From Paenibacillus sp. URB8-2 (GTDB lineage Bacteria > Bacillota > Bacilli > Paenibacillales > Paenibacillaceae): 64,000 nt of DNA. This document shows, in pieces, positions 1-64,000 of this stretch. The position numbers and the translations under genes were made by a program. How positions within the stretch are numbered: position 1 is the stretch's first letter; every line of letters begins with the position of its first letter. The DNA is taken from assembly GCF_013393385.1 (NCBI RefSeq), contig NZ_AP023239.1, positions 4,650,001 through 4,714,000 of the forward strand. Direction: 5' to 3'. Below the pieces are notes generated by a model. It had not been told where the DNA came from, searched no databases, and saw only the letters and a program-made list of their open reading frames with translations.

Positions 1-903
1 CACCCGTTCGTCCAACGTATACGGAAAGATATTGACCATGCACTCAATCTTCTTCCCCTTCACCGTAAGCGTGCAATCCGCATAACCGATGCGGCTCTTG
101 TTCCTGAACACGCCCTCCAGATCGACATCCTGCAGCAATTCCTTTATGTCCAGCTCCCGAACCTCTTCCATCCCCAGCATAAAAATGGAAGCCAACCGTT
201 CATTGAACTGCCGGATTTGGTATTCCGTATCGATCACCAGCAGCCCGTCCTGCATGGATTGAAACACGGCGTTCATCAACTGGTTCGTCTCCAGCACATT
301 AAGCTGTTCTTCAATGCTGCTCACGGCGGAAACGACAATGCCAAAGGTATGGGGGTGCACGTCCTCCGCTTTGCCGGACAGATCGAGGCAGCCGATGACC
401 CGACCGGAGCTGTCGTGAATAGGTGCCGCCGAGCAGGTCCAGGCGTGATGCGATTCGCAGTAATGTTCGTCCCCGAGCACCTGTATCGGCATGTCGTCCG
501 TCAGCGCGGTTCCGACGGCGTTGGTGCCGACGCTGGCCTCATCCCACCTTGCCCCCTCGAAAAAATTCACCTTCGCACACTCGGGCTCAATCTCCTTGTT
601 AAGCATCGTGCGGAGCAGAACACCGTCCTGATCCGTCAGCACAATGGCGTAAACCGTATCCTTGATCACCTGGTAGATGCTGTTCATAATCGGTTTGGCT
701 ACGGAGACAAGCAGCCGCTTCTCTTCAAGCCGGAGCCGAAGCTCTTCCGCGGATACCTGTACCCCTTTTCCCTGCAGCGGGTTGACTCCGGCCGCCCGGC
801 ATCTTAGCCAGGAAGCCGCGATTTCCGGACGTGTTCCTTCGGGAATTCTCCCGCATTCGGTAAAAGCTTCCCATCTGCTCATCGTATTCGGATAACTGAT
901 CAT
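1..903 (-). CDS. acoR: AcoR-type sigma-54-dependent activator, N-terminal part (runs off window)
   Basis: The reading frame is open from an ATG at 903 to the left edge, so only about 300 residues are visible. The start follows GAGGGGG by a normal distance. The visible part has a helical N-terminus, a GAF-like sensor region (residues 60-210, with GTNAVGTAL and CSAAPIHDSSG motifs typical of AcoR/AcoK activators) and a PAS-like region from about 215. The AAA+ and Fis-type HTH domains expected in this family would lie outside the window. It sits directly downstream of acoL, as in Bacillus subtilis, and probably activates the sigma-54 promoter upstream of acoA in response to acetoin. Confidence 0.9.
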   Translation of the reverse strand, partial: MISYPNTMSRWEAFTECGRIPEGTRPEIAASWLRCRAAGVNPLQGKGVQVSAEELRLRLEEKRLLVSVAKPIMNSIYQVIKDTVYAIVLTDQDGVLLRTMLNKEIEPECAKVNFFEGARWDEASVGTNAVGTALTDDMPIQVLGDEHYCESHHAWTCSAAPIHDSSGRVIGCLDLSGKAEDVHPHTFGIVVSAVSSIEEQLNVLETNQLMNAVFQSMQDGLLVIDTEYQIRQFNERLASIFMLGMEEVRELDIKELLQDVDLEGVFRNKSRIGYADCTLTVKGKKIECMVNIFPYTLDERV

Positions 904-995
904 TTCCGGTTCCCCCTCTATCGTACCCTTTCAGCCGGACATGCATATTTATATAGCCGCTTGTGTTGTATACGCTTACATCATTATCTATTCTT

Positions 996-1024
996 ATTAT
1001 AATTGTCCGCTCAAAGGTTGATAA
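996..1024 (-). promoter_or_regulatory. probable sigma-A promoter of acoR
   Basis: On the minus strand TTATCA (1024-1019) and a perfect TATAAT (1001-996) are separated by 17 nt, about 90 nt upstream of the acoR start. This would give acoR its own promoter in addition to read-through from acoABCL. Confidence 0.5.
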
Positions 1025-1062
1025 CGGCAAAATAACGGATAAGATGAACTTCTGATGACATA

Positions 1063-1077
1063 TTCCCAAAATGGGAA
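1063..1077. repeat. 15-bp palindrome TTCCCAAAATGGGAA between acoL and acoR
   Basis: It has perfect 6-bp arms around AAA, without a T-tract. The same TTCCCA-N3-TGGGAA core occurs at 6171-6185 and, slightly altered, at 6202-6216 and near 6978-6990. It may be an operator, or the stem of a weak acoL terminator. Confidence 0.4.
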
Positions 1078-1131
1078 CCGGCCATCTTTCAGATCATCTT
1101 ATCCGTATGGCTGCACAGGGGAACGCCCAGT

Positions 1132-2520
1132 TTAATGTGAGTGGATTGCGCGGTGATGCACGGCAAGGGCGGCTTCCAGCAGAGCTTCGGAAACGGTTGG
1201 ATGAGCATGCACCGTCGTTTCGATCTCATCCAGCGTCGCTTCCAGCCGAAGCGCCAGCGCGCCCTGCGCGATCATATCCGTGGCCCTGGGACCGGCGATA
1301 TGCAGCCCGAGAATCTCGCCGCTCCGCGCATCGGTTACATATTTGACCAGCCCGTTCGTTTCACCCATGATCATGGACTTGCCGTTGGCCTGAAGCGGGA
1401 AACTCCCCGTCTTTACTTCCAATCCTTGCTCCCGGGCGTCTTCTTCGGTCAATCCGACCGAGGCCAGTTCCGGTCTCGTATACACGCAGGACGGGACGGT
1501 GCGGAAATCCACCGGAGACGGCTCGCCCATGATATGCTCGGCTGCAACGATGCCTTCCGCCGAGGCGACATGTGCCAGCATGATCCCGCCGACGCAGTCG
1601 CCGATGGCGTAAATGGACGGCACCGCCGTCCGCATGCTGCGGTCCACCTCGATGGCGCCCTTCTTCATGGAGACGCCGAGTTTCTCCAGGCCGAGTCCCG
1701 ACGTCTTCGGATGGCGGCCGATGGACAGCAGCACCTTCTCCGCTTTGACAGTTATCGGGCCCGAAGGGGATACCGCCTTGATGGACAGCCCTCCTGTTGG
1801 CGTTTGTTCGATGCGCTCAACCCGGGTTTCCGTATGAACATCTACGCCGGCGGCGGCGAATTCCTTCCGCAGGCAGCTGACGATGTCGCGATCCATCGCT
1901 GCGATCAGCTCCGGCAGCATCTCGATAATCGTAACCCTGCAGCCCAGGCTGCTGTATATACTGGCGAACTCGCAGCCGATTACCCCGCCACCGATAATGC
2001 AGAGGCTTTCCGGCACCTCCGGAAGCGACAGAGCCTCGTCGCTCGTGATAACAGCGGAGAGCTCCGTGCCGGGAATCGGCACCCGCGACGGCTCCGATCC
2101 GGTGGCGACGATTGCACGGTCGAAACCAATGATCTGTATGCTTCCGTCCGCACCGCTTACTTCCAGCTCATGGATACCGGTAAACCTGCCGGTGCCGATG
2201 ATTTTGGTCACTTTGTTCTTCTTAAGCAAAGAGTCGATTCCGCCTGCGTTCATCCGGACAATCTTGTCCTTGCGCTTTTGCAGCTTCTTCCAGTCCACCG
2301 CAATCTGCGGAACTTCCAGGCCGATTTCGGCCGATTCACGCTTTAGCGCCGTATAGAACTCTGTTGTATGCAGCAGCACTTTGGTCGGAATGCAGCCGAC
2401 ATTGAGGCAGGTTCCACCCAAAGCTTTTTTCTCAATCAGCGTCACTTCCGCTCCCAATTGGGCGGCCCTTATGGCGGCGACATAGCCGCCGGGACCTCCT
2501 CCAAGCACGACAACTTTCAT
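1132..2520 (-). CDS. acoL: dihydrolipoyl dehydrogenase (E3) of the acetoin dehydrogenase complex
   Basis: This flavoprotein reoxidises the dihydrolipoyl group of AcoC and passes electrons to NAD+. With the start chosen at 2520 (RBS AAAGGAG, nine bases upstream), the protein is 462 aa, normal for E3. It shows the FAD-binding GGGPGG motif at the N-terminus, the redox-active disulfide (C38 and C43 in GGTCLNVGCIP), the NAD-binding GGGVIG motif and the C-terminal HAHPT motif with the catalytic His (about H440). A GTG at 2538 would add six residues and overlap the acoC stop, but it is poorly placed for the RBS. It is the last catalytic gene of the operon. Confidence 0.93.
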   Translation of the reverse strand: MKVVVLGGGPGGYVAAIRAAQLGAEVTLIEKKALGGTCLNVGCIPTKVLLHTTEFYTALKRESAEIGLEVPQIAVDWKKLQKRKDKIVRMNAGGIDSLLKKNKVTKIIGTGRFTGIHELEVSGADGSIQIIGFDRAIVATGSEPSRVPIPGTELSAVITSDEALSLPEVPESLCIIGGGVIGCEFASIYSSLGCRVTIIEMLPELIAAMDRDIVSCLRKEFAAAGVDVHTETRVERIEQTPTGGLSIKAVSPSGPITVKAEKVLLSIGRHPKTSGLGLEKLGVSMKKGAIEVDRSMRTAVPSIYAIGDCVGGIMLAHVASAEGIVAAEHIMGEPSPVDFRTVPSCVYTRPELASVGLTEEDAREQGLEVKTGSFPLQANGKSMIMGETNGLVKYVTDARSGEILGLHIAGPRATDMIAQGALALRLEATLDEIETTVHAHPTVSEALLEAALAVHHRAIHSH

Positions 2521-2534
2521 CCCTTGTTCTCCTT

Positions 2535-3947
2535 TCACAGCAGCAGCAGCGCCGGATTCTCGGCGTACGCCTTGATTCTCTGCATAAACTGCGCCGCGAC
2601 CGCGCCGTCCACCGCCCGGTGATCCGCTGTCAGACTCAGATTCATCAGCGGTTTGACGACGACTTCGCCGTTCACGGCAACCGGCGTATCCACAATCGCG
2701 CTTACGCCGAGAATCGCCACCTCGGGCTGATTAATAATCGGGGAAAAAGACTCCATACCGTACATTCCGAGATTGGTTATCGTGAAGGTGCCTCCGGTCA
2801 TATCCCCCGGAGTCAGCGTATTGTTCCTCGCGCCTGCGGCAAGCAAGCGCACCTCATCGGAAATTTCGCCCAGACCTTTCAGATGGGCGTTGCGGACAAC
2901 GGGCACGACCAAACCGCCCTCCAGCCCGACGGCCACGCCGATATGAACCGCTTTATGGATCACCAAATCGTTTCCTTCAATGGAGCAGTTAAGCAGCGGG
3001 TGCTCCAGCAGCGCTTTGGCGGCGATGGCGACCAGCAGATCGGTGTAAGTGATCTTTCGCGAATCCTGCAACTGCCGTCTGAGTGCGGCCAATGCGGATG
3101 TGTCCACCCGCATGTTGTAAGTAACTGACGGGGAGATATCCACGCTTTCGCGCATCCGCTTGGCGATCACCCTGCGCATGGCGCTCATCGGAACACGCGA
3201 CACGGCTTGTTCTTCCGTGTCCGCATTCCGAATGGCCGCCGCCGACCGGGCGCCGAATGCTGAAGCGGAAGACTGGCCCTCGTTTTGGGAAAGAGCCTCT
3301 CCACCGGCGGCCCAAGACCGGACATCCTCCTTCATGATTCTGCCGTCCTTGTGGATGTCGGCGGGATTTATACCGAGCGCCGCTGCTTCCTTCGCCGCAG
3401 CCGGGGAAATCCGGACTTTAGGCGAGCCGTCCTTCCCGCTCTCGGCATACCGCCGCACATCGCTGTCCGTTATCCGGCCCTTCGGCCCCGTGCCTTTTAC
3501 CGCTGACAGCTCCACGCCCCGTTCCTTCGCCGTTCGCCGGGCCAGCGGGGAAGCCTTGATCCGGCCGCCATGCGCGGCGGGTCCGTCCTGGGCAGTTTCT
3601 TCCTCCTCCCCGGAAGCGTCCAGGACGGATGCTCCGGCGGCGGATGACGGCAATTCTCCCCCCGCCGGCTGCCCTGCGGCGCCCGCCGGAAGCAGCGCGG
3701 ATATATCCTCGCCAGCGTCCGCAATAATCGCGAGCGGATGAAATACCTCCACCGTCCCTTCCTCGACCAGAATCTCCCTCAGCACTCCGCTTGTCTTGGC
3801 TTCGATTTCATTGGATATTTTATCGGTCTCCACATCGAACAGAATGTCTCCCTGCTCCACGCGGTCTCCCTTGGCCTTCCGCCAATTGGAGACGGTTCCT
3901 TCCGTCATTGTAAGGCCCAGCTTGGGCAATACGACCAGTTCAGCCAT
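2535..3947 (-). CDS. acoC: dihydrolipoamide acetyltransferase (E2) of the acetoin dehydrogenase complex
   Basis: This is the E2 core that transfers the acetyl group from acetoin cleavage to CoA. Domains in order: lipoyl domain (1-80, lipoyl lysine K43 in VETDKIS), an Ala/Gly/Ser-rich linker, a peripheral-subunit-binding domain (about 131-170, GTGPKGRI), a second degenerate PSBD-like segment (about 177-215), and the catalytic domain ending with HRAVDG (H443, D447). Its length of 470 aa is longer than many AcoC proteins because of the second PSBD-like segment. The RBS GGAGGT precedes the ATG. It lies between acoB and acoL in the same operon. Confidence 0.93.
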   Translation of the reverse strand: MAELVVLPKLGLTMTEGTVSNWRKAKGDRVEQGDILFDVETDKISNEIEAKTSGVLREILVEEGTVEVFHPLAIIADAGEDISALLPAGAAGQPAGGELPSSAAGASVLDASGEEEETAQDGPAAHGGRIKASPLARRTAKERGVELSAVKGTGPKGRITDSDVRRYAESGKDGSPKVRISPAAAKEAAALGINPADIHKDGRIMKEDVRSWAAGGEALSQNEGQSSASAFGARSAAAIRNADTEEQAVSRVPMSAMRRVIAKRMRESVDISPSVTYNMRVDTSALAALRRQLQDSRKITYTDLLVAIAAKALLEHPLLNCSIEGNDLVIHKAVHIGVAVGLEGGLVVPVVRNAHLKGLGEISDEVRLLAAGARNNTLTPGDMTGGTFTITNLGMYGMESFSPIINQPEVAILGVSAIVDTPVAVNGEVVVKPLMNLSLTADHRAVDGAVAAQFMQRIKAYAENPALLLL

Positions 3948-4028
3948 GACGCACCTCCATGATTTTGCAAGTATCTCCCGGACAATTCCAGGACAGCCGG
4001 ATGCCGTTCCCGGAAATGGCCGCAGGGT

Positions 4029-5000
4029 TCAGAACATCTCCTTGACGCCCTTGACGATATCCTCCACACTCGGAAGCACCAGGGATTCCAGTATTTGCGA
4101 ATAAGGAACCGGAGAATCCAGGGCACCGATCCGGACGACCGGGGCGTCAAGTTCGTCGAAGCACTGCTCCGATATAAGCGCCGACAGTTCTCCGCCGTAG
4201 CCGCCGCGCTTCACTTCCTCCGTAACGACAAGCGCCCGGTGCGTCTTGGCGACCGATTTGAAGATCGTCTCCTTATCCAGCGGATACAGCGACCGAAGGT
4301 CAATGACTTCGACCTCGATGCCATCTTTGGCGAGCGCGGCCGCCGCCTTCAGCGAGTCATGGACCTGCTTGCCGTAGGTGATGACCGAGACATCGGCGCC
4401 TTCCCGCGCAACCGCGGCCGAGCCGAAAGGAATAGGGGCAACCTTGTCCGGCACCTCGATTTTTTGCGAATACAGCACCTTGCTCTCGATATAAACCACC
4501 GGATTGTCATCGTCAATCGCGGTCAGCATCAGGCCCCACGCATCCCGGGCATTGGACGGGTACACGACTTTAAGTCCGGGCACATGCGTTACCCACGCCT
4601 CCAGCGAACCGGAATGCTGCGCCCCGGCGCTGATGCCGCCGCCCGCAGGAAGCCGCAGCACGAGCGGAACGGAGATTTTGCCGCCGAACATGTATCTCAT
4701 CTTGGCTGCCTGGTTGACCAGCCCATCCATGCCGAAGGTGAGAAAATCGATGAACATCAGCTCCGCCACCGGTCTCAGGCCCGTCGCCGCCGCTCCCACC
4801 GAAGCGCCGACAATAACCCCTTCCGAAATCGGCGTGTCGCGCACCCGCTCTTCGCCGAACTGCTCCCACAGCCCTTTCGTGACGCCGAAGGTGCCGCCGT
4901 AAGGGCCGACATCCTCGCCCAACAGAACGACGTTTTTGTTCTCCAGCATTTTCTCCCGCAAAGCTTCGCGGATACCCTCGCCGTAAGTGATTTTTCTCAT
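4029..5000 (-). CDS. acoB: acetoin dehydrogenase E1 component, beta subunit
   Basis: This 323-aa transketolase-type beta subunit forms the thiamin-diphosphate E1 heterotetramer with AcoA and cleaves acetoin. The N-terminal ITYGEGIREAL, the GEDVGPYGGTFGVTKGL motif and the C-terminal transketolase domain with VVTEEVKRGG are characteristic of the pyruvate/acetoin E1-beta family. The start overlaps the acoA stop as ATGA, so translation is probably coupled. RBS GGAGG. Acetoin rather than pyruvate specificity is inferred from the sigma-54 promoter and the adjacent AcoR. Confidence 0.92.
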   Translation of the reverse strand: MRKITYGEGIREALREKMLENKNVVLLGEDVGPYGGTFGVTKGLWEQFGEERVRDTPISEGVIVGASVGAAATGLRPVAELMFIDFLTFGMDGLVNQAAKMRYMFGGKISVPLVLRLPAGGGISAGAQHSGSLEAWVTHVPGLKVVYPSNARDAWGLMLTAIDDDNPVVYIESKVLYSQKIEVPDKVAPIPFGSAAVAREGADVSVITYGKQVHDSLKAAAALAKDGIEVEVIDLRSLYPLDKETIFKSVAKTHRALVVTEEVKRGGYGGELSALISEQCFDELDAPVVRIGALDSPVPYSQILESLVLPSVEDIVKGVKEMF

Positions 5001-5983
5001 CTGATTCGCGCCTCCTCAATCAAATCGGAGTAAATGTCCTGCACGGAAGACTCCGGAGCCGGATACGGGCTTGCGTCGGCGAACTCCAGCGCTTCCCGGA
5101 TCTCTTCCTCGACCTCCTGCCGGATAGCCTCAAGTTCCTCCTCTGTCAGGATGCCGTTCTCCAGCAGATGGCTTTCGAGTCTTGGAAGCGGGTCTTTTTG
5201 CAGCCAAGCCTCCACTTCCTCCTTGGGCCGGTAAGCGCCCGAATCTCCTTCAAAATGGCCGTGCTGTCTATACGTCTTAAACTCCAGCAGAGTCGGCCCT
5301 TCGCCCGCACGCGCCCGGCTCACCGCTTCGCCCACCTTCTCGTAGACCGTGAGCACATCGTTGCCGTCCGCGGTAAGCGCAGGCATGCCGTAGCCGATGG
5401 CCCGCTGCGAAATATCCTGAATATTCTGGTGTCTCGCCTGGCTGACGGAGATGCCGTACAAATTGTTTTCGCACACGAAAATCACCGGAAGCTTCCACAG
5501 ACTGGCCAGATTCATCGCCTCATGGAAGGTGCTTTGGTTAGTGGAAGCGTCTCCAAAAAAGCACACGCTCACTTGGTCGGTTCCTCTGTATTTTGCGCTC
5601 CAGGCCGCTCCCGTCGCGATCAAGTGTCCGGCCCCGACAATGCCGTTGGCGCCAAGGATGCCCAGTTCCGCGTCGGCAATGTGCATGGACCCTCCTTTTC
5701 CTTTACAATAGCCTGTTTCTTTGCCGAACAGTTCCGCCATCATGTACTTCAGATTTCCGCCTTTGGCAACGATATGCCCATGCCCCCGGTGGGTGCTGGT
5801 AATATAGTCGTCGTCCCTTAAGTTGGCGCAGGCGCCGACGGCGATCGCTTCTTCCCCGATATATAAATGCACAAAGCCCGGAATCTTGCCTTCCGCGAAG
5901 AAGACCGAAGCCGTCTTTTCAAACTTGCGAATGCTCAGCATTTTCCGGTACATCTCACTCAACAATTCTTTTGAAATGCTCAA
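4997..5983 (-). CDS. acoA: acetoin dehydrogenase E1 component, alpha subunit
   Basis: This is the thiamin-diphosphate-binding E1 alpha subunit. The TPP motif runs from GDASTNQST to CENN in mid-protein, and PGFVHLYIGEEA is the usual N-terminal E1-alpha signature. I chose a TTG at 5983 (MSISKELLSEM) because GGGAGGG lies six bases upstream and this length matches Bacillus AcoA. An in-frame ATG at 6031 would add 16 residues but has a weaker RBS. It is the first gene of acoABCL, driven by the sigma-54 promoter at 6092-6108. Confidence 0.9.
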   Translation of the reverse strand: MSISKELLSEMYRKMLSIRKFEKTASVFFAEGKIPGFVHLYIGEEAIAVGACANLRDDDYITSTHRGHGHIVAKGGNLKYMMAELFGKETGYCKGKGGSMHIADAELGILGANGIVGAGHLIATGAAWSAKYRGTDQVSVCFFGDASTNQSTFHEAMNLASLWKLPVIFVCENNLYGISVSQARHQNIQDISQRAIGYGMPALTADGNDVLTVYEKVGEAVSRARAGEGPTLLEFKTYRQHGHFEGDSGAYRPKEEVEAWLQKDPLPRLESHLLENGILTEEELEAIRQEVEEEIREALEFADASPYPAPESSVQDIYSDLIEEARIR

Positions 5984-6091
5984 GTGAATCCCTCCCGTTT
6001 CATTTATAGGCCCTGCTGCTGGTTCTTTCATGGATGCCCCGTTCCCCTAAAGCGCCTCCCCTGGATTAAATTGGCCTTCATTTATATAAAG

Positions 6092-6108
6092 ATGCAATTT
6101 CCGTGCCA
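6092..6108 (-). promoter_or_regulatory. sigma-54 (-24/-12) promoter of the acoABCL operon
   Basis: On the minus strand the sequence reads TGGCACGGAAATTGCAT, matching the sigma-54 consensus TGGCAC-N5-TTGCW at every consensus position. Transcription would start near 6082, about 100 nt before the TTG start of acoA. It explains the AcoR-type activator at the end of the operon. Confidence 0.9.
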
Positions 6109-6160
6109 AAAATTAAATCTGATAAGAAGCCGTGAAATGGCCGAATACGAAACGCAGCAC

Positions 6161-6190
6161 CAAAAAGCCCTTCCCATAATGGGAAAGGCT
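6161..6190 (-). terminator. rho-independent terminator of the lipoprotein gene
   Basis: Read on the minus strand, AGCCTTTCCC and GGGAAGGGCT pair around a short loop and are followed by TTTTT. The stem contains the palindrome TTCCCATAATGGGAA (6171-6185). A second palindrome, TTCCCATATCGGGAA (6202-6216), lies between it and the stop codon. Both fall 60-110 bp upstream of the aco sigma-54 promoter, where activator sites are expected, so they could serve as AcoR sites too. Confidence 0.75.
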
Positions 6191-6236
6191 CGGCGGAATG
6201 GTTCCCATATCGGGAAAAGGCGGGAAAATTGGGAAT

Positions 6237-6893
6237 TCAGACGATAAGTTTCTCCAATGCGGGAGCATCAAATCTGTCGCCCTGTACAAGCCATTGCCCT
6301 TTTACGTTAAAAAGTGTAAGTATCCCCTCCAAAGGGATTCGCTTCATTTCCTTGCCCTGCTGCTCCAACAACAAAAGATCCAAAGTATATTTTAACTCAA
6401 CCGTATCTTTTTTGTGCTCTTCAAGATTTAATTGGAGATTTGCCGGTATTAAGGAAAGATTCTGTTTATAGGCAACTTGCAGCGGTAAAAGTGTGTAACG
6501 GCTATCGACCGCCTTTTGATAAAAATATTCTGTTAAAAACGGCTTCATCTCTTCATTTCGCTTCCGGACCGATTCTTCGGACAGTATATCTTCGGACGCC
6601 TTAATTTGGTACTCCGCATGTATGTACCTCTCTGCGGCTTGGACAGCCTCGTTAACTTCGGCGGCGTCTGTATTTTCATTTGGGCTGGCCGTACTGTCCG
6701 ATGCATCAGCTGTGCTCTCAGGTGCGATCGCTGTATTTTCAGGTGCAGGGGTTGTGCTTTCGGGCGCGGCAGCTGTATCTTCGGATACCGGGGCTGTGCT
6801 TTCGGGCGGAGTATTGGACGCGGATGAAGTGCATCCCGCAATGATCACCAGTGAAAGAAACGTTGCGCTTAACAAGGATGGGATTATTCGCAT
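6237..6893 (-). CDS. lipoprotein with Thr/Pro/Ser/Glu-rich repeat linker, unknown function
   Basis: I do not recognise this family. A type II signal peptide ends in a lipobox (VIIAGC). It is followed by about 60 residues of imperfect roughly 10-residue repeats of the APESTAP type, and then a 130-residue mixed alpha/beta domain. The linker probably spaces the domain from the membrane. I chose the ATG at 6893 because AAAGGTGG lies just upstream; a GTG at 6902 is inside that RBS. It is a single-gene unit with its own terminator, between the aco operon and an esterase gene. Confidence 0.7.
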   Translation of the reverse strand: MRIIPSLLSATFLSLVIIAGCTSSASNTPPESTAPVSEDTAAAPESTTPAPENTAIAPESTADASDSTASPNENTDAAEVNEAVQAAERYIHAEYQIKASEDILSEESVRKRNEEMKPFLTEYFYQKAVDSRYTLLPLQVAYKQNLSLIPANLQLNLEEHKKDTVELKYTLDLLLLEQQGKEMKRIPLEGILTLFNVKGQWLVQGDRFDAPALEKLIV

Positions 6894-6966
6894 AGCAGCC
6901 ACCTTTTCAAATGAATTGGAAATATTTAAGTTAATTTTACCATATTTATGCTTTTAGTGGAGCAGC

Positions 6967-6996
6967 AAAAAAGCCCCTCCCATATTGGGAAAGGCT
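6967..6996 (-). terminator. rho-independent terminator of the esterase gene
   Basis: On the minus strand AAGCCTTTCCCA pairs with TGGGAGGGGCTT and is followed by TTTTTT. It closely resembles the terminator at 6161-6190, and the flanking 80 bp are also similar, which suggests duplication. Confidence 0.8.
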
Positions 6997-7043
6997 TAAC
7001 GCAGTTGGATCGCTTATCGGGAAGATGCGAGGAAACCCGGGAA

Positions 7044-7712
7044 TCAGTTTGAAGCGGCGCTGCGGATGAACTGGAGAACCTCGCCCAAGACCTTGTCCTT
7101 CTCCTCGCAGTAGCACAGCAGATGCCCGCTGCGCTCGATCAGCAGAATCTCCTTGTCGGAAGAACCGATATGCCGCTTCAGATAGGCTGCGCTCTTGTTT
7201 TTGACCAGGTGGTCTCTTGTTCCCTGCACAATTAGCGTCGGCGCCTCGATCTGCGGGAACAGATTAAAGCTCTCGCGGACGATCCGGCTAAATTCGCGGT
7301 TGGCATGAATCGGCGTCGAACCAAACTTGCTCACATAGTTCTTCAGCATAGATAGGCTGCCCAGCGTCTTCACAATCTCTCCCGGATTCAGCGGAAATAC
7401 CGGAGCGGCGAGCAGGGTCAGCGATTTGACCAGACTTTTGTAGCGGACGGCCAGACGGGAAGCGATCAGCGCCCCCATAGAAAAGCCGATGATATGCACG
7501 CCCTGCCCGCTTCCGGCAATCTCCTCCAGCTCTTTCCCGGCCTGCCGGTACCAGTCCTCCCGGGTGGCAAGCCGCATATCGTTTCTTCGTCCGGTGTGCC
7601 CTTTTAGCGTGAACGTACGGGTTAGATAATGATGCTGCTTCAAATATTCCGACAGAGGCTCGATTTCAAAAATACCCCCGGTAAACCCGTGGATAAACAG
7701 ACAGCGTTCCAT
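7044..7712 (-). CDS. alpha/beta hydrolase, carboxylesterase type
   Basis: This is a small cytoplasmic serine esterase of 222 aa, similar in size and motifs to the Geobacillus Est30/YvaK group. The oxyanion motif HGFTGG is near the N-terminus, the nucleophile S78 sits in GFSMG, and D167 (GTRDH) and H197 (SGHLL) complete a triad. I prefer the ATG at 7712 because it is seven bases from the RBS AAAGAGG; the ATG at 7718 touches the RBS. The natural substrate is unknown. A sigma-A-like promoter precedes it at 7754-7783 and a terminator follows. Confidence 0.85.
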   Translation of the reverse strand: MERCLFIHGFTGGIFEIEPLSEYLKQHHYLTRTFTLKGHTGRRNDMRLATREDWYRQAGKELEEIAGSGQGVHIIGFSMGALIASRLAVRYKSLVKSLTLLAAPVFPLNPGEIVKTLGSLSMLKNYVSKFGSTPIHANREFSRIVRESFNLFPQIEAPTLIVQGTRDHLVKNKSAAYLKRHIGSSDKEILLIERSGHLLCYCEEKDKVLGEVLQFIRSAASN

Positions 7713-7753
7713 GATCATTCCTCTTTTCGCGGCGGTTCGGTGTGAATGAGTTT

Positions 7754-7783
7754 ATTATACGCCTGCGGCGGACGGGATACCAA
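7754..7783 (-). promoter_or_regulatory. probable sigma-A promoter of the esterase gene
   Basis: The minus strand reads TTGGTA, an 18-nt spacer, then TATAAT (7759-7754), about 40 nt upstream of the start codon. Confidence 0.5.
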
Positions 7784-8018
7784 ATGGGGTGATGTGAAGG
7801 TTAAAACCTGTGATGGGCTATAGCTGTTCATGACCTAGGAGTGGAGGATTTGATTAAACAGTGAAAAAGATCTTGATTCGGATGCTTAGATCGGTTGCCG
7901 GCGGGAAATCCTGCAGCCATGAAATAGCCAAACGGCATAATTGCTAGAGGAAAAACGGCAACATGGACAGCGGCCAAAACGGCATGATAGTCGAGCTGAA
8001 ACAGCAATATGGTATGCA
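7784..8018. other. intergenic stretch without a recognisable gene
   Basis: No convincing gene, RNA or terminator was found here. The last 50 bases resemble a degenerate extra copy of the tandem repeat that starts at 8019. Short ORFs on both strands merely read the repeat. Confidence 0.4.
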
Positions 8019-8184
8019 GATAAATGGCACAATGACCGAGGCCAAACAACAACATTCTACGCGGATAAATGGCACGATGACCGAAGCAAAACAACAACAC
8101 GGTACGCGGATAAATGGCACGATGGTCCGAGGCCAAACAACAACATGCTACGCGGATAAATGGCACGATGGTCCGACGCTAAAT
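8019..8184. repeat. 45-bp tandem repeat (minisatellite), about 3.7 copies
   Basis: Units begin with GATAAATGGCACRATG and start at 8019, 8064, 8109 and 8155, the last being partial. Unit lengths are 45, 45 and 46 bp. The 46-bp unit shifts any reading frame, which argues against coding. The units have no unique spacers, so this is not a CRISPR array. Confidence 0.85.
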
Positions 8185-8226
8185 GCAGAGGTTACACACG
8201 ATGAAGGAGTTTAATGGTTTTTTCCC

Positions 8227-8255
8227 TTTCCGCTGATTCAAAACTGCATTATAAT
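8227..8255 (+). promoter_or_regulatory. possible promoter upstream of the leader hairpin
   Basis: A perfect TATAAT lies at 8250-8255, with only a weak -35 (TTTCCG, 8227-8232) at 17-bp spacing. Transcription would start near 8262, just before the terminator-like hairpin. Confidence 0.4.
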
Positions 8256-8270
8256 GGGGCTATGACGAAG

Positions 8271-8313
8271 AACGTCCCGTTTCACTCAACCGAGTGAGCC
8301 GGGGCGTTTTTTT
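8271..8313 (+). terminator. terminator-like hairpin in the leader of the nuclease-like gene
   Basis: AACGTCCCGTTTCACTC pairs with GAGTGAGCCGGGGCGTT (17-bp stem, one mismatch, AACC loop) and is followed by seven T. It lies between the putative promoter and the RBS of the next gene, so it could end a short RNA or act as an attenuator. Confidence 0.75.
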
Positions 8314-8330
8314 ATTTTGAGGAGGAAAAA

Positions 8331-9002
8331 ATGGACTTTAACGAAGCCTATCAGCAGTTTATTCATTATCATCTTGCACACCGTACAGGAGAACGCCAAT
8401 CCAGGCTAACAAGGGGGCATCTGCACGCCGAATCATTGTTTCTGGAAAAGGTCTGGTGGCCTTTGATCGGCCATATGAATGATCTACATCCGGAGTATGA
8501 AGTGCTGGATTGGCGGGGCAGGTCTTATTTTGCCGACTTTGCCTGGCTCCCGGGTTACGCCAAGCTGATTATAGAAATCAAGGGATTTGGCCCGCATGTG
8601 CGCGATATGGACCGGATGAAGTATTGCAATGAATTGAACCGGGAAACCTTTCTGCACGCGATGGGATACCATGTGATTTCCTTTGCCTATGACGATATTG
8701 AACAGCGTCCACAGTTATGCGTCACCTTGCTGCGTATGGTGCTGAGCCGCTATCAGCCATCGGCTGCGCCCGTCTCCAGAGCGGTGCTGGCCGAAAAAGA
8801 GGTGCTCCGGCTCGCCATTAACGCCGCCAAACCTTTGCGGCCGGTGGATGTCGCCCGGCATTTTGAAGTCGACGCCAAGACGGCAGTTCTTATGCTGAAA
8901 AAAATATGCTCCAAGGGCTGGCTGATTCCTGTGCGGCGCGGCAAAAGCGAACGGGCGGTCGGCTATGAACTAACTAATGGCGTTCTCGACTACTACCTGT
9001 AA
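8331..9002 (+). CDS. PD-(D/E)XK nuclease-like protein with C-terminal winged-helix region
   Basis: This 223-aa protein appears to combine two parts. Residues 55-130 carry a PD-(D/E)XK-like core: D69 in YFADFAW, then E82 and K84 in IIEIKG, resembling very-short-patch/DUF559-type nucleases. Residues 145-223 look like a winged helix (VDVARHFEVDAKTAVLMLKK). The function is not known; DNA binding or cleavage is an inference from these motifs. The start has a strong RBS, GAGGAGG. It stands alone between a terminator-like leader and a palindromic repeat array, so neighbours give no clue. Confidence 0.65.
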   Translation: MDFNEAYQQFIHYHLAHRTGERQSRLTRGHLHAESLFLEKVWWPLIGHMNDLHPEYEVLDWRGRSYFADFAWLPGYAKLIIEIKGFGPHVRDMDRMKYCNELNRETFLHAMGYHVISFAYDDIEQRPQLCVTLLRMVLSRYQPSAAPVSRAVLAEKEVLRLAINAAKPLRPVDVARHFEVDAKTAVLMLKKICSKGWLIPVRRGKSERAVGYELTNGVLDYYL

Positions 9003-9195
9003 CGGAAATTCTCCGGCTTAATTCTCATATTTCATCCAAAATGTACATTAAGGCGGAAAAGCTCCAGCTTATTCCTCCCCCTTCACCGTAAAGTAGACAA
9101 AGTGGGGAAATAAACAGGAGTTTTTCCAGTTTATTCGGAAATCCGGAAGATTTCCGGCTTATAAACGGGAGAAATTCCCGTTCATTCAGGAAATC
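9003..9195. repeat. array of short GGA-N-TCC palindromic units
   Basis: Five or more related units follow one another, for example GGAAATTCTCCGGCTTAATT, GGAGTTTTTCCAGTTTATTC, GGAAGATTTCCGGCTTATAA and GGGAGAAATTCCCGTTCATT. Each is a small inverted repeat followed by a (G/A)(G/T)(C/T)TTAW-like tail. It separates two converging genes and is probably an intergenic repeat family. Confidence 0.6.
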
Positions 9196-9212
9196 TTCGG
9201 CCGTGCCTCCCG

Positions 9213-9400
9213 CGCGCCCTGGCTTCGCCCCCAGGATCAGCGCTCGCCCCCTTACGGCTCTGCCGTAGACGGCGCGCCACTGCCGCCGCTCGCACCGCTC
9301 TGCTGGCCCCGGCTTCGCACCCGGGCCAGCGGCCGCGCCCGCCCGGTTACGGCTCCGCCGCGGACGGCGCGCCACCGCTTCCGGCAGCGCCGCCGCCAGC
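9213..9400. repeat. imperfect tandem duplication of about 95 bp at the 3' end of yunB
   Basis: The segment around 9251-9285 (TACGGCTCTGCCGTAGACGG) recurs at 9350-9384 (TACGGCTCCGCCGCGGACGG), and the upstream GGCTTCGC blocks are also duplicated. The two copies are read in different frames by the yunB ORF. Confidence 0.6.
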
Positions 9401-10517
9401 TCCCGCGGGAGCTTCCGCCGGTGCCGGAGCCGTCCGCCTGGCCGCCCCGCGCGCCCGGGCTTGGCGCACCGCTCGCGCCCGGGGCGGCAGCGCCGCCGCT
9501 TGAGCCCGGCGTACTTACCCCGCCGGAGGACGGGGCGGGCAGCGCGATATTCGGCGCGCCGGCGCTCCCCGAGCCGACCGGTTTGCCCTGGTTGTCGTAG
9601 TAATACATCGGGACGTCCCCGACAACCATCAGATAAGAGACGGGAATTTCCGTATCAACCACCTGAGGCTCCATGTCAAACGGAACGACCACCGCCACCT
9701 CGGTAACGATGTGAATATACACTTCGACCAGGATCATGTTGATTCCCGCATTTTGCTGGCGGGTATTCAGTTCGACCTTGACCGCGCCCTGCGGCTCGAT
9801 CTTGATCGGAACATCCGGCCCGAAGGATGCGATCAGCGGACTGTCCAGCGCCTGGCCGAGCGGGATATGCTCGGTTTGATTGTGCAGGCCGTCCAAGGTG
9901 GACTGAATCACTTCCGCCGCCTGGGAAGTAATACGCATATGCTCCGAATAGTTGAGCATAAAGCCGGAGACTTTCCCCGCACTGTCCGTCTTCCAGTCGA
10001 TCAGCTTCTCGGCGCTGCTGCCGCTTGCCACCTGGGAAGCGATGGCCTTGTTGATCGCCTCGGTCGCGACCTGCTTCACCCGGATTTGCGCCAGATGGAT
10101 GATCGGCGGCGTCAGGTGCCGTTCCACATAGCCGAGGCCAAACATAACTGCCGCCAGGGTCAACAGAACCGCGGCTAGCCAGAACCGGCGGCGTCTCCCT
10201 GGTCTGCGCTGCCGCCCCCCGGCCGTTTGCCCCGGCCGTCCGCCGCTTTTCGGCCGCTCGCTCCAGTGACCCGTCTGACGAGAAGTCCTGGCGGGCCTGG
10301 ACTTGAAGCGTGTTCCCCCCGGCCGCAGCTTCATCCATCCCCCATCCCCGAATCCGCCGCGCTCGCCCCTCCGCTGTACCGGCCGAAAAATGCCGGAGCC
10401 GCCGGACTTGAACGAGCTTTTTCGCTCGGGCGGCGTGAAGCTGATCCGCGGCAGGCGCAGTCGTCCGAAAGATGGCAGCTGCAGCCGCCGGTTTCCCCAT
10501 TTTTTGATTCTGCCCAT
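9252..10517 (-). CDS. yunB: sporulation protein YunB, with long low-complexity extensions
   Basis: The central 115-330 region, with one membrane segment (about 112-130) followed by IIHLAQIRVKQVATEAINKAI, matches the YunB family needed for Bacillus spore formation. The family is about 250 aa; here there is an Arg/Gly/Pro-rich N-terminal extension of about 110 residues and a Gly/Ser/Ala/Pro tail of about 90. The tail's last 55 residues turn Arg-rich, and another frame there reads a smoother Gly/Ala tail ending at about 9349. This suggests a frameshift after a tandem duplication. The start has RBS GGGAGGG. Confidence 0.82.
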   Translation of the reverse strand: MGRIKKWGNRRLQLPSFGRLRLPRISFTPPERKSSFKSGGSGIFRPVQRRGERGGFGDGGWMKLRPGGTRFKSRPARTSRQTGHWSERPKSGGRPGQTAGGRQRRPGRRRRFWLAAVLLTLAAVMFGLGYVERHLTPPIIHLAQIRVKQVATEAINKAIASQVASGSSAEKLIDWKTDSAGKVSGFMLNYSEHMRITSQAAEVIQSTLDGLHNQTEHIPLGQALDSPLIASFGPDVPIKIEPQGAVKVELNTRQQNAGINMILVEVYIHIVTEVAVVVPFDMEPQVVDTEIPVSYLMVVGDVPMYYYDNQGKPVGSGSAGAPNIALPAPSSGGVSTPGSSGGAAAPGASGAPSPGARGGQADGSGTGGSSRGSWRRRCRKRWRAVRGGAVTGRARPLARVRSRGQQSGASGGSGAPSTAEP

Positions 10518-10584
10518 AAGGTGTCCCTCCCGCCGCTTTCGGCGGTCAAGCCGCCTTCTCTATGTATCGTATTCACCTCCCGCC

Positions 10585-10632
10585 CAAAAAAGAAGAACGC
10601 TTATCCGGCACGGTATGCCTGACAAGCGTTCC
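10585..10632 (-). terminator. terminator of the VTT-domain gene
   Basis: On the minus strand GAACGCTTGT pairs with ATAAGCGTTC around a 17-nt loop and is followed by TTCTTTTTT. It lies about 40 nt after the stop codon. Confidence 0.8.
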
Positions 10633-10671
10633 ATTTCGCTGCGCAAACGTATCTATTTTTTGTAAGACGAA

Positions 10672-11283
10672 TCAAACCATCCGTTCCCGCTTATCCTCCT
10701 GCAGGTGGCCCCAATGCTTCCAGAAAAATACGGCAAGCAGCACGACAACGAACAGACCATAACCGGTCAGATAGAAACTCCACTCCTCTCGCGGAACGAT
10801 AAGAGAAGAACTGATTGTGCCGAAGAACCAGATGTAAGACAGGTTTCCAAGCGACGTTCCCCAGACAAAAGCCGGGAGGGGCAGCGGCGACACCGCCGAC
10901 ATAATATTAATGACATTATTAGGGATGATCGGTATTGTGCGAAGCAGCACCAGGGTCCAGATGCCGTAACGGTTCAAATAACGCTGCCATTTGTCATAAC
11001 GCTTCAGCTTCCTGCCCCATTTCCGGTCAAACCAGTGAAACAAATACCGACGGGACAGATAAAATACGAACAGCCCTCCCAGGTTACAGATCAGCCAGCT
11101 GATCAGCATCCCGCCGATCACATCAAATACCGAGACATGCAGCACGATCAATATAACGAACGGAAAAAATCCAAACAGGCTCTGAAGGAGCGCGAGCGGG
11201 ATCGTAACCAGGAGAATTGCGGGCCCGCTAAGGCCCAGCGCCTGCAGCAGCCAATCAATCCAGGCGTTTATCGTGTCCGTCAT
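10672..11283 (-). CDS. VTT (TVP38/TMEM64, DedA-like) integral membrane protein
   Basis: This is a polytopic membrane protein of 203 aa. The conserved VTT core appears as the glycine-containing GGLFVFYLSRRY segment and the RTIPIIPNNVINIMSAVSPLP motif, followed by further hydrophobic helices and a basic C-terminus. The family is thought to act in lipid or membrane homeostasis; no substrate can be read from the sequence. I chose the ATG at 11283 because AGGAG lies eight bases upstream; a longer ORF from 11415 includes a hairpin and non-conserved residues. Confidence 0.85.
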   Translation of the reverse strand: MTDTINAWIDWLLQALGLSGPAILLVTIPLALLQSLFGFFPFVILIVLHVSVFDVIGGMLISWLICNLGGLFVFYLSRRYLFHWFDRKWGRKLKRYDKWQRYLNRYGIWTLVLLRTIPIIPNNVINIMSAVSPLPLPAFVWGTSLGNLSYIWFFGTISSSLIVPREEWSFYLTGYGLFVVVLLAVFFWKHWGHLQEDKRERMV

Positions 11284-11595
11284 GCGTCGCACTCCTCTCT
11301 CTTGCTCTTTCCCTTGCATCCCTTGCTTCTGATCATATTCAGATATTTCAAAGAAAACACCCCGGACGGGGTGTTTGTAAACGAAAATTTCACTATATCT
11401 ATCATTTAAGAACAAAAGAATATAAAGTATGACAAATTTTCAGCCGAGCTCACTCCATCATAGCATACTTGTTAATCTACTGTAAAATAATAGGGCTACA
11501 TAAAAAAATCAATCGTTTTTCCGGTCAACTGCGTCTTACTTTAAGAACCTAATAATAGATGACTTCTTCCCATTACCAACACTAATTAAGAAAGA
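11284..11595. other. intergenic region with one GC-rich hairpin
   Basis: This AT-rich spacer separates the VTT gene and the sigma-factor remnant. Apart from the hairpin at 11350-11375 nothing codes here. The missing 5' part of the sigma gene cannot be found in any frame. Confidence 0.5.
11350..11375 (-). terminator. hairpin AACACCCCG/CGGGGTGTT upstream of the VTT gene
   Basis: A perfect 9-bp stem with a 2-nt loop, followed on the minus strand by TTCTTT. It could attenuate the VTT transcript or end an older upstream unit. The plus-strand tail (TTTG) is weaker. Confidence 0.45.
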
Positions 11596-11940
11596 TGCCG
11601 GGCGTGGATGAAGCGCAAAAAGCTTAAAGACGAGCAGGCCTTTACGCCCTGGCTAATCCGGATTACCATCAACTGCTGCATGGATGAACTCCGGCGCAAA
11701 AAGCGCATGTTTCCAGCGGAGAAGCTGGTGGAGGAAGCAGTACAGGAAATGAAAAGCAACGAACGGATCGACCTGGAACGGGCGATGAATCGGATGAAGC
11801 CGAGATACCGGCATGCCGTGATCCTAAAATACTACCAGGACATGACAACGGCCCAAATTGCAAAGGTGCTAAAAAAACCCGAAGGCACGATCAAAACCTG
11901 GCTGCGGGAAGGACTGAGGCAGCTTCGGAATTATCTGTAG
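11596..11940 (+). pseudogene. ECF sigma factor, 5'-truncated
   Basis: The frame reads RAWMKRKKLKDEQAF and then the region-2 end TPWLIRITINCCMDELRRKKR, a linker, and a complete region 4 (PRYRHAVILKYYQDMTTAQIAKVLKKPEGTIKTWL). ECF factors are normally 160-190 aa; here an in-frame stop lies just before the visible part and the first 45-50 residues (regions 2.1-2.2) are absent. The longest ORF is 110 aa from the ATG at 11608. Without core-binding region 2.2 it is unlikely to work as a sigma factor. It precedes its membrane partner by 15 nt. Confidence 0.75.
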
Positions 11941-11955
11941 ACATACGGGAGGCGA

Positions 11956-13446
11956 ATGGAAATGGTAGAAAAAGAAGAACGCATTCTGCGTCAGAATGCC
12001 CATGAAATTAACCAGCATGCCGAAACGTTCCAAGAAATGAAACTCTACAACGCCATGCGAAAAGGAATCATGCAGGGGAAAAAGCGCGAGAAGCGGCGCA
12101 TATATTCATATGGAGTGGGCATGGTCGTAGCCGCAGCGGCCGCAGTCCTGCTTACGTTCTCCTTCTTACATGGAGCGCCGGTAACAGAAATTTCTGAACA
12201 TTCCGTGCAAACGGCCAGCACTAAAAATTGGGACAATTTCAAAGAGTACCGCTTGAGCTCCAGGTTATTAGATCCCGCACTTGCAAGCGCCCTGCAACAG
12301 AATCTCGTAAAGCCGGTTCGCCAGAGCGCGGAAAGCAAAGGTTACCGTGTCGATGTAGCCGGTGCTGTTACGGATGGCCGAAAGGTGTTTGTCCTATACA
12401 GTGTCCAGAACAATACGGACAAAGAAATCAATCACGCGGATTTCTCGCTTCAATTTGGAGCCTTTAAGGACCCGTATCCTGGTAAAGGCACAGTATTAAT
12501 GATGCTGGGTCCCGAGAGCCGAATCCCGCCGGGCCAATCCGTAGATTTTATATACTCCACCAACCTTCCCCCATCGGTTCATTCGAAGGAGGCGAACTAC
12601 CATGTTGCTCTTACCGAGACCTCAGAGGAGGCGCTCGCTTCCAGCGGTTCCCGCAAAAGCAAGTACCGGACTGATCTGGATATTGCGTTCGAGCTTGACC
12701 CCGACATGTTAAAAGACCAGCAGCATACGTTAACGGCTGATCGCACCTTGACCGTGGACGGACAAAAAATTAAAGTGCGTCAAGTGCTGTATACCCCGCT
12801 GAGCACCTATGTGGATTTGGAGTATGACAAGAACAACGAGAAACGAATTTTCCAATTGATTAATCCAGTTCTGATCAGTAAAAAGGGGGACACTACCGAA
12901 AAATTATATTACCCCGGCATCATTACATCTGACAATTCCGTAGCCTACTCGGACGATTCCAAGGCCACGCTCGTTTTCAAGAACAGCAAGTACAGCCAGC
13001 CAGACTCCGTCTCATTGAAAACATTCGGCATTTCAGCTGTCGATAAGGATCAGATGAAAATAGTCGTCGATTTAAACAAGAAACAGATTATTGAAGAGCC
13101 GGGGAGTGATCTTGAACTTGTCGAACCCACCCCAGAGAACAATGCGGATACGGGAGAAATTCTGTTACGGCAAAAGATTGACAATGCCCAATATTTTAAC
13201 ACTATTACCTGGCTGGCCGACAGCTTCACCGATGCGCAGGGTAAAGTGCACAAAAAAGCGATTAATCCCACCTCATCAAGCAGCTACGGCGTCTCTAAGT
13301 CAATGGATGGTACAGCGGTGCACGAGATTCCTTATAACTTTGGAGAGGAAGCCAAGAATTATCCGCAGCCTCTGACCATACCGATTGAGAAGTTTATAAA
13401 TCCAATTTGGGACACACAGGCCGTTGAGCTGTACTCGAAGAATTAG
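11956..13446 (+). CDS. DUF4179-type membrane-anchored anti-sigma-like protein
   Basis: This 496-aa protein has a basic cytoplasmic N-terminus (1-48), one membrane helix (about 50-72, VGMVVAAAAAVLLTFSFL) and a large extracellular part with beta-rich regions resembling the DUF4179/DUF5643 proteins encoded next to ECF sigma factors. By position it is the cognate regulator of the truncated sigma gene just upstream. It starts either at 11956 or at an ATG six bases later, both served by GGGAGG. Its stop codon touches the 13-bp direct repeat that marks the left border of the mobile cassette. Confidence 0.75.
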   Translation: MEMVEKEERILRQNAHEINQHAETFQEMKLYNAMRKGIMQGKKREKRRIYSYGVGMVVAAAAAVLLTFSFLHGAPVTEISEHSVQTASTKNWDNFKEYRLSSRLLDPALASALQQNLVKPVRQSAESKGYRVDVAGAVTDGRKVFVLYSVQNNTDKEINHADFSLQFGAFKDPYPGKGTVLMMLGPESRIPPGQSVDFIYSTNLPPSVHSKEANYHVALTETSEEALASSGSRKSKYRTDLDIAFELDPDMLKDQQHTLTADRTLTVDGQKIKVRQVLYTPLSTYVDLEYDKNNEKRIFQLINPVLISKKGDTTEKLYYPGIITSDNSVAYSDDSKATLVFKNSKYSQPDSVSLKTFGISAVDKDQMKIVVDLNKKQIIEEPGSDLELVEPTPENNADTGEILLRQKIDNAQYFNTITWLADSFTDAQGKVHKKAINPTSSSSYGVSKSMDGTAVHEIPYNFGEEAKNYPQPLTIPIEKFINPIWDTQAVELYSKN

Positions 13447-13458
13447 GGGCTAAATCAT
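13446..13458. repeat. left 13-bp direct repeat GGGGCTAAATCAT (target duplication)
   Basis: It is identical to 20025-20037. Each copy abuts an inverted terminal repeat of the cassette, as expected for a target-site duplication. Its first base is the last base of the upstream gene's stop codon. Confidence 0.85.
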
Positions 13459-13538
13459 ATGCCCATCAAGCTAAGGATATATTGCACCCCCAAAAGGAAA
13501 GTCAGGTTTCCTGCTCGAAGGAACCGACTACCAATTAT

Positions 13539-13580
13539 GCAGAAGACCCCTGAACATTTGCAGGTTCAAGGGTCTTCTGC
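13539..13580. terminator. strong inverted repeat near the left end of the cassette
   Basis: GCAGAAGACCC and GGGTCTTCTGC pair, continuing through TGAAC/GTTCA. It lies about 160 nt downstream of the araC pseudogene (minus strand) and has no clear T-tract. It may be a terminator or a transposon sub-terminal structure. Confidence 0.45.
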
Positions 13581-13743
13581 TTGGATTCGAGACGAGGTGG
13601 AGCAGTAGTAGTCCTAGCGTCCACAATGCTTGGCCTTTGCCTTCTCCCGTCGAGCTCGCGCTTACGCTCTTGAATGTCGGGTGACAAGAACATTATCCCA
13701 TTAGTAACCGCGTAAGCATTTGAACCTCCGCCCAGCAGGGGAT

Positions 13744-14645
13744 TCATACGTTTATTGCCCTCAGGCGCTTTATATCTTGTATAGGTGAAAAACCAAACAT
13801 TCGGGAATATTCACGGCTGAATTGCGACGGACTTTCATAGCCTACCCGGAATGCAACATCCGCGGCATCTGTTGACTCGGATAATAACAGACGCCGTGCT
13901 TCCTGCAGCCTCAGTTGTTTTTGAAACTGAATCGGGCTCATAGCGGTTACCTCTTTAAAGTGTCTATGAAGCGAAGAAACACTTATATTCGCTATTTCCG
14001 AAAGCTCCTCAATCCGAAAAGTCCTATCATAGTTATTCATGATATGTTCGATAACGTCTCTGATTCGTTTGGTACTGCTTCCTTCTATAGCATTTGTTCC
14101 AGCGTGGCCCCATGCTGCCCTTGTAGAACCTTATAGAGAATTTCCTTCGTGAAGAGAGGAGCAAGTACCGGGATATCCTTAGGATTGTCTAGCAAACGAG
14201 CTAACCTGATTACCGCATCCAACAAAGATAATTCCATCCGGCTGACAAACATACCTCGCTTAGCGTTTTCTTTCGGGTCAACTCGAATTTCAGAATCGCT
14301 TAAAATTTCTAAGATTTGACCCGGGGTAAACTCAAGTTTGAGAGACAAATACGGAACTTGGGAGGAGGCTTCCATGACTTGTCCGGTAACCGGTAAATCA
14401 ACGGATGCAACAAGGTAATTGGTAGGACCGTATCTAAAGCGTTCTTGTCCCAACAATACATCCTTCACACCCTGAACGACAATGCAAAAGGAAGGATTGT
14501 AAACTGCAAAATTTGATCCAGTAACATTAGATCGACGAGTGAAAAATAAAGACGGAATAGCAGTCGCGTGAACACCGTCCCGGCCTGAATAACGCTCAAT
14601 GATTTTGGCAAGCTCATCCTGCTGGTTATATATTCGTTCAGACAT
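13744..14645 (-). pseudogene. AraC-family regulator interrupted by one frameshift
   Basis: Two frames together make one AraC protein. Residues 1-187 (14645-14085) form the PF06719-type N-terminal domain (TAIPSLFFTRRS, PSFCIVVQGVKDVLLG, SVDLPVTGQV). The second frame (…GSSTKRIRDVIEHIMNNYDR…) carries both HTH motifs and ends at 13744. The break is at about 14092, where EQML-stop replaces an expected EQMAIEGSS; restoring one G (ATGGCT instead of ATGCT) rejoins them. It could be a real pseudogene or an assembly error. It is divergent from the SDR gene it probably regulated. Confidence 0.85.
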
Positions 14646-14864
14646 AAGATCCTCCTCGTTTCTCCATCCTTGATAGTTCCATCATAATTCATATTCGTAT
14701 GTAACGTAAATGATTGTGAGAGGATCAGGCAATCATTTGAGCAGAATGAGATAACGGTCGCCTTTACATTTGTTGCATAATAAGGATGCCGAAGCTGATC
14801 CATAACTGTATTATGATCAATAGAGGTTAGGGGTCAGTATGCCAAGTGAAAGGGGAAGATTAAT

Positions 14865-15662
14865 ATGGGTACACAAGGAAAATATACAGTTATTACCGGA
14901 GCAAGCGCTGGAATTGGTTACGCGACAGCTAAGGCTTTCGCAAATCGTAAGAAAAATATCATACTTGTTGCTCGCCGTGAACACAATCTGAACGAGCTGA
15001 AAAGAGAAATTTTGCAGGAAGTTCCTGAGCTGGATATTGTGATAAAAGCAGTCGATGTATCCGTCAGTCAAAACGTCCATCAACTCTATCGAGAGTTAAA
15101 TTCGTACGAAATCGAAACATGGATTAATAATGCAGGTTTCGGTAACTATGAGAGTGTGTCCGGTCAAGACTTGGACAAGATTGAAACCATGCTGCGCCTA
15201 AACGTGGAAGCCCTAACTATCTTTTCGTCCTTGTATGTACGTGATTATAAAGATGTGGATGGTGCACAATTAATCAATATATCTTCAGCTGGCGGATACA
15301 CAATCGTGCCAACGGCCGTTACCTACTGTGCTACTAAGTTTTATGTCAGTGCATTTACCGAGGGATTGGCCCATGAACTGAAAGCCGCCAATGCAAAATT
15401 ACAAGCTAAAGTATTGGCACCAGCGGCTACCAAAACCGAATTTGGACAAGTGGCCAACAATACGAGCGAGTATGACTATGACAATGTGTTTAGTAAATAC
15501 CATACAAGCGATGAAATGGCCAATTTCCTTTTGCAGCTTTATGATAGCAACATGACTGTTGGTAGAGTTGACAGAGAAGACTTTAAATTCAAACTTAGCG
15601 AACCACTTTTTGATTATGCAGGAAATTCCAAGAATAACCAAAAAGTCCAACTGAAAGATTAA
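14865..15662 (+). CDS. short-chain dehydrogenase/reductase (SDR family)
   Basis: This classical SDR of 265 aa has the N-terminal cofactor motif TGASAGIGYA, the structural NNAGFG motif, and the catalytic Ser (ISSAGG) and YCATK motif. Arg residues after beta-2 (VARREHN) suggest NADP(H). The C-terminal part resembles the YdfG/DltE-like subgroup. The substrate is unknown. The RBS AGGGGAAG is well placed. Codon use is AT-rich compared with genes outside the cassette. It is divergent from the broken araC gene, a common activator-target arrangement. Confidence 0.85.
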   Translation: MGTQGKYTVITGASAGIGYATAKAFANRKKNIILVARREHNLNELKREILQEVPELDIVIKAVDVSVSQNVHQLYRELNSYEIETWINNAGFGNYESVSGQDLDKIETMLRLNVEALTIFSSLYVRDYKDVDGAQLINISSAGGYTIVPTAVTYCATKFYVSAFTEGLAHELKAANAKLQAKVLAPAATKTEFGQVANNTSEYDYDNVFSKYHTSDEMANFLLQLYDSNMTVGRVDREDFKFKLSEPLFDYAGNSKNNQKVQLKD

Positions 15663-15731
15663 CACAGAACACCTGGCCGACGATAATATCCAGCAGCTCG
15701 CGTCGCAGGCGGAAAGCATTCTGTCTCGGGC

Positions 15732-16466
15732 TCATCGGGTATGCTTCTCCAAGAAAAGATCACGGCTTCTTTCCGGTCTAAATGCATATATTGCCGTCAA
15801 AAGGCTGAGCATCATGATGGCGGCCCCGACGAAATTACCGGCAGCCCAGGTCAATGCGAACAGAGCAAATACATGCAGGATAAGCGAGAGGAATAGGGTT
15901 TTAGGTACTCCCCATTTATCCGTAGCATACCCGCCTATATAAGATCCGAAAACGCCGGAGATGCCAAATACGGTCAGCATGAAACTGACGCTGCTGACGG
16001 ATAGCCCTGTATTTTCTTGCAGAAACGGTGAAATGTACGTATAAACCGCCGAGTAACCGGTGATCCATAACAACGAAATGAGCAGTCCGATGACAGGCTT
16101 TCTTTTTTTCAAGATCGACAGCTGATTTGAGAGAGGAACCGGCTGTTCCCCTTTCGACGAAGGGATGAATTTATAAATAGCCAGTGCCGTAATCAAACTG
16201 AAGACTGCAATCATGGCAAACACATAACGCCATCCGAAATATTCGCCGATGAGCACGCCAAATGGAATTCCCAGCACCATAGCCCCGCTTCCACCCATTA
16301 ATATGATTCCGATGGCGCTTCCGCGTTTCTCCGGTGGAACAAGGCTGGCTCCCACGTTCAGCGAAACAACGGTATACATGCCGGTGCTGATCGCGAGTAC
16401 AATACGAGAGGCTATCAGCAACCCGAAGCTCGGGCTTAGAAATGCCACCGCAGAATAAGGGTGGGG
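15732..16466 (-). pseudogene. MFS transporter, truncated at both ends
   Basis: The open part (about 240 aa) holds the middle of a 12-helix MFS transporter of the arabinose-efflux/YbcL type: SFGLLIASRIVLAISTGMY, PPEKRGSAIGI and helices up to about TM9-10, then an unrelated tail ending at 15732. The first two helices are missing, and the longest ORF relies on a GTG at 16448 inside the protein. The N-terminal loss meets the equally truncated LysR gene at about 16466, so one deletion may have removed the shared promoter region and both gene starts. Confidence 0.75.
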
Positions 16467-17066
16467 AAGAACATGCGGGGAACGGTGAATTCGATCAAAA
16501 AATCAAAATTGGCATTTCCTAACCGTTGGGCTTGTCTTTTTTCAGCACGATTGCGGAAGAACTGAATTGCCGTTTCCCAAACCTAAAATATGACGTGCTG
16601 TCCGAGCGGGAGGAATTCATTATTGATGCAATCGCGCTTAATGAGGTGCACTTAGGGATTGTTCCTTATACCAGGGGCCGAACCGATCTGGTGTCTATCC
16701 CCATGTATAAAGAGGAGCTGGTGATGCTGCTTCCCAAAAAAGAGGATGTAATGTTTACGGATTCGTATACCGATTGGCCCAGACTGTTAGACATAACTTG
16801 CTTCTTGTTCTACATGTGCTCTCCGATCCGGAAGCTTACAGATCCTGTACTTATTCAGTTGCTGGGAGAAATGCGGATATGGTAACCTGCCCTCCATCTT
16901 GTCCCACGAATCCGTTCCTTTTCAAATTCGGCGATTGGGACAGACGGTTCCGGGAAGGATGATTCATGTGGTTTACTCTGCTTCCTCTCCGCTGGCGCAA
17001 CAGCTCCACACGTTATCGGAGCAATTGGTCCAGCCTTTTTCTGGTAGTGCGGTTCCAGTGAATTAA
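16467..17066 (+). pseudogene. LysR-family regulator, 5'-truncated with stops and frameshifts
   Basis: Only the substrate-binding half is present. KIKIGIS is followed by an in-frame TAA and then GLSFFSTIAEEL to about 16840 (longest ORF 16526-16885). After a frame change the C-terminal RMIHVVYSASSPLAQQLHTLSEQL segment ends with a TAA at 17064. The HTH domain is missing entirely. It was presumably the divergent regulator of the adjacent MFS gene. Confidence 0.7.
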
Positions 17067-17133
17067 GGAATTGCAGAAGCTCAGGGCTGGTAGTTATAAT
17101 TTCAGATGCGAAAAAAGGACTCAATGAACGCGG

Positions 17134-17622
17134 TCATTTGGACAGTCCGAAATCATTACCGTGTTTCCTAACAGATCGATGACGGCGGTAAAACAACCAT
17201 ATTGCAAGGCTTACGGAAAGGAAGAGGATTTGCATTAGGGTGCGGGGAATCAATTGATCCTCCGGACTTGTCGCAAGGCCATTTATAGCAATGTAAAGAT
17301 TGGCAGGGAACATGGTAATCAGTAGAAGTGAGAGCCCGCCGGCTGCCCATGTAACAGTGGGACGCCATAGTAAACCTATTGCCCCGGCCAATTCCAGTAC
17401 ACCGGTGATCGTTACAATCAGGTCGGGATATGGCAAGATAGGAGGAACCATTCTAATAATCTCTGTCCGCAAATAAACGAAATGAACGGAGCCGGTTAAA
17501 ATGAACATCGCTGCAAGACCGCCTCGAAGCGCAACGGGCCATGGGCGAAAACGGCTTACCCCAGCAATTCCTGCAACGAGAATGACAAGCGTGACGACAA
17601 CGAGCACAATTAGCGGTTCCAT
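17134..17622 (-). CDS. DoxX-like membrane protein
   Basis: This four-helix integral membrane protein (162 aa) of the DoxX/DoxX-like family has SVHFVYLRTEIIRMVPP and GVLELAGAIGLL motifs. Members are linked to redox or thiol stress, but no activity can be assigned. I chose the ATG at 17622 because GGAGG lies six bases upstream; the longer ORF start at 17703 overlaps the marR gene. It follows marR on the same strand, and its upstream region contains a MarR-box-like sequence. Confidence 0.8.
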   Translation of the reverse strand: MEPLIVLVVVTLVILVAGIAGVSRFRPWPVALRGGLAAMFILTGSVHFVYLRTEIIRMVPPILPYPDLIVTITGVLELAGAIGLLWRPTVTWAAGGLSLLLITMFPANLYIAINGLATSPEDQLIPRTLMQILFLSVSLAIWLFYRRHRSVRKHGNDFGLSK

Positions 17623-17651
17623 AAAATACCTCCATAAAATTAATTGTTTGT

Positions 17652-17670
17652 GTGTATAGATACTAAACAC
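17652..17670. promoter_or_regulatory. MarR-box-like site upstream of doxX-like gene
   Basis: GTGTATAGATACTAAACAC shares the block CTAAACAC and approximate dyad symmetry with the operator in the marR promoter (18161-18178), suggesting that one MarR controls both genes. Confidence 0.45.
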
Positions 17671-17692
17671 ATTCACCAAAAAAAAGATGCTA

Positions 17693-18148
17693 TCATTTGC
17701 CAAGTTGTTTCTCTAGCTTCATTAAAAAATCTTTTATAAATTGAACCTTATCGACGGGAGCATCTCCTAATACTTCCACAACCATTTTTTTGAATTGGTT
17801 CTGATAATCCAAATGGTGACCGTATGCAATTTCACCTTTCGGGGTTACTTGAAGAATTAACCTTGATTGGTTGCGGACATCCTTTTCTTTTGTGATTAAC
17901 CCTTTCTGTTCAAGTTTTTTCAGTACTTGGGATATTGCGCCTTTCGTAACTCCACAACGTTCAGCCAACGCTGTAATATGGATGCCACTATGCTCTCTTA
18001 TTTCATTTAGCGTATAGATCTCGGAATGAAATAAAGGCTCGCCTACACCATAATCTCTATTTTTCCTATCCAGTTTAGCGAAGGTTTTGAACACATCCAA
18101 GAGGGTGTTGCTAATTTTCTCTTTTGAAAGTTCATCATTATTCATCAT
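17693..18148 (-). CDS. MarR-family transcriptional regulator
   Basis: This 151-aa winged-helix repressor has ITALAERCGVTKGAISQVLKKLEQKGLI as recognition helix and wing region, and a C-terminal dimer helix. It is read from ATGATG at 18148-18143. There is no Shine-Dalgarno upstream, and the promoter at 18156-18184 places the transcript start almost at the first base of the start codon, so the mRNA is probably leaderless. The palindrome overlapping the spacer and -10 implies autorepression. The DoxX-like gene downstream is the likely target. Confidence 0.82.
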   Translation of the reverse strand: MMNNDELSKEKISNTLLDVFKTFAKLDRKNRDYGVGEPLFHSEIYTLNEIREHSGIHITALAERCGVTKGAISQVLKKLEQKGLITKEKDVRNQSRLILQVTPKGEIAYGHHLDYQNQFKKMVVEVLGDAPVDKVQFIKDFLMKLEKQLGK

Positions 18149-18155
18149 AGAATAA

Positions 18156-18184
18156 AGTGTATAGTGCCTAAACACTATTGTCAA
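18156..18184 (-). promoter_or_regulatory. marR promoter with overlapping operator palindrome
   Basis: On the minus strand a perfect TTGACA (18184-18179), 17-nt spacer, TACACT (18161-18156). The palindrome ATAGTGCCTAAACACTAT (18161-18178) fills the spacer between -35 and -10. Confidence 0.75.
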
Positions 18185-18307
18185 ATGATTTTTGAGTCGG
18201 GTGCTTTGAAGCAAAGTGATCTGCATTGTAAAAGAATATTTTCTTTCACTTCACAATGCCATAATAAAGCAAGTAGAGGATGTCGGACAGGTTCTTATCG
18301 GGGATCT

Positions 18308-18480
18308 GTGAACTCTCCCCCACTTAGCTTACGCATGAGGTGGGGGCTTCTGTTGGCATCGATACAGGGTTGCACACGCTTGCGAGCTTCATGATTAAAG
18401 GCTCAACGCCTGTTGCACCCGAATGAGGGAAGCCAACGTCCAATACGTTCGTTTTGCCAATGAAGGGTCTTTGGCCTCCA
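18308..18480 (-). ncRNA. predicted TnpB omega (right-end) RNA scaffold
   Basis: In TnpB systems the 3' end of tnpB and the right end form the guide RNA. Here the scaffold ends in the CCCCCAC/GTGGGGG hairpin and GTTCAC (18313-18308). The guide would be AGATCCCCGATAAGAACCTG (18307-18288), set by the flanking DNA. The 5' limit is a guess. Confidence 0.6.
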
Positions 18481-19741
18481 AGGACAACCACATCTTTTCA
18501 GATGTGGCTTTGTGTATGCTACGTAACACGTACCGTGCGCCGATGTTATACGAGGCATTAAGGTCCGCGTGATACGCTTTGCCTGTTGCGAATACAGCAA
18601 CATCACGTTTCGTGTTTCGTTGAACCCATCCACTGCCATCAAAAGCAAGCGCGCTTGTATTCGCAGGATTGACCATGGAAACCCGTATTCCCAAGAAATG
18701 CGCCATTTCGGTCACTTTTGTTTGGATGCGCCGTTTCGCCCAAAACTGGAGTTTGGCACGAAGTCGCTTGGCTCCCCACGTTCCTTTAGGCAGACGCATC
18801 TTGCCTAAATACTCCATGACAATGACATCTGCGCTGTGCTTTTGGGCAAAGGCGATGATTCGATGCGCGGTATCGTGGACGATATGCGTCTGTAAGCCGT
18901 TCATCCGCCGCCAGAAATTCGGTTTTGCCCCTATACCGGATTGTCGCTGGGCTTGTTTCAGTTTGCCTGTGATTTGGCGCAATCGATCTTTTTCTTTGGC
19001 TTGGTTGATAAATGTCCTCGCCAAGACAGTGCCGTTAGCGTCCATCACGGAACAGACTGCGGAATTCGTTAAGCCTAAATCAACGGCACATACCCGCTGC
19101 TTGGAAATTTCCGCCTGAGTCAACTTCACATCCCCTTCATAGGCGATATGAAGGGCATAGCGTTTTCCTTTTCGAACCAATGTGGGGCTGCATTCTTTCA
19201 TGCTCCACACGTTACGTTTGAATAAGTCTTGCCCTTTAAAGGTAATGGGGAGCCATACCCAATCACCTTGATGAAGTATCTTAATGTTGGCTGTCGTATC
19301 GGAGGTTCGTTTGAACATATTGCCTTTGTACAAGCAAGGGAACGCCTGATGCTTAGCTTGGAGTGTCGGCGGTTTCTTCGAAAAGCGTTTCCCTTCTTGC
19401 CCAGCGTGTTGCCGCTCGGCTTGCCAAAGCTCAAAACGGGAATGATGACTTTTCACAATGCCAAACGCTTCCGCAATGGCACTTCTGCGGAAGTACGAAG
19501 GAAACTTATAAAAGCGTTGATCAAACTCGGCGTAGAGCGGATTCGGATTGTGCCTGGTACGGTGAGTCAGCCGTTCTACCGCCGTCACCACCGCTTGGGT
19601 GGATAACGATTCCAAGGCCATAAACTGCTCTTGAATGACCGTAATCAAAAACGACAGCGCCTCTTGATACACAAGGAGAGTCGCATCTAGCATGCGGTGG
19701 TGAGACGTAATCGGATGTTTGAGTGTTTTGACCACCTTCAT
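18395..19741 (-). CDS. tnpB: TnpB family RNA-guided nuclease/transposase accessory protein
   Basis: This 448-aa RuvC-type protein has the three acidic residues in their usual contexts: D221 (CAVDLGLTNSAV), E310 (VIVMEYLG) and D393 (ADLNASYNIGARY). The zinc ribbon normally between the second and third motif lacks its four Cys (TSALAFDGSGWVQRNTKRD), as in a zinc-less Firmicute subgroup. I chose the ATG at 19741, eight bases after GGAGG, rather than 19792. No tnpA is present, so mobility would need a helper. The catalytic residues suggest that it may still cleave DNA. Confidence 0.88.
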   Translation of the reverse strand: MKVVKTLKHPITSHHRMLDATLLVYQEALSFLITVIQEQFMALESLSTQAVVTAVERLTHRTRHNPNPLYAEFDQRFYKFPSYFRRSAIAEAFGIVKSHHSRFELWQAERQHAGQEGKRFSKKPPTLQAKHQAFPCLYKGNMFKRTSDTTANIKILHQGDWVWLPITFKGQDLFKRNVWSMKECSPTLVRKGKRYALHIAYEGDVKLTQAEISKQRVCAVDLGLTNSAVCSVMDANGTVLARTFINQAKEKDRLRQITGKLKQAQRQSGIGAKPNFWRRMNGLQTHIVHDTAHRIIAFAQKHSADVIVMEYLGKMRLPKGTWGAKRLRAKLQFWAKRRIQTKVTEMAHFLGIRVSMVNPANTSALAFDGSGWVQRNTKRDVAVFATGKAYHADLNASYNIGARYVLRSIHKATSEKMWLSLEAKDPSLAKRTYWTLASLIRVQQALSL

Positions 19742-20024
19742 GAGACACGCCTCCATCGCAAGTTTGATGGATCTAGCATAACACAAGAACATATGTTTGT
19801 TAAGCAGACGTGTCTAACCCCCACCTTCGCTGTTGGCTTAGAGGAGGGGGACTGCGACACTAAATCTGTTCAACTTGGAATTCATGAGGCTTATCTAAGA
19901 ATAGTTCAAAGCCTGATAGGCTTATTTAGGTCTGTACGAAATTTCGGTTAGAGCTGAATTGGATCAGACTCAAGGGCTTAACGATAAAAGGTAACCGTGT
20001 CTTTTTTCTTAGCTTGATGGGCAT

Positions 20025-20037
20025 GGGGCTAAATCAT
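20025..20037. repeat. right 13-bp direct repeat GGGGCTAAATCAT
   Basis: The second copy of the target duplication flanking the mobile cassette, identical to 13446-13458. Confidence 0.85.
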
Positions 20038-20044
20038 ATTCCGC

Positions 20045-20099
20045 ACAAAAAACAGGGGTGTCCCCGCAGCCGGTTCACGGCTTGTGGGACACCCCCGTG
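20045..20099 (-). terminator. terminator of the osmoprotectant ABC operon
   Basis: On the minus strand ACGGGGGTGTCCC and GGGACACCCCTGT form a long stem with an inner GCCG/CGGC stem, and TTTTTTG follows. It lies about 50 nt after the stop of the binding-protein gene. Confidence 0.85.
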
Positions 20100-20146
20100 T
20101 ATTTAACATCATTCCAGCTTCTCGCTCGGAATTCCGTCAGACAAGC

Positions 20147-21034
20147 TTACTCAATACCCTTCGTCCATTCATTTACCTTGTCCGGGTTGGCTTCCACCCA
20201 TGCCTTGGCGGCTTCCTCCGGACTCTGACCGCCCTGGATGGCAACCATGACCTTCGCCATCTCCTCCGGCGTCCACTGGAACTGATCCATCACCTGGTAG
20301 ACATCGGGCTGGTCGTCTTTAAGGCCTTTGCGGGCCATCGTATGGATCTGCTCGTCACCGCCGTATACACCTTTGGGATCGTCCAAATATTTCAGATCCA
20401 TGTTGGCGAACATCCAGTGCGGCGTCCAGCCGGTCACGACGATCGGCTGATTGGCGTCATAGGCTTTTTGCAATTCTTGCGCCATCGCCGCCGAAGAGCT
20501 TTCCACCAGCGTGTAGTCCTTCAGATTGTATTCGGCGAGCGCTTTTTCCGTGGCCGACATAATCCCGGCGCCCGGCTCGATGCCGATAATTTTGTGGTCC
20601 AGGGAATCGCCTGCCGCGCTGTCCTTCAGGTCCTCGATGGAGTTGACGTTCATATAAGCCGGAACTGTCAGCCCAATTTTCGTTCCGTTCAAGTTGACGC
20701 CGAGGTCTTCCATATCTTTTCCGTACTTCTCCATGTAAGAAGCATGGGTGCTTGGCAACCAGGCGGCTACCATCGCGTCCGCGCTTCCGTCGGCAATGCC
20801 CGCGAACATCGGCCCAGCGTCGACTTGAAGCATTTCAACCGTCTTGCCCAGCTTCGATTCCAGCACTTCCTTGACTACATAGGTGCTGGCAATTTCCGAA
20901 TCCCAGGCCACATAAGCCAGCTTTACCGTTTTCGAACCGCCGCCCGAAGACGAACAGCCTGTCAGCATAACGGCTGCGGCCATGACGGTTAATAGGGCGA
21001 TTGACAAAAAGCTCCGGTTGTTTCTTTTCTTCAT
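20147..21034 (-). CDS. opuAC: glycine betaine/proline-type ABC transporter substrate-binding lipoprotein
   Basis: This lipoprotein (295 aa, lipobox LTGC) captures quaternary-amine osmoprotectants outside the membrane. It belongs to the OpuAC/ProX type II binding proteins: KTVKLAYVAWDSEIASTYVV at the start and VVTGWTPHWMF in the second lobe supply the Trp-rich cage. It is the third gene of an ATPase-permease-binding protein operon, followed by a strong terminator. The precise ligand (glycine betaine, proline betaine or other) is not determinable here. Confidence 0.9.
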   Translation of the reverse strand: MKKRNNRSFLSIALLTVMAAAVMLTGCSSSGGGSKTVKLAYVAWDSEIASTYVVKEVLESKLGKTVEMLQVDAGPMFAGIADGSADAMVAAWLPSTHASYMEKYGKDMEDLGVNLNGTKIGLTVPAYMNVNSIEDLKDSAAGDSLDHKIIGIEPGAGIMSATEKALAEYNLKDYTLVESSSAAMAQELQKAYDANQPIVVTGWTPHWMFANMDLKYLDDPKGVYGGDEQIHTMARKGLKDDQPDVYQVMDQFQWTPEEMAKVMVAIQGGQSPEEAAKAWVEANPDKVNEWTKGIE

Positions 21035-21048
21035 TAATAAAACTCCTC

Positions 21049-21882
21049 CTACTTATGCTTGATTTTAAGCGCGTTTTGCGTCAGACGATCCAGCAGAATC
21101 GCCATAACGACAATGGCAATCCCCGCCTCAAAGCCGGCGCCGGTCTTGGCTTGCGATACGGCGCGGTACACATAGGCGCCGACTCCCTGCGCGCCGATCA
21201 TGGATGAAATGACGACCATCGACAGAGACAGCATAATCGTCTGGTTAATGCCGGCCATAATGGTCGGCAGGGCAAGCGGAAGCTGCAGCTTGAACAGCTT
21301 CTGTCTTGGGGTTGAGCCGAACGCGTCGGCGGCTTCGACCAGTTCCGGCGAGACCTGGCGGATGCCGAGGCTCGTCAGGCGGATCGTCGGCGGAATCGCG
21401 AATATGATCGATGCGATGACGCCCGGAACGACGCCCAGCGAGAAAAAGGAAACCGCCGGGAGCAGATAGACGAACGCCGGCATCGTCTGCATGAAGTCCA
21501 GAATCGGCGTCACCACATTCCGCGCGGCGGCGCGCTGCGCGCACAGAATGCCGATCGGCACGCCGATCAGCACCGCCAGCACCGAAGCTGTCAGCACAAG
21601 GGCCAGCGACTGCATCGAAGGTGCCCACAATCCAAGGTTATCAATCAGCAAAAGACCGATCAGCGCAAACAGCGCAAGACGCCACTTCCCGACCCAGTAT
21701 GCCAGTGCCGAAATCAGCAGGATGACGGCAATCGCGGGCAAAAAGGTAAGGCCGGCATTGATGCCTTCCACCATTCCGCCGATTACGGAATGAATCAAAT
21801 CAAAAACGGCGCCGAAGTAAAGAGTAAGCCATTGCTCAATCTGCTCCACCAGGCGGCCAAGCGGCAATTTTGGAATATTCAT
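21049..21882 (-). CDS. opuAB: glycine betaine ABC transporter permease
   Basis: This 277-aa inner-membrane permease of the OpuAB/ProW type has about six hydrophobic helices and the EAA-loop region (GIRQVSPELVEAADAFGSTPRQKLFKLQLPLALPTIMAG). I chose the ATG at 21882, one base after the ATPase stop, with GGAGGAG upstream. It forms the channel with the adjacent ATPase and lies in the middle of the operon. Confidence 0.92.
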   Translation of the reverse strand: MNIPKLPLGRLVEQIEQWLTLYFGAVFDLIHSVIGGMVEGINAGLTFLPAIAVILLISALAYWVGKWRLALFALIGLLLIDNLGLWAPSMQSLALVLTASVLAVLIGVPIGILCAQRAAARNVVTPILDFMQTMPAFVYLLPAVSFFSLGVVPGVIASIIFAIPPTIRLTSLGIRQVSPELVEAADAFGSTPRQKLFKLQLPLALPTIMAGINQTIMLSLSMVVISSMIGAQGVGAYVYRAVSQAKTGAGFEAGIAIVVMAILLDRLTQNALKIKHK

Positions 21883-21883
21883 C

Positions 21884-23080
21884 TCAGATATCTCCTCCTT
21901 CCGGCAGCGCATTGCCCGCAAGCGCGGACAGCACGGCGCCTTTAATCACGATTCCTTTCAGCCGTTCCCGCTCATCCACGACCGCCACTGGCAGCGGCGA
22001 TCCCGCCATCAGCTCGAACAATTCGTTCAGCAGCGCATCCGGACCCACGATGGGAATCTCTTTCCTCAGCACATCGGAAATCGACTTTTGCTCTTTCAGC
22101 GCCAGCGAGGCGTCGTCTGCGGTAATTACGCCCAGAAGCTTCATCTCTTTATCCGCCACATACAGGCTGGATACCCCGCTGTCGCGCATCAGCTGCAGCG
22201 CAACGCGCGGCCCTCGCTCGGGCCGGATCATCTCCGGCTGCTTCATCACATGCGCCGCGGTCAGGACCTTGGACAAGTCCACATCCTCCACGAACCGCTC
22301 CACGTATTTGTTGGCCGGCTGGATGAGAATTTCCTCAGGCGTCCCGATCTGCACAATACCGCCGTCCTTCATCAGGGCGATCCGGTCGCCAATCCGCAGC
22401 GCTTCGTCCAGATCATGCGTAATGAAGACGATCGTCTTCTTCAGCCGCGACTGGAGCTCCAGAAGCTCCTGCTGCATATCCTTGCGGATCAGCGGATCAA
22501 GCGCGCTGAACGCCTCGTCCATCAGCAGTATATCCGGGTCGTTCGCAAGGCCGCGCGCAAGGCCCACGCGCTGCTGCATCCCCCCGCTGAGCTGGTCTGG
22601 CCGATGCTGTTCCCAGCCGCCGAGGCCCACAAGCTCCAGCGCCTTAAGCGCCAGCTCCCGCCGCTTCTTTTTATCGACTCCCTGCACCTCAAGTCCGTAT
22701 TCCGCGTTACCCAGAACCGTCCGGTGCGGGAATAGACCGAACTTCTGAAACACCATACCGATATTTTTGCGGCGGAACTGGCGAAGCTCCTCGGCATTCA
22801 TCTTCACAATATCCTGTCCACGGAACAAAATTTGTCCCGCCGTAGGATCGATCAGACGGTTAAGCAGGCGGACGAGCGTCGATTTGCCGCTCCCCGACAA
22901 GCCCATAATGACGAAAATTTCTCCTTCTTTAATATGAAATTCGGCTTGGTTCACTCCGACCGTCAGCTTGGCTTCGCGGGCAATCTTTTCTTTGGACCAG
23001 CCTTGCTGCAGCATCGAAAGCCCTCTGCGGGCATCCTGACCGAAAATTTTAGTCAGCTGTCTGACTTCCAGTATCGGCAT
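21884..23080 (-). CDS. opuAA: glycine betaine ABC transporter ATP-binding protein with CBS domains
   Basis: This 398-aa ATPase powers the osmoprotectant importer. Walker A (GLSGSGKST), Q-loop, signature (LSGGMQQR) and Walker B (ILLMDEAFSALDP) are all intact. The C-terminal part (about 280-395) contains two CBS motifs (SSLYVADKEMKLLGVITADD and LPVAVVDERERLKGIV), which in OpuA sense ionic strength and, in some species, c-di-AMP. The start at 23080 follows AAGGAGG. It is the first gene of the operon, divergent from gbsR. Confidence 0.93.
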   Translation of the reverse strand: MPILEVRQLTKIFGQDARRGLSMLQQGWSKEKIAREAKLTVGVNQAEFHIKEGEIFVIMGLSGSGKSTLVRLLNRLIDPTAGQILFRGQDIVKMNAEELRQFRRKNIGMVFQKFGLFPHRTVLGNAEYGLEVQGVDKKKRRELALKALELVGLGGWEQHRPDQLSGGMQQRVGLARGLANDPDILLMDEAFSALDPLIRKDMQQELLELQSRLKKTIVFITHDLDEALRIGDRIALMKDGGIVQIGTPEEILIQPANKYVERFVEDVDLSKVLTAAHVMKQPEMIRPERGPRVALQLMRDSGVSSLYVADKEMKLLGVITADDASLALKEQKSISDVLRKEIPIVGPDALLNELFELMAGSPLPVAVVDERERLKGIVIKGAVLSALAGNALPEGGDI

Positions 23081-23113
23081 ATCGGCCTCCTTCTCCCGTA
23101 TTTCCCGGGTCAA

Positions 23114-23332
23114 TTCACTCGTTACAGTCTACCGGACGACCGAAATGAGAAGCAAACTCTATATACCGTAATAATTTAACGTACAGTTTTTACTTTACGT
23201 ACTTTACATAAAGAATACTCCGTTTTACTCCAAATTACGTTCCAAACAGTTTCTTTACTTCCATCGGGGGATATGATTACAATGAACTAGGAGAAATTTT
23301 GTATATATAACGCTTCCTTCAGGAGGGACAGC
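23114..23332. promoter_or_regulatory. divergent opuA/gbsR control region
   Basis: This AT-rich spacer contains the direct repeat ACTTTAC at 23192-23198 and 23201-23207, part of the near-palindromic TTTACGTACTTTAC. This is a candidate GbsR operator. TTACAA and TATATAA elements upstream of gbsR are plausible but unproven promoter parts. Confidence 0.4.
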
Positions 23333-23890
23333 ATGAACGATTTAGAAGGACTCGCGCCCGAACAAATAGAAAGAATCAGCAAGGTCCGGGAGCGCGTCAT
23401 TGATTCCATCGGTAAAAATATGGACTTATACGGCGTCACCCTGTCCATCGGCCATTTATACGGATACATGTATTTCAATCAGGGTCCGGTTACGCTCGAT
23501 GAGCTGAGCAAAGCGATGGGCATGAGCAAGACGTCCATGAGCACGGGTGTCCGCACGCTGCTTGATCTTAAAATGATCGATAAAGTATGGGGCAAAGGAA
23601 CGCGCAAAGATCTGTTCGAAGTGTCGTCCGACTGGTACCAGAACTTCAGCGACTATTTCTCGATTAAATGGAGAAAAGCGGTTGAGAGCAATATGAACGT
23701 CCTGTCGAAGTCGCTAAATGAGATTAGGGCGATGAAAGAGGAATATGGCGGGCAAGAGGAACTGAACTCTCTGCTGCATAACGACGAACGCAAAATCGAA
23801 GAAGCCATCCAATATTACCGCTGGCTGCTGAAGCTGATCGAGGCTATGGAAACCGGCAAAATATACGAACTGATTCCAAAGGAAGAATAG
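23333..23890 (+). CDS. GbsR-family choline/glycine betaine-responsive regulator
   Basis: This 185-aa MarR-related regulator resembles GbsR/OpuAR of Bacillus. It has SIGHLYGYMYFNQGPVTLDELSKAMGMSKTSMSTGVRTLLDLKMIDKVWGKG-type winged-helix features followed by a helical C-terminus. These proteins repress betaine uptake or synthesis genes and respond to choline or betaine. Divergence from the OpuA-type operon makes that operon the likely target. RBS AGGAGGG. A strong terminator follows. Confidence 0.85.
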   Translation: MNDLEGLAPEQIERISKVRERVIDSIGKNMDLYGVTLSIGHLYGYMYFNQGPVTLDELSKAMGMSKTSMSTGVRTLLDLKMIDKVWGKGTRKDLFEVSSDWYQNFSDYFSIKWRKAVESNMNVLSKSLNEIRAMKEEYGGQEELNSLLHNDERKIEEAIQYYRWLLKLIEAMETGKIYELIPKEE

Positions 23891-23933
23891 AAAGCGTCAT
23901 TTCATTGCGAGAGCTGTTTCTCTAGTTTCATCG

Positions 23934-23980
23934 AAAAGGAGCCTTTAACCGAACCGGACGTTCGTTAAAGGCTCCTTTTT
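23934..23980. terminator. bidirectional terminator between gbsR and marR genes
   Basis: AAAAGGAGCCTTTAAC pairs with GTTAAAGGCTCCTTTTT around a small inner hairpin. T-tracts exist on both strands, so it serves gbsR and the converging MarR gene. Confidence 0.85.
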
Positions 23981-24035
23981 CATTCCTTCTGCGGCTGTTA
24001 AAACAAGCGTGGGCCATACTTGGTGGGCAGCCGCC

Positions 24036-24488
24036 CTAATAGCTTCTTTTATTGCCCTTTTTCACATATTCCCAATCCCGCTCCACATTCCGTCTCACCC
24101 GCTCAAGCAGCTTATGAAGCGCCCCGATTTCTTCCGCTGACAATCCTGCGAGCGCCGCTCTATCGGAGTAATCCGCCTCCCGTTTCAGAAGAGGATAGGT
24201 CCCTTCCCCTTTGGCCGAGGGAAACAGCCTTTTGATCTTCCGATTCGCGGGATCGCTTTTCTTCTCGATAAATCCCTGCAGCTCCAGCTTGGCTATGGCG
24301 CGCGCCGCGGTGGTGCGGTCTACTTTGATCATTTCGGCAAGCTTCTCCTGAATGATTCCGGGCTCCTCGCAAATCCGGATCAGGTACAGATATTGCCCCT
24401 TGGTCAGCTCCAATTCTTTGAACTCGATGTTGCTGATGGAGTCAAACGCCCTGGCGATCATTCCGATCTCGCGCAATATTTCTCTCAT
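24036..24488 (-). CDS. MarR-family transcriptional regulator
   Basis: This 150-aa MarR protein has ITKGQYLYL-like alpha-2/3 and IQEKLAEMIKVDRTTAARAIAKLELQGFI-like recognition features, with a basic C-terminus. RBS GGAGGTGG lies just upstream of the ATG. It is divergent from the elaA-like acetyltransferase gene. A 12-bp palindrome TTGTATTTACAA in the shared spacer overlaps the acetyltransferase -35 element, so the MarR protein probably represses that operon. Confidence 0.85.
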   Translation of the reverse strand: MREILREIGMIARAFDSISNIEFKELELTKGQYLYLIRICEEPGIIQEKLAEMIKVDRTTAARAIAKLELQGFIEKKSDPANRKIKRLFPSAKGEGTYPLLKREADYSDRAALAGLSAEEIGALHKLLERVRRNVERDWEYVKKGNKRSY

Positions 24489-24505
24489 TCTCCACCTCCG
24501 TGTTT

Positions 24506-24534
24506 TATTGTATTTACAACAATTTCGACGTATA
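24506..24534 (+). promoter_or_regulatory. elaA-like gene promoter with MarR operator candidate
   Basis: TTGTAT (24506-24511), 17-nt spacer, TATACT (24529-24534). The perfect palindrome TTGTATTTACAA (24506-24517) covers the -35 hexamer. Confidence 0.6.
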
Positions 24535-24591
24535 CTGGTGAAAAACCTTTCGTTATTTCATTATTTATTCCCATTTATGAGGTGAGAACTG

Positions 24592-25041
24592 TTGAACTGG
24601 CATGTGAAGGCATTTGATGAGTTGTCCAATCTGGAGATCTATAACATACTGAAGGCAAGGACCAACATTTTCGTCGTTGAACAGAACTGCCCCTATTCCG
24701 AGGTGGACGGCAAGGACCTGGCCTGTCATCACCTGTATCTGGAGGATCACGGCGATATTGTCGCCTACCTTCGAATTCTGCCCCCGGGCGTGGTATATCC
24801 CGAAGCGTCAGTCGGCCGGTTTATCGTAAATCCGAAGCTTCGGGGAACGGGCATTGGCAGAGAGCTGTTCGGCAGGGGACTTGCTTTTGTCAGAGAGAAT
24901 TTACGGGAAACCCGCGTCAAAATTCATGCGCAGGCTTACCTTCAAGACTTTTACGCTTCCTTCGGCTTCGAGCCGGTGTCGGACGTCTACCTGGAAGACG
25001 GGATTCCGCATATCGAAATGCTTCTGTCGCCGGAAGAATAA
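24592..25041 (+). CDS. ElaA-type GNAT acetyltransferase
   Basis: This 149-aa GCN5-related N-acetyltransferase of the ElaA subgroup has the FVVEQNCPYSEVDGKDL N-terminal signature, the acetyl-CoA loop (VNPKLRGTGIGRELF) and an H-A-Q-A-YLQDFYASFGF C-terminal motif. The start is TTG at 24592 with GAGGTGAG five bases upstream. The substrate is unknown. It is followed by a guanylate-kinase-like gene on the same strand after 79 nt, probably co-transcribed, and controlled by the divergent MarR. Confidence 0.85.
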   Translation: MNWHVKAFDELSNLEIYNILKARTNIFVVEQNCPYSEVDGKDLACHHLYLEDHGDIVAYLRILPPGVVYPEASVGRFIVNPKLRGTGIGRELFGRGLAFVRENLRETRVKIHAQAYLQDFYASFGFEPVSDVYLEDGIPHIEMLLSPEE

Positions 25042-25120
25042 GCCATCCGGTCTTGCCTCATTGGCGGACAACCGGCTGCGATTTACCGCATCCATTTCCC
25101 CCGATAAAGGAGTGTTGGCA

Positions 25121-25696
25121 TTGGGACGCATTATCGTGCTGTACGGACCGTCCGCTTCCGGCAAAAGCGAGATTCAGCGGCAGCTTACCGGACCCGGGTT
25201 TCCCCGGATCATCACGGCGACGACCCGTCCGCCGCGGCCGCATGAAACGGATGGCGTGCATTACCTGTTCCTGGACAAAGAGAGCTTTCAGGAGAAAATG
25301 GCGCGCGGCGAGCTGATCGAATGGACGGAGTATAACGGTGAATGGTACGGCACACTGCGCTCCAGCATCGAGGAGGCGATAGCCGGCCCGGCGGATGCCA
25401 ATATCATTATGGATCTGGCCGGCGTGCTTGCGCTTAAACAGCGTTACAGAGAGCATGTTGCCGCCATCTACATCGGCGCCGACCTCCCTTCTCTCGCCAG
25501 AAGGCTGGCCGAAAGAGGCGGAGACACGGCCGAAACGGCAAGCAGGCTGCAAAAGGCCCGGGAGCAGGAGCTCACCGAGGCCTATATGAAGCCTGCGGAC
25601 GCCGTCATTTGGAACAGCGACGGCGCTGACTTCGAGGATACGCTGAAGCGGGTACGGGAAGTTATAGCTTCCTTTCCCGGGCGGGGGATGCAATGA
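25121..25696 (+). CDS. guanylate kinase-like P-loop protein
   Basis: This 191-aa protein has a guanylate-kinase fold signature: P-loop GPSASGKSE at the N-terminus, TTRPPRPHETDGVHYLFL (the GMP-binding region) and YNGEWYGT. The housekeeping gmk is usually elsewhere, so this is probably a paralogue; phosphorylation of GMP is inferred only. The start is TTG at 25121, eight bases from AAAGGAG; GTG and TTG codons slightly upstream are less well spaced. Its 3' end overlaps the convergent tauE-like gene by 35 bp. Confidence 0.78.
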   Translation: MGRIIVLYGPSASGKSEIQRQLTGPGFPRIITATTRPPRPHETDGVHYLFLDKESFQEKMARGELIEWTEYNGEWYGTLRSSIEEAIAGPADANIIMDLAGVLALKQRYREHVAAIYIGADLPSLARRLAERGGDTAETASRLQKAREQELTEAYMKPADAVIWNSDGADFEDTLKRVREVIASFPGRGMQ

Positions 25697-26519
25697 CGAC
25701 CTTGCCTGCCCGCGCCGATTTGAGCGCTTTTGTAAACATTTTGATCGCGGACAGGATCAATATGAATCCCAGAACCAATTTGAGCAGGCTGGAAGAAACA
25801 TAGACGATCAAGAGTCCGCCGATAAATGAACCGATAATCGAGCCGATTCCCATGGGAACGACGAGTTCCCTCCATTCTTTTTTCTCCGCGTAGGCACCAT
25901 TTGAACCATGCCTGATCATCCCGATCACCACAGTTGGCAGACTGATCAATACGCTGGCGGTGCCCGCGATTTTGATATCCACCCCGTAAACGAGCAGCAG
26001 AGTCGGAATAATCAGTTCCCCTCCGGCAACCCCGAGCAGACTGCTCACGATGCCGATTCCTATCCCAAAAGCAATGCCAACGAGTACGGCTGCCGGCAGC
26101 GGCATCGGTATTCCGCTGGAGACCACCGGGGAGAAGCCTTCGACGACCAGCAGGATGCCAATGGAAACGAGCAGAATGAGAATGACTTTCTCGAGCGTGT
26201 GCTCGGACAAACGCTTGGAGTAGTTCGCCCCCGTGTAGGCGCCGATCATCCCGCCGGCGATAAAAGAGGCAATGACGGGCAGAATAGCCGTCAGAGCTGG
26301 AAGCGAAGCCTGGGGAAGGCGCATGATCAGCGAGGAGATCAGGGTGACCAGGCTGACGGCCAAATTAAATGCCACCGCCTGACGCGTCGGATACTTGAAC
26401 AGACCCACGAGCACAGGAAGGCGGAATTCCGCTCCGCCGAGTCCGATCAATCCCCCGAGGCAGCCAATTGGCGCTCCCGTTAATACAGCTAGCAGTGATT
26501 TTTTGCCTTTTTCATTCAT
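25662..26519 (-). CDS. TauE/SafE-family sulfite/organosulfonate exporter-like membrane protein
   Basis: This 285-aa integral membrane protein has about eight hydrophobic segments in two repeated halves, each starting with a glycine-rich motif (GCLGGLIGLGGAEFRLPVL and GIVSSLLGVAGGELIIPTLL). That is the TauE/SafE (DUF81) pattern. It is presumed to export anions such as sulfite or sulfoacetate, but the substrate is unproven. The start at 26519 follows AGGAGG at ten bases. It is divergent from a helix-turn-helix/PBP regulator. Confidence 0.85.
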   Translation of the reverse strand: MNEKGKKSLLAVLTGAPIGCLGGLIGLGGAEFRLPVLVGLFKYPTRQAVAFNLAVSLVTLISSLIMRLPQASLPALTAILPVIASFIAGGMIGAYTGANYSKRLSEHTLEKVILILLVSIGILLVVEGFSPVVSSGIPMPLPAAVLVGIAFGIGIGIVSSLLGVAGGELIIPTLLLVYGVDIKIAGTASVLISLPTVVIGMIRHGSNGAYAEKKEWRELVVPMGIGSIIGSFIGGLLIVYVSSSLLKLVLGFILILSAIKMFTKALKSARAGKVVIASPARERKL

Positions 26520-26657
26520 AAATCCTTTACCTCCTCCCATAAAACCGTACAAAACACCACGAAACGTAACAAAACCGGATTTAAAAAAAGTGTATCCTAG
26601 CCTATAATGATTGACAAGAGCAACATTTGAACGAATATTGACGAGGTGATCTTCCCC

Positions 26658-27596
26658 ATGTCCGACAGCACGCTTTCCTATTCACCCGAAGAGGTGTCCA
26701 AAATTCTTAAAATATCCAAAGGGACCGTGTACGACCTGATCAAACGGGGTGAGCTTCCGTCCTACCGGATCGGCAAAAAGCTGCGGGTCACCCCCGCCGA
26801 CCTCGAGGCCTACACCCGCCCATCCTATGCAGCCGAAAAGCCCCATCCCGTACCTCCGGCCGTCTCCATGGAGAAGCTGATTATCGATAACCAGGGACTC
26901 ATTATATGCGGCCAGGACATTGTCCTTGATGTGCTTGCCACCCATATGGAAAAAAGAACTCCCGCCATCCGCTCCCTTCGTTCCTACGTCGGCAGTCTTG
27001 ACGGGCTGCTGTCCCTGTACCGGGGCACCGCCAATCTCGCCGCCGCCCATTTATGGGACGCCGAGACCGATGAGTTCAACACGCCGTACGTCCGCCGGCT
27101 TCTGCCCGGACACCGGAGCGTAATCGTTAATCTGGTATTCCGCAATCAGGGATTTTACGTTGCTCCCGGCAACCCGAAGAATCTGCGCTCCTGGGAGAGC
27201 CTGCTGGAACCGGGAATCGTCCTGGCCAACCGGGAAAAAGGCTCGGGGACCCGCATCATGCTGGACGAGTGGCTGCGCAGCAGCAGCATCGATCCCCATT
27301 CCATTCAGGGATATGAACATGAGGAGCCGAGCCATATCGCCGTGGCCAGCGCCGTCGCGCGGGGCATTGCGGACGTGGGAATTGGAACGGAAAAAGCGGC
27401 GCAGCAGGTGTCCGGGGTCGATTTCATTCCGCTCAAGAGGGAGCGGTACGATCTGGTCTTTTACAAGGAGGATATGGATAAACCGCAATTTCAGGCGCTT
27501 CTGGCCACACTGCGGTCGCCCGAATTCAGACATGAAGTAAGCGGACTCGGAGGTTATGATATTTCTAGCTGCGGTGAGATTGTCGGAGAGGTGTGA
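26658..27596 (+). CDS. one-component regulator: excisionase-type HTH fused to a periplasmic-binding-protein domain
   Basis: Residues 1-50 are a MerR/excisionase-type HTH (SYSPEEVSKILKISKGTVYDLIKRGELPSYRIGKK). From about 75 onward the protein is a PF12727-type domain resembling molybdate/tungstate-binding proteins (GSGTRIMLDEWL, VASAVARGIADVGIGTEKAA). Such fusions bind a small oxyanion or metabolite in the cytoplasm; the ligand is unknown. The start at 26658 is eight bases from GAGGTGA; a GTG at 26646 is within the RBS. The divergent TauE exporter is the likely target. Confidence 0.8.
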   Translation: MSDSTLSYSPEEVSKILKISKGTVYDLIKRGELPSYRIGKKLRVTPADLEAYTRPSYAAEKPHPVPPAVSMEKLIIDNQGLIICGQDIVLDVLATHMEKRTPAIRSLRSYVGSLDGLLSLYRGTANLAAAHLWDAETDEFNTPYVRRLLPGHRSVIVNLVFRNQGFYVAPGNPKNLRSWESLLEPGIVLANREKGSGTRIMLDEWLRSSSIDPHSIQGYEHEEPSHIAVASAVARGIADVGIGTEKAAQQVSGVDFIPLKRERYDLVFYKEDMDKPQFQALLATLRSPEFRHEVSGLGGYDISSCGEIVGEV

Positions 27597-27642
27597 CAGG
27601 GGGAATTAGGGGTCTGAAAATTACCGGGGACCCTGAGCAAAC

Positions 27643-27686
27643 AAGAAGGACAAGCCCGGCGAAATGCCGCAGGCTTGTCCTTCTTT
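27643..27686. terminator. bidirectional terminator between the HTH-PBP regulator and nlpC genes
   Basis: AAGAAGGACAAGCC pairs with GGCTTGTCCTTCTT across a GC-rich inner stem. T-rich tails exist on both sides, so it fits two converging genes. Confidence 0.8.
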
Positions 27687-27692
27687 ATGTAT

Positions 27693-28163
27693 CTACTGAC
27701 TCATCATCTTGGAGTAACTCTTCTCATCCACTACCCGGCGGGCGGTAACATAACGGTCCTGATAATACGAATCGGACAGCTTGCTTATTCTGACTCCCTT
27801 GCTGCTGGAGGAATGAGCGAACTGATTGTCGCCTATGTAAATTCCCGCATGGGAAACCCCTCGGCCGAACGTATTGAAAAATACCAAATCACCGACACGC
27901 AAATCGTCTTTGGCTACCGAGGTTCCAACCCTGGCTTGGGACTGGGAAGTGCGCGGCAGATCATCGACGTTAAATTTCTTTAGGACATACAGGATAAAAC
28001 CGGAACAATCGAAGCCGGAGGTGGTAGTGCCTCCATAAACGTAAGGTGTTCCGAGAACCTGGTCCACGACACTCTCAAGCTTAACTTCACTTGCATATGT
28101 ACTGGGTGCGGCGGAAGTAAATATAGCAGCGGCTGCTAGCAGCGATAGGATGACTTTCTTCAG
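27693..28163 (-). CDS. secreted NlpC/P60 cell-wall endopeptidase
   Basis: This exported protein (about 156 aa) has a signal peptide ending near TYAS and a single NlpC/P60 domain with the catalytic C53 (TSGFDCSGF), H105 (VSHAGIY) and H117. It should cut the D-Glu to diamino-acid peptide bond in peptidoglycan stems. The best start is a CTG at 28163, giving MKKVILSLL, seven bases from AAAGGGAG; a TTG at 28181 has no RBS and lies in the riboswitch. The c-di-AMP riboswitch upstream links expression to wall or osmotic status. Confidence 0.85.
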   Translation of the reverse strand: MKKVILSLLAAAAIFTSAAPSTYASEVKLESVVDQVLGTPYVYGGTTTSGFDCSGFILYVLKKFNVDDLPRTSQSQARVGTSVAKDDLRVGDLVFFNTFGRGVSHAGIYIGDNQFAHSSSSKGVRISKLSDSYYQDRYVTARRVVDEKSYSKMMSQ

Positions 28164-28175
28164 AGTTGTTCTCCC

Positions 28176-28290
28176 TTTCAATGCCTACGGAGTTAGCTGA
28201 GGATTCGGTTAAAGGTTCCCTATATTCCCTTGCTTGCAAGAATAATTCACCCGGAATGGTTCCCCCGTTTTCAACAACGAAATTCGGCAA
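28176..28290 (-). ncRNA. ydaO/yuaA (c-di-AMP) riboswitch
   Basis: On the minus strand the conserved blocks appear in order: GCCGAAT, CGGGGGAACCA, GGGTGAAT, AGGGAACC, AACCGAATCC, CAGCTAACTCCGTAGGC and AAGGGAG. This is the ydaO consensus. It ends directly at the RBS of the NlpC/P60 gene. c-di-AMP binding is expected to switch expression off. Confidence 0.9.
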
Positions 28291-28538
28291 TAGTTAATAT
28301 TTTGTAACTATTCATACTTTAATACATCAAAAAGAAGGCTGTCAATCCTTATGTAACCCCGTTTTTTATAAGGAAAACAAGCATGATCCTGGCCTCCATT
28401 CATTTCGTTAAAAAGAACAAAAATGTAACTACACCTATCTATATTCCAGGATGTGGAACTCCACCGCGAGATTGTGACGAAAATATGCTTATTTAAAATA
28501 ACTATTATAAATTCCAAAGACATTTAAATTTAATCTTA
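28291..28538. other. intergenic, AT-rich, no gene seen
   Basis: This spacer between the riboswitch and the iron-uptake promoter presumably holds the promoter of the NlpC transcript. No clear -35/-10 pair stands out. Confidence 0.4.
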
Positions 28539-28568
28539 TTGACATGAAGAAAGCAGTGAAGTTATCAT
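28539..28568 (+). promoter_or_regulatory. promoter of the iron(III) ABC operon
   Basis: A perfect TTGACA (28539-28544), 18-nt spacer, and TATCAT (28563-28568), just upstream of the Fur box. Confidence 0.7.
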
Positions 28569-28578
28569 GTTGCTAATT

Positions 28579-28597
28579 GAGAATAATAATCATTATC
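28579..28597 (+). promoter_or_regulatory. Fur box
   Basis: GAGAATAATAATCATTATC matches the 19-bp Fur consensus GATAATGATTATCATTATC at 16 positions. Located between promoter and start codon, it implies iron-dependent repression of the operon. Confidence 0.85.
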
Positions 28598-28614
28598 TAG
28601 GGGGATGTTTGAAA

Positions 28615-29706
28615 ATGGTGAAGCGTAAATTTTTTGCTCCATTGCTTACGGGAGTACTTGCTGCCGGTCTGTTGGCCGGTTGCGGCGCGGACAAGGCGAG
28701 TGAAGCCGGTGCGGGTAATACAGAAGAGACAAAGCCGAGCGCACAGGCAGCGGAGCAAGTCGTCAATATCTATTCCGCACGGAGTTATGACGTGGACGCT
28801 CTACTGTATAAGAAATTCACGGAAGAGACCGGCATCAAAGTAAACGTGATTGACGGTAAGGCGGAGGAACTGATTGAGCGCATGAAGCGCGAAGGCGAAA
28901 GCACACAGGCTGACCTGTTCCTCACGGTAGACGGCGGCGTGTTGAACAATGCCAAGCAGGCCGGACTGCTCCAGCCGGTCACTTCGGCAACGATCGACCA
29001 GAATGTTCCGAAAGACCTGCGTGACCCGGACAATGAGTGGATCGGACTCTCCACACGCGCCCGCGTCATCGTCTACTCCAAGGATCGTGTAAAACCGGAG
29101 CAGCTCTCCACCTATGAGGACCTGACCAGCCCGGCCTGGAAAGGCAAAGTGCTTGTTCGTCCGTCCTCCAGCTTGTACAACCAGTCCCTGCTGTCCTCTT
29201 TCATTGAATTGAACGGCGAAGCGAAAGCGGAAGAATGGTCCAAAGGATTGGTAGCCAATCTGGCCCGCACTCCGGAAGGAAATGACCGTGACCAGGCCAA
29301 AGCGATTGTCGCCGGTGTAGGCGATGTGGCGCTGATGAATACGTACTACGTGGGCCTGCTGATCAATTCGGACGATCCGGAAGAAGCGAAAGTCGGTAAA
29401 AGCATCGGCGTCTTCTTCCCGAACCAGGAAACGACTGGCACTCATGTGAATATCAGCGGCGCGGCTGTAACCAAGTACAGCAAGAACAAGGACAACGCCG
29501 TCAAGCTGATTGAATTCCTGACCGGCGTCGAAGCGCAGACGATGGTTACCAATGAAAACTTCGAGTTCCCTGTTAATGCCAAGGCTGAGCTGCCCGAGCT
29601 GCTCAAATCCTGGGGAACATTCAAAACGCAGCACATTGATTTCAACAAACTGGGCGTTAATAATGCCAAAGCAATTGAAATCATTAACAAAACAGGCTGG
29701 AAATAA
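28615..29706 (+). CDS. fbpA: iron(III) ABC transporter substrate-binding lipoprotein
   Basis: This 363-aa lipoprotein (lipobox LLAGC) belongs to the FbpA/FutA type of Fe(III)-binding proteins: VVNIYSARSYDVDALLYKKFTEETG at the N-lobe and LMNTYYVGLL with the adjacent Tyr pair that coordinates iron. I chose the ATG at 28615, nine bases after GGGGGA; the longer ORF from 28567 starts inside the promoter. It is the first gene of a Fur-controlled operon with a permease and an ATPase. Confidence 0.9.
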   Translation: MVKRKFFAPLLTGVLAAGLLAGCGADKASEAGAGNTEETKPSAQAAEQVVNIYSARSYDVDALLYKKFTEETGIKVNVIDGKAEELIERMKREGESTQADLFLTVDGGVLNNAKQAGLLQPVTSATIDQNVPKDLRDPDNEWIGLSTRARVIVYSKDRVKPEQLSTYEDLTSPAWKGKVLVRPSSSLYNQSLLSSFIELNGEAKAEEWSKGLVANLARTPEGNDRDQAKAIVAGVGDVALMNTYYVGLLINSDDPEEAKVGKSIGVFFPNQETTGTHVNISGAAVTKYSKNKDNAVKLIEFLTGVEAQTMVTNENFEFPVNAKAELPELLKSWGTFKTQHIDFNKLGVNNAKAIEIINKTGWK

Positions 29707-29709
29707 TTT

Positions 29710-31359
29710 ATGAATCTAAACACAGTTAAGGTACAGATACAAAGACGCCTTAGCGGTTGGCGAATCGCAAGCTTGGCGGGGGCGGCAGTTATTTTGCTGC
29801 CCATTCTTTTTGTACTGCTCTCGGTATTTAATCCGCCAAGTGGCAATTGGGTTCAAATCAGGCAGTACCTCGTAAAGGATTATATCGCCCAAACGGTTCA
29901 GCTGACGCTGATGGTTGCCGTGCTGACAGCATTGCTCGGGGTAACGCTGGCCTGGCTTACGGCGGTCTTTGATTTTCCGGGAAAACGGTTCTTTAGGTGG
30001 GCGCTGATTCTTCCTCTAGCCATTCCTCCATACATCGCCGCTTTTACATACAGCACGATGTTCAGCTACACCGGCATTGTCCAGACGACACTGCGGAACC
30101 GGTTCGGAATTGTTCCCAATCAGGAGCTGATTACCGTCTCCTCCATGCGGGGCGCGGTCCTTGTATTTACTTTGTTTCTGTTTCCTTATGTATATCTGAT
30201 TACCAAATCGTTCTTAGAAAAACAGAGCGCCTCATATATTGAGAACGCCCGGCTGCTGGGTAGGAATGGCTTGTCCATATTCCTGCGGGTCGCACTTCCA
30301 TTATCCCGTCCAGCCATTGCGGGCAGTATCAGCCTCGTGATCTTTGAGGTGCTGAGCGATTACGGGGTAACGAGTTATTTTGGCATTCAGACCGTCTCGA
30401 CAGCGATCTTCCAGACCTGGTTCGGAATGTATGATGCCGATTCGGCGATGCGCCTTGCCGCCTGGCTCATGATGATTGTCATCGGCTTGTTCCTGGTCGA
30501 AATGCTGCTGCGCAAACGGCGCGCATACAGCTCGACGACGAGTAAGTCGAGGCCGCTTGTGCCGAGGCGCTTAACGGGAGCTCGCGGGTGGGCAGCCTCC
30601 CTGTTCTGTATGATCGTTTGGTGCGCAGCCTTTTTGTTCCCGCTTTTGCAATTAATCGTATGGGCGGGCTGGACGTTTGACAGCATGTGGAACGCGGGAT
30701 TGTTCCGACTGATCTACCAAACCTTGTTCGTGGCTGTCGTCTCCACCTTGATCATCATGATTTTTTCACTGATTGCCGCCGGGGCGAACCGGACGCGTTC
30801 CACCGCTTCATTTGTGCTCTCCAAGGCGATAACCGCCGGATATTCCATGCCCGGGGCCATTATCGCCATCGGTGTGCTGGTTGTTTTTTTGAAGCTGGAT
30901 AAAGTCTGGGCGGCCTTTCATCATCAGCTCGCGCTTGGGGGAATCCCCCTCGTTCTCAGCCTGACTCTCGCGATGCTGATCGCGGGGTATGTGATCCGGT
31001 TTATGGCTACGGGGTACAACGCCGTGGAAGTCGGGTTTGAGAAAATGGGCCGAAAATATACGGAAGCGTCACGCATGCTGGGGCATGGAATGACCGCAAC
31101 TTTTTTCAAGGTGGATCTGCCTTTAATTAAGGGAGCCGTGATGAGCGGATGCCTCCTGACTTTTGTGGAAATCTGCAAGGAGCTGCCGCTGGCTTTGATC
31201 CTTAGACCCTTCAATTTCGAGACTCTGGCTACAAAAGCTTACCGGTATGCCAGCGATGAACAGATTTTCGAGGCGGCCATTCCCTCTTTGCTTATCATTG
31301 GCATCAGCTTGATCTCGGTTTACGTTATGCATTATTTAGACAGGAGGTGGGAGCAATGA
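29710..31359 (+). CDS. fbpB: iron(III) ABC transporter permease (double-length)
   Basis: This 549-aa permease contains two fused transmembrane domains of about six helices each. EAA-like loops are seen near ENARLLGRNGLSIFLRVALPLSRPA and EASRMLGHGMTATFFKVDLPLIKGA. This matches the FbpB/FutB pattern. It starts three bases after the fbpA stop with only a weak RBS, so translation is probably coupled. Its stop overlaps the ATPase start as ATGA. Confidence 0.9.
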   Translation: MNLNTVKVQIQRRLSGWRIASLAGAAVILLPILFVLLSVFNPPSGNWVQIRQYLVKDYIAQTVQLTLMVAVLTALLGVTLAWLTAVFDFPGKRFFRWALILPLAIPPYIAAFTYSTMFSYTGIVQTTLRNRFGIVPNQELITVSSMRGAVLVFTLFLFPYVYLITKSFLEKQSASYIENARLLGRNGLSIFLRVALPLSRPAIAGSISLVIFEVLSDYGVTSYFGIQTVSTAIFQTWFGMYDADSAMRLAAWLMMIVIGLFLVEMLLRKRRAYSSTTSKSRPLVPRRLTGARGWAASLFCMIVWCAAFLFPLLQLIVWAGWTFDSMWNAGLFRLIYQTLFVAVVSTLIIMIFSLIAAGANRTRSTASFVLSKAITAGYSMPGAIIAIGVLVVFLKLDKVWAAFHHQLALGGIPLVLSLTLAMLIAGYVIRFMATGYNAVEVGFEKMGRKYTEASRMLGHGMTATFFKVDLPLIKGAVMSGCLLTFVEICKELPLALILRPFNFETLATKAYRYASDEQIFEAAIPSLLIIGISLISVYVMHYLDRRWEQ

Positions 31360-32036
31360 GTATCGTAGACATCCGGAATCTATCCTTCTCTTATGAGCGG
31401 GGCAAGTCCGCAGTGATCGACCGGTTCTCCTGTTCCATTGAAAAAGGGGATATTGTCGGGATCGTAGGCGCAAGCGGCAACGGAAAAAGCACGCTGCTGC
31501 GGCTGATCGCGGGTCTGGAGATTCCTTCGGGCGGGGAGATTCGGATCAACGGGGCTCCCGTTGTGAATGAAGGCTGCTACATCCAGCCGGAGCGGCGGGG
31601 TGTCGGCATGGTGTTTCAGGATTACGCCCTGTTCCCTCATATGACAGTCCGCAAAAATATCGAGTTCGCCCTGCACCGTCTCCCCCGCAAAGAACGGGCT
31701 AAACGGCTGGAAGACATGCTTGAACTTGTCCAGCTGAGCGAATTCAAGGATCGTTACCCGCATGAGCTGAGCGGCGGACAGCAGCAGAGAGTGGCACTCG
31801 CCCGGGCGCTCGCCCAGAAGCCGGCCGTTCTGCTGATGGATGAGCCTTTCAGCAACCTCGATGCAGGACTGAAGGACGCGATCCGTTCGGAGCTGCGGAC
31901 GATTCTGAAGAAAGCGCAGATGACCTGCCTGTTCGTTACCCATGACCATCAGGATGTGGAGGCGATCAGCGACCGGTCGATTCATCTGGGTCCGGGGTCT
32001 GCTCCGGGCGTACGGGTGCTAACCTGCAAAGCTTAG
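31356..32036 (+). CDS. fbpC: iron(III) ABC transporter ATP-binding protein
   Basis: This 226-aa ATPase has Walker A (GASGNGKST), Q-loop (MVFQDYALFPHMTVRKNI), signature (LSGGQQQR), Walker B (VLLMDEPFSNLD) and H-loop (FVTHDHQD). FbpC proteins often have a C-terminal regulatory domain of about 120 residues; this one ends soon after the H-loop and lacks it. The start at 31356 is eight bases from AGGAGG and overlaps the permease stop. Confidence 0.9.
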   Translation: MSIVDIRNLSFSYERGKSAVIDRFSCSIEKGDIVGIVGASGNGKSTLLRLIAGLEIPSGGEIRINGAPVVNEGCYIQPERRGVGMVFQDYALFPHMTVRKNIEFALHRLPRKERAKRLEDMLELVQLSEFKDRYPHELSGGQQQRVALARALAQKPAVLLMDEPFSNLDAGLKDAIRSELRTILKKAQMTCLFVTHDHQDVEAISDRSIHLGPGSAPGVRVLTCKA

Positions 32037-32183
32037 GGTTGCGGCATCATAATATGATAACACCCATAAGTGTAGTTGAGCCGCATGGCATTCTTGGATT
32101 CATAATAGGCTTGAGTTCTCTCCGATGATATAATGGAGATAATCTATTCCCCGTAACAGGATCAATCAAGGAGGTGCTCCGAT

Positions 32184-32531
32184 ATGTCTAGGCAAAATGA
32201 TATCGACCATTATGGGATGGATGTGAAAGACTTGGATGCCAGCCCCTTTGAAATGGTTGAGATGCTCCGGCTGCGGAGCAAGATCCATTCATATTTCCGA
32301 GAATTGACCGACGAAGAGAAGCTGGAGGTTAATCGATATGATTTGATCCTCCTATCTAACGCCAAGGGATTCTACGAAAAACTGAAGCTCATTCATGACT
32401 TTCCGAATACCAATAAGCCAGAAGACGAGTGGTGGTGGCATTTGCATAACGTGGTGAGTGCCTTCTATAAAAGGAGTTTCTCCATTAGCTTTGCAGACCC
32501 CCATGGAGATTTGATGGTCAACATGTTATAA
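32184..32531 (+). CDS. hypothetical protein, 115 aa
   Basis: I do not recognise it. It is a small, acidic, mostly helical cytoplasmic protein (DDEEKLEVNRYDLILLSNAKGFYEKL-like centre and a PEDEWWWHLHNVV motif). It has a strong RBS (AAGGAGG) and its own terminator just after the stop, which support a real single-gene unit. Neighbours (iron uptake upstream, sugar operon converging) give no functional hint. Confidence 0.65.
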   Translation: MSRQNDIDHYGMDVKDLDASPFEMVEMLRLRSKIHSYFRELTDEEKLEVNRYDLILLSNAKGFYEKLKLIHDFPNTNKPEDEWWWHLHNVVSAFYKRSFSISFADPHGDLMVNML

Positions 32532-32540
32532 ATTAGATAG

Positions 32541-32577
32541 AAGCCAAATTCCACGTCGGGTGGGGTTGGCTTTTTTT
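32541..32577 (+). terminator. terminator of the 115-aa hypothetical gene
   Basis: AGCCAA and TTGGCT with inner CCAC/GGGG pairing, followed by seven T. Confidence 0.75.
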
Positions 32578-32614
32578 ATTTATATGGCTTCCGACCAATC
32601 CCTTAAATACGAAA

Positions 32615-32640
32615 TGCCCCTCCGCTACAGCGGAGGGGCA
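32615..32640 (-). terminator. hairpin after the sugar operon
   Basis: TGCCCCTCCGCT pairs perfectly with AGCGGAGGGGCA. It lies 35 nt beyond the isomerase stop on the minus strand. The T-tail is short, so termination strength is uncertain. Confidence 0.6.
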
Positions 32641-32675
32641 AGCTGTTATTATCGTTATCGGCTCTATTCATTCAC

Positions 32676-33575
32676 TCAATCTGCGGCAATCGATTCGAAA
32701 AAGCGTTTGCTCCGGCGTATGACCTCCACTTCCCCCAGCTTGTCCTTTTCGTCCAGCGACGGATAGTGCGGGTCAATGGTCATTACGGCCTGCGGATCAT
32801 GCTTGGCGATGGCCGACATGACCGGTTTGTGGTCGTAATCGTCCTGCCCGGGAATGGCAAAATTCCCGAACTCTCCAAACGGATGTTCATCCGTTGCCGA
32901 ATCTGCCTTACGGTATGCCCCTTTGATATGGGTCTGCCATACGTATTCTTTCACATGCTCGTAGGCTTCTACCGTCGGGTACTCCCCGGCGCGCCAGCCG
33001 TTGAGGATATCCCAGTTAATTTTCAGCCTGGGATGGTCCGCGTAGCGAATTAACAGGCCCAGCTCCTTGGCGTTGCTCGACATGGTAGGGGGCTCGTTTT
33101 CGACCAGTAGCATTTTCCCTCGCCGCTCCGCATGTTCGGCATGCCGGCGCATAATGGACGCATTATAGCGGTACTCCGCTTCTTTTTGCTCATCCGTCCA
33201 CTGGTCAAACCCTTCCGGGCGATGCAGAGAATAGACGCGGACATGCGGCGCATCAAAGATATCCGCCAAATCAAACAGCCGATCCAGCACCTCCGTCATC
33301 TGCCGATGATGTCCTTCATCGTGACTGTCATACTTCGGAGGCCCGAAAAAGGCGCAGGAGTTCACCGCCCATGAACTGACACTGCTGACATGCAGGCCGT
33401 GCTGATCGATCTGTGTTTTCAGCTCTTTCGCCTTCTCCAGCGAGATGGTGTCAATCGTGTCGCCATCCAGCTTCGCACGCAAATCTATAGAGGAAAAACC
33501 GAGCTCCGCCGCAGCCATTAGAGCATCCGAAAAGGAATCGAACTCCAACATATCGGTAAACACGCTAAATTTCAT
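32676..33575 (-). CDS. sugar phosphate isomerase/epimerase (xylose isomerase-like TIM barrel)
   Basis: This 299-aa AP-endonuclease-2-type TIM barrel has metal-ligand candidates in ENEPPTMSSN (Glu), WDILNGWRAG (Asp), WQTHIKGA (His) and the late DPHYP. Such proteins isomerise or epimerise keto-sugars, inosose or similar compounds; the substrate is unknown. The ATG at 33575 follows GAGGAAC; the ORF extends to 33626 without another RBS. It is the last gene of a minus-strand operon of ABC transporter, cupin and Gfo/Idh dehydrogenase genes. Confidence 0.82.
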   Translation of the reverse strand: MKFSVFTDMLEFDSFSDALMAAAELGFSSIDLRAKLDGDTIDTISLEKAKELKTQIDQHGLHVSSVSSWAVNSCAFFGPPKYDSHDEGHHRQMTEVLDRLFDLADIFDAPHVRVYSLHRPEGFDQWTDEQKEAEYRYNASIMRRHAEHAERRGKMLLVENEPPTMSSNAKELGLLIRYADHPRLKINWDILNGWRAGEYPTVEAYEHVKEYVWQTHIKGAYRKADSATDEHPFGEFGNFAIPGQDDYDHKPVMSAIAKHDPQAVMTIDPHYPSLDEKDKLGEVEVIRRSKRFFESIAAD

Positions 33576-33607
33576 CAAATGTTCCTCATCCCTTCTTGGT
33601 AGTAGTC

Positions 33608-34690
33608 TTAGCCGATAGTGATCCATTTGCCGGAACGCTGCTTGAAAGCGTCGAAAATCTTGGTAAGATGAAGCGAATCTCTCAGCGTGGAGCGTTCTAT
33701 TTTTTTGCCTTCCAACACGGCATTGGCAAAATAACTGACGCTTTGGACCATTCCCTGCAGGAAGAGATTTTTGTTATACACTTGGCCGAGTGAAAACTCG
33801 GGTTCCCATAGTACAGGACCGTCTGCCGGATCATCGCCGATATATATAGGCGCCTTGCCGTATTCGCCGCTTCCTTTCGACCCCTTATAATAAATCAGGC
33901 GCATGCCGTTATCTATCACCACATTCTGATTGCTGCCGATCACTTCGAAGCGCTCCAGCGGACTGGTTGGCGCTTGCGTCGAGGCCAGCTGAAGATTGCC
34001 GATTCCGCCTGATTTAAATTGCAATAAGGCCTGTACGTTTCCGCTGGGCTGATGCTCAATAAAGCACATCTCTTTGACTTCGCCCATGAGGTAGTGAATG
34101 CCCGACATCGGATGGCAGATATCCTGGAACCAATGCAAGCCCGTTCGGGTCGCTATATCCTCTTGGTAGGGACTGAGCGTGAGCGGATAGCGGCCGTTGA
34201 TTGAAACCGGTTCGCCAAACCCCTCCAGACCAATGATTTGCTTCGCCTTTTCAAACGTCGGATAGAAGTAGCGCTTGTTGGCTACCAGTACGAATTGTCC
34301 GGACCGCTCCTCTACTTCCAGCATCCGTTCCACTTCATCAGCGGTATAAGCCGCAGGCTTTTCCATCCAGACTGGCAATCCCGCCTCTAACAAATCCGGA
34401 ACAATCCGGGGATACATCGGACGTCCCTCTTTATCGAAATTAAGCACGACGAAGACGGCATCCAATTTCTCCTGCTTGATCATTTCCTTGTAATCCGTGT
34501 ATATGTTCTCCGCCCCGAAACGCTTGCGATAGATTTCAGCACGCTCCGCATTCAAGTCGCAGACCGCCACCAGATCAACCGGGGCATAGTCAAATGTAGG
34601 ATACACGTTGCGAAAGGCATGGGCGCCGCACCCGATAAAGCCGGCCTTGATTTTGCGGTCATATTCATAGTTGAATTTAATTGGACTCAT
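33608..34690 (-). CDS. Gfo/Idh/MocA-family NAD(P)-dependent oxidoreductase
   Basis: This 360-aa dehydrogenase has an N-terminal Rossmann fold (GFIGCGAHAFRNVYP), the EKPAAYTADE motif with the family's catalytic Lys (MEKPA), and a C-terminal GFO_IDH domain with HWFQDICHPMSGIHYLMGEV. It probably oxidises a sugar or cyclitol imported by the adjacent ABC transporter. RBS AGGAGG. It sits between the cupin and isomerase genes of the same operon. Confidence 0.87.
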   Translation of the reverse strand: MSPIKFNYEYDRKIKAGFIGCGAHAFRNVYPTFDYAPVDLVAVCDLNAERAEIYRKRFGAENIYTDYKEMIKQEKLDAVFVVLNFDKEGRPMYPRIVPDLLEAGLPVWMEKPAAYTADEVERMLEVEERSGQFVLVANKRYFYPTFEKAKQIIGLEGFGEPVSINGRYPLTLSPYQEDIATRTGLHWFQDICHPMSGIHYLMGEVKEMCFIEHQPSGNVQALLQFKSGGIGNLQLASTQAPTSPLERFEVIGSNQNVVIDNGMRLIYYKGSKGSGEYGKAPIYIGDDPADGPVLWEPEFSLGQVYNKNLFLQGMVQSVSYFANAVLEGKKIERSTLRDSLHLTKIFDAFKQRSGKWITIG

Positions 34691-34743
34691 TACGGTCAGG
34701 CCTCCTGTTGAATGATATATCTTGAGGGATAAAAGTGCGGCGA

Positions 34744-35100
34744 TTATTCGCCGATGGTCTGACGGTCACCCGCCGAGTAAGCAATGATCATACGGCACGG
34801 CTCCCAGCTCGTCACTGTCGCGTTATGCGGCACACCTTGCGGAATACGCAGCAGCATGCCCGGCTTCAGGTGAAATACCTCGTCCCCGAGCGTATGGTCG
34901 CATTCACCCGAAAGCACGAAGATCACTTCCTCGCAGTTGGGATGGATATGTCTTGGATTGGATTCTCCCGCGTTGATATATACCATGCCGAAGGTCATTT
35001 CCGCCTCGGGGTCGATCTCTTGTCCGTACAGCCACTGGATGCCTCCCCAAGTCTGCGGAAAAGGATACTGTTCTTTGTTCAAATCGGTTATCGTTGCCAT
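34744..35100 (-). CDS. single-domain cupin protein
   Basis: This protein of about 118 aa has one cupin barrel with both motifs: NPRHIHPNCEEVIFVLSGE (His, His, Glu ligands) and GMLLRIPQGVPHNATV (the third His). It may isomerise or bind a sugar, or sense metabolites. I prefer the ATG at 35100, nine bases from AAGGAG; one at 35106 is very close to the RBS. It belongs to the sugar operon. Confidence 0.8.
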   Translation of the reverse strand: MATITDLNKEQYPFPQTWGGIQWLYGQEIDPEAEMTFGMVYINAGESNPRHIHPNCEEVIFVLSGECDHTLGDEVFHLKPGMLLRIPQGVPHNATVTSWEPCRMIIAYSAGDRQTIGE

Positions 35101-35147
35101 GTCCATTCTCTCCTTTTATCCATTTCATGTGCTTGTCCTTCGGTTGG

Positions 35148-35981
35148 TTATTTGTTCGACCCAGCCGACATGCCTTCCACAAACTGCCGCTGAAAAATCA
35201 GGTAAACTATAATACTTGGGATCATGCTGATCAGCGTGCCGCCGAATATAAGTCCGTAGTTCGAGCCGTTGTTCCCCTGGAACGAAAGCAGCCCGAGCGG
35301 AATCGTATACTTGTCCTCGGAAATCAGCAGGACCAACGGCAGCAAAAAGTCGTTCCATATATTCATAAAGGTGAATACCATTAATGCCACAATGCCGGGC
35401 TTGGCCATCGGCAGCATGATGTACAGGAAAGCTCTCCACTCTCCCGCTCCATCGACATAGGCGGATTCGCGCAGCTCTTTCGGCACGTCCTTGAACGTGT
35501 TGCGCATCAGAAATACCGAGAAGGGAAGCGCCATCCCGACCGAGACAAGGGTGATGCCCGTCAGTGTATTGACAAGGCCCAAGGATTTCAATTGGAAGAA
35601 GACCGGAATGATAATGGCTTGAACCGGCAGCGACCATCCAAAAATGAATAAATATAATAGAAGCTTATTTCCCGGGAATGACATCTGCGCGAAGGCATAT
35701 CCCGCCGGACACGCAGTAAGGAATACAACGAACATTCCGATGCCGGTGATAAACGCGCTGTTGAGAAAATAGGTTTTGAAATCCCCCAGCTCCCACGCTT
35801 CTCTCAGGTTGTCGAATTTCCAGGAAGATGGAAGAGAAAACGGATGATTGGCAATTTCGAAAGTGGTCTTGAAGCTTCCCAGAACCACCCAAAGGATCGG
35901 CATGATGATAACCATAAGCGAAATCGTCAGGAACACCAGCAATAAAACCTGTGATTTCCCCCCGGCACTCAGCTGTCTCAT
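35148..35981 (-). CDS. carbohydrate ABC transporter permease (MalG type)
   Basis: This 277-aa, six-helix permease has the EAA loop ESAYVDGAGEWRAFLYIMLPMAKPG and a MalG-like C-terminus (QRQFVEGMSAGSNK). It pairs with the MalF-type permease immediately upstream, separated by three bases. No ATPase is in the operon, so a shared MsmK-type ATPase is expected elsewhere. Confidence 0.9.
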   Translation of the reverse strand: MRQLSAGGKSQVLLLVFLTISLMVIIMPILWVVLGSFKTTFEIANHPFSLPSSWKFDNLREAWELGDFKTYFLNSAFITGIGMFVVFLTACPAGYAFAQMSFPGNKLLLYLFIFGWSLPVQAIIIPVFFQLKSLGLVNTLTGITLVSVGMALPFSVFLMRNTFKDVPKELRESAYVDGAGEWRAFLYIMLPMAKPGIVALMVFTFMNIWNDFLLPLVLLISEDKYTIPLGLLSFQGNNGSNYGLIFGGTLISMIPSIIVYLIFQRQFVEGMSAGSNK

Positions 35982-35984
35982 ACG

Positions 35985-36920
35985 CTATTCCCGCCTTTCC
36001 CGCCATTGATTGAACAAAATGGTCAGCGTGATGACAATAACGGCCAACAGTACGCCGCCTGCTGTTGCATAGCTCACTTTGTTCATGCCAAAAGCTGATT
36101 TGTAAATGTACGTGGAGACCACTTCACTTTTATAGAACGGTCCGCCTTGGGTCATGATCCAGATGAGGGCAAAACCTTTAAAGGCGTAGATGATAACCAT
36201 GCTAATAACTACATTCATGGTGTACCGCAGGCTTGGGATGGTGATGCTGAGAAACTTGCGGACCGGTCCTGCTCCGTCGATCTCGGCCGCCTCGTACAAG
36301 GAAGGGTCAATGTTCTGCAGCCCCGCCAGGTACAAGATCAGGAAAGACCCGTAAAACGCCCAGGTTCCGACGATTACCAGAGCAGGCAGCACCGTCCACT
36401 GCTCTCCCAGCCAATTATGCGCCAGAGATCCGAGGCCCGCTTTCTGTAACGTGACGTTGATCGGACCCATCAGGGGATCGTAAATCTTGGCCCAGAGCAC
36501 CCCCACCACCGCGAGTGAAATGACGGAAGGAAGGTAGAATCCTGCACGAAAGAACAGCTTGCCTTTTTTTACTTTGCTGATCAAGACCGCAAGCACGAGA
36601 GTGGGAATGACCACAAGGGTAAGGCTGATGACGACCCATACAAGGTTATGGAACAAAGATTGCATGAATACATCGTCTTTCAATAAGTTCATATAGTTGT
36701 CCAAGCCGATATAAGACATGGTCGGGGAAGCTCCGTCCCAATCGAATAAGCTAAGCCGGACCGCATCGAACATCGGGTAGAGCATAAATAGTCCGTATAA
36801 GAGTAAGGAAGGAGCCAAGAAGGAGAGCACCACCGCAAAACGTTTCGCTTTCCGGCTCCAGTGTCTGACTTGCAAATGGGATCTTATATTAACAGCACTT
36901 TGAACAGGCAGCGGATTCAT
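35985..36920 (-). CDS. carbohydrate ABC transporter permease (MalF type)
   Basis: This permease of about 311 aa has a basic cytoplasmic N-terminus, six predicted helices and the EAA loop EAAEIDGAGPVRKFLSITIPSLRYT. I chose the ATG at 36920, eight bases from AGGAAGTGA; a GTG at 36932 lies within that RBS. It is the second gene of the operon, behind the binding protein. Confidence 0.9.
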   Translation of the reverse strand: MNPLPVQSAVNIRSHLQVRHWSRKAKRFAVVLSFLAPSLLLYGLFMLYPMFDAVRLSLFDWDGASPTMSYIGLDNYMNLLKDDVFMQSLFHNLVWVVISLTLVVIPTLVLAVLISKVKKGKLFFRAGFYLPSVISLAVVGVLWAKIYDPLMGPINVTLQKAGLGSLAHNWLGEQWTVLPALVIVGTWAFYGSFLILYLAGLQNIDPSLYEAAEIDGAGPVRKFLSITIPSLRYTMNVVISMVIIYAFKGFALIWIMTQGGPFYKSEVVSTYIYKSAFGMNKVSYATAGGVLLAVIVITLTILFNQWRERRE

Positions 36921-36935
36921 GGTATTCTTCACTTC

Positions 36936-38285
36936 CTATCTAGTTAATTGGTAACCGGCCTCCTGATCCTTTTTGACGCCTTCGGCGATTTTTCCCATCG
37001 CTTCCTGCGGCTTCACCAAACCTCCAACAAGTCCGACCAGGTTTTGGTAATAGGCCTCTTTAGCTTCACTTCCAATAAATACGCTCGGGTTGTAGCCTGA
37101 TCTCGCCTTGATAGACTGAATCGCACCTGCCAGCAGCGCACCCGCCGGCTTGACGTTCAATGCCGCTTGGGAAGTAGGAATCAGATTGTAGGACGGATCA
37201 CTCAATACGACGTTGGCATAATCTTCGGAGACAATGAAATTCAGCCAGTTCTCAGCCTGCCCGGGGTGAACGGCTTTTGTCGGAACGACCCAGGTGTAGC
37301 CGAGACCGCCTGTCGGTTCTGTCTTCTCCCCGCTGATAAAGGATGGCATCGAGAACGTCCCAATGCTGTCTTCCACCTTCTTGTCCACAATCGTGGATAT
37401 AAGATGCGTAGGCGAGATCATCATAGCCACCTTTTTGTCCAGGAAGCTTAACTGAAGATCGGCGAGATTAAGAGACATGGACTCTTTCCCGATGTATCCC
37501 TGCTTGGCCCAATCCGCCAGCATTTCCCCCGCTTTGACAATCTCCGGGTCGGTCCATTGTTTCTCTCCATACAGCAGGGCTTCCACGGCATCTCTGCCTG
37601 CAACGGACTCCAAGATGTTGGAGAACAGGCCGCCAACGGTAAACGAAGTACGGGCTGCCGTATTCAGCGGGGTGACCCCGTTATCTTTCAGCTTCTTCAT
37701 CGCTGCTACAAACTCGTCGCCTGTTTGGGGAACCGGAATGGAATATTTTGCAAAAATATCTTTATTGTAATAGACCTCAATCGCATCGACGGTATGGGGC
37801 AATTCATAGATTGTATCGTTGACTGCCGCCATTTGATAAGCAAACGGCTGAAGCTTGTCTTTCCAGCTGTTCTTGGCATACCAGTCATTGAGCGGCTTAA
37901 TCAGACCCACATCCGACAAAATACTGACACGGCCCGGTCCTGCATTCATAAGGATAGCGTCAGGAGGGGTAACACCCGATTGCAGAGTTGTTGTCAATTT
38001 TCCTGACTCTGTGTTAACATCACCATTAGACAAAGTCACTTCAACACCAGGGTTTAATTCTTTGAATTTGCTCACTACACTTTCCCATTGATGCTTTTCC
38101 GTATCGTTGTAAAAGTTAGGAATCAGCAAGCTTAATTGCTTATTATCCGCGGCTGCAGCTGCGGCCGGCTCCTTATTCTCCGCTGGGGCATTGGAGCTTG
38201 AGCCCGTGGGTGAAGAGCACCCGGCTACCAAGAGTAACGAAACGGAGGCAGTCGCCATAAATTTTTTAAGGTTGCTAATTAGCAT
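36936..38285 (-). CDS. sugar ABC transporter substrate-binding lipoprotein
   Basis: This 449-aa family-1 extracellular solute-binding protein has a lipobox (LVAGC), an Ala-rich linker, and typical motifs such as PPDAILMNAGPGRVSILSDVGLIKPLNDW. It delivers an unidentified sugar to the permeases encoded downstream. The ATG at 38285 is eight bases from GGGAG. It heads the operon and is divergent from the histidine kinase/response regulator pair that probably controls it. Confidence 0.9.
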   Translation of the reverse strand: MLISNLKKFMATASVSLLLVAGCSSPTGSSSNAPAENKEPAAAAAADNKQLSLLIPNFYNDTEKHQWESVVSKFKELNPGVEVTLSNGDVNTESGKLTTTLQSGVTPPDAILMNAGPGRVSILSDVGLIKPLNDWYAKNSWKDKLQPFAYQMAAVNDTIYELPHTVDAIEVYYNKDIFAKYSIPVPQTGDEFVAAMKKLKDNGVTPLNTAARTSFTVGGLFSNILESVAGRDAVEALLYGEKQWTDPEIVKAGEMLADWAKQGYIGKESMSLNLADLQLSFLDKKVAMMISPTHLISTIVDKKVEDSIGTFSMPSFISGEKTEPTGGLGYTWVVPTKAVHPGQAENWLNFIVSEDYANVVLSDPSYNLIPTSQAALNVKPAGALLAGAIQSIKARSGYNPSVFIGSEAKEAYYQNLVGLVGGLVKPQEAMGKIAEGVKKDQEAGYQLTR

Positions 38286-38329
38286 GAAATTCACTCCCTG
38301 ATGTTAGATTTGTTGACGGCTGTCGTCTT

Positions 38330-38354
38330 ATCTAAATTTTAAAATAATTTAGAT
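38330..38354. promoter_or_regulatory. inverted repeat ATCTAAAT-N9-ATTTAGAT in the divergent promoter region
   Basis: Perfect 8-bp arms lie midway between the binding-protein gene and the kinase gene; a related GTTAGATTT half lies near 38303. It is a candidate binding site for the AraC-type response regulator. Confidence 0.45.
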
Positions 38355-38395
38355 TTAAAACAATAGTTCAAATCGTGGGAAAAGGGGGCGAAAAA

Positions 38396-40204
38396 GTGGA
38401 ATCCTTGAAAGGAAGACCGGCAGCAGTACCCTTCATCCACTCGATTTTTTTCAAACTCCTAATCTGCTTTCTGCTGTTGTCGATCGTTCCTTTGACGTTG
38501 GCGGGGCTTCTGACCTACAGCAATGTCTCCGATTTATTGACCCGGAAATTGAATAAGGATGCCTCCTCCGTGTTAGAGCAGCATTCCAAGGTGCTGACCT
38601 TTTATCTCAACGACTTGATACGAATGGGTGAGATTTCAAATACAAGCCCCACGGTCTCCGACTTTCTGAAAAACAAGAATTACGATACCTATCTGCGTTC
38701 CTTTCTCCCGCTGGATCAAGTGTTTACCGGCATTCATGTCATCCGGCCTGAAAACGCAGGGATCACTCTGGTAAACGAGCGGGGCTATGTCTATACCTAT
38801 GGTTATTCACTGAATCGGGAGCACAGCGGCTTCTACCGCTTTAATTGGATTCCGCAGCTGCCTCCGTTATCCATGGAGCACAGGCTGACCCCTCTGCACG
38901 ATCGGCCATACAGTAACCAAGAACCGCAAGAGCAGGTGTTTTCTTATGTGCAGCAGGTGTTCAGCAGAGATCTGAAAGCCAAAGGCCTGCTGATTATCGA
39001 TTTTAAGCGTGATGTGCTGGAAAGCTTGTTTCAAAGCTCCTCCTTTGCGGATAGCGTCCCTGGAGAAACGGAAATCGGCCTGCTGATCACCAACCGCAGC
39101 GGTCAATTGCTGTATCCCCAAGATACCGGGCGGTTTCGTCCGGAAGAGCTGCAGAACTTGAATCAGGCGGAACGGATCACCGATCTTAGCGGCAATGTGT
39201 ATCGGCTGGTTACCCGGACAAACAATGAAACGGGCTTGATATTAACGGGCTACTTTCAGGAAGACAAGCTGTATGAGCCCATCCACCGTATCCGCAATTC
39301 GGTCTATTGGATCATTTTGCCGAGCATCGCCTTTTGCCTGCTGGTCTCCTTTTACCTATCCCACCGCATATCCGGCCCGATCCGCTATTTGCAGTACTTG
39401 ATGGGGAAGGTGGGCCGAGGGGAGTTTTATTCTCTGTTCAAGCTAAAGCGTAAGGACGAGATCGGCCAGCTGGGGCTCGGGTTTAACCATATGGTGGGGA
39501 AGATCAAGGAGCTGATTCAGCTCGTTTATGAAGAACAAAGCAAGAAGCGTGACGCCGAAGTGACCGCGCTGCAGTCCCAGATCAACCCGCATTTCCTGTA
39601 TAACACACTGGAGTCTATCAACAGTCTGGCGCGTAAGCGGAAAGAGCCGCAGATCAGTAAGATGATCGTTCTCTTAGGCAAGCTGCTGAGGGCCTCGATC
39701 AGCACGTTCGATACGATGATTCCGATCTGGAGAGAGCTGGAATACGCGGCCTGCTACCTGGAACTGCATCAAATCCGCCTGAAAAAGCCTATTCAATATT
39801 CCATCGATATCGACGAAGAGATCCGAAGCTTATTTACGGTGAAATGGATTATTCAGCCGATCGTGGAGAACGCGGTTCTGCACGGGTTGGACCCCATTGC
39901 AAGTGAAGAGGTCAGCGGACGCATTGAGATCAAAGGCTGGCTGGAGCAGGACGCCGTCTACCTGCAGGTGAGAGATTACGGTGTAGGTCTGGACACAACA
40001 GCGTTGAAGGAGCTGCGCCACAACCTGGAGTATCACTCCGAGAAGCTCACCAAGTATGGGGAGAAAGTGGGCATACTTAACGTTCAGTCACGAATCCGTC
40101 TCCACTTTGGAGAGGCGTACGGGCTGTCCGTGGACAGTGCTCCCCAGCAGGGCATGAATGTGACCATTAAACTGCCAAGGAGGTTCGCCAATGAGAACAA
40201 ATAA
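38396..40204 (+). CDS. YesM-type sensor histidine kinase
   Basis: This 602-aa membrane kinase has an N-terminal helix (about 15-40), a large extracellular sensor, a second helix (about 300-322), HAMP, a His_kinase (PF06580) domain with H399 in QINPHFLYNTLESI, and an HATPase domain (VENAVLHGL, DYGVGLD). I chose the GTG at 38396 because AAGGGGG lies upstream; 38375 is a weaker GTG. It overlaps the response regulator start by 14 nt. It probably senses extracellular sugar and regulates the divergent ABC operon. Confidence 0.88.
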   Translation: MESLKGRPAAVPFIHSIFFKLLICFLLLSIVPLTLAGLLTYSNVSDLLTRKLNKDASSVLEQHSKVLTFYLNDLIRMGEISNTSPTVSDFLKNKNYDTYLRSFLPLDQVFTGIHVIRPENAGITLVNERGYVYTYGYSLNREHSGFYRFNWIPQLPPLSMEHRLTPLHDRPYSNQEPQEQVFSYVQQVFSRDLKAKGLLIIDFKRDVLESLFQSSSFADSVPGETEIGLLITNRSGQLLYPQDTGRFRPEELQNLNQAERITDLSGNVYRLVTRTNNETGLILTGYFQEDKLYEPIHRIRNSVYWIILPSIAFCLLVSFYLSHRISGPIRYLQYLMGKVGRGEFYSLFKLKRKDEIGQLGLGFNHMVGKIKELIQLVYEEQSKKRDAEVTALQSQINPHFLYNTLESINSLARKRKEPQISKMIVLLGKLLRASISTFDTMIPIWRELEYAACYLELHQIRLKKPIQYSIDIDEEIRSLFTVKWIIQPIVENAVLHGLDPIASEEVSGRIEIKGWLEQDAVYLQVRDYGVGLDTTALKELRHNLEYHSEKLTKYGEKVGILNVQSRIRLHFGEAYGLSVDSAPQQGMNVTIKLPRRFANENK

Positions 40205-40970
40205 ACTGTTGATCGTGGACGATGAGTGGATGATCTCTGACAGCTTGCGCTCGATGGAGGAGTGGAAAGAGCGGAACATTGAGGTGGTCGGCACGGCGGC
40301 CAGCGGGCGGGAAGCCTTGCAGTGGGTGGAGCAGGAAGACCTGGATATGATCCTGACAGATATCCATATGCCGGACATGAGCGGTCTGGAGCTGCTGCAG
40401 CGTCTTTATGAAACCAAGCCGGAGATCAGCGTCATTCTCATCAGCGGATACGAGGAGTTTACCTATGCGTGTACCGCCCTGCGGTATCAGGCAAAAGGAT
40501 ATGTAACCAAGCCGATTGATACCGATGAGCTGTTCTCCATTGTGGACAGCCTTCTGGACGCGGAGACCAACAAGGGAGAAGAATCTGGCGATGTCGAATC
40601 TCCCAAAACGTATCACGAGGCCATTGTGGAACGGGCGATCACCTACATGAAAACTAACCTGGATAAGCCCCTTTCTTTAAAAAGAACGGCAGAGGAGGTT
40701 CATCTTACCCCCCATTATTTCGGACAAGTATTTAAAACGGTGACCGGAGAGACGTTTGTCAACTATCTCACAGGACTCCGTATGGAAAAGGCGTGCCTGC
40801 TGCTGAAAAACCCCGAGCTGAAGCAGTATGAAATATGCGAAAGCATAGGGTATCCGGACACCAAATATTTTGCAAAAGTGTTTACCAAATGCTTTGGCAT
40901 GTCACCGCGCGATTACCGGAGAGATTATATAAACAAGAGCCGTCAGGCCAAAGATTTAACCCAATTTTAA
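40191..40970 (+). CDS. YesN-type response regulator with AraC DNA-binding domain
   Basis: This 259-aa regulator has a receiver domain with phosphoacceptor D57 (ILTDIHMPDM), acidic D10/D11 and the conserved Lys in KPID. A C-terminal AraC HTH pair follows (LSLKRTAEEVHLTPHYFGQVFK and YEICESIGYPDTKYFAKVF). It is shorter than many YesN proteins. It overlaps the kinase gene and forms a two-component system with it. Confidence 0.9.
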   Translation: MRTNKLLIVDDEWMISDSLRSMEEWKERNIEVVGTAASGREALQWVEQEDLDMILTDIHMPDMSGLELLQRLYETKPEISVILISGYEEFTYACTALRYQAKGYVTKPIDTDELFSIVDSLLDAETNKGEESGDVESPKTYHEAIVERAITYMKTNLDKPLSLKRTAEEVHLTPHYFGQVFKTVTGETFVNYLTGLRMEKACLLLKNPELKQYEICESIGYPDTKYFAKVFTKCFGMSPRDYRRDYINKSRQAKDLTQF

Positions 40971-41044
40971 ACATTACCCGCCTGCAGAATTAACCTTGAT
41001 TCGTTATGATAATGGCAAACCAGATGAATTGAGGAGATTATGCA

Positions 41045-42499
41045 ATGCGTATGTTGGAAATGACCCTGGCGGCGCTGGATTTATTGGTGTTGATCTATTT
41101 TTTTGTTATTGGCAAGTCAACCTCTTCCCGCAAAATAACGAATATCCTGATTGGCGCCGGATTGCTCACGATTCCGGTGCTGCAGCTGCTTCTGGAAGGC
41201 TACCGGTGGCAGTTGGTCCCCCTTTATTTCGTCACTCTCATCCTGCTGGCAAGCATTCTGCTTAGACTATTTAGACCGGTTCCGATGTTTAAAAAACGGC
41301 GTGTTCTCCGGTATGTAAGCGGCCTTGCGCTAAGTATTCTGGTTATACTCTCTACCGCTCTGGCCGCAGCCCTGCCGGTTATGGATTTACCCAAACCGGA
41401 TGGAGCGGACGCGGTGGGGACGGTTACCTTTGATTGGACCGACAGAAGCCGCGAGGAGACGCTCACCGCCGATCCGGGAGATAAACGCGAGCTCGTCGTC
41501 CAAGTATGGTACCCAGCGAAAAAAACATCCGGGCAGGCGCAGTTTCTTTTTCCCCAGGACCCGCAAATCTTTCACAATTACATAACAGCTTTTGCCGAGG
41601 GGCTTCATCTGCCAGCGTTCGCTCTGGATTACTGGAAGTATGCGCGCAGCCATTCCTTTCAAGATGCACCCGTCTTATCCTCCGCCAAACCTTATCCCTT
41701 GGTCATCATAAGCCATGGCCTGGGCACCAGCCGAATGCTTCATGCTTCGCAAGCCGAAAATCTGGCAAGCCACGGGTATATCGTAGCCGCTATCGACCAT
41801 ACGTACAGCACGGCGGCAACGGCATTTTCGGACGGCCGGATCACAGGGTTCACAACAGAACTCTCTGCCGAGGATATCTATGATAAGGCCCGCGTTATCG
41901 GAGAGATTTGGACTCAGGATGTGGAGTTTGTGCTGAATCAATTGGAATCGCTGAATGCGGGGCGGATCGAAAGTAATTTTACAGGCAAAATCGATATGAA
42001 CAACACGGGCATCATGGGCCATTCGTTCGGCGGGGCAACCGCATATAACGCAGCTTATACGATCGGCAAAATCAAAGCCGGGATTAATATGGACGGGACG
42101 CTGTTGGATTTGGACCGGGACCAATTGAACAAGCCGTTTATGTTTTTGCAGTCCGATGCTTCTGCGAAGATGACTGAGGCCTTGGACGATCCTGCAGTTC
42201 CTGAAGATTTCAGGGAAAGAATCACCAAAGAGACGCAGATTATCCGCCATGTTGCCCTACGCGGAGGCCAAATCATTCATATCAAGGGAACGGCCCATTT
42301 TAATTTTACGGATCTGCAATTCTATTCGCCTTTGATCAAATATTTGGGCATGACCGGCAGCATTGACGGGTACAGAGGGGCTTATCTTGTGAACCGGTAC
42401 GTTCTGGATTTCTTCGATAAATATTTAAAGGGAGGTGCGGGCGAGCTCATCAACGGACCTCATGCGGATGATCCGGAGATTGATTTTCAGAAGCTGTAA
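41045..42499 (+). CDS. membrane-anchored alpha/beta hydrolase, PAF-acetylhydrolase-like
   Basis: This 484-aa protein has three or four N-terminal helices (about 1-125) and an extracellular alpha/beta-hydrolase domain related to plasma platelet-activating-factor acetylhydrolase. It shows the oxyanion-side HGLGTSR, the nucleophile Ser in MGHSFGG, and a late His in KGTAHFNFTD. Substrate unknown, probably a lipid ester. RBS GAGGAG is eight bases from the ATG. A terminator follows, so it is a single-gene unit. Confidence 0.82.
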   Translation: MRMLEMTLAALDLLVLIYFFVIGKSTSSRKITNILIGAGLLTIPVLQLLLEGYRWQLVPLYFVTLILLASILLRLFRPVPMFKKRRVLRYVSGLALSILVILSTALAAALPVMDLPKPDGADAVGTVTFDWTDRSREETLTADPGDKRELVVQVWYPAKKTSGQAQFLFPQDPQIFHNYITAFAEGLHLPAFALDYWKYARSHSFQDAPVLSSAKPYPLVIISHGLGTSRMLHASQAENLASHGYIVAAIDHTYSTAATAFSDGRITGFTTELSAEDIYDKARVIGEIWTQDVEFVLNQLESLNAGRIESNFTGKIDMNNTGIMGHSFGGATAYNAAYTIGKIKAGINMDGTLLDLDRDQLNKPFMFLQSDASAKMTEALDDPAVPEDFRERITKETQIIRHVALRGGQIIHIKGTAHFNFTDLQFYSPLIKYLGMTGSIDGYRGAYLVNRYVLDFFDKYLKGGAGELINGPHADDPEIDFQKL

Positions 42500-42535
42500 G
42501 GTTTCCGCATTTCTAACGCTCTTATATCTTGTATG

Positions 42536-42572
42536 AAAGCTGCTGGCTCTCCAGAGTCCGGCGGCTTTTTTC
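42536..42572 (+). terminator. terminator of the PAF-acetylhydrolase-like gene
   Basis: AAGCTGCTGG pairs with CCGGCGGCTT around CTCTCCAGAGT and is followed by a T-tract. The gldA remnant starts immediately after it. Confidence 0.8.
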
Positions 42573-43555
42573 TTTGGATACATTTCCTGGAGCGCGCAAA
42601 GAACGAAGCCGGCGACTCCATCGCCGCGGCCGGAAACAAGGCGACATTCGAAAAGTTCAACTATGAATGCACCAAGGAAGAAATTGAGCGCCACCGTGAG
42701 CTGGCCCGCAAAGCCGGAGCCAACATTATCGTAGGCATCGGCGGAGGCAAAACGCTGGATACGGCAAAAGCGACCGCTTATTACGAGAAATTGCCGGTTG
42801 TCATTTTCCCAACTCTCGCATCGACAGACGCTCCTTGCACGGCCCTGTCCGTCATTTACAAGAAAGACGGTTCCTTTGACGAATATCTCTTCCTGCCGAG
42901 TAACCCGGATGTTGTGCTTGCCGATACAGGGATTCTGGTAGCCGCACCGGCACGTTTCTTTGCCGCGGGCATCGGCGATGCGCTCGCAACTTATTTTGAA
43001 GCCCGGGCCTGCTACGCCGCTAACGGCGATAACCTTGTGCTGATGAAGCCTTCCACAACAGGCCTTGGCATCGCCAAAATGTGCTATGAAGCGCTGCTTC
43101 AGCATGCGGTCAAGGCGCAGCGCGCCGTCGAGCAAAAGGTGTACACCCGCGCGGTTGAAGAAACGATCGAAGCGACCATTTATTTGAGCGGCGTCGGCGC
43201 CGAATCCGGCGGCCTGGCAGCAGCGCATGCCATCCATAACGGAATGACGGCGGTGCCTTCATTACATAGAGCCCAGCACGGGGAGAAAGTAACCTTTGGC
43301 CTGCTGGCCCAATTGGTGCTCGAAAATACGCCGCTCGATGAGCTCGAAACCGTGATCAAGCTGGTCAAGGATGTAGGTCTGCCTTTGATCCTCGAAGATC
43401 TGGGATGCACGGAATTCATCGAGTCCGAATGACGTCAGGTAGCGGAAGAGGCCTGCGCAGCGGGGGACACGATGGGCAATATGCCGTTCCCGGTTGAACC
43501 CGAGGATGTGTATAACGCGATTGTCACAGCCAACGCGATTGCTAAAAACGTATAA
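42573..43555 (+). pseudogene. gldA: glycerol dehydrogenase remnant (5' truncated, 3' frameshift)
   Basis: The frame carries most of an iron-type glycerol dehydrogenase: FEKFNYECTKEEIERH, the NAD-binding GIGGGKTLDTAKA, TDAPCTALSVIY, and the metal ligands Asp (GIGDALATYFEA), His (AAHAIHNGM) and His (HGEKVTFG). The first 50 or so residues are missing; the ORF start at 42533 falls in the upstream terminator. After FIESE the frame stops at 43430, but the normal C-terminus (RQVAEEACAAGDTMGNMPFPV to a TAA at 43553) continues in another frame. It is non-functional unless assembly errors are involved. Confidence 0.85.
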
Positions 43556-43593
43556 ATAAGGACCGGGATAACAACATATTTTGAAAAAACAGC

Positions 43594-43634
43594 AAGCCGG
43601 TCAGTCAAGAGTTTGTCCTTGACTGACCGGCTTT
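43594..43634 (+). terminator. terminator after the gldA remnant
   Basis: AAGCCGGTCAGTCAAG and CTTGACTGACCGGCTT form a perfect 16-bp stem with an 8-nt loop, followed by TTGCATTTT. Confidence 0.8.
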
Positions 43635-43731
43635 GCATTTTGGTCTACCACATGTGTTTAGCAGAACTTTTCCAATATTTGAGCGTCTATATAGATGTTA
43701 ATCTATTCCATTTTTAGAAGGAGGAGAAATA

Positions 43732-44289
43732 ATGAAAGTTCTTACCATCCCATGTCTATTGTTGATTAGTATGTTAACTTTTGCTTCATTGGCCGGAGCA
43801 AGTCCTGCTGACAAAGCTTTTGTGACGACTTCTAAACAGCATTATAGTAATGCGACAAAATCTATCCTTAACCTTTCTGCCGATGGTAAGCTTACAAGAA
43901 CCAAATACAACACTATTTATATCCCTATCAAAGATATATTCGCTAAACAAGTGGATTCGCTGACTTGGGATAACACCAAAAAATTAGCAACAATTACAAA
44001 CCAGGGTAAGCAATTACTTATTAACTTATCTGGTAAATCAATCACTGCAAGTGAAAACCAGATTATACTACCGTCTGAATGGGTCAGTATCGTAAACGGA
44101 AGGGTTAGTCTTAACTCTTATGTGCTTACTTTTATTTTTGATCGTTATGCTGATGAATATAATGATACAGAGCAGGTTGCCGCTGAAAGAGCACAATGGG
44201 AAAGTCAATTATCTTTCCTCAATATTGATTGGACCGACGGACTTGCAGACAAAGAGCACTATATGCATGTAAACGTAGTATTTAAGTAA
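43732..44289 (+). CDS. secreted protein with copper-amine-oxidase-N-like domain
   Basis: This 185-aa exported protein has a signal peptide ending near LAGAS and no lipobox. The central YIPIKDIFAKQVDSLTWDNTKKLATITNQGKQL-like segment and the following ILPSEWVSIVNGRVSLNSYVLTFIF resemble the PF07833 (copper amine oxidase N-terminal) stalk domain common in Paenibacillus surface proteins. Only one repeat is present, with no enzymatic domain. The gene is much more AT-rich than most of the window. RBS AAGGAGGAG. Confidence 0.65.
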   Translation: MKVLTIPCLLLISMLTFASLAGASPADKAFVTTSKQHYSNATKSILNLSADGKLTRTKYNTIYIPIKDIFAKQVDSLTWDNTKKLATITNQGKQLLINLSGKSITASENQIILPSEWVSIVNGRVSLNSYVLTFIFDRYADEYNDTEQVAAERAQWESQLSFLNIDWTDGLADKEHYMHVNVVFK

Positions 44290-44563
44290 CACATCACTCG
44301 AATTTTCAAGTTAACACAATGTAGAATCAAAATAGCCATACAGGGCTCGTATCGGGAAAGCACCCCAGTACGAGCCTTGCTTTGAGTTTTAAACTTCTTT
44401 TTATCTTTATGTAACTCAGAGTTTATTTAATTGACCCTTTTTCCCAGTCCCTTCTATGCCGTGAATTGCTGACAATTCCTTGAACGATTGAAGGAGATTG
44501 CTAATCAGGAATTGACCTTTAGTTAATTATTTTATATATTTGTAATAATATGGAGGAAATTAT
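44290..44563. other. AT-rich intergenic region with one hairpin
   Basis: It holds the terminator at 44340-44380 and presumably the promoter for the TPR/peptide unit. No HTH-coding sequence that could extend the TPR protein was found here. Confidence 0.45.
44340..44380 (+). terminator. terminator of the secreted-protein gene
   Basis: GGCTCGTA pairs with TACGAGCC, with inner GGG/CCC pairing. The T-rich tail (TTGCTTTG) is weak. Confidence 0.55.
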
Positions 44564-44590
44564 ATGCAGAACTACACCATTGACTCCTAA
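44564..44590 (+). CDS. possible 8-residue leader peptide (MQNYTIDS)
   Basis: An ATG follows a strong RBS (TGGAGGAAATTAT) and reads eight codons to a TAA, 22 nt before the TTG start of the TPR gene. It may be a translated leader that tunes the TPR gene, or chance. Confidence 0.3.
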   Translation: MQNYTIDS

Positions 44591-44612
44591 TGAGTAATGT
44601 GGAGGGATTAGC

Positions 44613-45491
44613 TTGGAAGGACAAGTTAGCTTCGAAGAAGTTTATTTATTGTCAGAAAACAATCATCCATTAGACAAGGCCTTTGAATTGTTCCGATCAT
44701 ACTACAAACTAAACGATTGGATCGAAGCTGACCGTGTTGCGAATCATATGCAGGCAATGGCTGAGAGTCTGTATAACAATCAGTTAGTACAGGCACACGT
44801 TTTTCCAGGGCTTCAATTACCGCTCCGACGGCCGCTTGTATTTTACATCGGATATAGCTATTTGGCAAAGTCTATCGTTTATCAAAAACAAGGACGTTAT
44901 GATGCAGCAAGAGAGTACATAGACAAGTATGCAAACTTAGATGGATTTGTTGGTCAGGACCAGGATGGCCGACAAGAAGCTCAGCGTTTTAAATATTTTG
45001 CAAAAGCGAATTCATATGCCATAGATTTGTTATCAGGTAAACTGGAAGTTTTGGATGAATATAATGATTTTATTAAAAGTAATGAAGAAGAACTACTGCC
45101 AGGACTCATTACTATATTGGAAGCAGCCAATTTAAATAAGTGGAATATCGACCCACTGCTTGATTCTTACATTCCTGAAGAACTTGAAACATTCGCCAGT
45201 TATGAAGACGCCGGAAACCGCGTGTATTATATCAAATTACTTCATCAACTTTCCATTTACAACCTGAATCAGCAGCGGTATCACGATACGATAAATTATA
45301 TTATTGATTATTTGTCAATTGCTGCTAAAATGAATGTAGATAGGGAATTTTTTACAACCGTTGCCATGTATGAGGCTGTACGAGCATTTACGAGTACGGA
45401 GCAGCAAAGTATGTACGAAAATATTTTAAAAGGAGTGCTTTCTGATGAAAAAAACATTAACAGCATTGTTTATAGCCATAACATTTCTTAG
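44613..45491 (+). CDS. TPR-type peptide-receptor-like protein without HTH domain
   Basis: This 292-aa all-helical protein has TPR-like pairs such as YIGYSYLAKSIVYQKQGRYDAAREYIDKYA and YYIKLLHQLSIYNLNQQRYHDTINYIIDYLSI. From memory it matches the C-terminal half of HTH-TPR regulators common in Brevibacillus/Paenibacillus, including the FKYFAKANSYAIDLLSGKLEVLDEY and LITILEAAN blocks. The N-terminal HTH of those proteins is absent. The start is TTG at 44613 with GGAGGG six bases upstream. It overlaps the 41-aa secreted peptide gene by 47 nt, as rap and phr genes do. Role as a peptide receptor is inference. Confidence 0.75.
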   Translation: MEGQVSFEEVYLLSENNHPLDKAFELFRSYYKLNDWIEADRVANHMQAMAESLYNNQLVQAHVFPGLQLPLRRPLVFYIGYSYLAKSIVYQKQGRYDAAREYIDKYANLDGFVGQDQDGRQEAQRFKYFAKANSYAIDLLSGKLEVLDEYNDFIKSNEEELLPGLITILEAANLNKWNIDPLLDSYIPEELETFASYEDAGNRVYYIKLLHQLSIYNLNQQRYHDTINYIIDYLSIAAKMNVDREFFTTVAMYEAVRAFTSTEQQSMYENILKGVLSDEKNINSIVYSHNIS

Positions 45492-45570
45492 TATCGTAAT
45501 AACTCTGTCCCCAACAACTACTTTGGCCGGCACCACAGTTACACCATTTAATCACGGGGTAAATGGTTAA
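45445..45570 (+). CDS. 41-aa secreted pro-peptide, candidate Phr-like signal
   Basis: This short ORF is below usual gene-calling size. MKKTLTALFIAITFLSIVIT is a signal peptide; an Ala-type cleavage after TTTLA would leave GTTVTPFNHGVNG (13 residues). It has a good RBS (AAAAGGAG, nine bases) inside the end of the TPR gene, reads in the +1 frame relative to it and ends just before a terminator. Size, export signal and overlap match Phr/PapR-type pro-peptides. No family match is claimed. Confidence 0.7.
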   Translation: MKKTLTALFIAITFLSIVITLSPTTTLAGTTVTPFNHGVNG

Positions 45571-45584
45571 ATAATGAAAATAGG

Positions 45585-45617
45585 AAACCGAAGGCTAAAT
45601 GGCCTCCGGTTTTTTTG
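45585..45617 (+). terminator. terminator of the TPR/peptide unit
   Basis: AACCGAAGGC pairs with GGCCTCCGGTT around TAAAT and is followed by seven T. It may also help end the converging GH32 transcript. Confidence 0.8.
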
Positions 45618-45651
45618 TTATATTTATCTATCCGGTCTATACGCTAACCGA

Positions 45652-47157
45652 TTACCACGCCGACCGCAGCTTCCAGATATCCAGCGACGCGATATTCGCG
45701 CTGCCGCCGCTAGCGAAGACCTCCAGCGCAATGCTGGCAGGCTCGGGATAGATATTATTCGTCATGGCCGTACGGTAGTTATCGGTATACAGCTCTACTA
45801 CACTGGTATCAACAAAAATATGCAGTTTCAGCGGCTCTTCGCCCGTTCTTTCCAGAGCCGCCGTGCGGACGCCCTCGCTCCAGCCATCCGAATGGGTGCG
45901 GTCAAAGCGCAGGACGCCGGTCTTCGTATTGTAGACGAGCAGCGTCTGCTGCGAGCCGTCACCTGCGCCCCTCAGCACGAATCCGATTTCTTCGGCCGTG
46001 CAGCCGGACATCTCGAACTCCGCCTTGATCTCCAGGCAGTCGCTTCCTACATATTTAGGGATTATCGAAGCGTCCGGGGCGACCTCGGTCTGTCCGATAT
46101 GGTAATGCTCCCTGCGCAGAACCTCCAGTTCCTTGACCGGCTTAAATATCAGCCGGCTATCGCTGTCCAGCTCCACAGTCCGGGGCGCCGACATGGCGCC
46201 GCACCAGTGATTGACAGCCGTCGGTCCGAAATCCTTGAACCACGGCATCCAGTCCCAGGCGTTCAGCCAGGCGATGATGATCCGTCTGCCCTGGCCGTCC
46301 AGAAAGGACTGCGGAGCGTAATATTCAAAGCCGTGATCCACATCGCCCATCGTGTCCCAGGTGAACCGGCCGGTTTCATAGTCCATGTCCCCGACCAGAT
46401 AGATGGTTTTGCGTTCTCCCATGCCCATCGGCGAGAACAGCAGCACGTAGCGGCCATCCAGAGGGAAGAAATCCGGGCACTCCCACATCGTCCCCATCGT
46501 TCCGTCGCTTTCGGCAAGAACGCCAACGTAGTTCCACGCGCGAAGGTCCAGCGATTTGTAAAGCAGCGCTTTTCCAATTCCGTCCTTGCTCGAGCCAACG
46601 ACCATATACCACGTTCCGTTATGCTTCCACACTTTCGGGTCGCGGAAATCGGCGGATCCGTCCGCCGGCGGTCCGGGAATGACCGGATTGCCCTCATACT
46701 TCTCAAAGGTGATCCCGTCCTGGCTGGTAGCCAGACACTGGGACTGGATCAGAACGCCGTCTTTGATGACCGTCCCCGTATAGAGCACGGACAGAACACC
46801 GTTGTCGTCAACCGCGCTGCCCGAAAAAACGCCGCCCCGATCATGCAGATCATAAGGCTCGCTTGGGGCGAGCGCGATCGGCAGATGCTCCCAGTGGACG
46901 AGATCCTTGCTTTTGGCATGGCCCCAGTGCATGGCGCCCCATTTGGCCGCATACGGATAATGCTGGTAGAACAAATGATATTCACCCTTGTAAAAAATCA
47001 GGCCGTTCGGATCGTTAATCCAATAGGCCGGAGCCATAAAATGATATTTCAGCCGGCCCGGGTCCTTGCCGACAGTGTCCTTGATCCTGGAAATGGACTG
47101 TTCCGCCTTTAACAACGCCTCCCGGTGCAGCAACGCTCCTTGAGTTGGCAGCTCCAC
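45652..47157 (-). CDS. GH32 beta-fructofuranosidase / sucrose-6-phosphate hydrolase-type enzyme
   Basis: This 501-aa glycoside hydrolase has the three catalytic motifs: D49 nucleophile in WINDPNG, R172-D173 transition-state stabiliser in FRDPKVW, and E226 acid/base in WECPDF. A C-terminal beta-sandwich follows. There is no signal peptide, so it acts in the cytoplasm on imported fructosides. The start is GTG at 47157 with GGAGGG upstream. It follows a GH172 gene after 20 nt, and the pair belongs with the ABC transporter upstream. Whether it acts on phosphorylated or free sugars is open. Confidence 0.9.
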   Translation of the reverse strand: MELPTQGALLHREALLKAEQSISRIKDTVGKDPGRLKYHFMAPAYWINDPNGLIFYKGEYHLFYQHYPYAAKWGAMHWGHAKSKDLVHWEHLPIALAPSEPYDLHDRGGVFSGSAVDDNGVLSVLYTGTVIKDGVLIQSQCLATSQDGITFEKYEGNPVIPGPPADGSADFRDPKVWKHNGTWYMVVGSSKDGIGKALLYKSLDLRAWNYVGVLAESDGTMGTMWECPDFFPLDGRYVLLFSPMGMGERKTIYLVGDMDYETGRFTWDTMGDVDHGFEYYAPQSFLDGQGRRIIIAWLNAWDWMPWFKDFGPTAVNHWCGAMSAPRTVELDSDSRLIFKPVKELEVLRREHYHIGQTEVAPDASIIPKYVGSDCLEIKAEFEMSGCTAEEIGFVLRGAGDGSQQTLLVYNTKTGVLRFDRTHSDGWSEGVRTAALERTGEEPLKLHIFVDTSVVELYTDNYRTAMTNNIYPEPASIALEVFASGGSANIASLDIWKLRSAW

Positions 47158-47177
47158 TAGTATCCCTCCACCCTCTT

Positions 47178-48530
47178 TTATTTGGATTTGAACGAATCGC
47201 GCACGCTTTGGCTTTGCCGGATATTGCCTTCGGAATGCCAGGACACGCGGTCCACTTTCAACTGGACCTGCTCTTCGCGCCCTTTGGCATAGCCGTCCAT
47301 CCGTTCTTTGGCCAGCCTGTAGGATTCCTCCATTTCTTCGTTCAGTTCGGCCTTTCTAAACACGCCGGGGCTTGGGAATTGCGGCATAAGCTGAATCCGC
47401 TCTTCCACCGGCAGAATGCCGAACGGTTTGGAAGGCAGGGTCTGATACCAGTAAGCGGTCGACGACCAGTCGTCGGACAGGTGGTTGGCATGGCCGTGCT
47501 CGATCGTTACCTTGAGGCTCTCCGAGAAATGCACCGGGTCGGTGATATGAAATCGGTAGGAGACCTGATAGCCCGGAACGTCGCTCTCATGCACAATGGA
47601 GCCGTGGAACGGGAACGCATTCTTTTGCATCCCCCAGGCATGGTTGAAATAATCCTCGGCGCCCGTGCCGACGATGCTCGGAAGCTTTTCTCCGTCGATG
47701 AAGATCATATCGTCCCCCTCGCCCCACCAGCTGCCCTGGAAATGGGTGACCGAGAGGTTGCAGCCGATATAATGGCCTTTGCCTTCCGCCTCCAGAATGA
47801 CGTAGTTGCCTTCCCCGTCCAGATTGGCGACCCGGTTGACCTCCGGCGTGTTCACCTGAAGATCCGGCCCCCAGCCGTCGCATGTATTTTCGCGCCGCCA
47901 CTGCGCATGGAAATAAGCGGTCTCGGCGCCGAGCGGCTGCTTATACAGCTCGTAATCGATGTGGAAATACAAGCCGAACGGCACATCATTCTCGTTAATG
48001 ATCTCGATCTTGGCCCGTTTGTTGAACGGCATCGGCAGATAGCAGTTGACCGAAGCCACGCCGCCGAATTTGAACTGCTCCTCCGGTTTCACCGAAACGG
48101 TGAACGGAAGGGAAGCAAAGTTGCCGGGCATGGAATGGCCGATGCAGAAGAAATCGCCGTACGGTACAAGCACGCTTGGATGAGACTCATCGTCCCAGGT
48201 CATTCGGATCAGCACCTTGCGGTACCAGGCCGGATCGGCCGATTCCCAGGTCACGCCGAGCGCGTTGTGAATTTCGTTAACAGGCGCGATATTGCCGCCC
48301 CACTCGGGATTCATTACGCTTGGCCCGTGTACCCGGCGGCAGAACGAGGTCATCCAGATATGATTGATGCTGCCCGGTCCTTCCATATCGCCAAGCACGA
48401 CGGAGCCGCCGGCCGGAATCATCCAATAATCTTGATTTCGTCCGTCCTGATCCCAGCTGGATACGCGAGCCGAGCGGACCTCCTTCACCTGGGTCAATTG
48501 ACCGAGCAAGTTCAACGATTGAGTATGCAT
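47178..48530 (-). CDS. DUF2961 / GH172-family protein
   Basis: This 450-aa cytoplasmic protein is of the DUF2961 type: WMTSFCRR, the GGVASVNCYLPMPF segment and the GTGAEDYFNHAWG motif with GSIVHESDVPGYQVSYRFH are family hallmarks. GH172 includes a bifidobacterial difructose dianhydride I synthase/hydrolase. The adjacency to GH32 and an ABC importer suggests cleavage of alpha-fructofuranosyl or related linkages, as inference. The ATG at 48530 is eight bases from AAAGGAG; the ORF extends to 48608 without RBS. Confidence 0.82.
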   Translation of the reverse strand: MHTQSLNLLGQLTQVKEVRSARVSSWDQDGRNQDYWMIPAGGSVVLGDMEGPGSINHIWMTSFCRRVHGPSVMNPEWGGNIAPVNEIHNALGVTWESADPAWYRKVLIRMTWDDESHPSVLVPYGDFFCIGHSMPGNFASLPFTVSVKPEEQFKFGGVASVNCYLPMPFNKRAKIEIINENDVPFGLYFHIDYELYKQPLGAETAYFHAQWRRENTCDGWGPDLQVNTPEVNRVANLDGEGNYVILEAEGKGHYIGCNLSVTHFQGSWWGEGDDMIFIDGEKLPSIVGTGAEDYFNHAWGMQKNAFPFHGSIVHESDVPGYQVSYRFHITDPVHFSESLKVTIEHGHANHLSDDWSSTAYWYQTLPSKPFGILPVEERIQLMPQFPSPGVFRKAELNEEMEESYRLAKERMDGYAKGREEQVQLKVDRVSWHSEGNIRQSQSVRDSFKSK

Positions 48531-48815
48531 GGTCAGATCTCCTTTGCGTGAAATAATATTTTCTATATAAGCTGAACTAAAGATTTTTCCATCAGATACC
48601 AGTCGCAACTACGAGGAACGTTTGGACTTCCGGCCGCTGTTGTCTCCAGATTTCTTGATTTAATCTACTCTTCGCGGTTGAAATCCGGAGACAAAGGCGA
48701 TCGCTATCGCTCCTACAGTTCCAAACTTCCCCTTCGTTACTCCTTACACTGTTTACATTTTTTCAAGTTCATCTTATATATATAAAAAAGTTGTTGCCGC
48801 TTAAGCCTTACCCGC
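48531..48815. other. intergenic region between permease and GH172 genes
   Basis: It is dominated by the large inverted repeat at 48612-48739. The AT-rich TATATATAAAA run at about 48775-48787 could be part of a GH172 promoter, but no convincing -35 is seen. Confidence 0.45.
48612..48739. repeat. about 130-bp imperfect inverted repeat
   Basis: The inner arms TTGTCTCCAGATTTC and GAAATCCGGAGACAA pair almost perfectly. Outer arms (GAGGAACGTTTGGACTTCC and GGAAGTTTGGAACTG on the other strand) extend the fold, and GCGATCGC-rich bases lie on one arm. It lies between two operon genes, so it may process, stabilise or partly terminate the transcript. It looks like an intergenic repeat family. Confidence 0.65.
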
Positions 48816-49709
48816 TTAACCCTTTACAGCCCCGGCCGTCATGCCTTCGATAATGAATCTCTGAAAGACGGCGAAGAATACCAGCTGAGGGATAATAAGC
48901 AGCGTGCTCGCCGCAATGATGCCGCCGTAATCAATGTTAAAGCGGCCTTTGAACTGGGAAATGCCAAGCGAGATCGTGGTCATCGTTTCATCGCTGATCA
49001 AGGTTACCGCGAACGGGAACTCATTCCAGATATACAGCATGTTGAAAATGAACACTGTAGCGACCACCGGCATAATAATCGGGAATACAACCGATCTGCC
49101 CAGCGTGAGGAGACCGCATCCGTCGATAATTGCCGCTTCCTCCACCTCTCTTGGAAAACCGCGGAGAAAGCCGGTAAAGAGCAGCGTATTGAAGGAAATC
49201 GAAGTCGCGATATAGGGAATGACCAGTGAAGCATACGTGTTGAGCAGCCCGAAGGACAAGGTCAGCCGGTATACCGGGAACAGCAGGATGAACGCCGGTA
49301 TGGCTAATCCGGCCAGCAGGAACGCGGTCAAGGAATTTCTTAAGCGTTCGGAACGGAATACCATCCGAGTCAAAGCATAGGAGCTCATAAACGTAATCAA
49401 GACTTCAATCACGATGGTGATGACGGCGATAATGAACGTATTTTTATACAGCAGCCCCATATTCAGCGTTGATAGCGCCCGCTCGTAATTGTCAAAGCTC
49501 AGCGTCTTAGGCAGACTAAACGGATTATTCAGAATGTCGCTGTTCGATTTGAACGACAGCAGAATCATCCACAGAAACGGAAGCAAAACAAGAAGGGTGA
49601 TAAGGTAAGCCAACAAAGTCATGCCGGCACTTCGGTTCATGCGACCTTTTTTCATGACTTTCGCCTCTTTCACAGCGGAGCCTGTTGCGGTACCCGATAC
49701 ATAACTCAT
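48816..49709 (-). CDS. carbohydrate ABC transporter permease (MalG type), fructan locus
   Basis: This 297-aa permease has six predicted helices and the EAA loop EAAIIDGCGLLTLGRSVVFPIIMP. It ends with the MalG-like QRFIIEGMTAGAVKG. RBS GGGGGAGAG. It is co-directional with the MalF-type permease 15 nt upstream. No ATPase gene lies nearby, as is usual for MsmK-dependent importers. Confidence 0.9.
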   Translation of the reverse strand: MSYVSGTATGSAVKEAKVMKKGRMNRSAGMTLLAYLITLLVLLPFLWMILLSFKSNSDILNNPFSLPKTLSFDNYERALSTLNMGLLYKNTFIIAVITIVIEVLITFMSSYALTRMVFRSERLRNSLTAFLLAGLAIPAFILLFPVYRLTLSFGLLNTYASLVIPYIATSISFNTLLFTGFLRGFPREVEEAAIIDGCGLLTLGRSVVFPIIMPVVATVFIFNMLYIWNEFPFAVTLISDETMTTISLGISQFKGRFNIDYGGIIAASTLLIIPQLVFFAVFQRFIIEGMTAGAVKG

Positions 49710-49724
49710 TGAACTCTCCCCCTA

Positions 49725-50597
49725 TTACTCAATGCTCTTTCTGCTCAGGGTCATATAGATCAGGGAAAAGATCAGGGTCAGCAGAAAGGTAACCGTGGCA
49801 ATGGCCATGCCGTAACCGTATTCGCCCGAGGTAAAGGTGATATTGTACATATAGGTAACCATGACCTCGGATAAATGATTCGGGCCTCCATTCGTCAGCA
49901 GCAGCACGGTTTCAAAGATTTTGAACACCCCCGTAATAATAAGAACGACATTAATCTTGACCGTCTCGTTCATCATCGGAATGGTAATCCGGAACATCTG
50001 CTGAATCTTGTTCGCCCCGTCCATGGAGCTCGATTCGTAGACGTCTCTTGGAATCATCTTGAGTCCGGCCAGAAAGATCGTTGCCAGAAACCCGATCATC
50101 TGCCAGGTAAACACAATACCGATCGAATACGGGGTTAAGGTCTTGCCGCCAATCCAGGACAGGGCGAACTGCCCGAGACCCAGCTTGGTCAAAATAACGT
50201 TGATCAATCCCATCTGCGGGTCGAGGATGAACACCCAGATCAGGCCCACCAGGATCGGAGCGACAATGCTTGGCGCAAAATTCAGCGCTTTTACGGCGTT
50301 GCCCCCTTTAACCTTGACATTGAGCATCAGAGCGAGAAGGAAAGATCCCGGCAGCAGCAGCAGCAGAGAGACCGCAAGAACAACCAGCGTATTTTTTAGC
50401 GAAATCCAGAACAGGGAATCCTCCCAGAGCCTGCTGAAATTATCCAGACCGATAAATTTCGCCGTGCCGATGCCCGTATATTCAGTCAGGCTATAATAGA
50501 AGGAGATAAGCACGGGCATGATGATGTAGCCCAAATAGACAATCATTGTGGGAATCAGCATGAAAAAAATCGTTCTTCGTTTACTAAGCCAGATCAT
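49725..50597 (-). CDS. carbohydrate ABC transporter permease (MalF type), fructan locus
   Basis: This permease of 290 aa has six predicted helices and the EAA loop ESSSMDGANKIQQMFRITIPMMNET. I chose the ATG at 50597 (MIWLSKRRT), eight bases from GGGGG and overlapping the small upstream gene's TGA as ATGA. The ATG at 50612 would place the start inside that RBS. The overlap suggests translational coupling. Confidence 0.87.
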   Translation of the reverse strand: MIWLSKRRTIFFMLIPTMIVYLGYIIMPVLISFYYSLTEYTGIGTAKFIGLDNFSRLWEDSLFWISLKNTLVVLAVSLLLLLPGSFLLALMLNVKVKGGNAVKALNFAPSIVAPILVGLIWVFILDPQMGLINVILTKLGLGQFALSWIGGKTLTPYSIGIVFTWQMIGFLATIFLAGLKMIPRDVYESSSMDGANKIQQMFRITIPMMNETVKINVVLIITGVFKIFETVLLLTNGGPNHLSEVMVTYMYNITFTSGEYGYGMAIATVTFLLTLIFSLIYMTLSRKSIE

Positions 50598-50740
50598 TTC
50601 TTTTTCCCCCATCCGACAGATGTTGCTCCGCTTCCCGTATCCGGCTTGCCGTTATACTCTGAAATGGCTTCGGACCGGACCGAACTGGCAGAGACAATCA
50701 GCAGAAGAATCAGCGCGCCCAGAGCAAAGCTTCCAATCAT
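50594..50740 (-). CDS. 48-aa single-span membrane protein coupled to the permease gene
   Basis: This small ORF encodes MIGSFALGALILLLIVSASS, one membrane helix, and a polar tail ending in GWGKKK. It has an RBS-like AGGCGG eight bases upstream of the ATG at 50740. Its TGA overlaps the permease ATG. It lies between the binding-protein and MalF-type permease genes, where usually nothing intervenes. I recognise no family. The in-frame ORF extends to a TTG at 50842 inside the binding-protein gene, an unlikely start. Confidence 0.6.
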   Translation of the reverse strand: MIGSFALGALILLLIVSASSVRSEAISEYNGKPDTGSGATSVGWGKKK

Positions 50741-50819
50741 GACATCAACCGCCTTTCCCGGGTTGGGTATCGGCTGCCGCCGGACGCCGGAGCGCTTGGC
50801 GGCAGCCTGTGCTTCCCTG

Positions 50820-52133
50820 TTACTTCGCGACTTTCTGGTCAATCAGATCGAGCGCTTGTTCCGGCTTGTAAATGCCGTTGATGACGCCGTAAATGCTGTC
50901 GTTAAGCTGGTTGGCCACCGCCTCGCTTACCACGAGATCGGGCTGCGCCTTCGCCCGCTCCCAGCCAGGCTCATTCAGCTTGCTGATCACTTCCGCGTAT
51001 ACCGGATATTTCGCCTTGTCCACGGTTCCCGTATACTTCACGACCGGCGGTGCCTCGTTCTCAGCCATTACCGCTGCGCCTTCCTGGCTGTAGAAGTAGG
51101 CGAAAAACTTCTGGACCGCGTCATACTTGGCCGGGTCATCCTTTACCTTGGCGCTTGCGACCAGCGGAGCCGCGGCGACTGCCATGGCAATCTTCTGGTT
51201 GCCGACGCCGTCGGAGAAGGTCGGACCCCAGGAGAAGCCGGCCGTTTTGCCGATCGGGCTGCCTTCAATCTTCTTCGTTTCCCACACACCGGCATCCAGC
51301 ATGGCGGCCTTGCCGCCGGTGAACATTTCGACCGCCTGGAAGTAAGACAGCGTCGAGACATTTTCCGGGAAAGCCCCGTTCACCCGAAGCTCGTCAATCT
51401 TGTTGAACAGCTTCAAGAAGTCGGGATTGTTGAATTTCTCTTTGCCACTCTCGATGTCGGCGATTTTGTCAAAGAATCCATACCGGGTCAACATGCCGAG
51501 GAAAGCCCACGTGCTGAATGTATCCTTCGAGCCCTTCGCAAGGGTAACGATGTTATTGGCCTTAAAAACTTTCGCCGCCGCCAGCAGCTCCTCATACGTT
51601 TCCGGCACTTTGACTTTATATTGATCGAACAATGCCTGGTTGTACCATAATCCGGTCACGAGCGCCTGATACGGCAGCCCGAACTGCTTGCCCCCCTCCT
51701 GGTAATCGCTTACCATTTGAGAGTCGATGCTTGAAGCAATCTCGGGATTGCTCTTCAGGAAATCGGTCAAATCCAGCAGCAACCCCGCCTGATTCATTTC
51801 CTTGGTCGGAGCCGGCAGCATCCAGAATATATCCGGAAGGTTGCCCGACTGGGACATCATTTTCATTTTCTTGACATGCTCCTGGGTTTCCGCTCCCGTA
51901 AGGTCGATCTTGATATCAGGGTATTTCTCCTGGAACTTTTGTATAATGCCGTACATATAAGGCTCCTGGTCCTTGACGTTGGCTACGTGCATGGCGATAG
52001 ATAATGTAACCGAATCCGTACCTGATGAAGCGTTTTCATTTTTGGGAGCGGTGTTGCTGCCGCATGCCGCCAAACTGAGAATCAACAAACATGCCATCAG
52101 AACAATCGGGAATCTTTTCTTCATGGTTTGCAT
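50820..52133 (-). CDS. sugar ABC transporter substrate-binding lipoprotein, fructan locus
   Basis: This 437-aa family-1 binding protein has a lipobox (SLAAC) and motifs such as PDIFWMLPAPTKEMNQAGLLLDLTDFL and GKAAMLDAGVWE. By context it binds fructo-oligosaccharides or a related saccharide for cytoplasmic GH32/GH172 digestion. The ATG at 52133 lies just after GAGGGGG; another at 52124 (MKKRFPIVL) is also possible. It heads the operon and is divergent from an AraC regulator. Confidence 0.88.
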   Translation of the reverse strand: MQTMKKRFPIVLMACLLILSLAACGSNTAPKNENASSGTDSVTLSIAMHVANVKDQEPYMYGIIQKFQEKYPDIKIDLTGAETQEHVKKMKMMSQSGNLPDIFWMLPAPTKEMNQAGLLLDLTDFLKSNPEIASSIDSQMVSDYQEGGKQFGLPYQALVTGLWYNQALFDQYKVKVPETYEELLAAAKVFKANNIVTLAKGSKDTFSTWAFLGMLTRYGFFDKIADIESGKEKFNNPDFLKLFNKIDELRVNGAFPENVSTLSYFQAVEMFTGGKAAMLDAGVWETKKIEGSPIGKTAGFSWGPTFSDGVGNQKIAMAVAAAPLVASAKVKDDPAKYDAVQKFFAYFYSQEGAAVMAENEAPPVVKYTGTVDKAKYPVYAEVISKLNEPGWERAKAQPDLVVSEAVANQLNDSIYGVINGIYKPEQALDLIDQKVAK

Positions 52134-52305
52134 GTCCCCCTCTGTATCGGTATTCTCCAATATGGCAAATATTGCTTATGCCTTTGAAGTACACCTTTAT
52201 CGTAACCCTATTTTTAGGCTGAGTATTTAGCATAGCTTATTTTTTATTTATCATTTATTGCTTTTATGATACGCTTTCATTTATAGAGGGGAGGGGCTGA
52301 TTCTT

Positions 52306-53175
52306 ATGATTCTGCACCAAATTTCGCCTTACATCCGTGTAGCCATGGATAATATTGTGGAAGATTCCTGGGTTATAAAAGAGAGGCAATTGTTCGATTA
52401 TGAGCTGCTCTACATTATGGAGGGCAAGGTGATCGTGACGATCGAGGATGCGGTTTATGAAGGCGTTCGCGGCGATATTTTTCTGTTCCGGCCGAAGCAG
52501 CGGCATAAAATTAAAAAGGTCGGCAAGCAGCGTCTGCGCCAGCCCCATATCCATTTCGACTTCTTCTATACGGAGGACAGCGAGAAGGTAAAGGTGTCGT
52601 TTCGGCCGATCGAAGAGATTGAACCCGAGGAACTGGCTTATTTCCGGCCGGATATTATCGATGAGATGCCCGTCCCCCTATCCAGCCACCTGCGGCTGAA
52701 GAATCCGGTGCTGATTGAAAAAATGCTGCTGGACATCATCTACGAATACGAAACGAAAATGCCCTACTACGAGTTCAAGGTCAAAGGCTTATTTATTCAG
52801 CTGTGGATTCAGCTGCTTCGGGAAAATTACTGGAGCCTCAACTCCCATGTCGAGACCAATATGCATTCCCTGATGCACATTAAACAATATTTGATGCACA
52901 ATACGAACCGCAAAGTAAGTCTGGATGAAATCTCTAAGATGTCCGGTATCAGCAAGCACTATCTGGTCCGCCTTTTTAGGCAGGCTTTCGGCATGAGCCC
53001 CATCCAATATCATCAGCTCATGCGCGCGCACGCCGCCAGGCATAGGATTCAGTTCACCGCCGACCCGCTGACCATTATCGCTGAGAACATGGGGTTCACC
53101 AGCATTCACGCGTTCAGCCGCTTTTTTAAAACCGTTGAAGGCAAGAGCCCCTCTTATTACCGCCCAAAAGGTTAA
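52306..53175 (+). CDS. AraC-family regulator with N-terminal cupin sensor domain
   Basis: This 289-aa regulator has an AraC_binding cupin (FDYELLYIMEGKVIVTIED, GDIFLFRPKQRHKI) and a C-terminal HTH pair (VSLDEISKMSGISKHYLVRLFRQAFG and LTIIAENMGFTSIHAFSRFFK). RBS GAGGGG. It is divergent from the fructan-type transport operon, its probable target. The shared spacer contains ATGATACGCTTTCAT, a one-base-short resemblance to a cre site. Confidence 0.9.
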   Translation: MILHQISPYIRVAMDNIVEDSWVIKERQLFDYELLYIMEGKVIVTIEDAVYEGVRGDIFLFRPKQRHKIKKVGKQRLRQPHIHFDFFYTEDSEKVKVSFRPIEEIEPEELAYFRPDIIDEMPVPLSSHLRLKNPVLIEKMLLDIIYEYETKMPYYEFKVKGLFIQLWIQLLRENYWSLNSHVETNMHSLMHIKQYLMHNTNRKVSLDEISKMSGISKHYLVRLFRQAFGMSPIQYHQLMRAHAARHRIQFTADPLTIIAENMGFTSIHAFSRFFKTVEGKSPSYYRPKG

Positions 53176-53208
53176 TGCTCCCGTGCAGGTCATTGTCTAC
53201 ATTCATTC

Positions 53209-53263
53209 AGCACAAAAAATCGCACAGCCGCCCGTTTGAAGACGGAGCTGTGCGATTGTGCTG
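53209..53263 (-). terminator. terminator of the GH1 gene (shared with the araC end)
   Basis: On the minus strand AATCGCACAGC pairs with GCTGTGCGATT across TCCGTCTTCAAACGGGCG, followed by TTTTTG. It separates two converging genes. Confidence 0.85.
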
Positions 53264-53298
53264 TCCGTTACACACTTTAGGATTGGCTGCCGGAGTTC

Positions 53299-54762
<1,464 letters not shown>

Positions 54763-54779
54763 TTACGCATCCTAAACCT

Positions 54780-54793
54780 TGGAACGCGTTCCA
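54780..54793. promoter_or_regulatory. LacI-type operator TGGAACGCGTTCCA
   Basis: This 14-bp perfect palindrome with central CG lies between the divergent GH1 and LacI genes, and is the typical form for LacI-family repressors. It probably controls both genes. Confidence 0.8.
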
Positions 54794-54829
54794 TGTCAAG
54801 TATTTTTCATGCGAAGGAGAATAAGCCTT

Positions 54830-55798
54830 ATGTCCACTCTTGACGAGATTGCCAAGCTGTCGGGCTTTTCCAAAACCACGGTGTCCAGGGTCCTGAACCA
54901 CTCCCCGCATGTCAGCCCGGAGACCAGGGAGAAGATTCTCGCCATTATGAAAGAGATGGACTATGTGCCCAACCGGAACGCCATTTCTTTATCCAAAGGC
55001 CAAACCCAGCAAATCGGCATGATCACCATGGACCTCAGCGAGCTTATCCTGCGCTTTATGAACGGCTTCGTCGAAATCTCCGGCCGGTACGGGTTTCAGA
55101 CGATTATTTATACCACCGGCGGGGATAGGCAAAAGGAGCTGCAGGCCTTCGAGGATCTCAAAAGAAAAAGAGTCGACGCCCTGCTCATTCTGACCTCCGT
55201 GAACGATACGAATGTCATTTCTTCCTACTGCAAATATGGGCCGATTGTGTCGTGGCAGCGCATGGACCATCCTGAAATACCGTCAGTCGCTATGAATCAA
55301 TATGACGGTTATGCCCTCGCCCTGGAGCATTTGATTGAGCGGGGCTATAGGCGTATCGCCAATGCATTCGGCCGCCCCAGCAGCATCAATACCCGAAGCA
55401 GACGGTTTGCCTATGAGCAAATCATGGACAAGTATAGTCTTCCTGTGCATGAGAAATGGTATTACTCCTCTATTTACAGAATCCGTGACGGCGAGCGGGT
55501 GGTGCGGTCCCTGATGGGCGGAACGGACCGGCCGGATGCGATTCTGTGCTCCAATGATTTGGCGGCGGCGGGCGTCCTCAGCGAAGCGCGCAGACAGAGA
55601 CTGGACGTGCCCGGGGATCTGGCCATCGTCGGTTTTGATAATTCGGAGCTGTCGCGGACACTCGGCATCACGACCGTCCGGAATCCGATTGCGGGCCAGG
55701 CAGAGAACGCTTTTCTACTGCTGGCTCCTGCGCTGCTCGGGCGAAATCCGCAGCTCCAGCCGCTCTCGTTCAGCCTGGTGAAACGGGAGACTACATAG
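54830..55798 (+). CDS. LacI-family transcriptional repressor
   Basis: This 322-aa repressor has the N-terminal HTH (TLDEIAKLSGFSKTTVSRVLN), hinge helix (YVPNRNAISLSKG) and a periplasmic-binding-like sensor domain with ILCSNDLAAAGVL. The ATG at 54830 follows AAGGAG. A longer ORF from TTG 54779 would run through the operator. It is divergent from the GH1 gene, which it probably represses until a phospho-beta-glucoside is present. Confidence 0.9.
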   Translation: MSTLDEIAKLSGFSKTTVSRVLNHSPHVSPETREKILAIMKEMDYVPNRNAISLSKGQTQQIGMITMDLSELILRFMNGFVEISGRYGFQTIIYTTGGDRQKELQAFEDLKRKRVDALLILTSVNDTNVISSYCKYGPIVSWQRMDHPEIPSVAMNQYDGYALALEHLIERGYRRIANAFGRPSSINTRSRRFAYEQIMDKYSLPVHEKWYYSSIYRIRDGERVVRSLMGGTDRPDAILCSNDLAAAGVLSEARRQRLDVPGDLAIVGFDNSELSRTLGITTVRNPIAGQAENAFLLLAPALLGRNPQLQPLSFSLVKRETT

Positions 55799-56069
55799 TT
55801 ATTTATACCCATTATCTCTGTGCCAACCGGTTAAAAAGGACCATTCCTTTTTTAAAGACTAACAAAACATCATAGCCGGGCCGATACTACTATTGAACTG
55901 CTGTAAAGAATTATATAGGTTGTATCGGCTATCATCGTCCCAAACAAAACACACCTATTCTCCTACCTTTCTCTTCCCTCCCGCCTATGCAGCCGCAGCC
56001 GTTTTAATATAAATTTGCCGTCTGCTGCGCTGGTCCCAGTTTCAAGCCTTTTGCATTATTCAGCTTTAC
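55799..56069. other. intergenic region upstream of the c-di-GMP riboswitch
   Basis: It holds the lacI terminator (55832-55856). AT-rich stretches around 56008 and 55910 could be promoter elements for the riboswitch transcript, without a clear consensus pair. Confidence 0.4.
55832..55856 (+). terminator. terminator of the lacI gene
   Basis: TTAAAAAGGA pairs with TCCTTTTTTAA around CCAT, giving an AT-rich stem ending in T residues. Confidence 0.6.
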
Positions 56070-56164
56070 CCATTGTGACAAAGGCAAACTTGCCGAAAGG
56101 CAAGGACGCAAAGCCATAGGGCCTTCTTCGTCTCCACATCCGGAGAACGAGGGTGGCAGCCGTG
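56070..56164 (+). ncRNA. c-di-GMP-I (GEMM) riboswitch
   Basis: The conserved core appears in order: TGTGACAAAGGCAAAC, a TTGCC-GAAA-GGCAA hairpin with GAAA tetraloop, GGACGCAAAGCC, then a TCTCC/GGAGA receptor stem and GGTGGCAG. A GGCAGC/GCTGCC hairpin follows directly, and a GCG…GC stem with TTTTT near 56222-56245 may be the expression platform. It leads the secreted glycosidase gene. Confidence 0.88.
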
Positions 56165-56379
56165 CTGCCGGAAAAAAAGAATGTCTTCGAAGCTGCGCCC
56201 GTTACGGAGCGCGGCAGTCAGGCGTTCCGGGGGAAGAGCTTTTTGAACGATTGCCACCGTTTGAACGATTGCCTCGTTTGTGAAAAGTTGTTCCTCCTCC
56301 GCCCAAACCGGGCGCTGGTTTGCTTACCCGAGCAAATCGGCGGCGTTAAGGGGTATATTGAACCGGAGGAGAACTTGCT
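56165..56379 (+). promoter_or_regulatory. long leader / expression platform downstream of the riboswitch
   Basis: This 215-nt leader has several GC-rich hairpins, including GGCAGC-CGT-GCTGCC and a weak terminator-like stem ending in AGAGCTTTTT at about 56233-56245. It also has two copies of TTTGAACGATTGCC (near 56250 and 56263). No protein is encoded. Confidence 0.45.
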
Positions 56380-59300
56380 ATGATGACCCAACGCAAAAAA
56401 AATGATCGACCCGTCCCCGAATTACGTGGAAAGAACGCAAGAAAGGCTTCACATTCCCGCTTCCTCGCCAAAGGCATCGCCGCGCTCATGGCGCTGGGGA
56501 TCGCCATCGGCAGCCCGTCCATCCCGGCCGTCAAGGCCTTCGCCGATCAGCAGACGGCCGGCTCCGCGCCTGTTACTGTTGCACAAGACGTTTACGGCAA
56601 TCCTGCAGCCGCCATGCAGCCGGAGTCCGTCCCCGCTGGAACGCTCTGGACCATCGGCACTCATGACGGAAGCTCCGCCGAATTTTCCGATTTCAAAGCC
56701 ATGACCGCTTCTTACGCCGTCTATTCGCCGGATGCCGAACCAAGCACAAGCGGCTGGAAGTCGTTCCCGAAAGGCATGAAGGCCAGCGTTAACAAAACGC
56801 TCAGCATCGATTACTCGCTGAACACCCTGCCTGCTTACGGCCTGGAATTCGACGTGCACATCCTGAATGCCTATATATCCGTTCCCCAGATGGCGGTCTA
56901 TTCGAACGGCAGGCTGGCGGGGCTTCTGCAGATTGCCGGTACGGCCGGCAGCGGCGGAGCCTACGCCTACCGCGACCTCTATCGTCTGTATATACCGAAC
57001 GAGCTGCTGAAGACCGGAGACAACACACTGAAGTTGGAGGTATACGCCGGGGCCTATTCCAGTACTTCGGGGAATGCGTATCTGTGGTACGAGTGGGACG
57101 AGCTGTCCCTGACCGCGCTCTCCGCCCCGACCTCCGAGCCGATCCACGGCCGGTATGTTCATCTGGGAACCGCTGTCGCCAATTCATTCGTCATCAATGA
57201 CGATGTAACCCGGCTCCTGCCCGATTTGACGGAATGGCTCGGCATTGCCTACAGCGGAAATATGATGCGGACAGGCTTCTGGTCTGACACGAGGAAAATG
57301 TGGCAGAACGGCATCGTCTCCTACCTCCAGACCATGAAAGATCTGAATCTGCAGCCGGTGGTCGGAATCTTCGGCACGGACTTTATGAATAGCGCCGACA
57401 TGACCGCCGGCCACATGCCTGACAGCATGAAGACGTATTATCGACAGTTCATGGCCGATTATGGCTCGTATTTCTCTTATCTTGAAATGGACAATGAGCC
57501 CGGCGTGTTCAATCATAACCAGTCCTCACTCGTGGAAATGGCCCAGTTCCTGAAGTCGGAACAGCCCAATACTCCTTGGGTCAAGATGGTCGCTCCCGGC
57601 TGGGCCTACTGGCCGACCAAGGGAACGCCGTACGGCTGGGAGCGGGACCCCGCGCAGCGACGGCCGATCGAAGCGCTGTCGGACCTGACGAACGGCCACA
57701 GCTACGGGCTGTCGGGACTTGCGCAGGGACGAGGCGGCGCCCTGAATGAGAATTTGCTCACCTACAACGGCGGCACGGACGAAGGACTGCCGAAGGAAAT
57801 GGTCATGACCGAATCGGGAGCGAATGATCTGCACGCCGACCAGAGCAAATTCGGCGCTTCAGCGTATAAATTCGCCGCCGCCTTTGACCGGGAAATGCGC
57901 GGAGATATCGGCTACGCGGACCATATTATGCAGCATACCGCTTTCGATTCGTCCTCCCCGAACTACGCGCTGTTTGCCCGTCCGGCCAATTGGAGCACGC
58001 ACCGGTCGGCCGACACGGCGGCCTGGGCGGCCAATTCGGCGGAGGGCGGCGAGACCCGGCTGCGCACCTTCCGCCGCCTGGCGGCGGCCTATGCGACGCA
58101 CGGCGCGCCGCTGCCCTACACCTTCCTGAGCGGCGACGAATCGGCCGGCCGCAAGATCTATGTCCGCGCCGTCGATACGCGCGCGCTCGGAACGTCTTTG
58201 GTCGGCGCCTCGTCCGACAAGCGGATCATCAGCGTCGTGAACTTCGAGCCGGCCGGCACTCCGGCGCGTCATGTGAGCGTCCGGGTCACGCTGCCGGAGA
58301 GCGGCATGTACCGGGTGGAGCAGTACGGGGACGGCAGCACCCTGGGCGCTTCCTATTCGGTGGATGACCGAAGTGTATCGTCCTACCTGGACCTCGACCT
58401 GACCGTAGCCGCCGGAGAAGCGGTTCAGCTCTATTTGACGCCGAAGGAAGATCAGTCGCCGGAGAAGCCGGTCATGGCCGGCGCAGCCATGGCGGCATGG
58501 AATTCCGCCGCGATTGATTGGAACGAAGCGGCGGACAACCGGGGAACGATCGGTTACCGCCTGTACCGCGACGAAGAGGAAATCGCGGCGCTGCCGTCTT
58601 CGGTGACGCAGTTCACCGATACGACGATCGGCTACGACCGCACCTACTCGTATACGGTTCGGGCCGTCGATGATTCCGGCAACGTCTCCGCCCCGAGCGA
58701 CCCGGTGCAGCTGACCGTGCCGGATATGCCGGTTACCCCTGGCGGTCCGGTGTATGAGGCTGAGAAGGCTCAGCTTGGCGGCATCGCCAAAACGGCGGTA
58801 GACTACGCCGCATCCGGCGGCGGCTATGTTCGTGATATGCACGGCAACGGATCGAGCATCAGCATTATCAACATCATGCCGGGCGCCGGCAATTATTCGC
58901 TCCGCATCGGTTACGCCACCTCGGCGGACGCCACATTGAATCTGTATGTCAACGGCAAGATGATCAAGAAGCTGGCCTTCGTTTCAACCGGCAAGAACTC
59001 GGGCGCCGGCGCCTATAAAAGCATAACGGCCGATGTCACGCTTATCGACGGACCGAACACCATCATGCTGCGCCATGACGGCAGCAACACGGGAGGCGTC
59101 AATATCGACTATGCAGAGCTCACTCCCAAGCAGTCATCAACGACGGAGTCCGACTGGCACGATTACGCCTTTAACGATCCGGGCGTCTACTATTCTCCGG
59201 GCGTCCAGACCAATGACAACGGAAGCTGGAACGAAACCGAAGCTCCGGCAGAGGTCGCATCCTTCGGCTTCACGGGAACCGGCGTCCGCTGGCTGTCTAA

Positions 59301-59526
59301 CGTGCAGAGCAATTTGGGCAGAGCGGATGTATATATCGATAACGTGCTGCAGGGCACGATTGACCTCACCGCCGCCGATCTCGAAGGCTACAATAAAGTC
59401 GTATTTGAGAAAAATAATCTGCCGGACGGCGACCACACCCTGCGGATCGTCACCTCGGAAGGCAAGGTAACCTTTAACCGCTACAGCGTCAACGGTCTGC
59501 AGCAGACCCTGCAGCTGGCGAACTAG
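56380..59526 (+). CDS. secreted modular glycosidase-like protein (clan A-type barrel, FN3, CBM6-like)
   Basis: This 1048-aa exported protein has a long signal peptide (about 1-56), an N-terminal beta-sandwich (about 60-245), and a TIM-barrel-like domain (about 250-560) with candidate acid/base E373 (EMDNEPG) and nucleophile E478 (MTESGAND). A beta domain follows, then an FN3 module (about 694-785), a CBM6/35-like module (about 790-915, starting VYEAEKA) and a C-terminal beta domain. No GH number can be assigned. RBS GGAGGAG. The upstream c-di-GMP-I riboswitch suggests a role in biofilm matrix or surface lifestyle. Confidence 0.78.
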   Translation: MMTQRKKNDRPVPELRGKNARKASHSRFLAKGIAALMALGIAIGSPSIPAVKAFADQQTAGSAPVTVAQDVYGNPAAAMQPESVPAGTLWTIGTHDGSSAEFSDFKAMTASYAVYSPDAEPSTSGWKSFPKGMKASVNKTLSIDYSLNTLPAYGLEFDVHILNAYISVPQMAVYSNGRLAGLLQIAGTAGSGGAYAYRDLYRLYIPNELLKTGDNTLKLEVYAGAYSSTSGNAYLWYEWDELSLTALSAPTSEPIHGRYVHLGTAVANSFVINDDVTRLLPDLTEWLGIAYSGNMMRTGFWSDTRKMWQNGIVSYLQTMKDLNLQPVVGIFGTDFMNSADMTAGHMPDSMKTYYRQFMADYGSYFSYLEMDNEPGVFNHNQSSLVEMAQFLKSEQPNTPWVKMVAPGWAYWPTKGTPYGWERDPAQRRPIEALSDLTNGHSYGLSGLAQGRGGALNENLLTYNGGTDEGLPKEMVMTESGANDLHADQSKFGASAYKFAAAFDREMRGDIGYADHIMQHTAFDSSSPNYALFARPANWSTHRSADTAAWAANSAEGGETRLRTFRRLAAAYATHGAPLPYTFLSGDESAGRKIYVRAVDTRALGTSLVGASSDKRIISVVNFEPAGTPARHVSVRVTLPESGMYRVEQYGDGSTLGASYSVDDRSVSSYLDLDLTVAAGEAVQLYLTPKEDQSPEKPVMAGAAMAAWNSAAIDWNEAADNRGTIGYRLYRDEEEIAALPSSVTQFTDTTIGYDRTYSYTVRAVDDSGNVSAPSDPVQLTVPDMPVTPGGPVYEAEKAQLGGIAKTAVDYAASGGGYVRDMHGNGSSISIINIMPGAGNYSLRIGYATSADATLNLYVNGKMIKKLAFVSTGKNSGAGAYKSITADVTLIDGPNTIMLRHDGSNTGGVNIDYAELTPKQSSTTESDWHDYAFNDPGVYYSPGVQTNDNGSWNETEAPAEVASFGFTGTGVRWLSNVQSNLGRADVYIDNVLQGTIDLTAADLEGYNKVVFEKNNLPDGDHTLRIVTSEGKVTFNRYSVNGLQQTLQLAN

Positions 59527-59563
59527 AAGCTGCACTCACAGCGTGCATGTTACCGGCAAGCAG

Positions 59564-59596
59564 GCCCGGTCCGATACCTTATGGGCCGGGTTTTTT
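59564..59596 (+). terminator. terminator of the secreted glycosidase gene
   Basis: CCCGGTCC pairs with GGGCCGGG around a 10-nt loop and is followed by six T. Confidence 0.8.
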
Positions 59597-59714
59597 CATG
59601 ATTTGCCTTCATCTGCCCACGAGGCAGATAGAAGAATGTGCGAGGATAAGGACAGAAAGGGAAGGGCTTCACGCCCAGAGCTCTCCCAACGTTTCCAGTA
59701 AAAGCTTCACCGCT

Positions 59715-59750
59715 AAGGGATTGCCCAAACCGGGCAATCCCTTTATTATT
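59715..59750 (+). terminator. second terminator-like hairpin before the AraC/sensor gene
   Basis: AAGGGATTGCCC pairs perfectly with GGGCAATCCCTT around AAACC, followed by TATTATTG. It lies 50-85 nt before the next start codon, so it may end a short RNA or act as a leader attenuator. Confidence 0.65.
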
Positions 59751-59800
59751 GTTTCTAAATATTTATTCATTAATGGGATGAATAGACAGAGGTGAGAGGA

Positions 59801-62032
59801 TTGAAAAAATGGTATCAAAAACAGCTTCTGTCGTATTTTCCGATTTTCCTCCTAACGATCACGTTGATTGTCCTGATCGGGATGGTCACCGTTTCGGATA
59901 TTTCCCGGAGGGAGACGGAGCGGGCAAATGAGATTTTTGCCAGATATATATCGGAGATGATTGTAGGCTCCCTTGATGAGGTGGAGCAAGCTTTCCTGAA
60001 AGAATTCACGCTGAATGATGAGATGATGGATTTCCTCGACGGCAGCAAGCCGAACTCGCAGCAGGAAGATATCCAGCTGTATGAAGTCGCCTCTTCGCTC
60101 CGTTCCCTTCAAAATGATTATTCTCTCATTCAATCCATCTATCTATACCGGGCCAGCGACGGGCTGGTTATCATGTCGGACGGCAAATCCGAGCTTGACC
60201 CGTTCTATGACCGGGACTTTTTGAAACGCCAGCTCTCCGGCCCACTGAACACGGAAGAATGGTCGGAAGCCCGGGCGGTCCCGAGCTCTTACGATGACGG
60301 AAATACCCCGGTGATCTCGTTGGTTAAGCCGCTGCCGATACCTTTTGGCAAAGAAGGGATTGCCGTCATCAATGTGAAGGTAGAGGGCTTTGCGAACGAT
60401 ATTCAAATGGGCAAGAACCGGAATATCACCTATCTCGATATCGTGGACCGGGACGGGCAGGTCGTCCTTTCCTCGGAAGAGGCGTTGGAGGGCGAAGAAG
60501 AGCAGAGCAAAATCGACTTTCTGGCGCAAAGGCCGATTGAGAACACAGGCTGGACGATCCGCAGCGGCATCAAGTCCGGCCAGTTCTTTCAATGGTTTGA
60601 GTTGATTTCCTACACGTGGATTGCGGTCGGGGTAGCGGTTATCGCGCTCAGCACGGTGTATGTGGTGTATATCTCCAAACGGAATTACAAGCCGATCGCC
60701 CTGATTCTGAACAAGCTGGAGACGATTCAGCTGAAATCCGCCCTGAACAAAACCGAGGAGGGCGATGTGCGGTTTATCGAGACGGCCTTGGAGGAACTGA
60801 CCGCCCAGATGAAGGAGTATGAGCGGGAGAGCCAGGACAATCTGCTCACGAAGAAGCGGCAGCTCTTTATCGACCTGATCGAAGGTTCCGTCACCGAGTT
60901 CGATGAATTCTGGCAGGAGCCGATCCCCCTGCTTCAGGAGCAGCACCGCAAGCGGTACAAGTGGTTTCTCGTGGCGGACATCGAGACGGATAGCTTGAAC
61001 CTGGAGCCGGAGGAGCAGGCCTTGGTCCGGCTCGCGCTGCAAAATATGCTGCAGGACTTCTTCAGCAGCGAGGAATGCCCGTCCTGGTGCGAATGGATTT
61101 ACGGGAACCGGCTGGGCATTGTGGCTCCTGCCGGAAGCAGCCCGTATTCGGAAGCCGAGATCATCGCCCTGACGGATAAATGCCAGGACTGGGTGAAGGG
61201 GCAGTTCGATCTCTCCTTCATGTTCGGGGCTGGGGCTGCCTTCGAGACTTGGCAGGAGGCTCCGCGTTCGTATCAGGGGGCCAAAGAGGCGCTGGAGTAC
61301 CGGTTAACCCGGCGCTATGCCAATGTCATATTCACGGATCGGATTCAGGAAGAAGCCGGCCAAAAATGGATGCAGGTATGGCCCCTGATCATGGAGATCG
61401 CGGAAATGTTCCAGATGCGCAATGAAGGCTGGTCCGCCAAGGTGGACCTTATGTTCGAGCAGTTTAAGTCCCAGAAGATGAGCGACCAGAGCATTTATAC
61501 GATGATCGGATCGCTGCTGAAATCCATTCAAAAGAAGGCGGGAGAGGGCATACTCGTGCTGGACGCTTCCACTTCCCTGCCAAATAGCGGGAATGAGGCG
61601 GACTCCCGGCGCTATTTCGACGACCTGCCGGCATTGGCGGATGAGGTCAGGGACATCTTGCATTCGGCCTATGGGGAATATGTAGCGATCTATGAGAACG
61701 GCGGGTTTCACTCGACCATGCTGGAGATTCGCGAGTATATCATGGCTCATTTTGACGACCCCGATTTATCCCTCAAGCATTTAAGCGACCGGTTCCAGCT
61801 GCAGGGGAAAAATGTGAGCCAGCTCTTCAAGGAAGCCTTCGGCGAAAACTTCGTCGACTTTGTCCTGCAGCTAAGGATCGGCAAGGCGAAGCGCCTGCTG
61901 GTGGAATCCGAAATGCCGCAGCAGGAAATCGCGATGCTGGTGGGCTACTCCAATTCGATTACGTTCGGACGGATGTTCAAGCGCGTGGTCGGGATGACGC
62001 CGGGCGAGTTCCGCAGACAAAATGCCGGCTAG
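59801..62032 (+). CDS. YesS-like membrane-bound AraC-family regulator
   Basis: This protein of about 743 aa has an N-terminal helix (about 10-32), an extracellular Cache-like sensor (about 35-265), a second helix (about 270-293), a cytoplasmic linker and a C-terminal AraC HTH pair (LSLKHLSDRFQLQGKNVSQLFKEAFG and QEIAMLVGYSNSITFGRMFKR). Such regulators sense an extracellular ligand and bind DNA directly. TTG at 59801 (MKKWYQKQ) fits AGGTGA; GTG at 59792 is an alternative. It precedes a family-1 binding protein gene, its likely target. Confidence 0.87.
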   Translation: MKKWYQKQLLSYFPIFLLTITLIVLIGMVTVSDISRRETERANEIFARYISEMIVGSLDEVEQAFLKEFTLNDEMMDFLDGSKPNSQQEDIQLYEVASSLRSLQNDYSLIQSIYLYRASDGLVIMSDGKSELDPFYDRDFLKRQLSGPLNTEEWSEARAVPSSYDDGNTPVISLVKPLPIPFGKEGIAVINVKVEGFANDIQMGKNRNITYLDIVDRDGQVVLSSEEALEGEEEQSKIDFLAQRPIENTGWTIRSGIKSGQFFQWFELISYTWIAVGVAVIALSTVYVVYISKRNYKPIALILNKLETIQLKSALNKTEEGDVRFIETALEELTAQMKEYERESQDNLLTKKRQLFIDLIEGSVTEFDEFWQEPIPLLQEQHRKRYKWFLVADIETDSLNLEPEEQALVRLALQNMLQDFFSSEECPSWCEWIYGNRLGIVAPAGSSPYSEAEIIALTDKCQDWVKGQFDLSFMFGAGAAFETWQEAPRSYQGAKEALEYRLTRRYANVIFTDRIQEEAGQKWMQVWPLIMEIAEMFQMRNEGWSAKVDLMFEQFKSQKMSDQSIYTMIGSLLKSIQKKAGEGILVLDASTSLPNSGNEADSRRYFDDLPALADEVRDILHSAYGEYVAIYENGGFHSTMLEIREYIMAHFDDPDLSLKHLSDRFQLQGKNVSQLFKEAFGENFVDFVLQLRIGKAKRLLVESEMPQQEIAMLVGYSNSITFGRMFKRVVGMTPGEFRRQNAG

Positions 62033-62371
62033 GCTTCAAATCAGACTAAGCCATTCCCGGATGATTTCTTATTTTCAATCGAAAAAACAGGTGCATTTCA
62101 GCAGCGGACCCGGCCTCCAAATGATGAATTAAGTGTTATATAATCTAACATAAACCGAAAAAAACCGCATAGTTCTGCGATTTTTTTCGGTTTATTGCTT
62201 AAAAATGATTTATTGAGTCATGAATCCTGACGTTAAGCACGGTTTATTCGCTGAAAACAAGTTTATTGATCCTTTCTTATGTGAGCTATCATACTGTGGG
62301 TAATCCCGAGGACGCCGTGAAGGGTGACAGCAGGGAAATAAATAAACAATCGGATAGGGGAGTGTAATGGC
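62033..62371. other. intergenic region with a terminator and the promoter region of the binding-protein gene
   Basis: Besides the hairpin at 62153-62194 it contains AT-rich sequence likely to hold the promoter of the next gene. No further gene or RNA was recognised. Confidence 0.45.
62153..62194 (+). terminator. terminator of the YesS-like gene
   Basis: AAACCGAAAAAAACCGCA pairs with TGCGATTTTTTTCGGTTT around TAGTTC. The AT-rich long stem carries T-tracts and works in both directions. Confidence 0.75.
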
Positions 62372-63979
62372 ATGGAAAAAGGCAAGAGCAGGTTCAAGCA
62401 GTACTCAAAGTTGATGATTCCATTGACGTTGAGCGCATCTTTACTATTATCCGCGTGTTCCAATTCGGACGCCACAACGGATGCAGGCGGCGCTTCGACG
62501 GAGAAGGTCAAGCTGAAGGTCGAAGTCTTCGACCGGGGGAACTCTCCTTCGGGAATGACGATCAGCGACAACTACATGACCAATTACGTGCAGGAGAACT
62601 TCGGTACTCCCAACAACATTGAGATCGAGTATGTGCCTGTCCCCAGATCCGAAGAAACGCAGAAGCTGAACGTCATGATGGCCAGCGCCAACGACGTCCC
62701 CGATATCGTCTTCACCTATGACTCCGGTACGTTCTATCGCTATGCCACCCAAGGCGGGCTGACGGATGTGACTGAGCTCCTGGATCAGTACGGCTCTAAC
62801 TTGAAAAAGTACCTGGGCGAGGACGCCCTGGCTTACGGCCAGGTGGACGGCGCGCAGCTGTCGATTCCCGGACGGCGTCTGGTGCTTGGCAAGTATGCCT
62901 CCTACGTTCGCCAGGACTGGCTGGACGCGCTGAATCTTCCGGTCCCGAAGACGGCGGATGAGCTGTATAACACGCTTGTTGCTTTCAAAGAGAAGGACCC
63001 CGGCAATAGGGGCGGCAAAGTGATTCCGCTCGGCATGAGCATCGCCCCCGCACAGTATGACTCCCTGCTCTGGTCCTTTATCGAGCCGACTACCGATGAA
63101 CAGCGGTACACGCTGACCCAGAAATTGGGCTCCGCCGACATTCCGGTTCTGCTCCCCGGATTTAAAGAGGGCCTCCACTTTATGAATAAACTGTATAACG
63201 AAGGATTAATCAGCAAGGATTTTGCGCTGGATGAAGATAAGAAGCAGCTGTGGCAGGACGTGCAGAACGGTCTGGTCGGCGCTTACACCGAGGATGCCGG
63301 CGAAATGTATTTTGATTATACCAACACGTACAAGAACCTGGAGACCAATGTGACAGGAGCCAAAATGACGCCGATTGATCCTTATGCGAATTCCGAAGGC
63401 GTAACGGTCAAGCCTGTCTATGCGCCAAATGCGATGTACATCATGATTCCGAAATCCAGCAAGCATGCGGTCGAGGCGATCAAATATCTGGACTGGATGG
63501 CTTCCGGCAACAACCTGTTTTTCATGCAAAACGGCGTCGAAAGCGAGAACTACACTCTGGTTGACGGTATTCCGGTAGCGAAGGCTGACGCTCCTCAGGA
63601 GGTTACCGACCGGATGTACAACTACGGCGATATGGCCATTATTGCCAATGGCAAATATATCGGCGATGAGAAGAGCAATGCCGAGGCCTATATCCGTCAG
63701 GTGCCGGAAGAGTATCAGGATCTGATGAGAACATCCGTCGAGATTTCCAACACGAATCCGATCGAACCCATCGTCATGCCGGTGCCGATTCAAGCCGAAT
63801 CCAAATACGGCAGCGGTCTGGAGAGCAAATACAAGGAGATCATCGTGAAGACCGCCATGGTGAGCGAAGATGCTTTTGACAGCACATACGATTCGCTGAT
63901 GAAGGAATACATGGCGGGCGGCGGACAGGCCATCCTGGATGAACGCACGAAAGTCTACAATGAAATGATCAAGAAGTAA
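62372..63979 (+). CDS. family-1 ABC transporter substrate-binding lipoprotein (LplA type)
   Basis: This 535-aa lipoprotein has a lipobox (LLSAC), a long mature chain and the VPDIVFTYDSGTFYRYATQGGLTDVTELLDQYG block typical of the large LplA/YtcQ-type sugar-binding proteins of Paenibacillus. RBS GGGGAG. Matching permeases (YtcP/LplB-like) would normally follow, but the window ends 21 bases after the stop. It is probably controlled by the YesS-like regulator upstream and may deliver sugars released by the secreted glycosidase. Confidence 0.88.
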   Translation: MEKGKSRFKQYSKLMIPLTLSASLLLSACSNSDATTDAGGASTEKVKLKVEVFDRGNSPSGMTISDNYMTNYVQENFGTPNNIEIEYVPVPRSEETQKLNVMMASANDVPDIVFTYDSGTFYRYATQGGLTDVTELLDQYGSNLKKYLGEDALAYGQVDGAQLSIPGRRLVLGKYASYVRQDWLDALNLPVPKTADELYNTLVAFKEKDPGNRGGKVIPLGMSIAPAQYDSLLWSFIEPTTDEQRYTLTQKLGSADIPVLLPGFKEGLHFMNKLYNEGLISKDFALDEDKKQLWQDVQNGLVGAYTEDAGEMYFDYTNTYKNLETNVTGAKMTPIDPYANSEGVTVKPVYAPNAMYIMIPKSSKHAVEAIKYLDWMASGNNLFFMQNGVESENYTLVDGIPVAKADAPQEVTDRMYNYGDMAIIANGKYIGDEKSNAEAYIRQVPEEYQDLMRTSVEISNTNPIEPIVMPVPIQAESKYGSGLESKYKEIIVKTAMVSEDAFDSTYDSLMKEYMAGGGQAILDERTKVYNEMIKK

Positions 63980-64000
63980 GGTTGGATCTTAAGTAAAGTC

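Follow-up and report, generated by a model that had tools for sequence, protein, structure and literature searches.

The Rap receptors of Bacillus are TPR proteins without an HTH, each with its own secreted Phr peptide gene downstream, overlapping or adjacent, and the receptor AimR, which carries an HTH, acts on DNA. A further peptide-sensing system, AloR-AloP, is known from Paenibacillus. According to the main text of Voichek 2020 (PMC7425212), an HTH is found in all Alo receptors, and the length floor of 250 aa applied there would admit receptors without one. For alo13, the same text gives SHGRGG as the mature peptide, inferred and tested, and a Spo0E-family gene downstream (PMC7425212). In the accessible text of PMC12700828, the Rap family of Bacillus arose when the DNA-binding domain was lost, Rap and subfamily 17 being the RRNPPA groups that go back to an ancestral HTH loss; for clan C (AloR, subfamily 08 and AimR) that text reports no HTH loss. 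A description of an HTH-less AloR clade was not found in the open-licence literature. The window analysed here, a stretch of 64,000 nucleotides from the single-contig genome (5.58 Mb) of Paenibacillus sp. URB8-2, carries a predicted quorum-sensing pair of the AloR-AloP lineage in an HTH-less variant.

The receptor gene and the overlapping peptide ORF

Table 1. Features of the receptor-peptide locus, in window coordinates
Feature	Position	Strand	Basis
Putative promoter, TTGACC - 17 nt - TATATT	44512-44540	+	Consensus scan, three-copy alignment
Receptor RBS, GGAGGG	44601-44606	+	Sequence
HTH-less AloR-type TPR receptor, 292 aa, TTG start	44613-45491	+	ORF, homologues, AloR profile, AF2 model
Peptide RBS, AAAAGGAG, within the receptor gene	45428-45435	+	Sequence; conserved in four copies
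Overlap of the two genes, 47 nt, different frame, encoding receptor C-terminal residues	45445-45491	+	ORFs, AF2 model
AloP-type pro-peptide, 41 aa, ATG start, hydrophobic start MKKTLTALFIAITFLSIVITLSPTTTLA, tail GTTVTPFNHGVNG	45445-45570	+	ORF; register and HG tail as in relatives
Predicted mature hexapeptide, NHGVNG	45550-45567	+	Inferred from positional alignment with L144 and Voichek 2020
Terminator-like stem and T run	about 45585-45619	+	Sequence

The sequence-only reading had described a TPR protein of 292 aa overlapped by 47 nt, in another frame, by a 41-codon ORF, and this pair of ORFs is found as described; the peptide ORF's own RBS, its signal-peptide-like start (called by eye and with a hydropathy rule), its short tail and the terminator after it are likewise all present (Table 1). 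The peptide RBS AAAAGGAG ends 9 nt upstream of the peptide ATG. No tRNA was found in the window. Among Pfam families, the receptor matched TPR repeats only, all below threshold, and its matches up to E 5 included neither an HTH family nor RapH_N (PF18801), an N-terminal three-helix bundle. The AF2 model is all-helical with a mean pLDDT of 86.9; residues 1-5 and 279-292 fall below 50, the latter being the stretch that shares its DNA with the peptide gene.

Against a profile built from 14 HTH-bearing AloR proteins, the receptor aligned with an E-value of 7.2e-65 over profile positions 179-460 of 466; the sequence-only reading had likened its TPR part to the sensor half of HTH-TPR regulators. Judged by this alignment, the part missing relative to AloR is the HTH together with about 180 N-terminal residues; the absence of the HTH noted earlier is thus real and common to a whole clade, and the loss is larger than had been stated. 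A hidden upstream HTH was rejected: the gap from the upstream ORF to the TTG measures only 323 nt, with a stop five codons before the latter, and the AloR HTH profile had no match in or just upstream of the window locus. An alignment of the window copy with both P. zanthoxyli copies demonstrated that conservation begins at the putative promoter, at about its -35 box, and fades downstream at the peptide stop, so that promoter and peptide stop mark the edges of a cassette, though the surroundings differ between copies. By the consensus scan, 8 promoter-like sites occur in the window versus 5.5 expected, which is weak on its own. A leader ORF before the receptor (MQNYTIDS) was dropped, being absent from the P. 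zanthoxyli copies. The receptor leader (44550-44612) contains CTCC between two GGAGG stretches, and the RBS might pair with it.

The GC content of the receptor gene is 0.374 versus 0.498 for its 7-kb locus. All nine receptors measured lie below their own loci in GC, so that a low GC content characterizes the family and, taken alone, argues only weakly for transfer; the AT-richness noted in the sequence-only reading is confirmed, and its use as proof of transfer was dropped.

The peptide ends in FNHGVNG. Both P. zanthoxyli copies retain the receptor, the overlap, the RBS, the hydrophobic start and this tail, more than chance would give; the P. forsythiae copy, by contrast, has decayed. In the four copies (window, two P. 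zanthoxyli and P. forsythiae, picked by receptor similarity), five of the final seven codons differ with zero residue changes, and the spacer from signal to tail is variable in sequence among the same copies. The hexamer NHGVNG is inferred to be the positional equivalent of the tested AloP13 hexamer SHGRGG.

Relationship to AloR-AloP and distribution of the pair

At E ≤ 0.01, 38 protein relatives were obtained, including the window's own, of which 33 were aligned. Most are about 290 aa long, and those with a named source are all from Paenibacillus except one Bacillota metagenome protein. Many are annotated as 'DNA-binding protein', and Pfam matched no HTH family in the 33 aligned sequences. 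Two receptor lengths dominate among the matches listed for whole genomes, about 270-340 and about 450-510 aa. In the long AloRs, the N-terminal HTH block aligns in all of the 14 sequences compared, with Pfam matches to HTH_26 in four, HTH_3 in two and HTH_31 in one. One long locus, L144, agrees with alo13 as given in the main text of Voichek 2020 (PMC7425212): its peptide ends in SSHGRGG, and a Spo0E-family gene (PF09388) lies downstream.

For the evolutionary tree, 119 sequences past the coverage filters were reduced to 74 at 88% identity and, after removal of two rows cut by a locus end, to 72 (50 HTH-less and 22 with HTH). In this unrooted tree, a single branch separates the HTH-less from the HTH rows (support 100/99), and the HTH state changes once in each of 200 bootstrap trees; long branches, flagged by the tree program, occur on either side of the split. 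The HTH was presumably lost rather than gained, because AloR and subfamily 08 have a common HTH-9TPR architecture and the accessible text of PMC12700828 reads the case of Rap as a loss. L056 and L059, which branch off at the base of the HTH-less side, and the related row L089 retain part of the AloR middle, are of intermediate length and look like intermediates in the loss; none has an HTH-profile match, the L059 locus offering only 204 nt upstream. Seven receptor residues (Y78, Y106, N133, G142, Y150, E160 and Y216) are invariant across the HTH, peptide-bearing and XRE-linked groups, which is compatible with a retained peptide groove and is not proof of it.

The peptide ORF was sought in fetched loci as an ORF with an RBS, a hydrophobic start, at least 24 residues and HG or HV near its end. 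The 119 distinct receptor rows scored comprised 92 short, 23 long and 4 fragments; five of the short rows were left out as not HTH-less, namely L104, L109, L112 and L126 (locus-end cut) and L070, a 393-aa row that carries a fused HTH. Among the remaining 87 HTH-less rows, the window included, 57 have an HG-tailed peptide ORF (54 with the peptide only and three with a stand-alone XRE gene as well), and these counts are not population frequencies, the loci having been selected by similarity to the window protein. The search of homologues for a downstream secreted ORF, which the sequence-only reading had proposed, thus turned out mostly favourable. Of the 30 rows without a detected peptide, 22 face a divergent stand-alone XRE gene and eight have neither. 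In three of these eight (L036, L041 and L069), an HTH match of weak E falls within ORFs 258-439 aa long and probably belongs to a neighbouring AloR. All three loci contain a stretch coding for FNHGVNG, in L036 as the end of a 23-aa ORF below the 24-residue limit.

A fixed detector with a stricter position rule found an HG-tailed ORF at 58/91 short and 18/20 long rows, the short ones dividing into 55/63 without and 3/28 with an XRE gene, counts that include rows later reclassified (locus-end cuts, L070 and three XRE rows). As a control, 284 other ORF ends from these loci were scanned: none had a secreted-type ORF with both an RBS and an HG tail, and three had one with an RBS when the tail was disregarded. 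In 58 of the 69 distinct peptides, which come from both architectures, the peptide starts -47, -44 or -50 nt relative to the receptor stop. HG stands near the end in 68 of the 69, HG or HV having itself been a detector criterion; a simulated probability of 1.5e-5 for the tails was set aside, since the selection pattern itself fixes the residues. Three loci (L088, L092 and L100) have two HG-type tails per pro-peptide, for example NNHGMN twice. The conserved architecture strongly supports the window peptide as genuine and the locus as a receptor and secreted-peptide pair, and a peptide-receptor pair of AloR lineage without HTH is very probably what the window contains.

The XRE-linked rows (for example L028, L093, L102 and L021) have the XRE gene upstream of the receptor on the opposite strand, with an open frame of 77-156 aa that matches PF01381 in one example. 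In the tree, 11 of them together with L015 form one clade (100/100) nested in the HTH-less side, and no peptide was detected in any row of that clade. This XRE-facing, apparently peptide-less subclade may, from its gene arrangement, represent a split receptor-regulator pair.

Within the genus, a relative with at least 75% identity occurs in 3/100 genomes among the matches listed: the window's own genome, one with two copies and one with a fragment. Within the family, 22/394 genomes match at E ≤ 1e-100 among the matches listed. One relative (62%) lies on a P. peoriae plasmid. Relatives on viral contigs comprise two HTH-less receptors with HG-tailed peptides (L162 and L163) and one with HTH (L164); in the phage collection one record matched, at 28% identity, and in PHROGs the window receptor matched an unnamed family only (E 0.0082). 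At the loci compared, no neighbour gene was seen to travel with the cassette as a candidate target.

Decayed forms also occur. The P. forsythiae copy (L004, 4254-4511) has lost most of the receptor through a large internal deletion, the remainder running on in frame into the peptide coding sequence, with the peptide start disrupted and out of frame. Another locus, L006, has a C-terminal receptor fragment and an intact peptide ORF and is possibly a signal-only locus. The window genome itself contains, at 4425810-4425950, an HTH-only AloR remnant with one stop, adjoining an ORF that by eye resembles a transposase helper.

Proposed mode of action and alternatives

The locus is best read as a self-contained cassette of AloR lineage whose receptor has lost its DNA-binding half, senses an exported and re-imported peptide and holds a regulator protein in the manner of Rap; the probability of this whole statement is put at roughly 0.6. 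The pro-peptide would be exported and cut to about NHGVNG, which would be taken back up through an oligopeptide permease and would then occupy the concave groove formed by the TPR part of the receptor. The genome encodes seven oligopeptide-binding proteins (PF00496). The receptor would grip a regulator protein as Rap does, and the peptide would release or alter that grip. Once an HTH-less pair of AloR lineage is granted, this Rap-like step, which is drawn by analogy, appears rather probable. For a receptor without HTH, the simplest assumption is that it targets a protein, and the contact surface would have to differ from that of Rap, whose effector bundle is missing here. Besides this missing bundle, points that weigh against the preferred reading are the lack of a neighbour gene travelling with the cassette, the 30 HTH-less rows in which the detector found no peptide, the decayed copies, and a structure comparison in which unrelated TPR proteins score as well as RRNPP receptors.

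The likeliest alternative to this reading is that the receptor binds a separate XRE protein as an anti-repressor, the peptide breaking or making the contact. The partner of Rap of plasmid pLS20 is reportedly an XRE-type repressor. That Rap provides a precedent for an HTH-less RRNPP anti-repressor in the accessible text of PMC7430634, and the related subclade with its adjoining XRE gene points the same way. No XRE gene, however, was found beside the window receptor (3.1 kb upstream covered), and this alternative is considered unlikely for the window pair.

The sequence-only reading had also offered a decoy, that is, an HTH-less receptor that damps signalling by full-length AloR, either by sequestering HG-type peptides or by pairing with it in dead heterodimers. 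The peptide-binding part is indeed retained, and four P. polymyxa-type genomes hold both kinds of receptor side by side, 14 of the 79 matches listed there having 290-316 aa (one interrupted) and most others about 450-560 aa. The window genome, however, has a single intact AloR-family protein, a second AloR-type receptor not being found at E ≤ 10 with two profiles; since no intact HTH-bearing AloR is present at that limit and only the HTH remnant with its stop remains, a decoy would have no evident sister AloR to act on in this genome and is unlikely. A pure sink, moreover, would have no use for a peptide gene, and this receptor comes with a conserved one of its own. The decoy is accordingly weakened to an improbable option. 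Least probable is a decaying, functionless leftover of AloR, which the decayed copies in P. forsythiae and L006 and the HTH-only remnant in the window genome would suit. Against it, receptors of the truncated form keep open frames in many genomes and make up a well-supported clade, and the window pair has retained both reading frames, the two RBSs and the tail, the tail varying only synonymously in four copies.

The preferred reading, a cassette acting on a protein, can be widened to the HTH-less side as a whole, which would then be an independent Rap-like branch that arose by one HTH loss, kept the HG peptide, later gave rise to an XRE-coupled subclade without peptide, and, as a switch targeting proteins, spread over the chromosomes, plasmids and phages of Paenibacillaceae; taken jointly, these points are judged slightly better than even. 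If true, this HTH loss would join those of Rap and subfamily 17 as a founding event within RRNPPA, the first of its kind in the AloR/AimR clan. An independent loss with the peptide kept would serve as a natural experiment in the conversion of a peptide-gated transcription factor into a protein-gating switch, and a genome with a single intact member offers a clean setting for finding the target.

Comparison with known systems

The likeness to rap-phr and plcR-papR claimed in the sequence-only reading holds insofar as the locus is a receptor-peptide pair; the closest relative is nevertheless AloR-AloP. Like Rap-Phr, the window pair joins an HTH-less TPR receptor to its own secreted peptide gene, but it belongs to another lineage and lacks the Rap N-terminal bundle RapH_N. 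In the window genome as a whole, nothing scored over the cut-off for RapH_N, the control exceeding it in 1/14 genomes. Structure alignments matched RapH from residue 144 on, i.e. in its TPR part, and in the comparison with Rap, NprR and AimR the RRNPP receptors were not ranked above unrelated TPR proteins. By sequence, kinship with Rap or PlcR was rejected, the sole PDB match (E 1.8) being unrelated and RapH_N absent, and the receptor was therefore classed with AloR.

With AloR-AloP, the pair shares the homologous TPR part, the partly overlapping downstream secreted peptide gene, the xHGxx tail (a family signature defined in this analysis, not by Voichek 2020) and the occurrence in Paenibacillus; with 41 aa and a hydrophobic N-terminus, the window peptide falls within the 32-50 aa taken here as the AloP range. 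It differs in the receptor, which lacks the HTH and is shorter by about 180 residues at its N-terminus, and in the absence of a spo0E-like gene from the downstream stretch. Among the peptide rows compared, spo0E lies within 200 nt at three HTH-bearing loci; in the short peptide-bearing rows, it occurs at one plasmid locus only (L124, where it is also annotated), and since that copy is 3.7 kb away on the other strand, an association of spo0E with HTH-less receptors was rejected. The HTH-less clade thus qualifies the printed statement that every Alo receptor contains an HTH.

Two further systems are comparable in the accessible text of PMC12700828. Subfamily 17, known from Anoxybacter fermentans, resembles the window receptor in its HTH loss but belongs to clan B and lies outside Paenibacillaceae. 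The arbitrium pair AimR-AimP belongs to the clan of AloR and likewise combines a TPR receptor with a peptide gene, but its peptides carry a DPG motif in place of HG.
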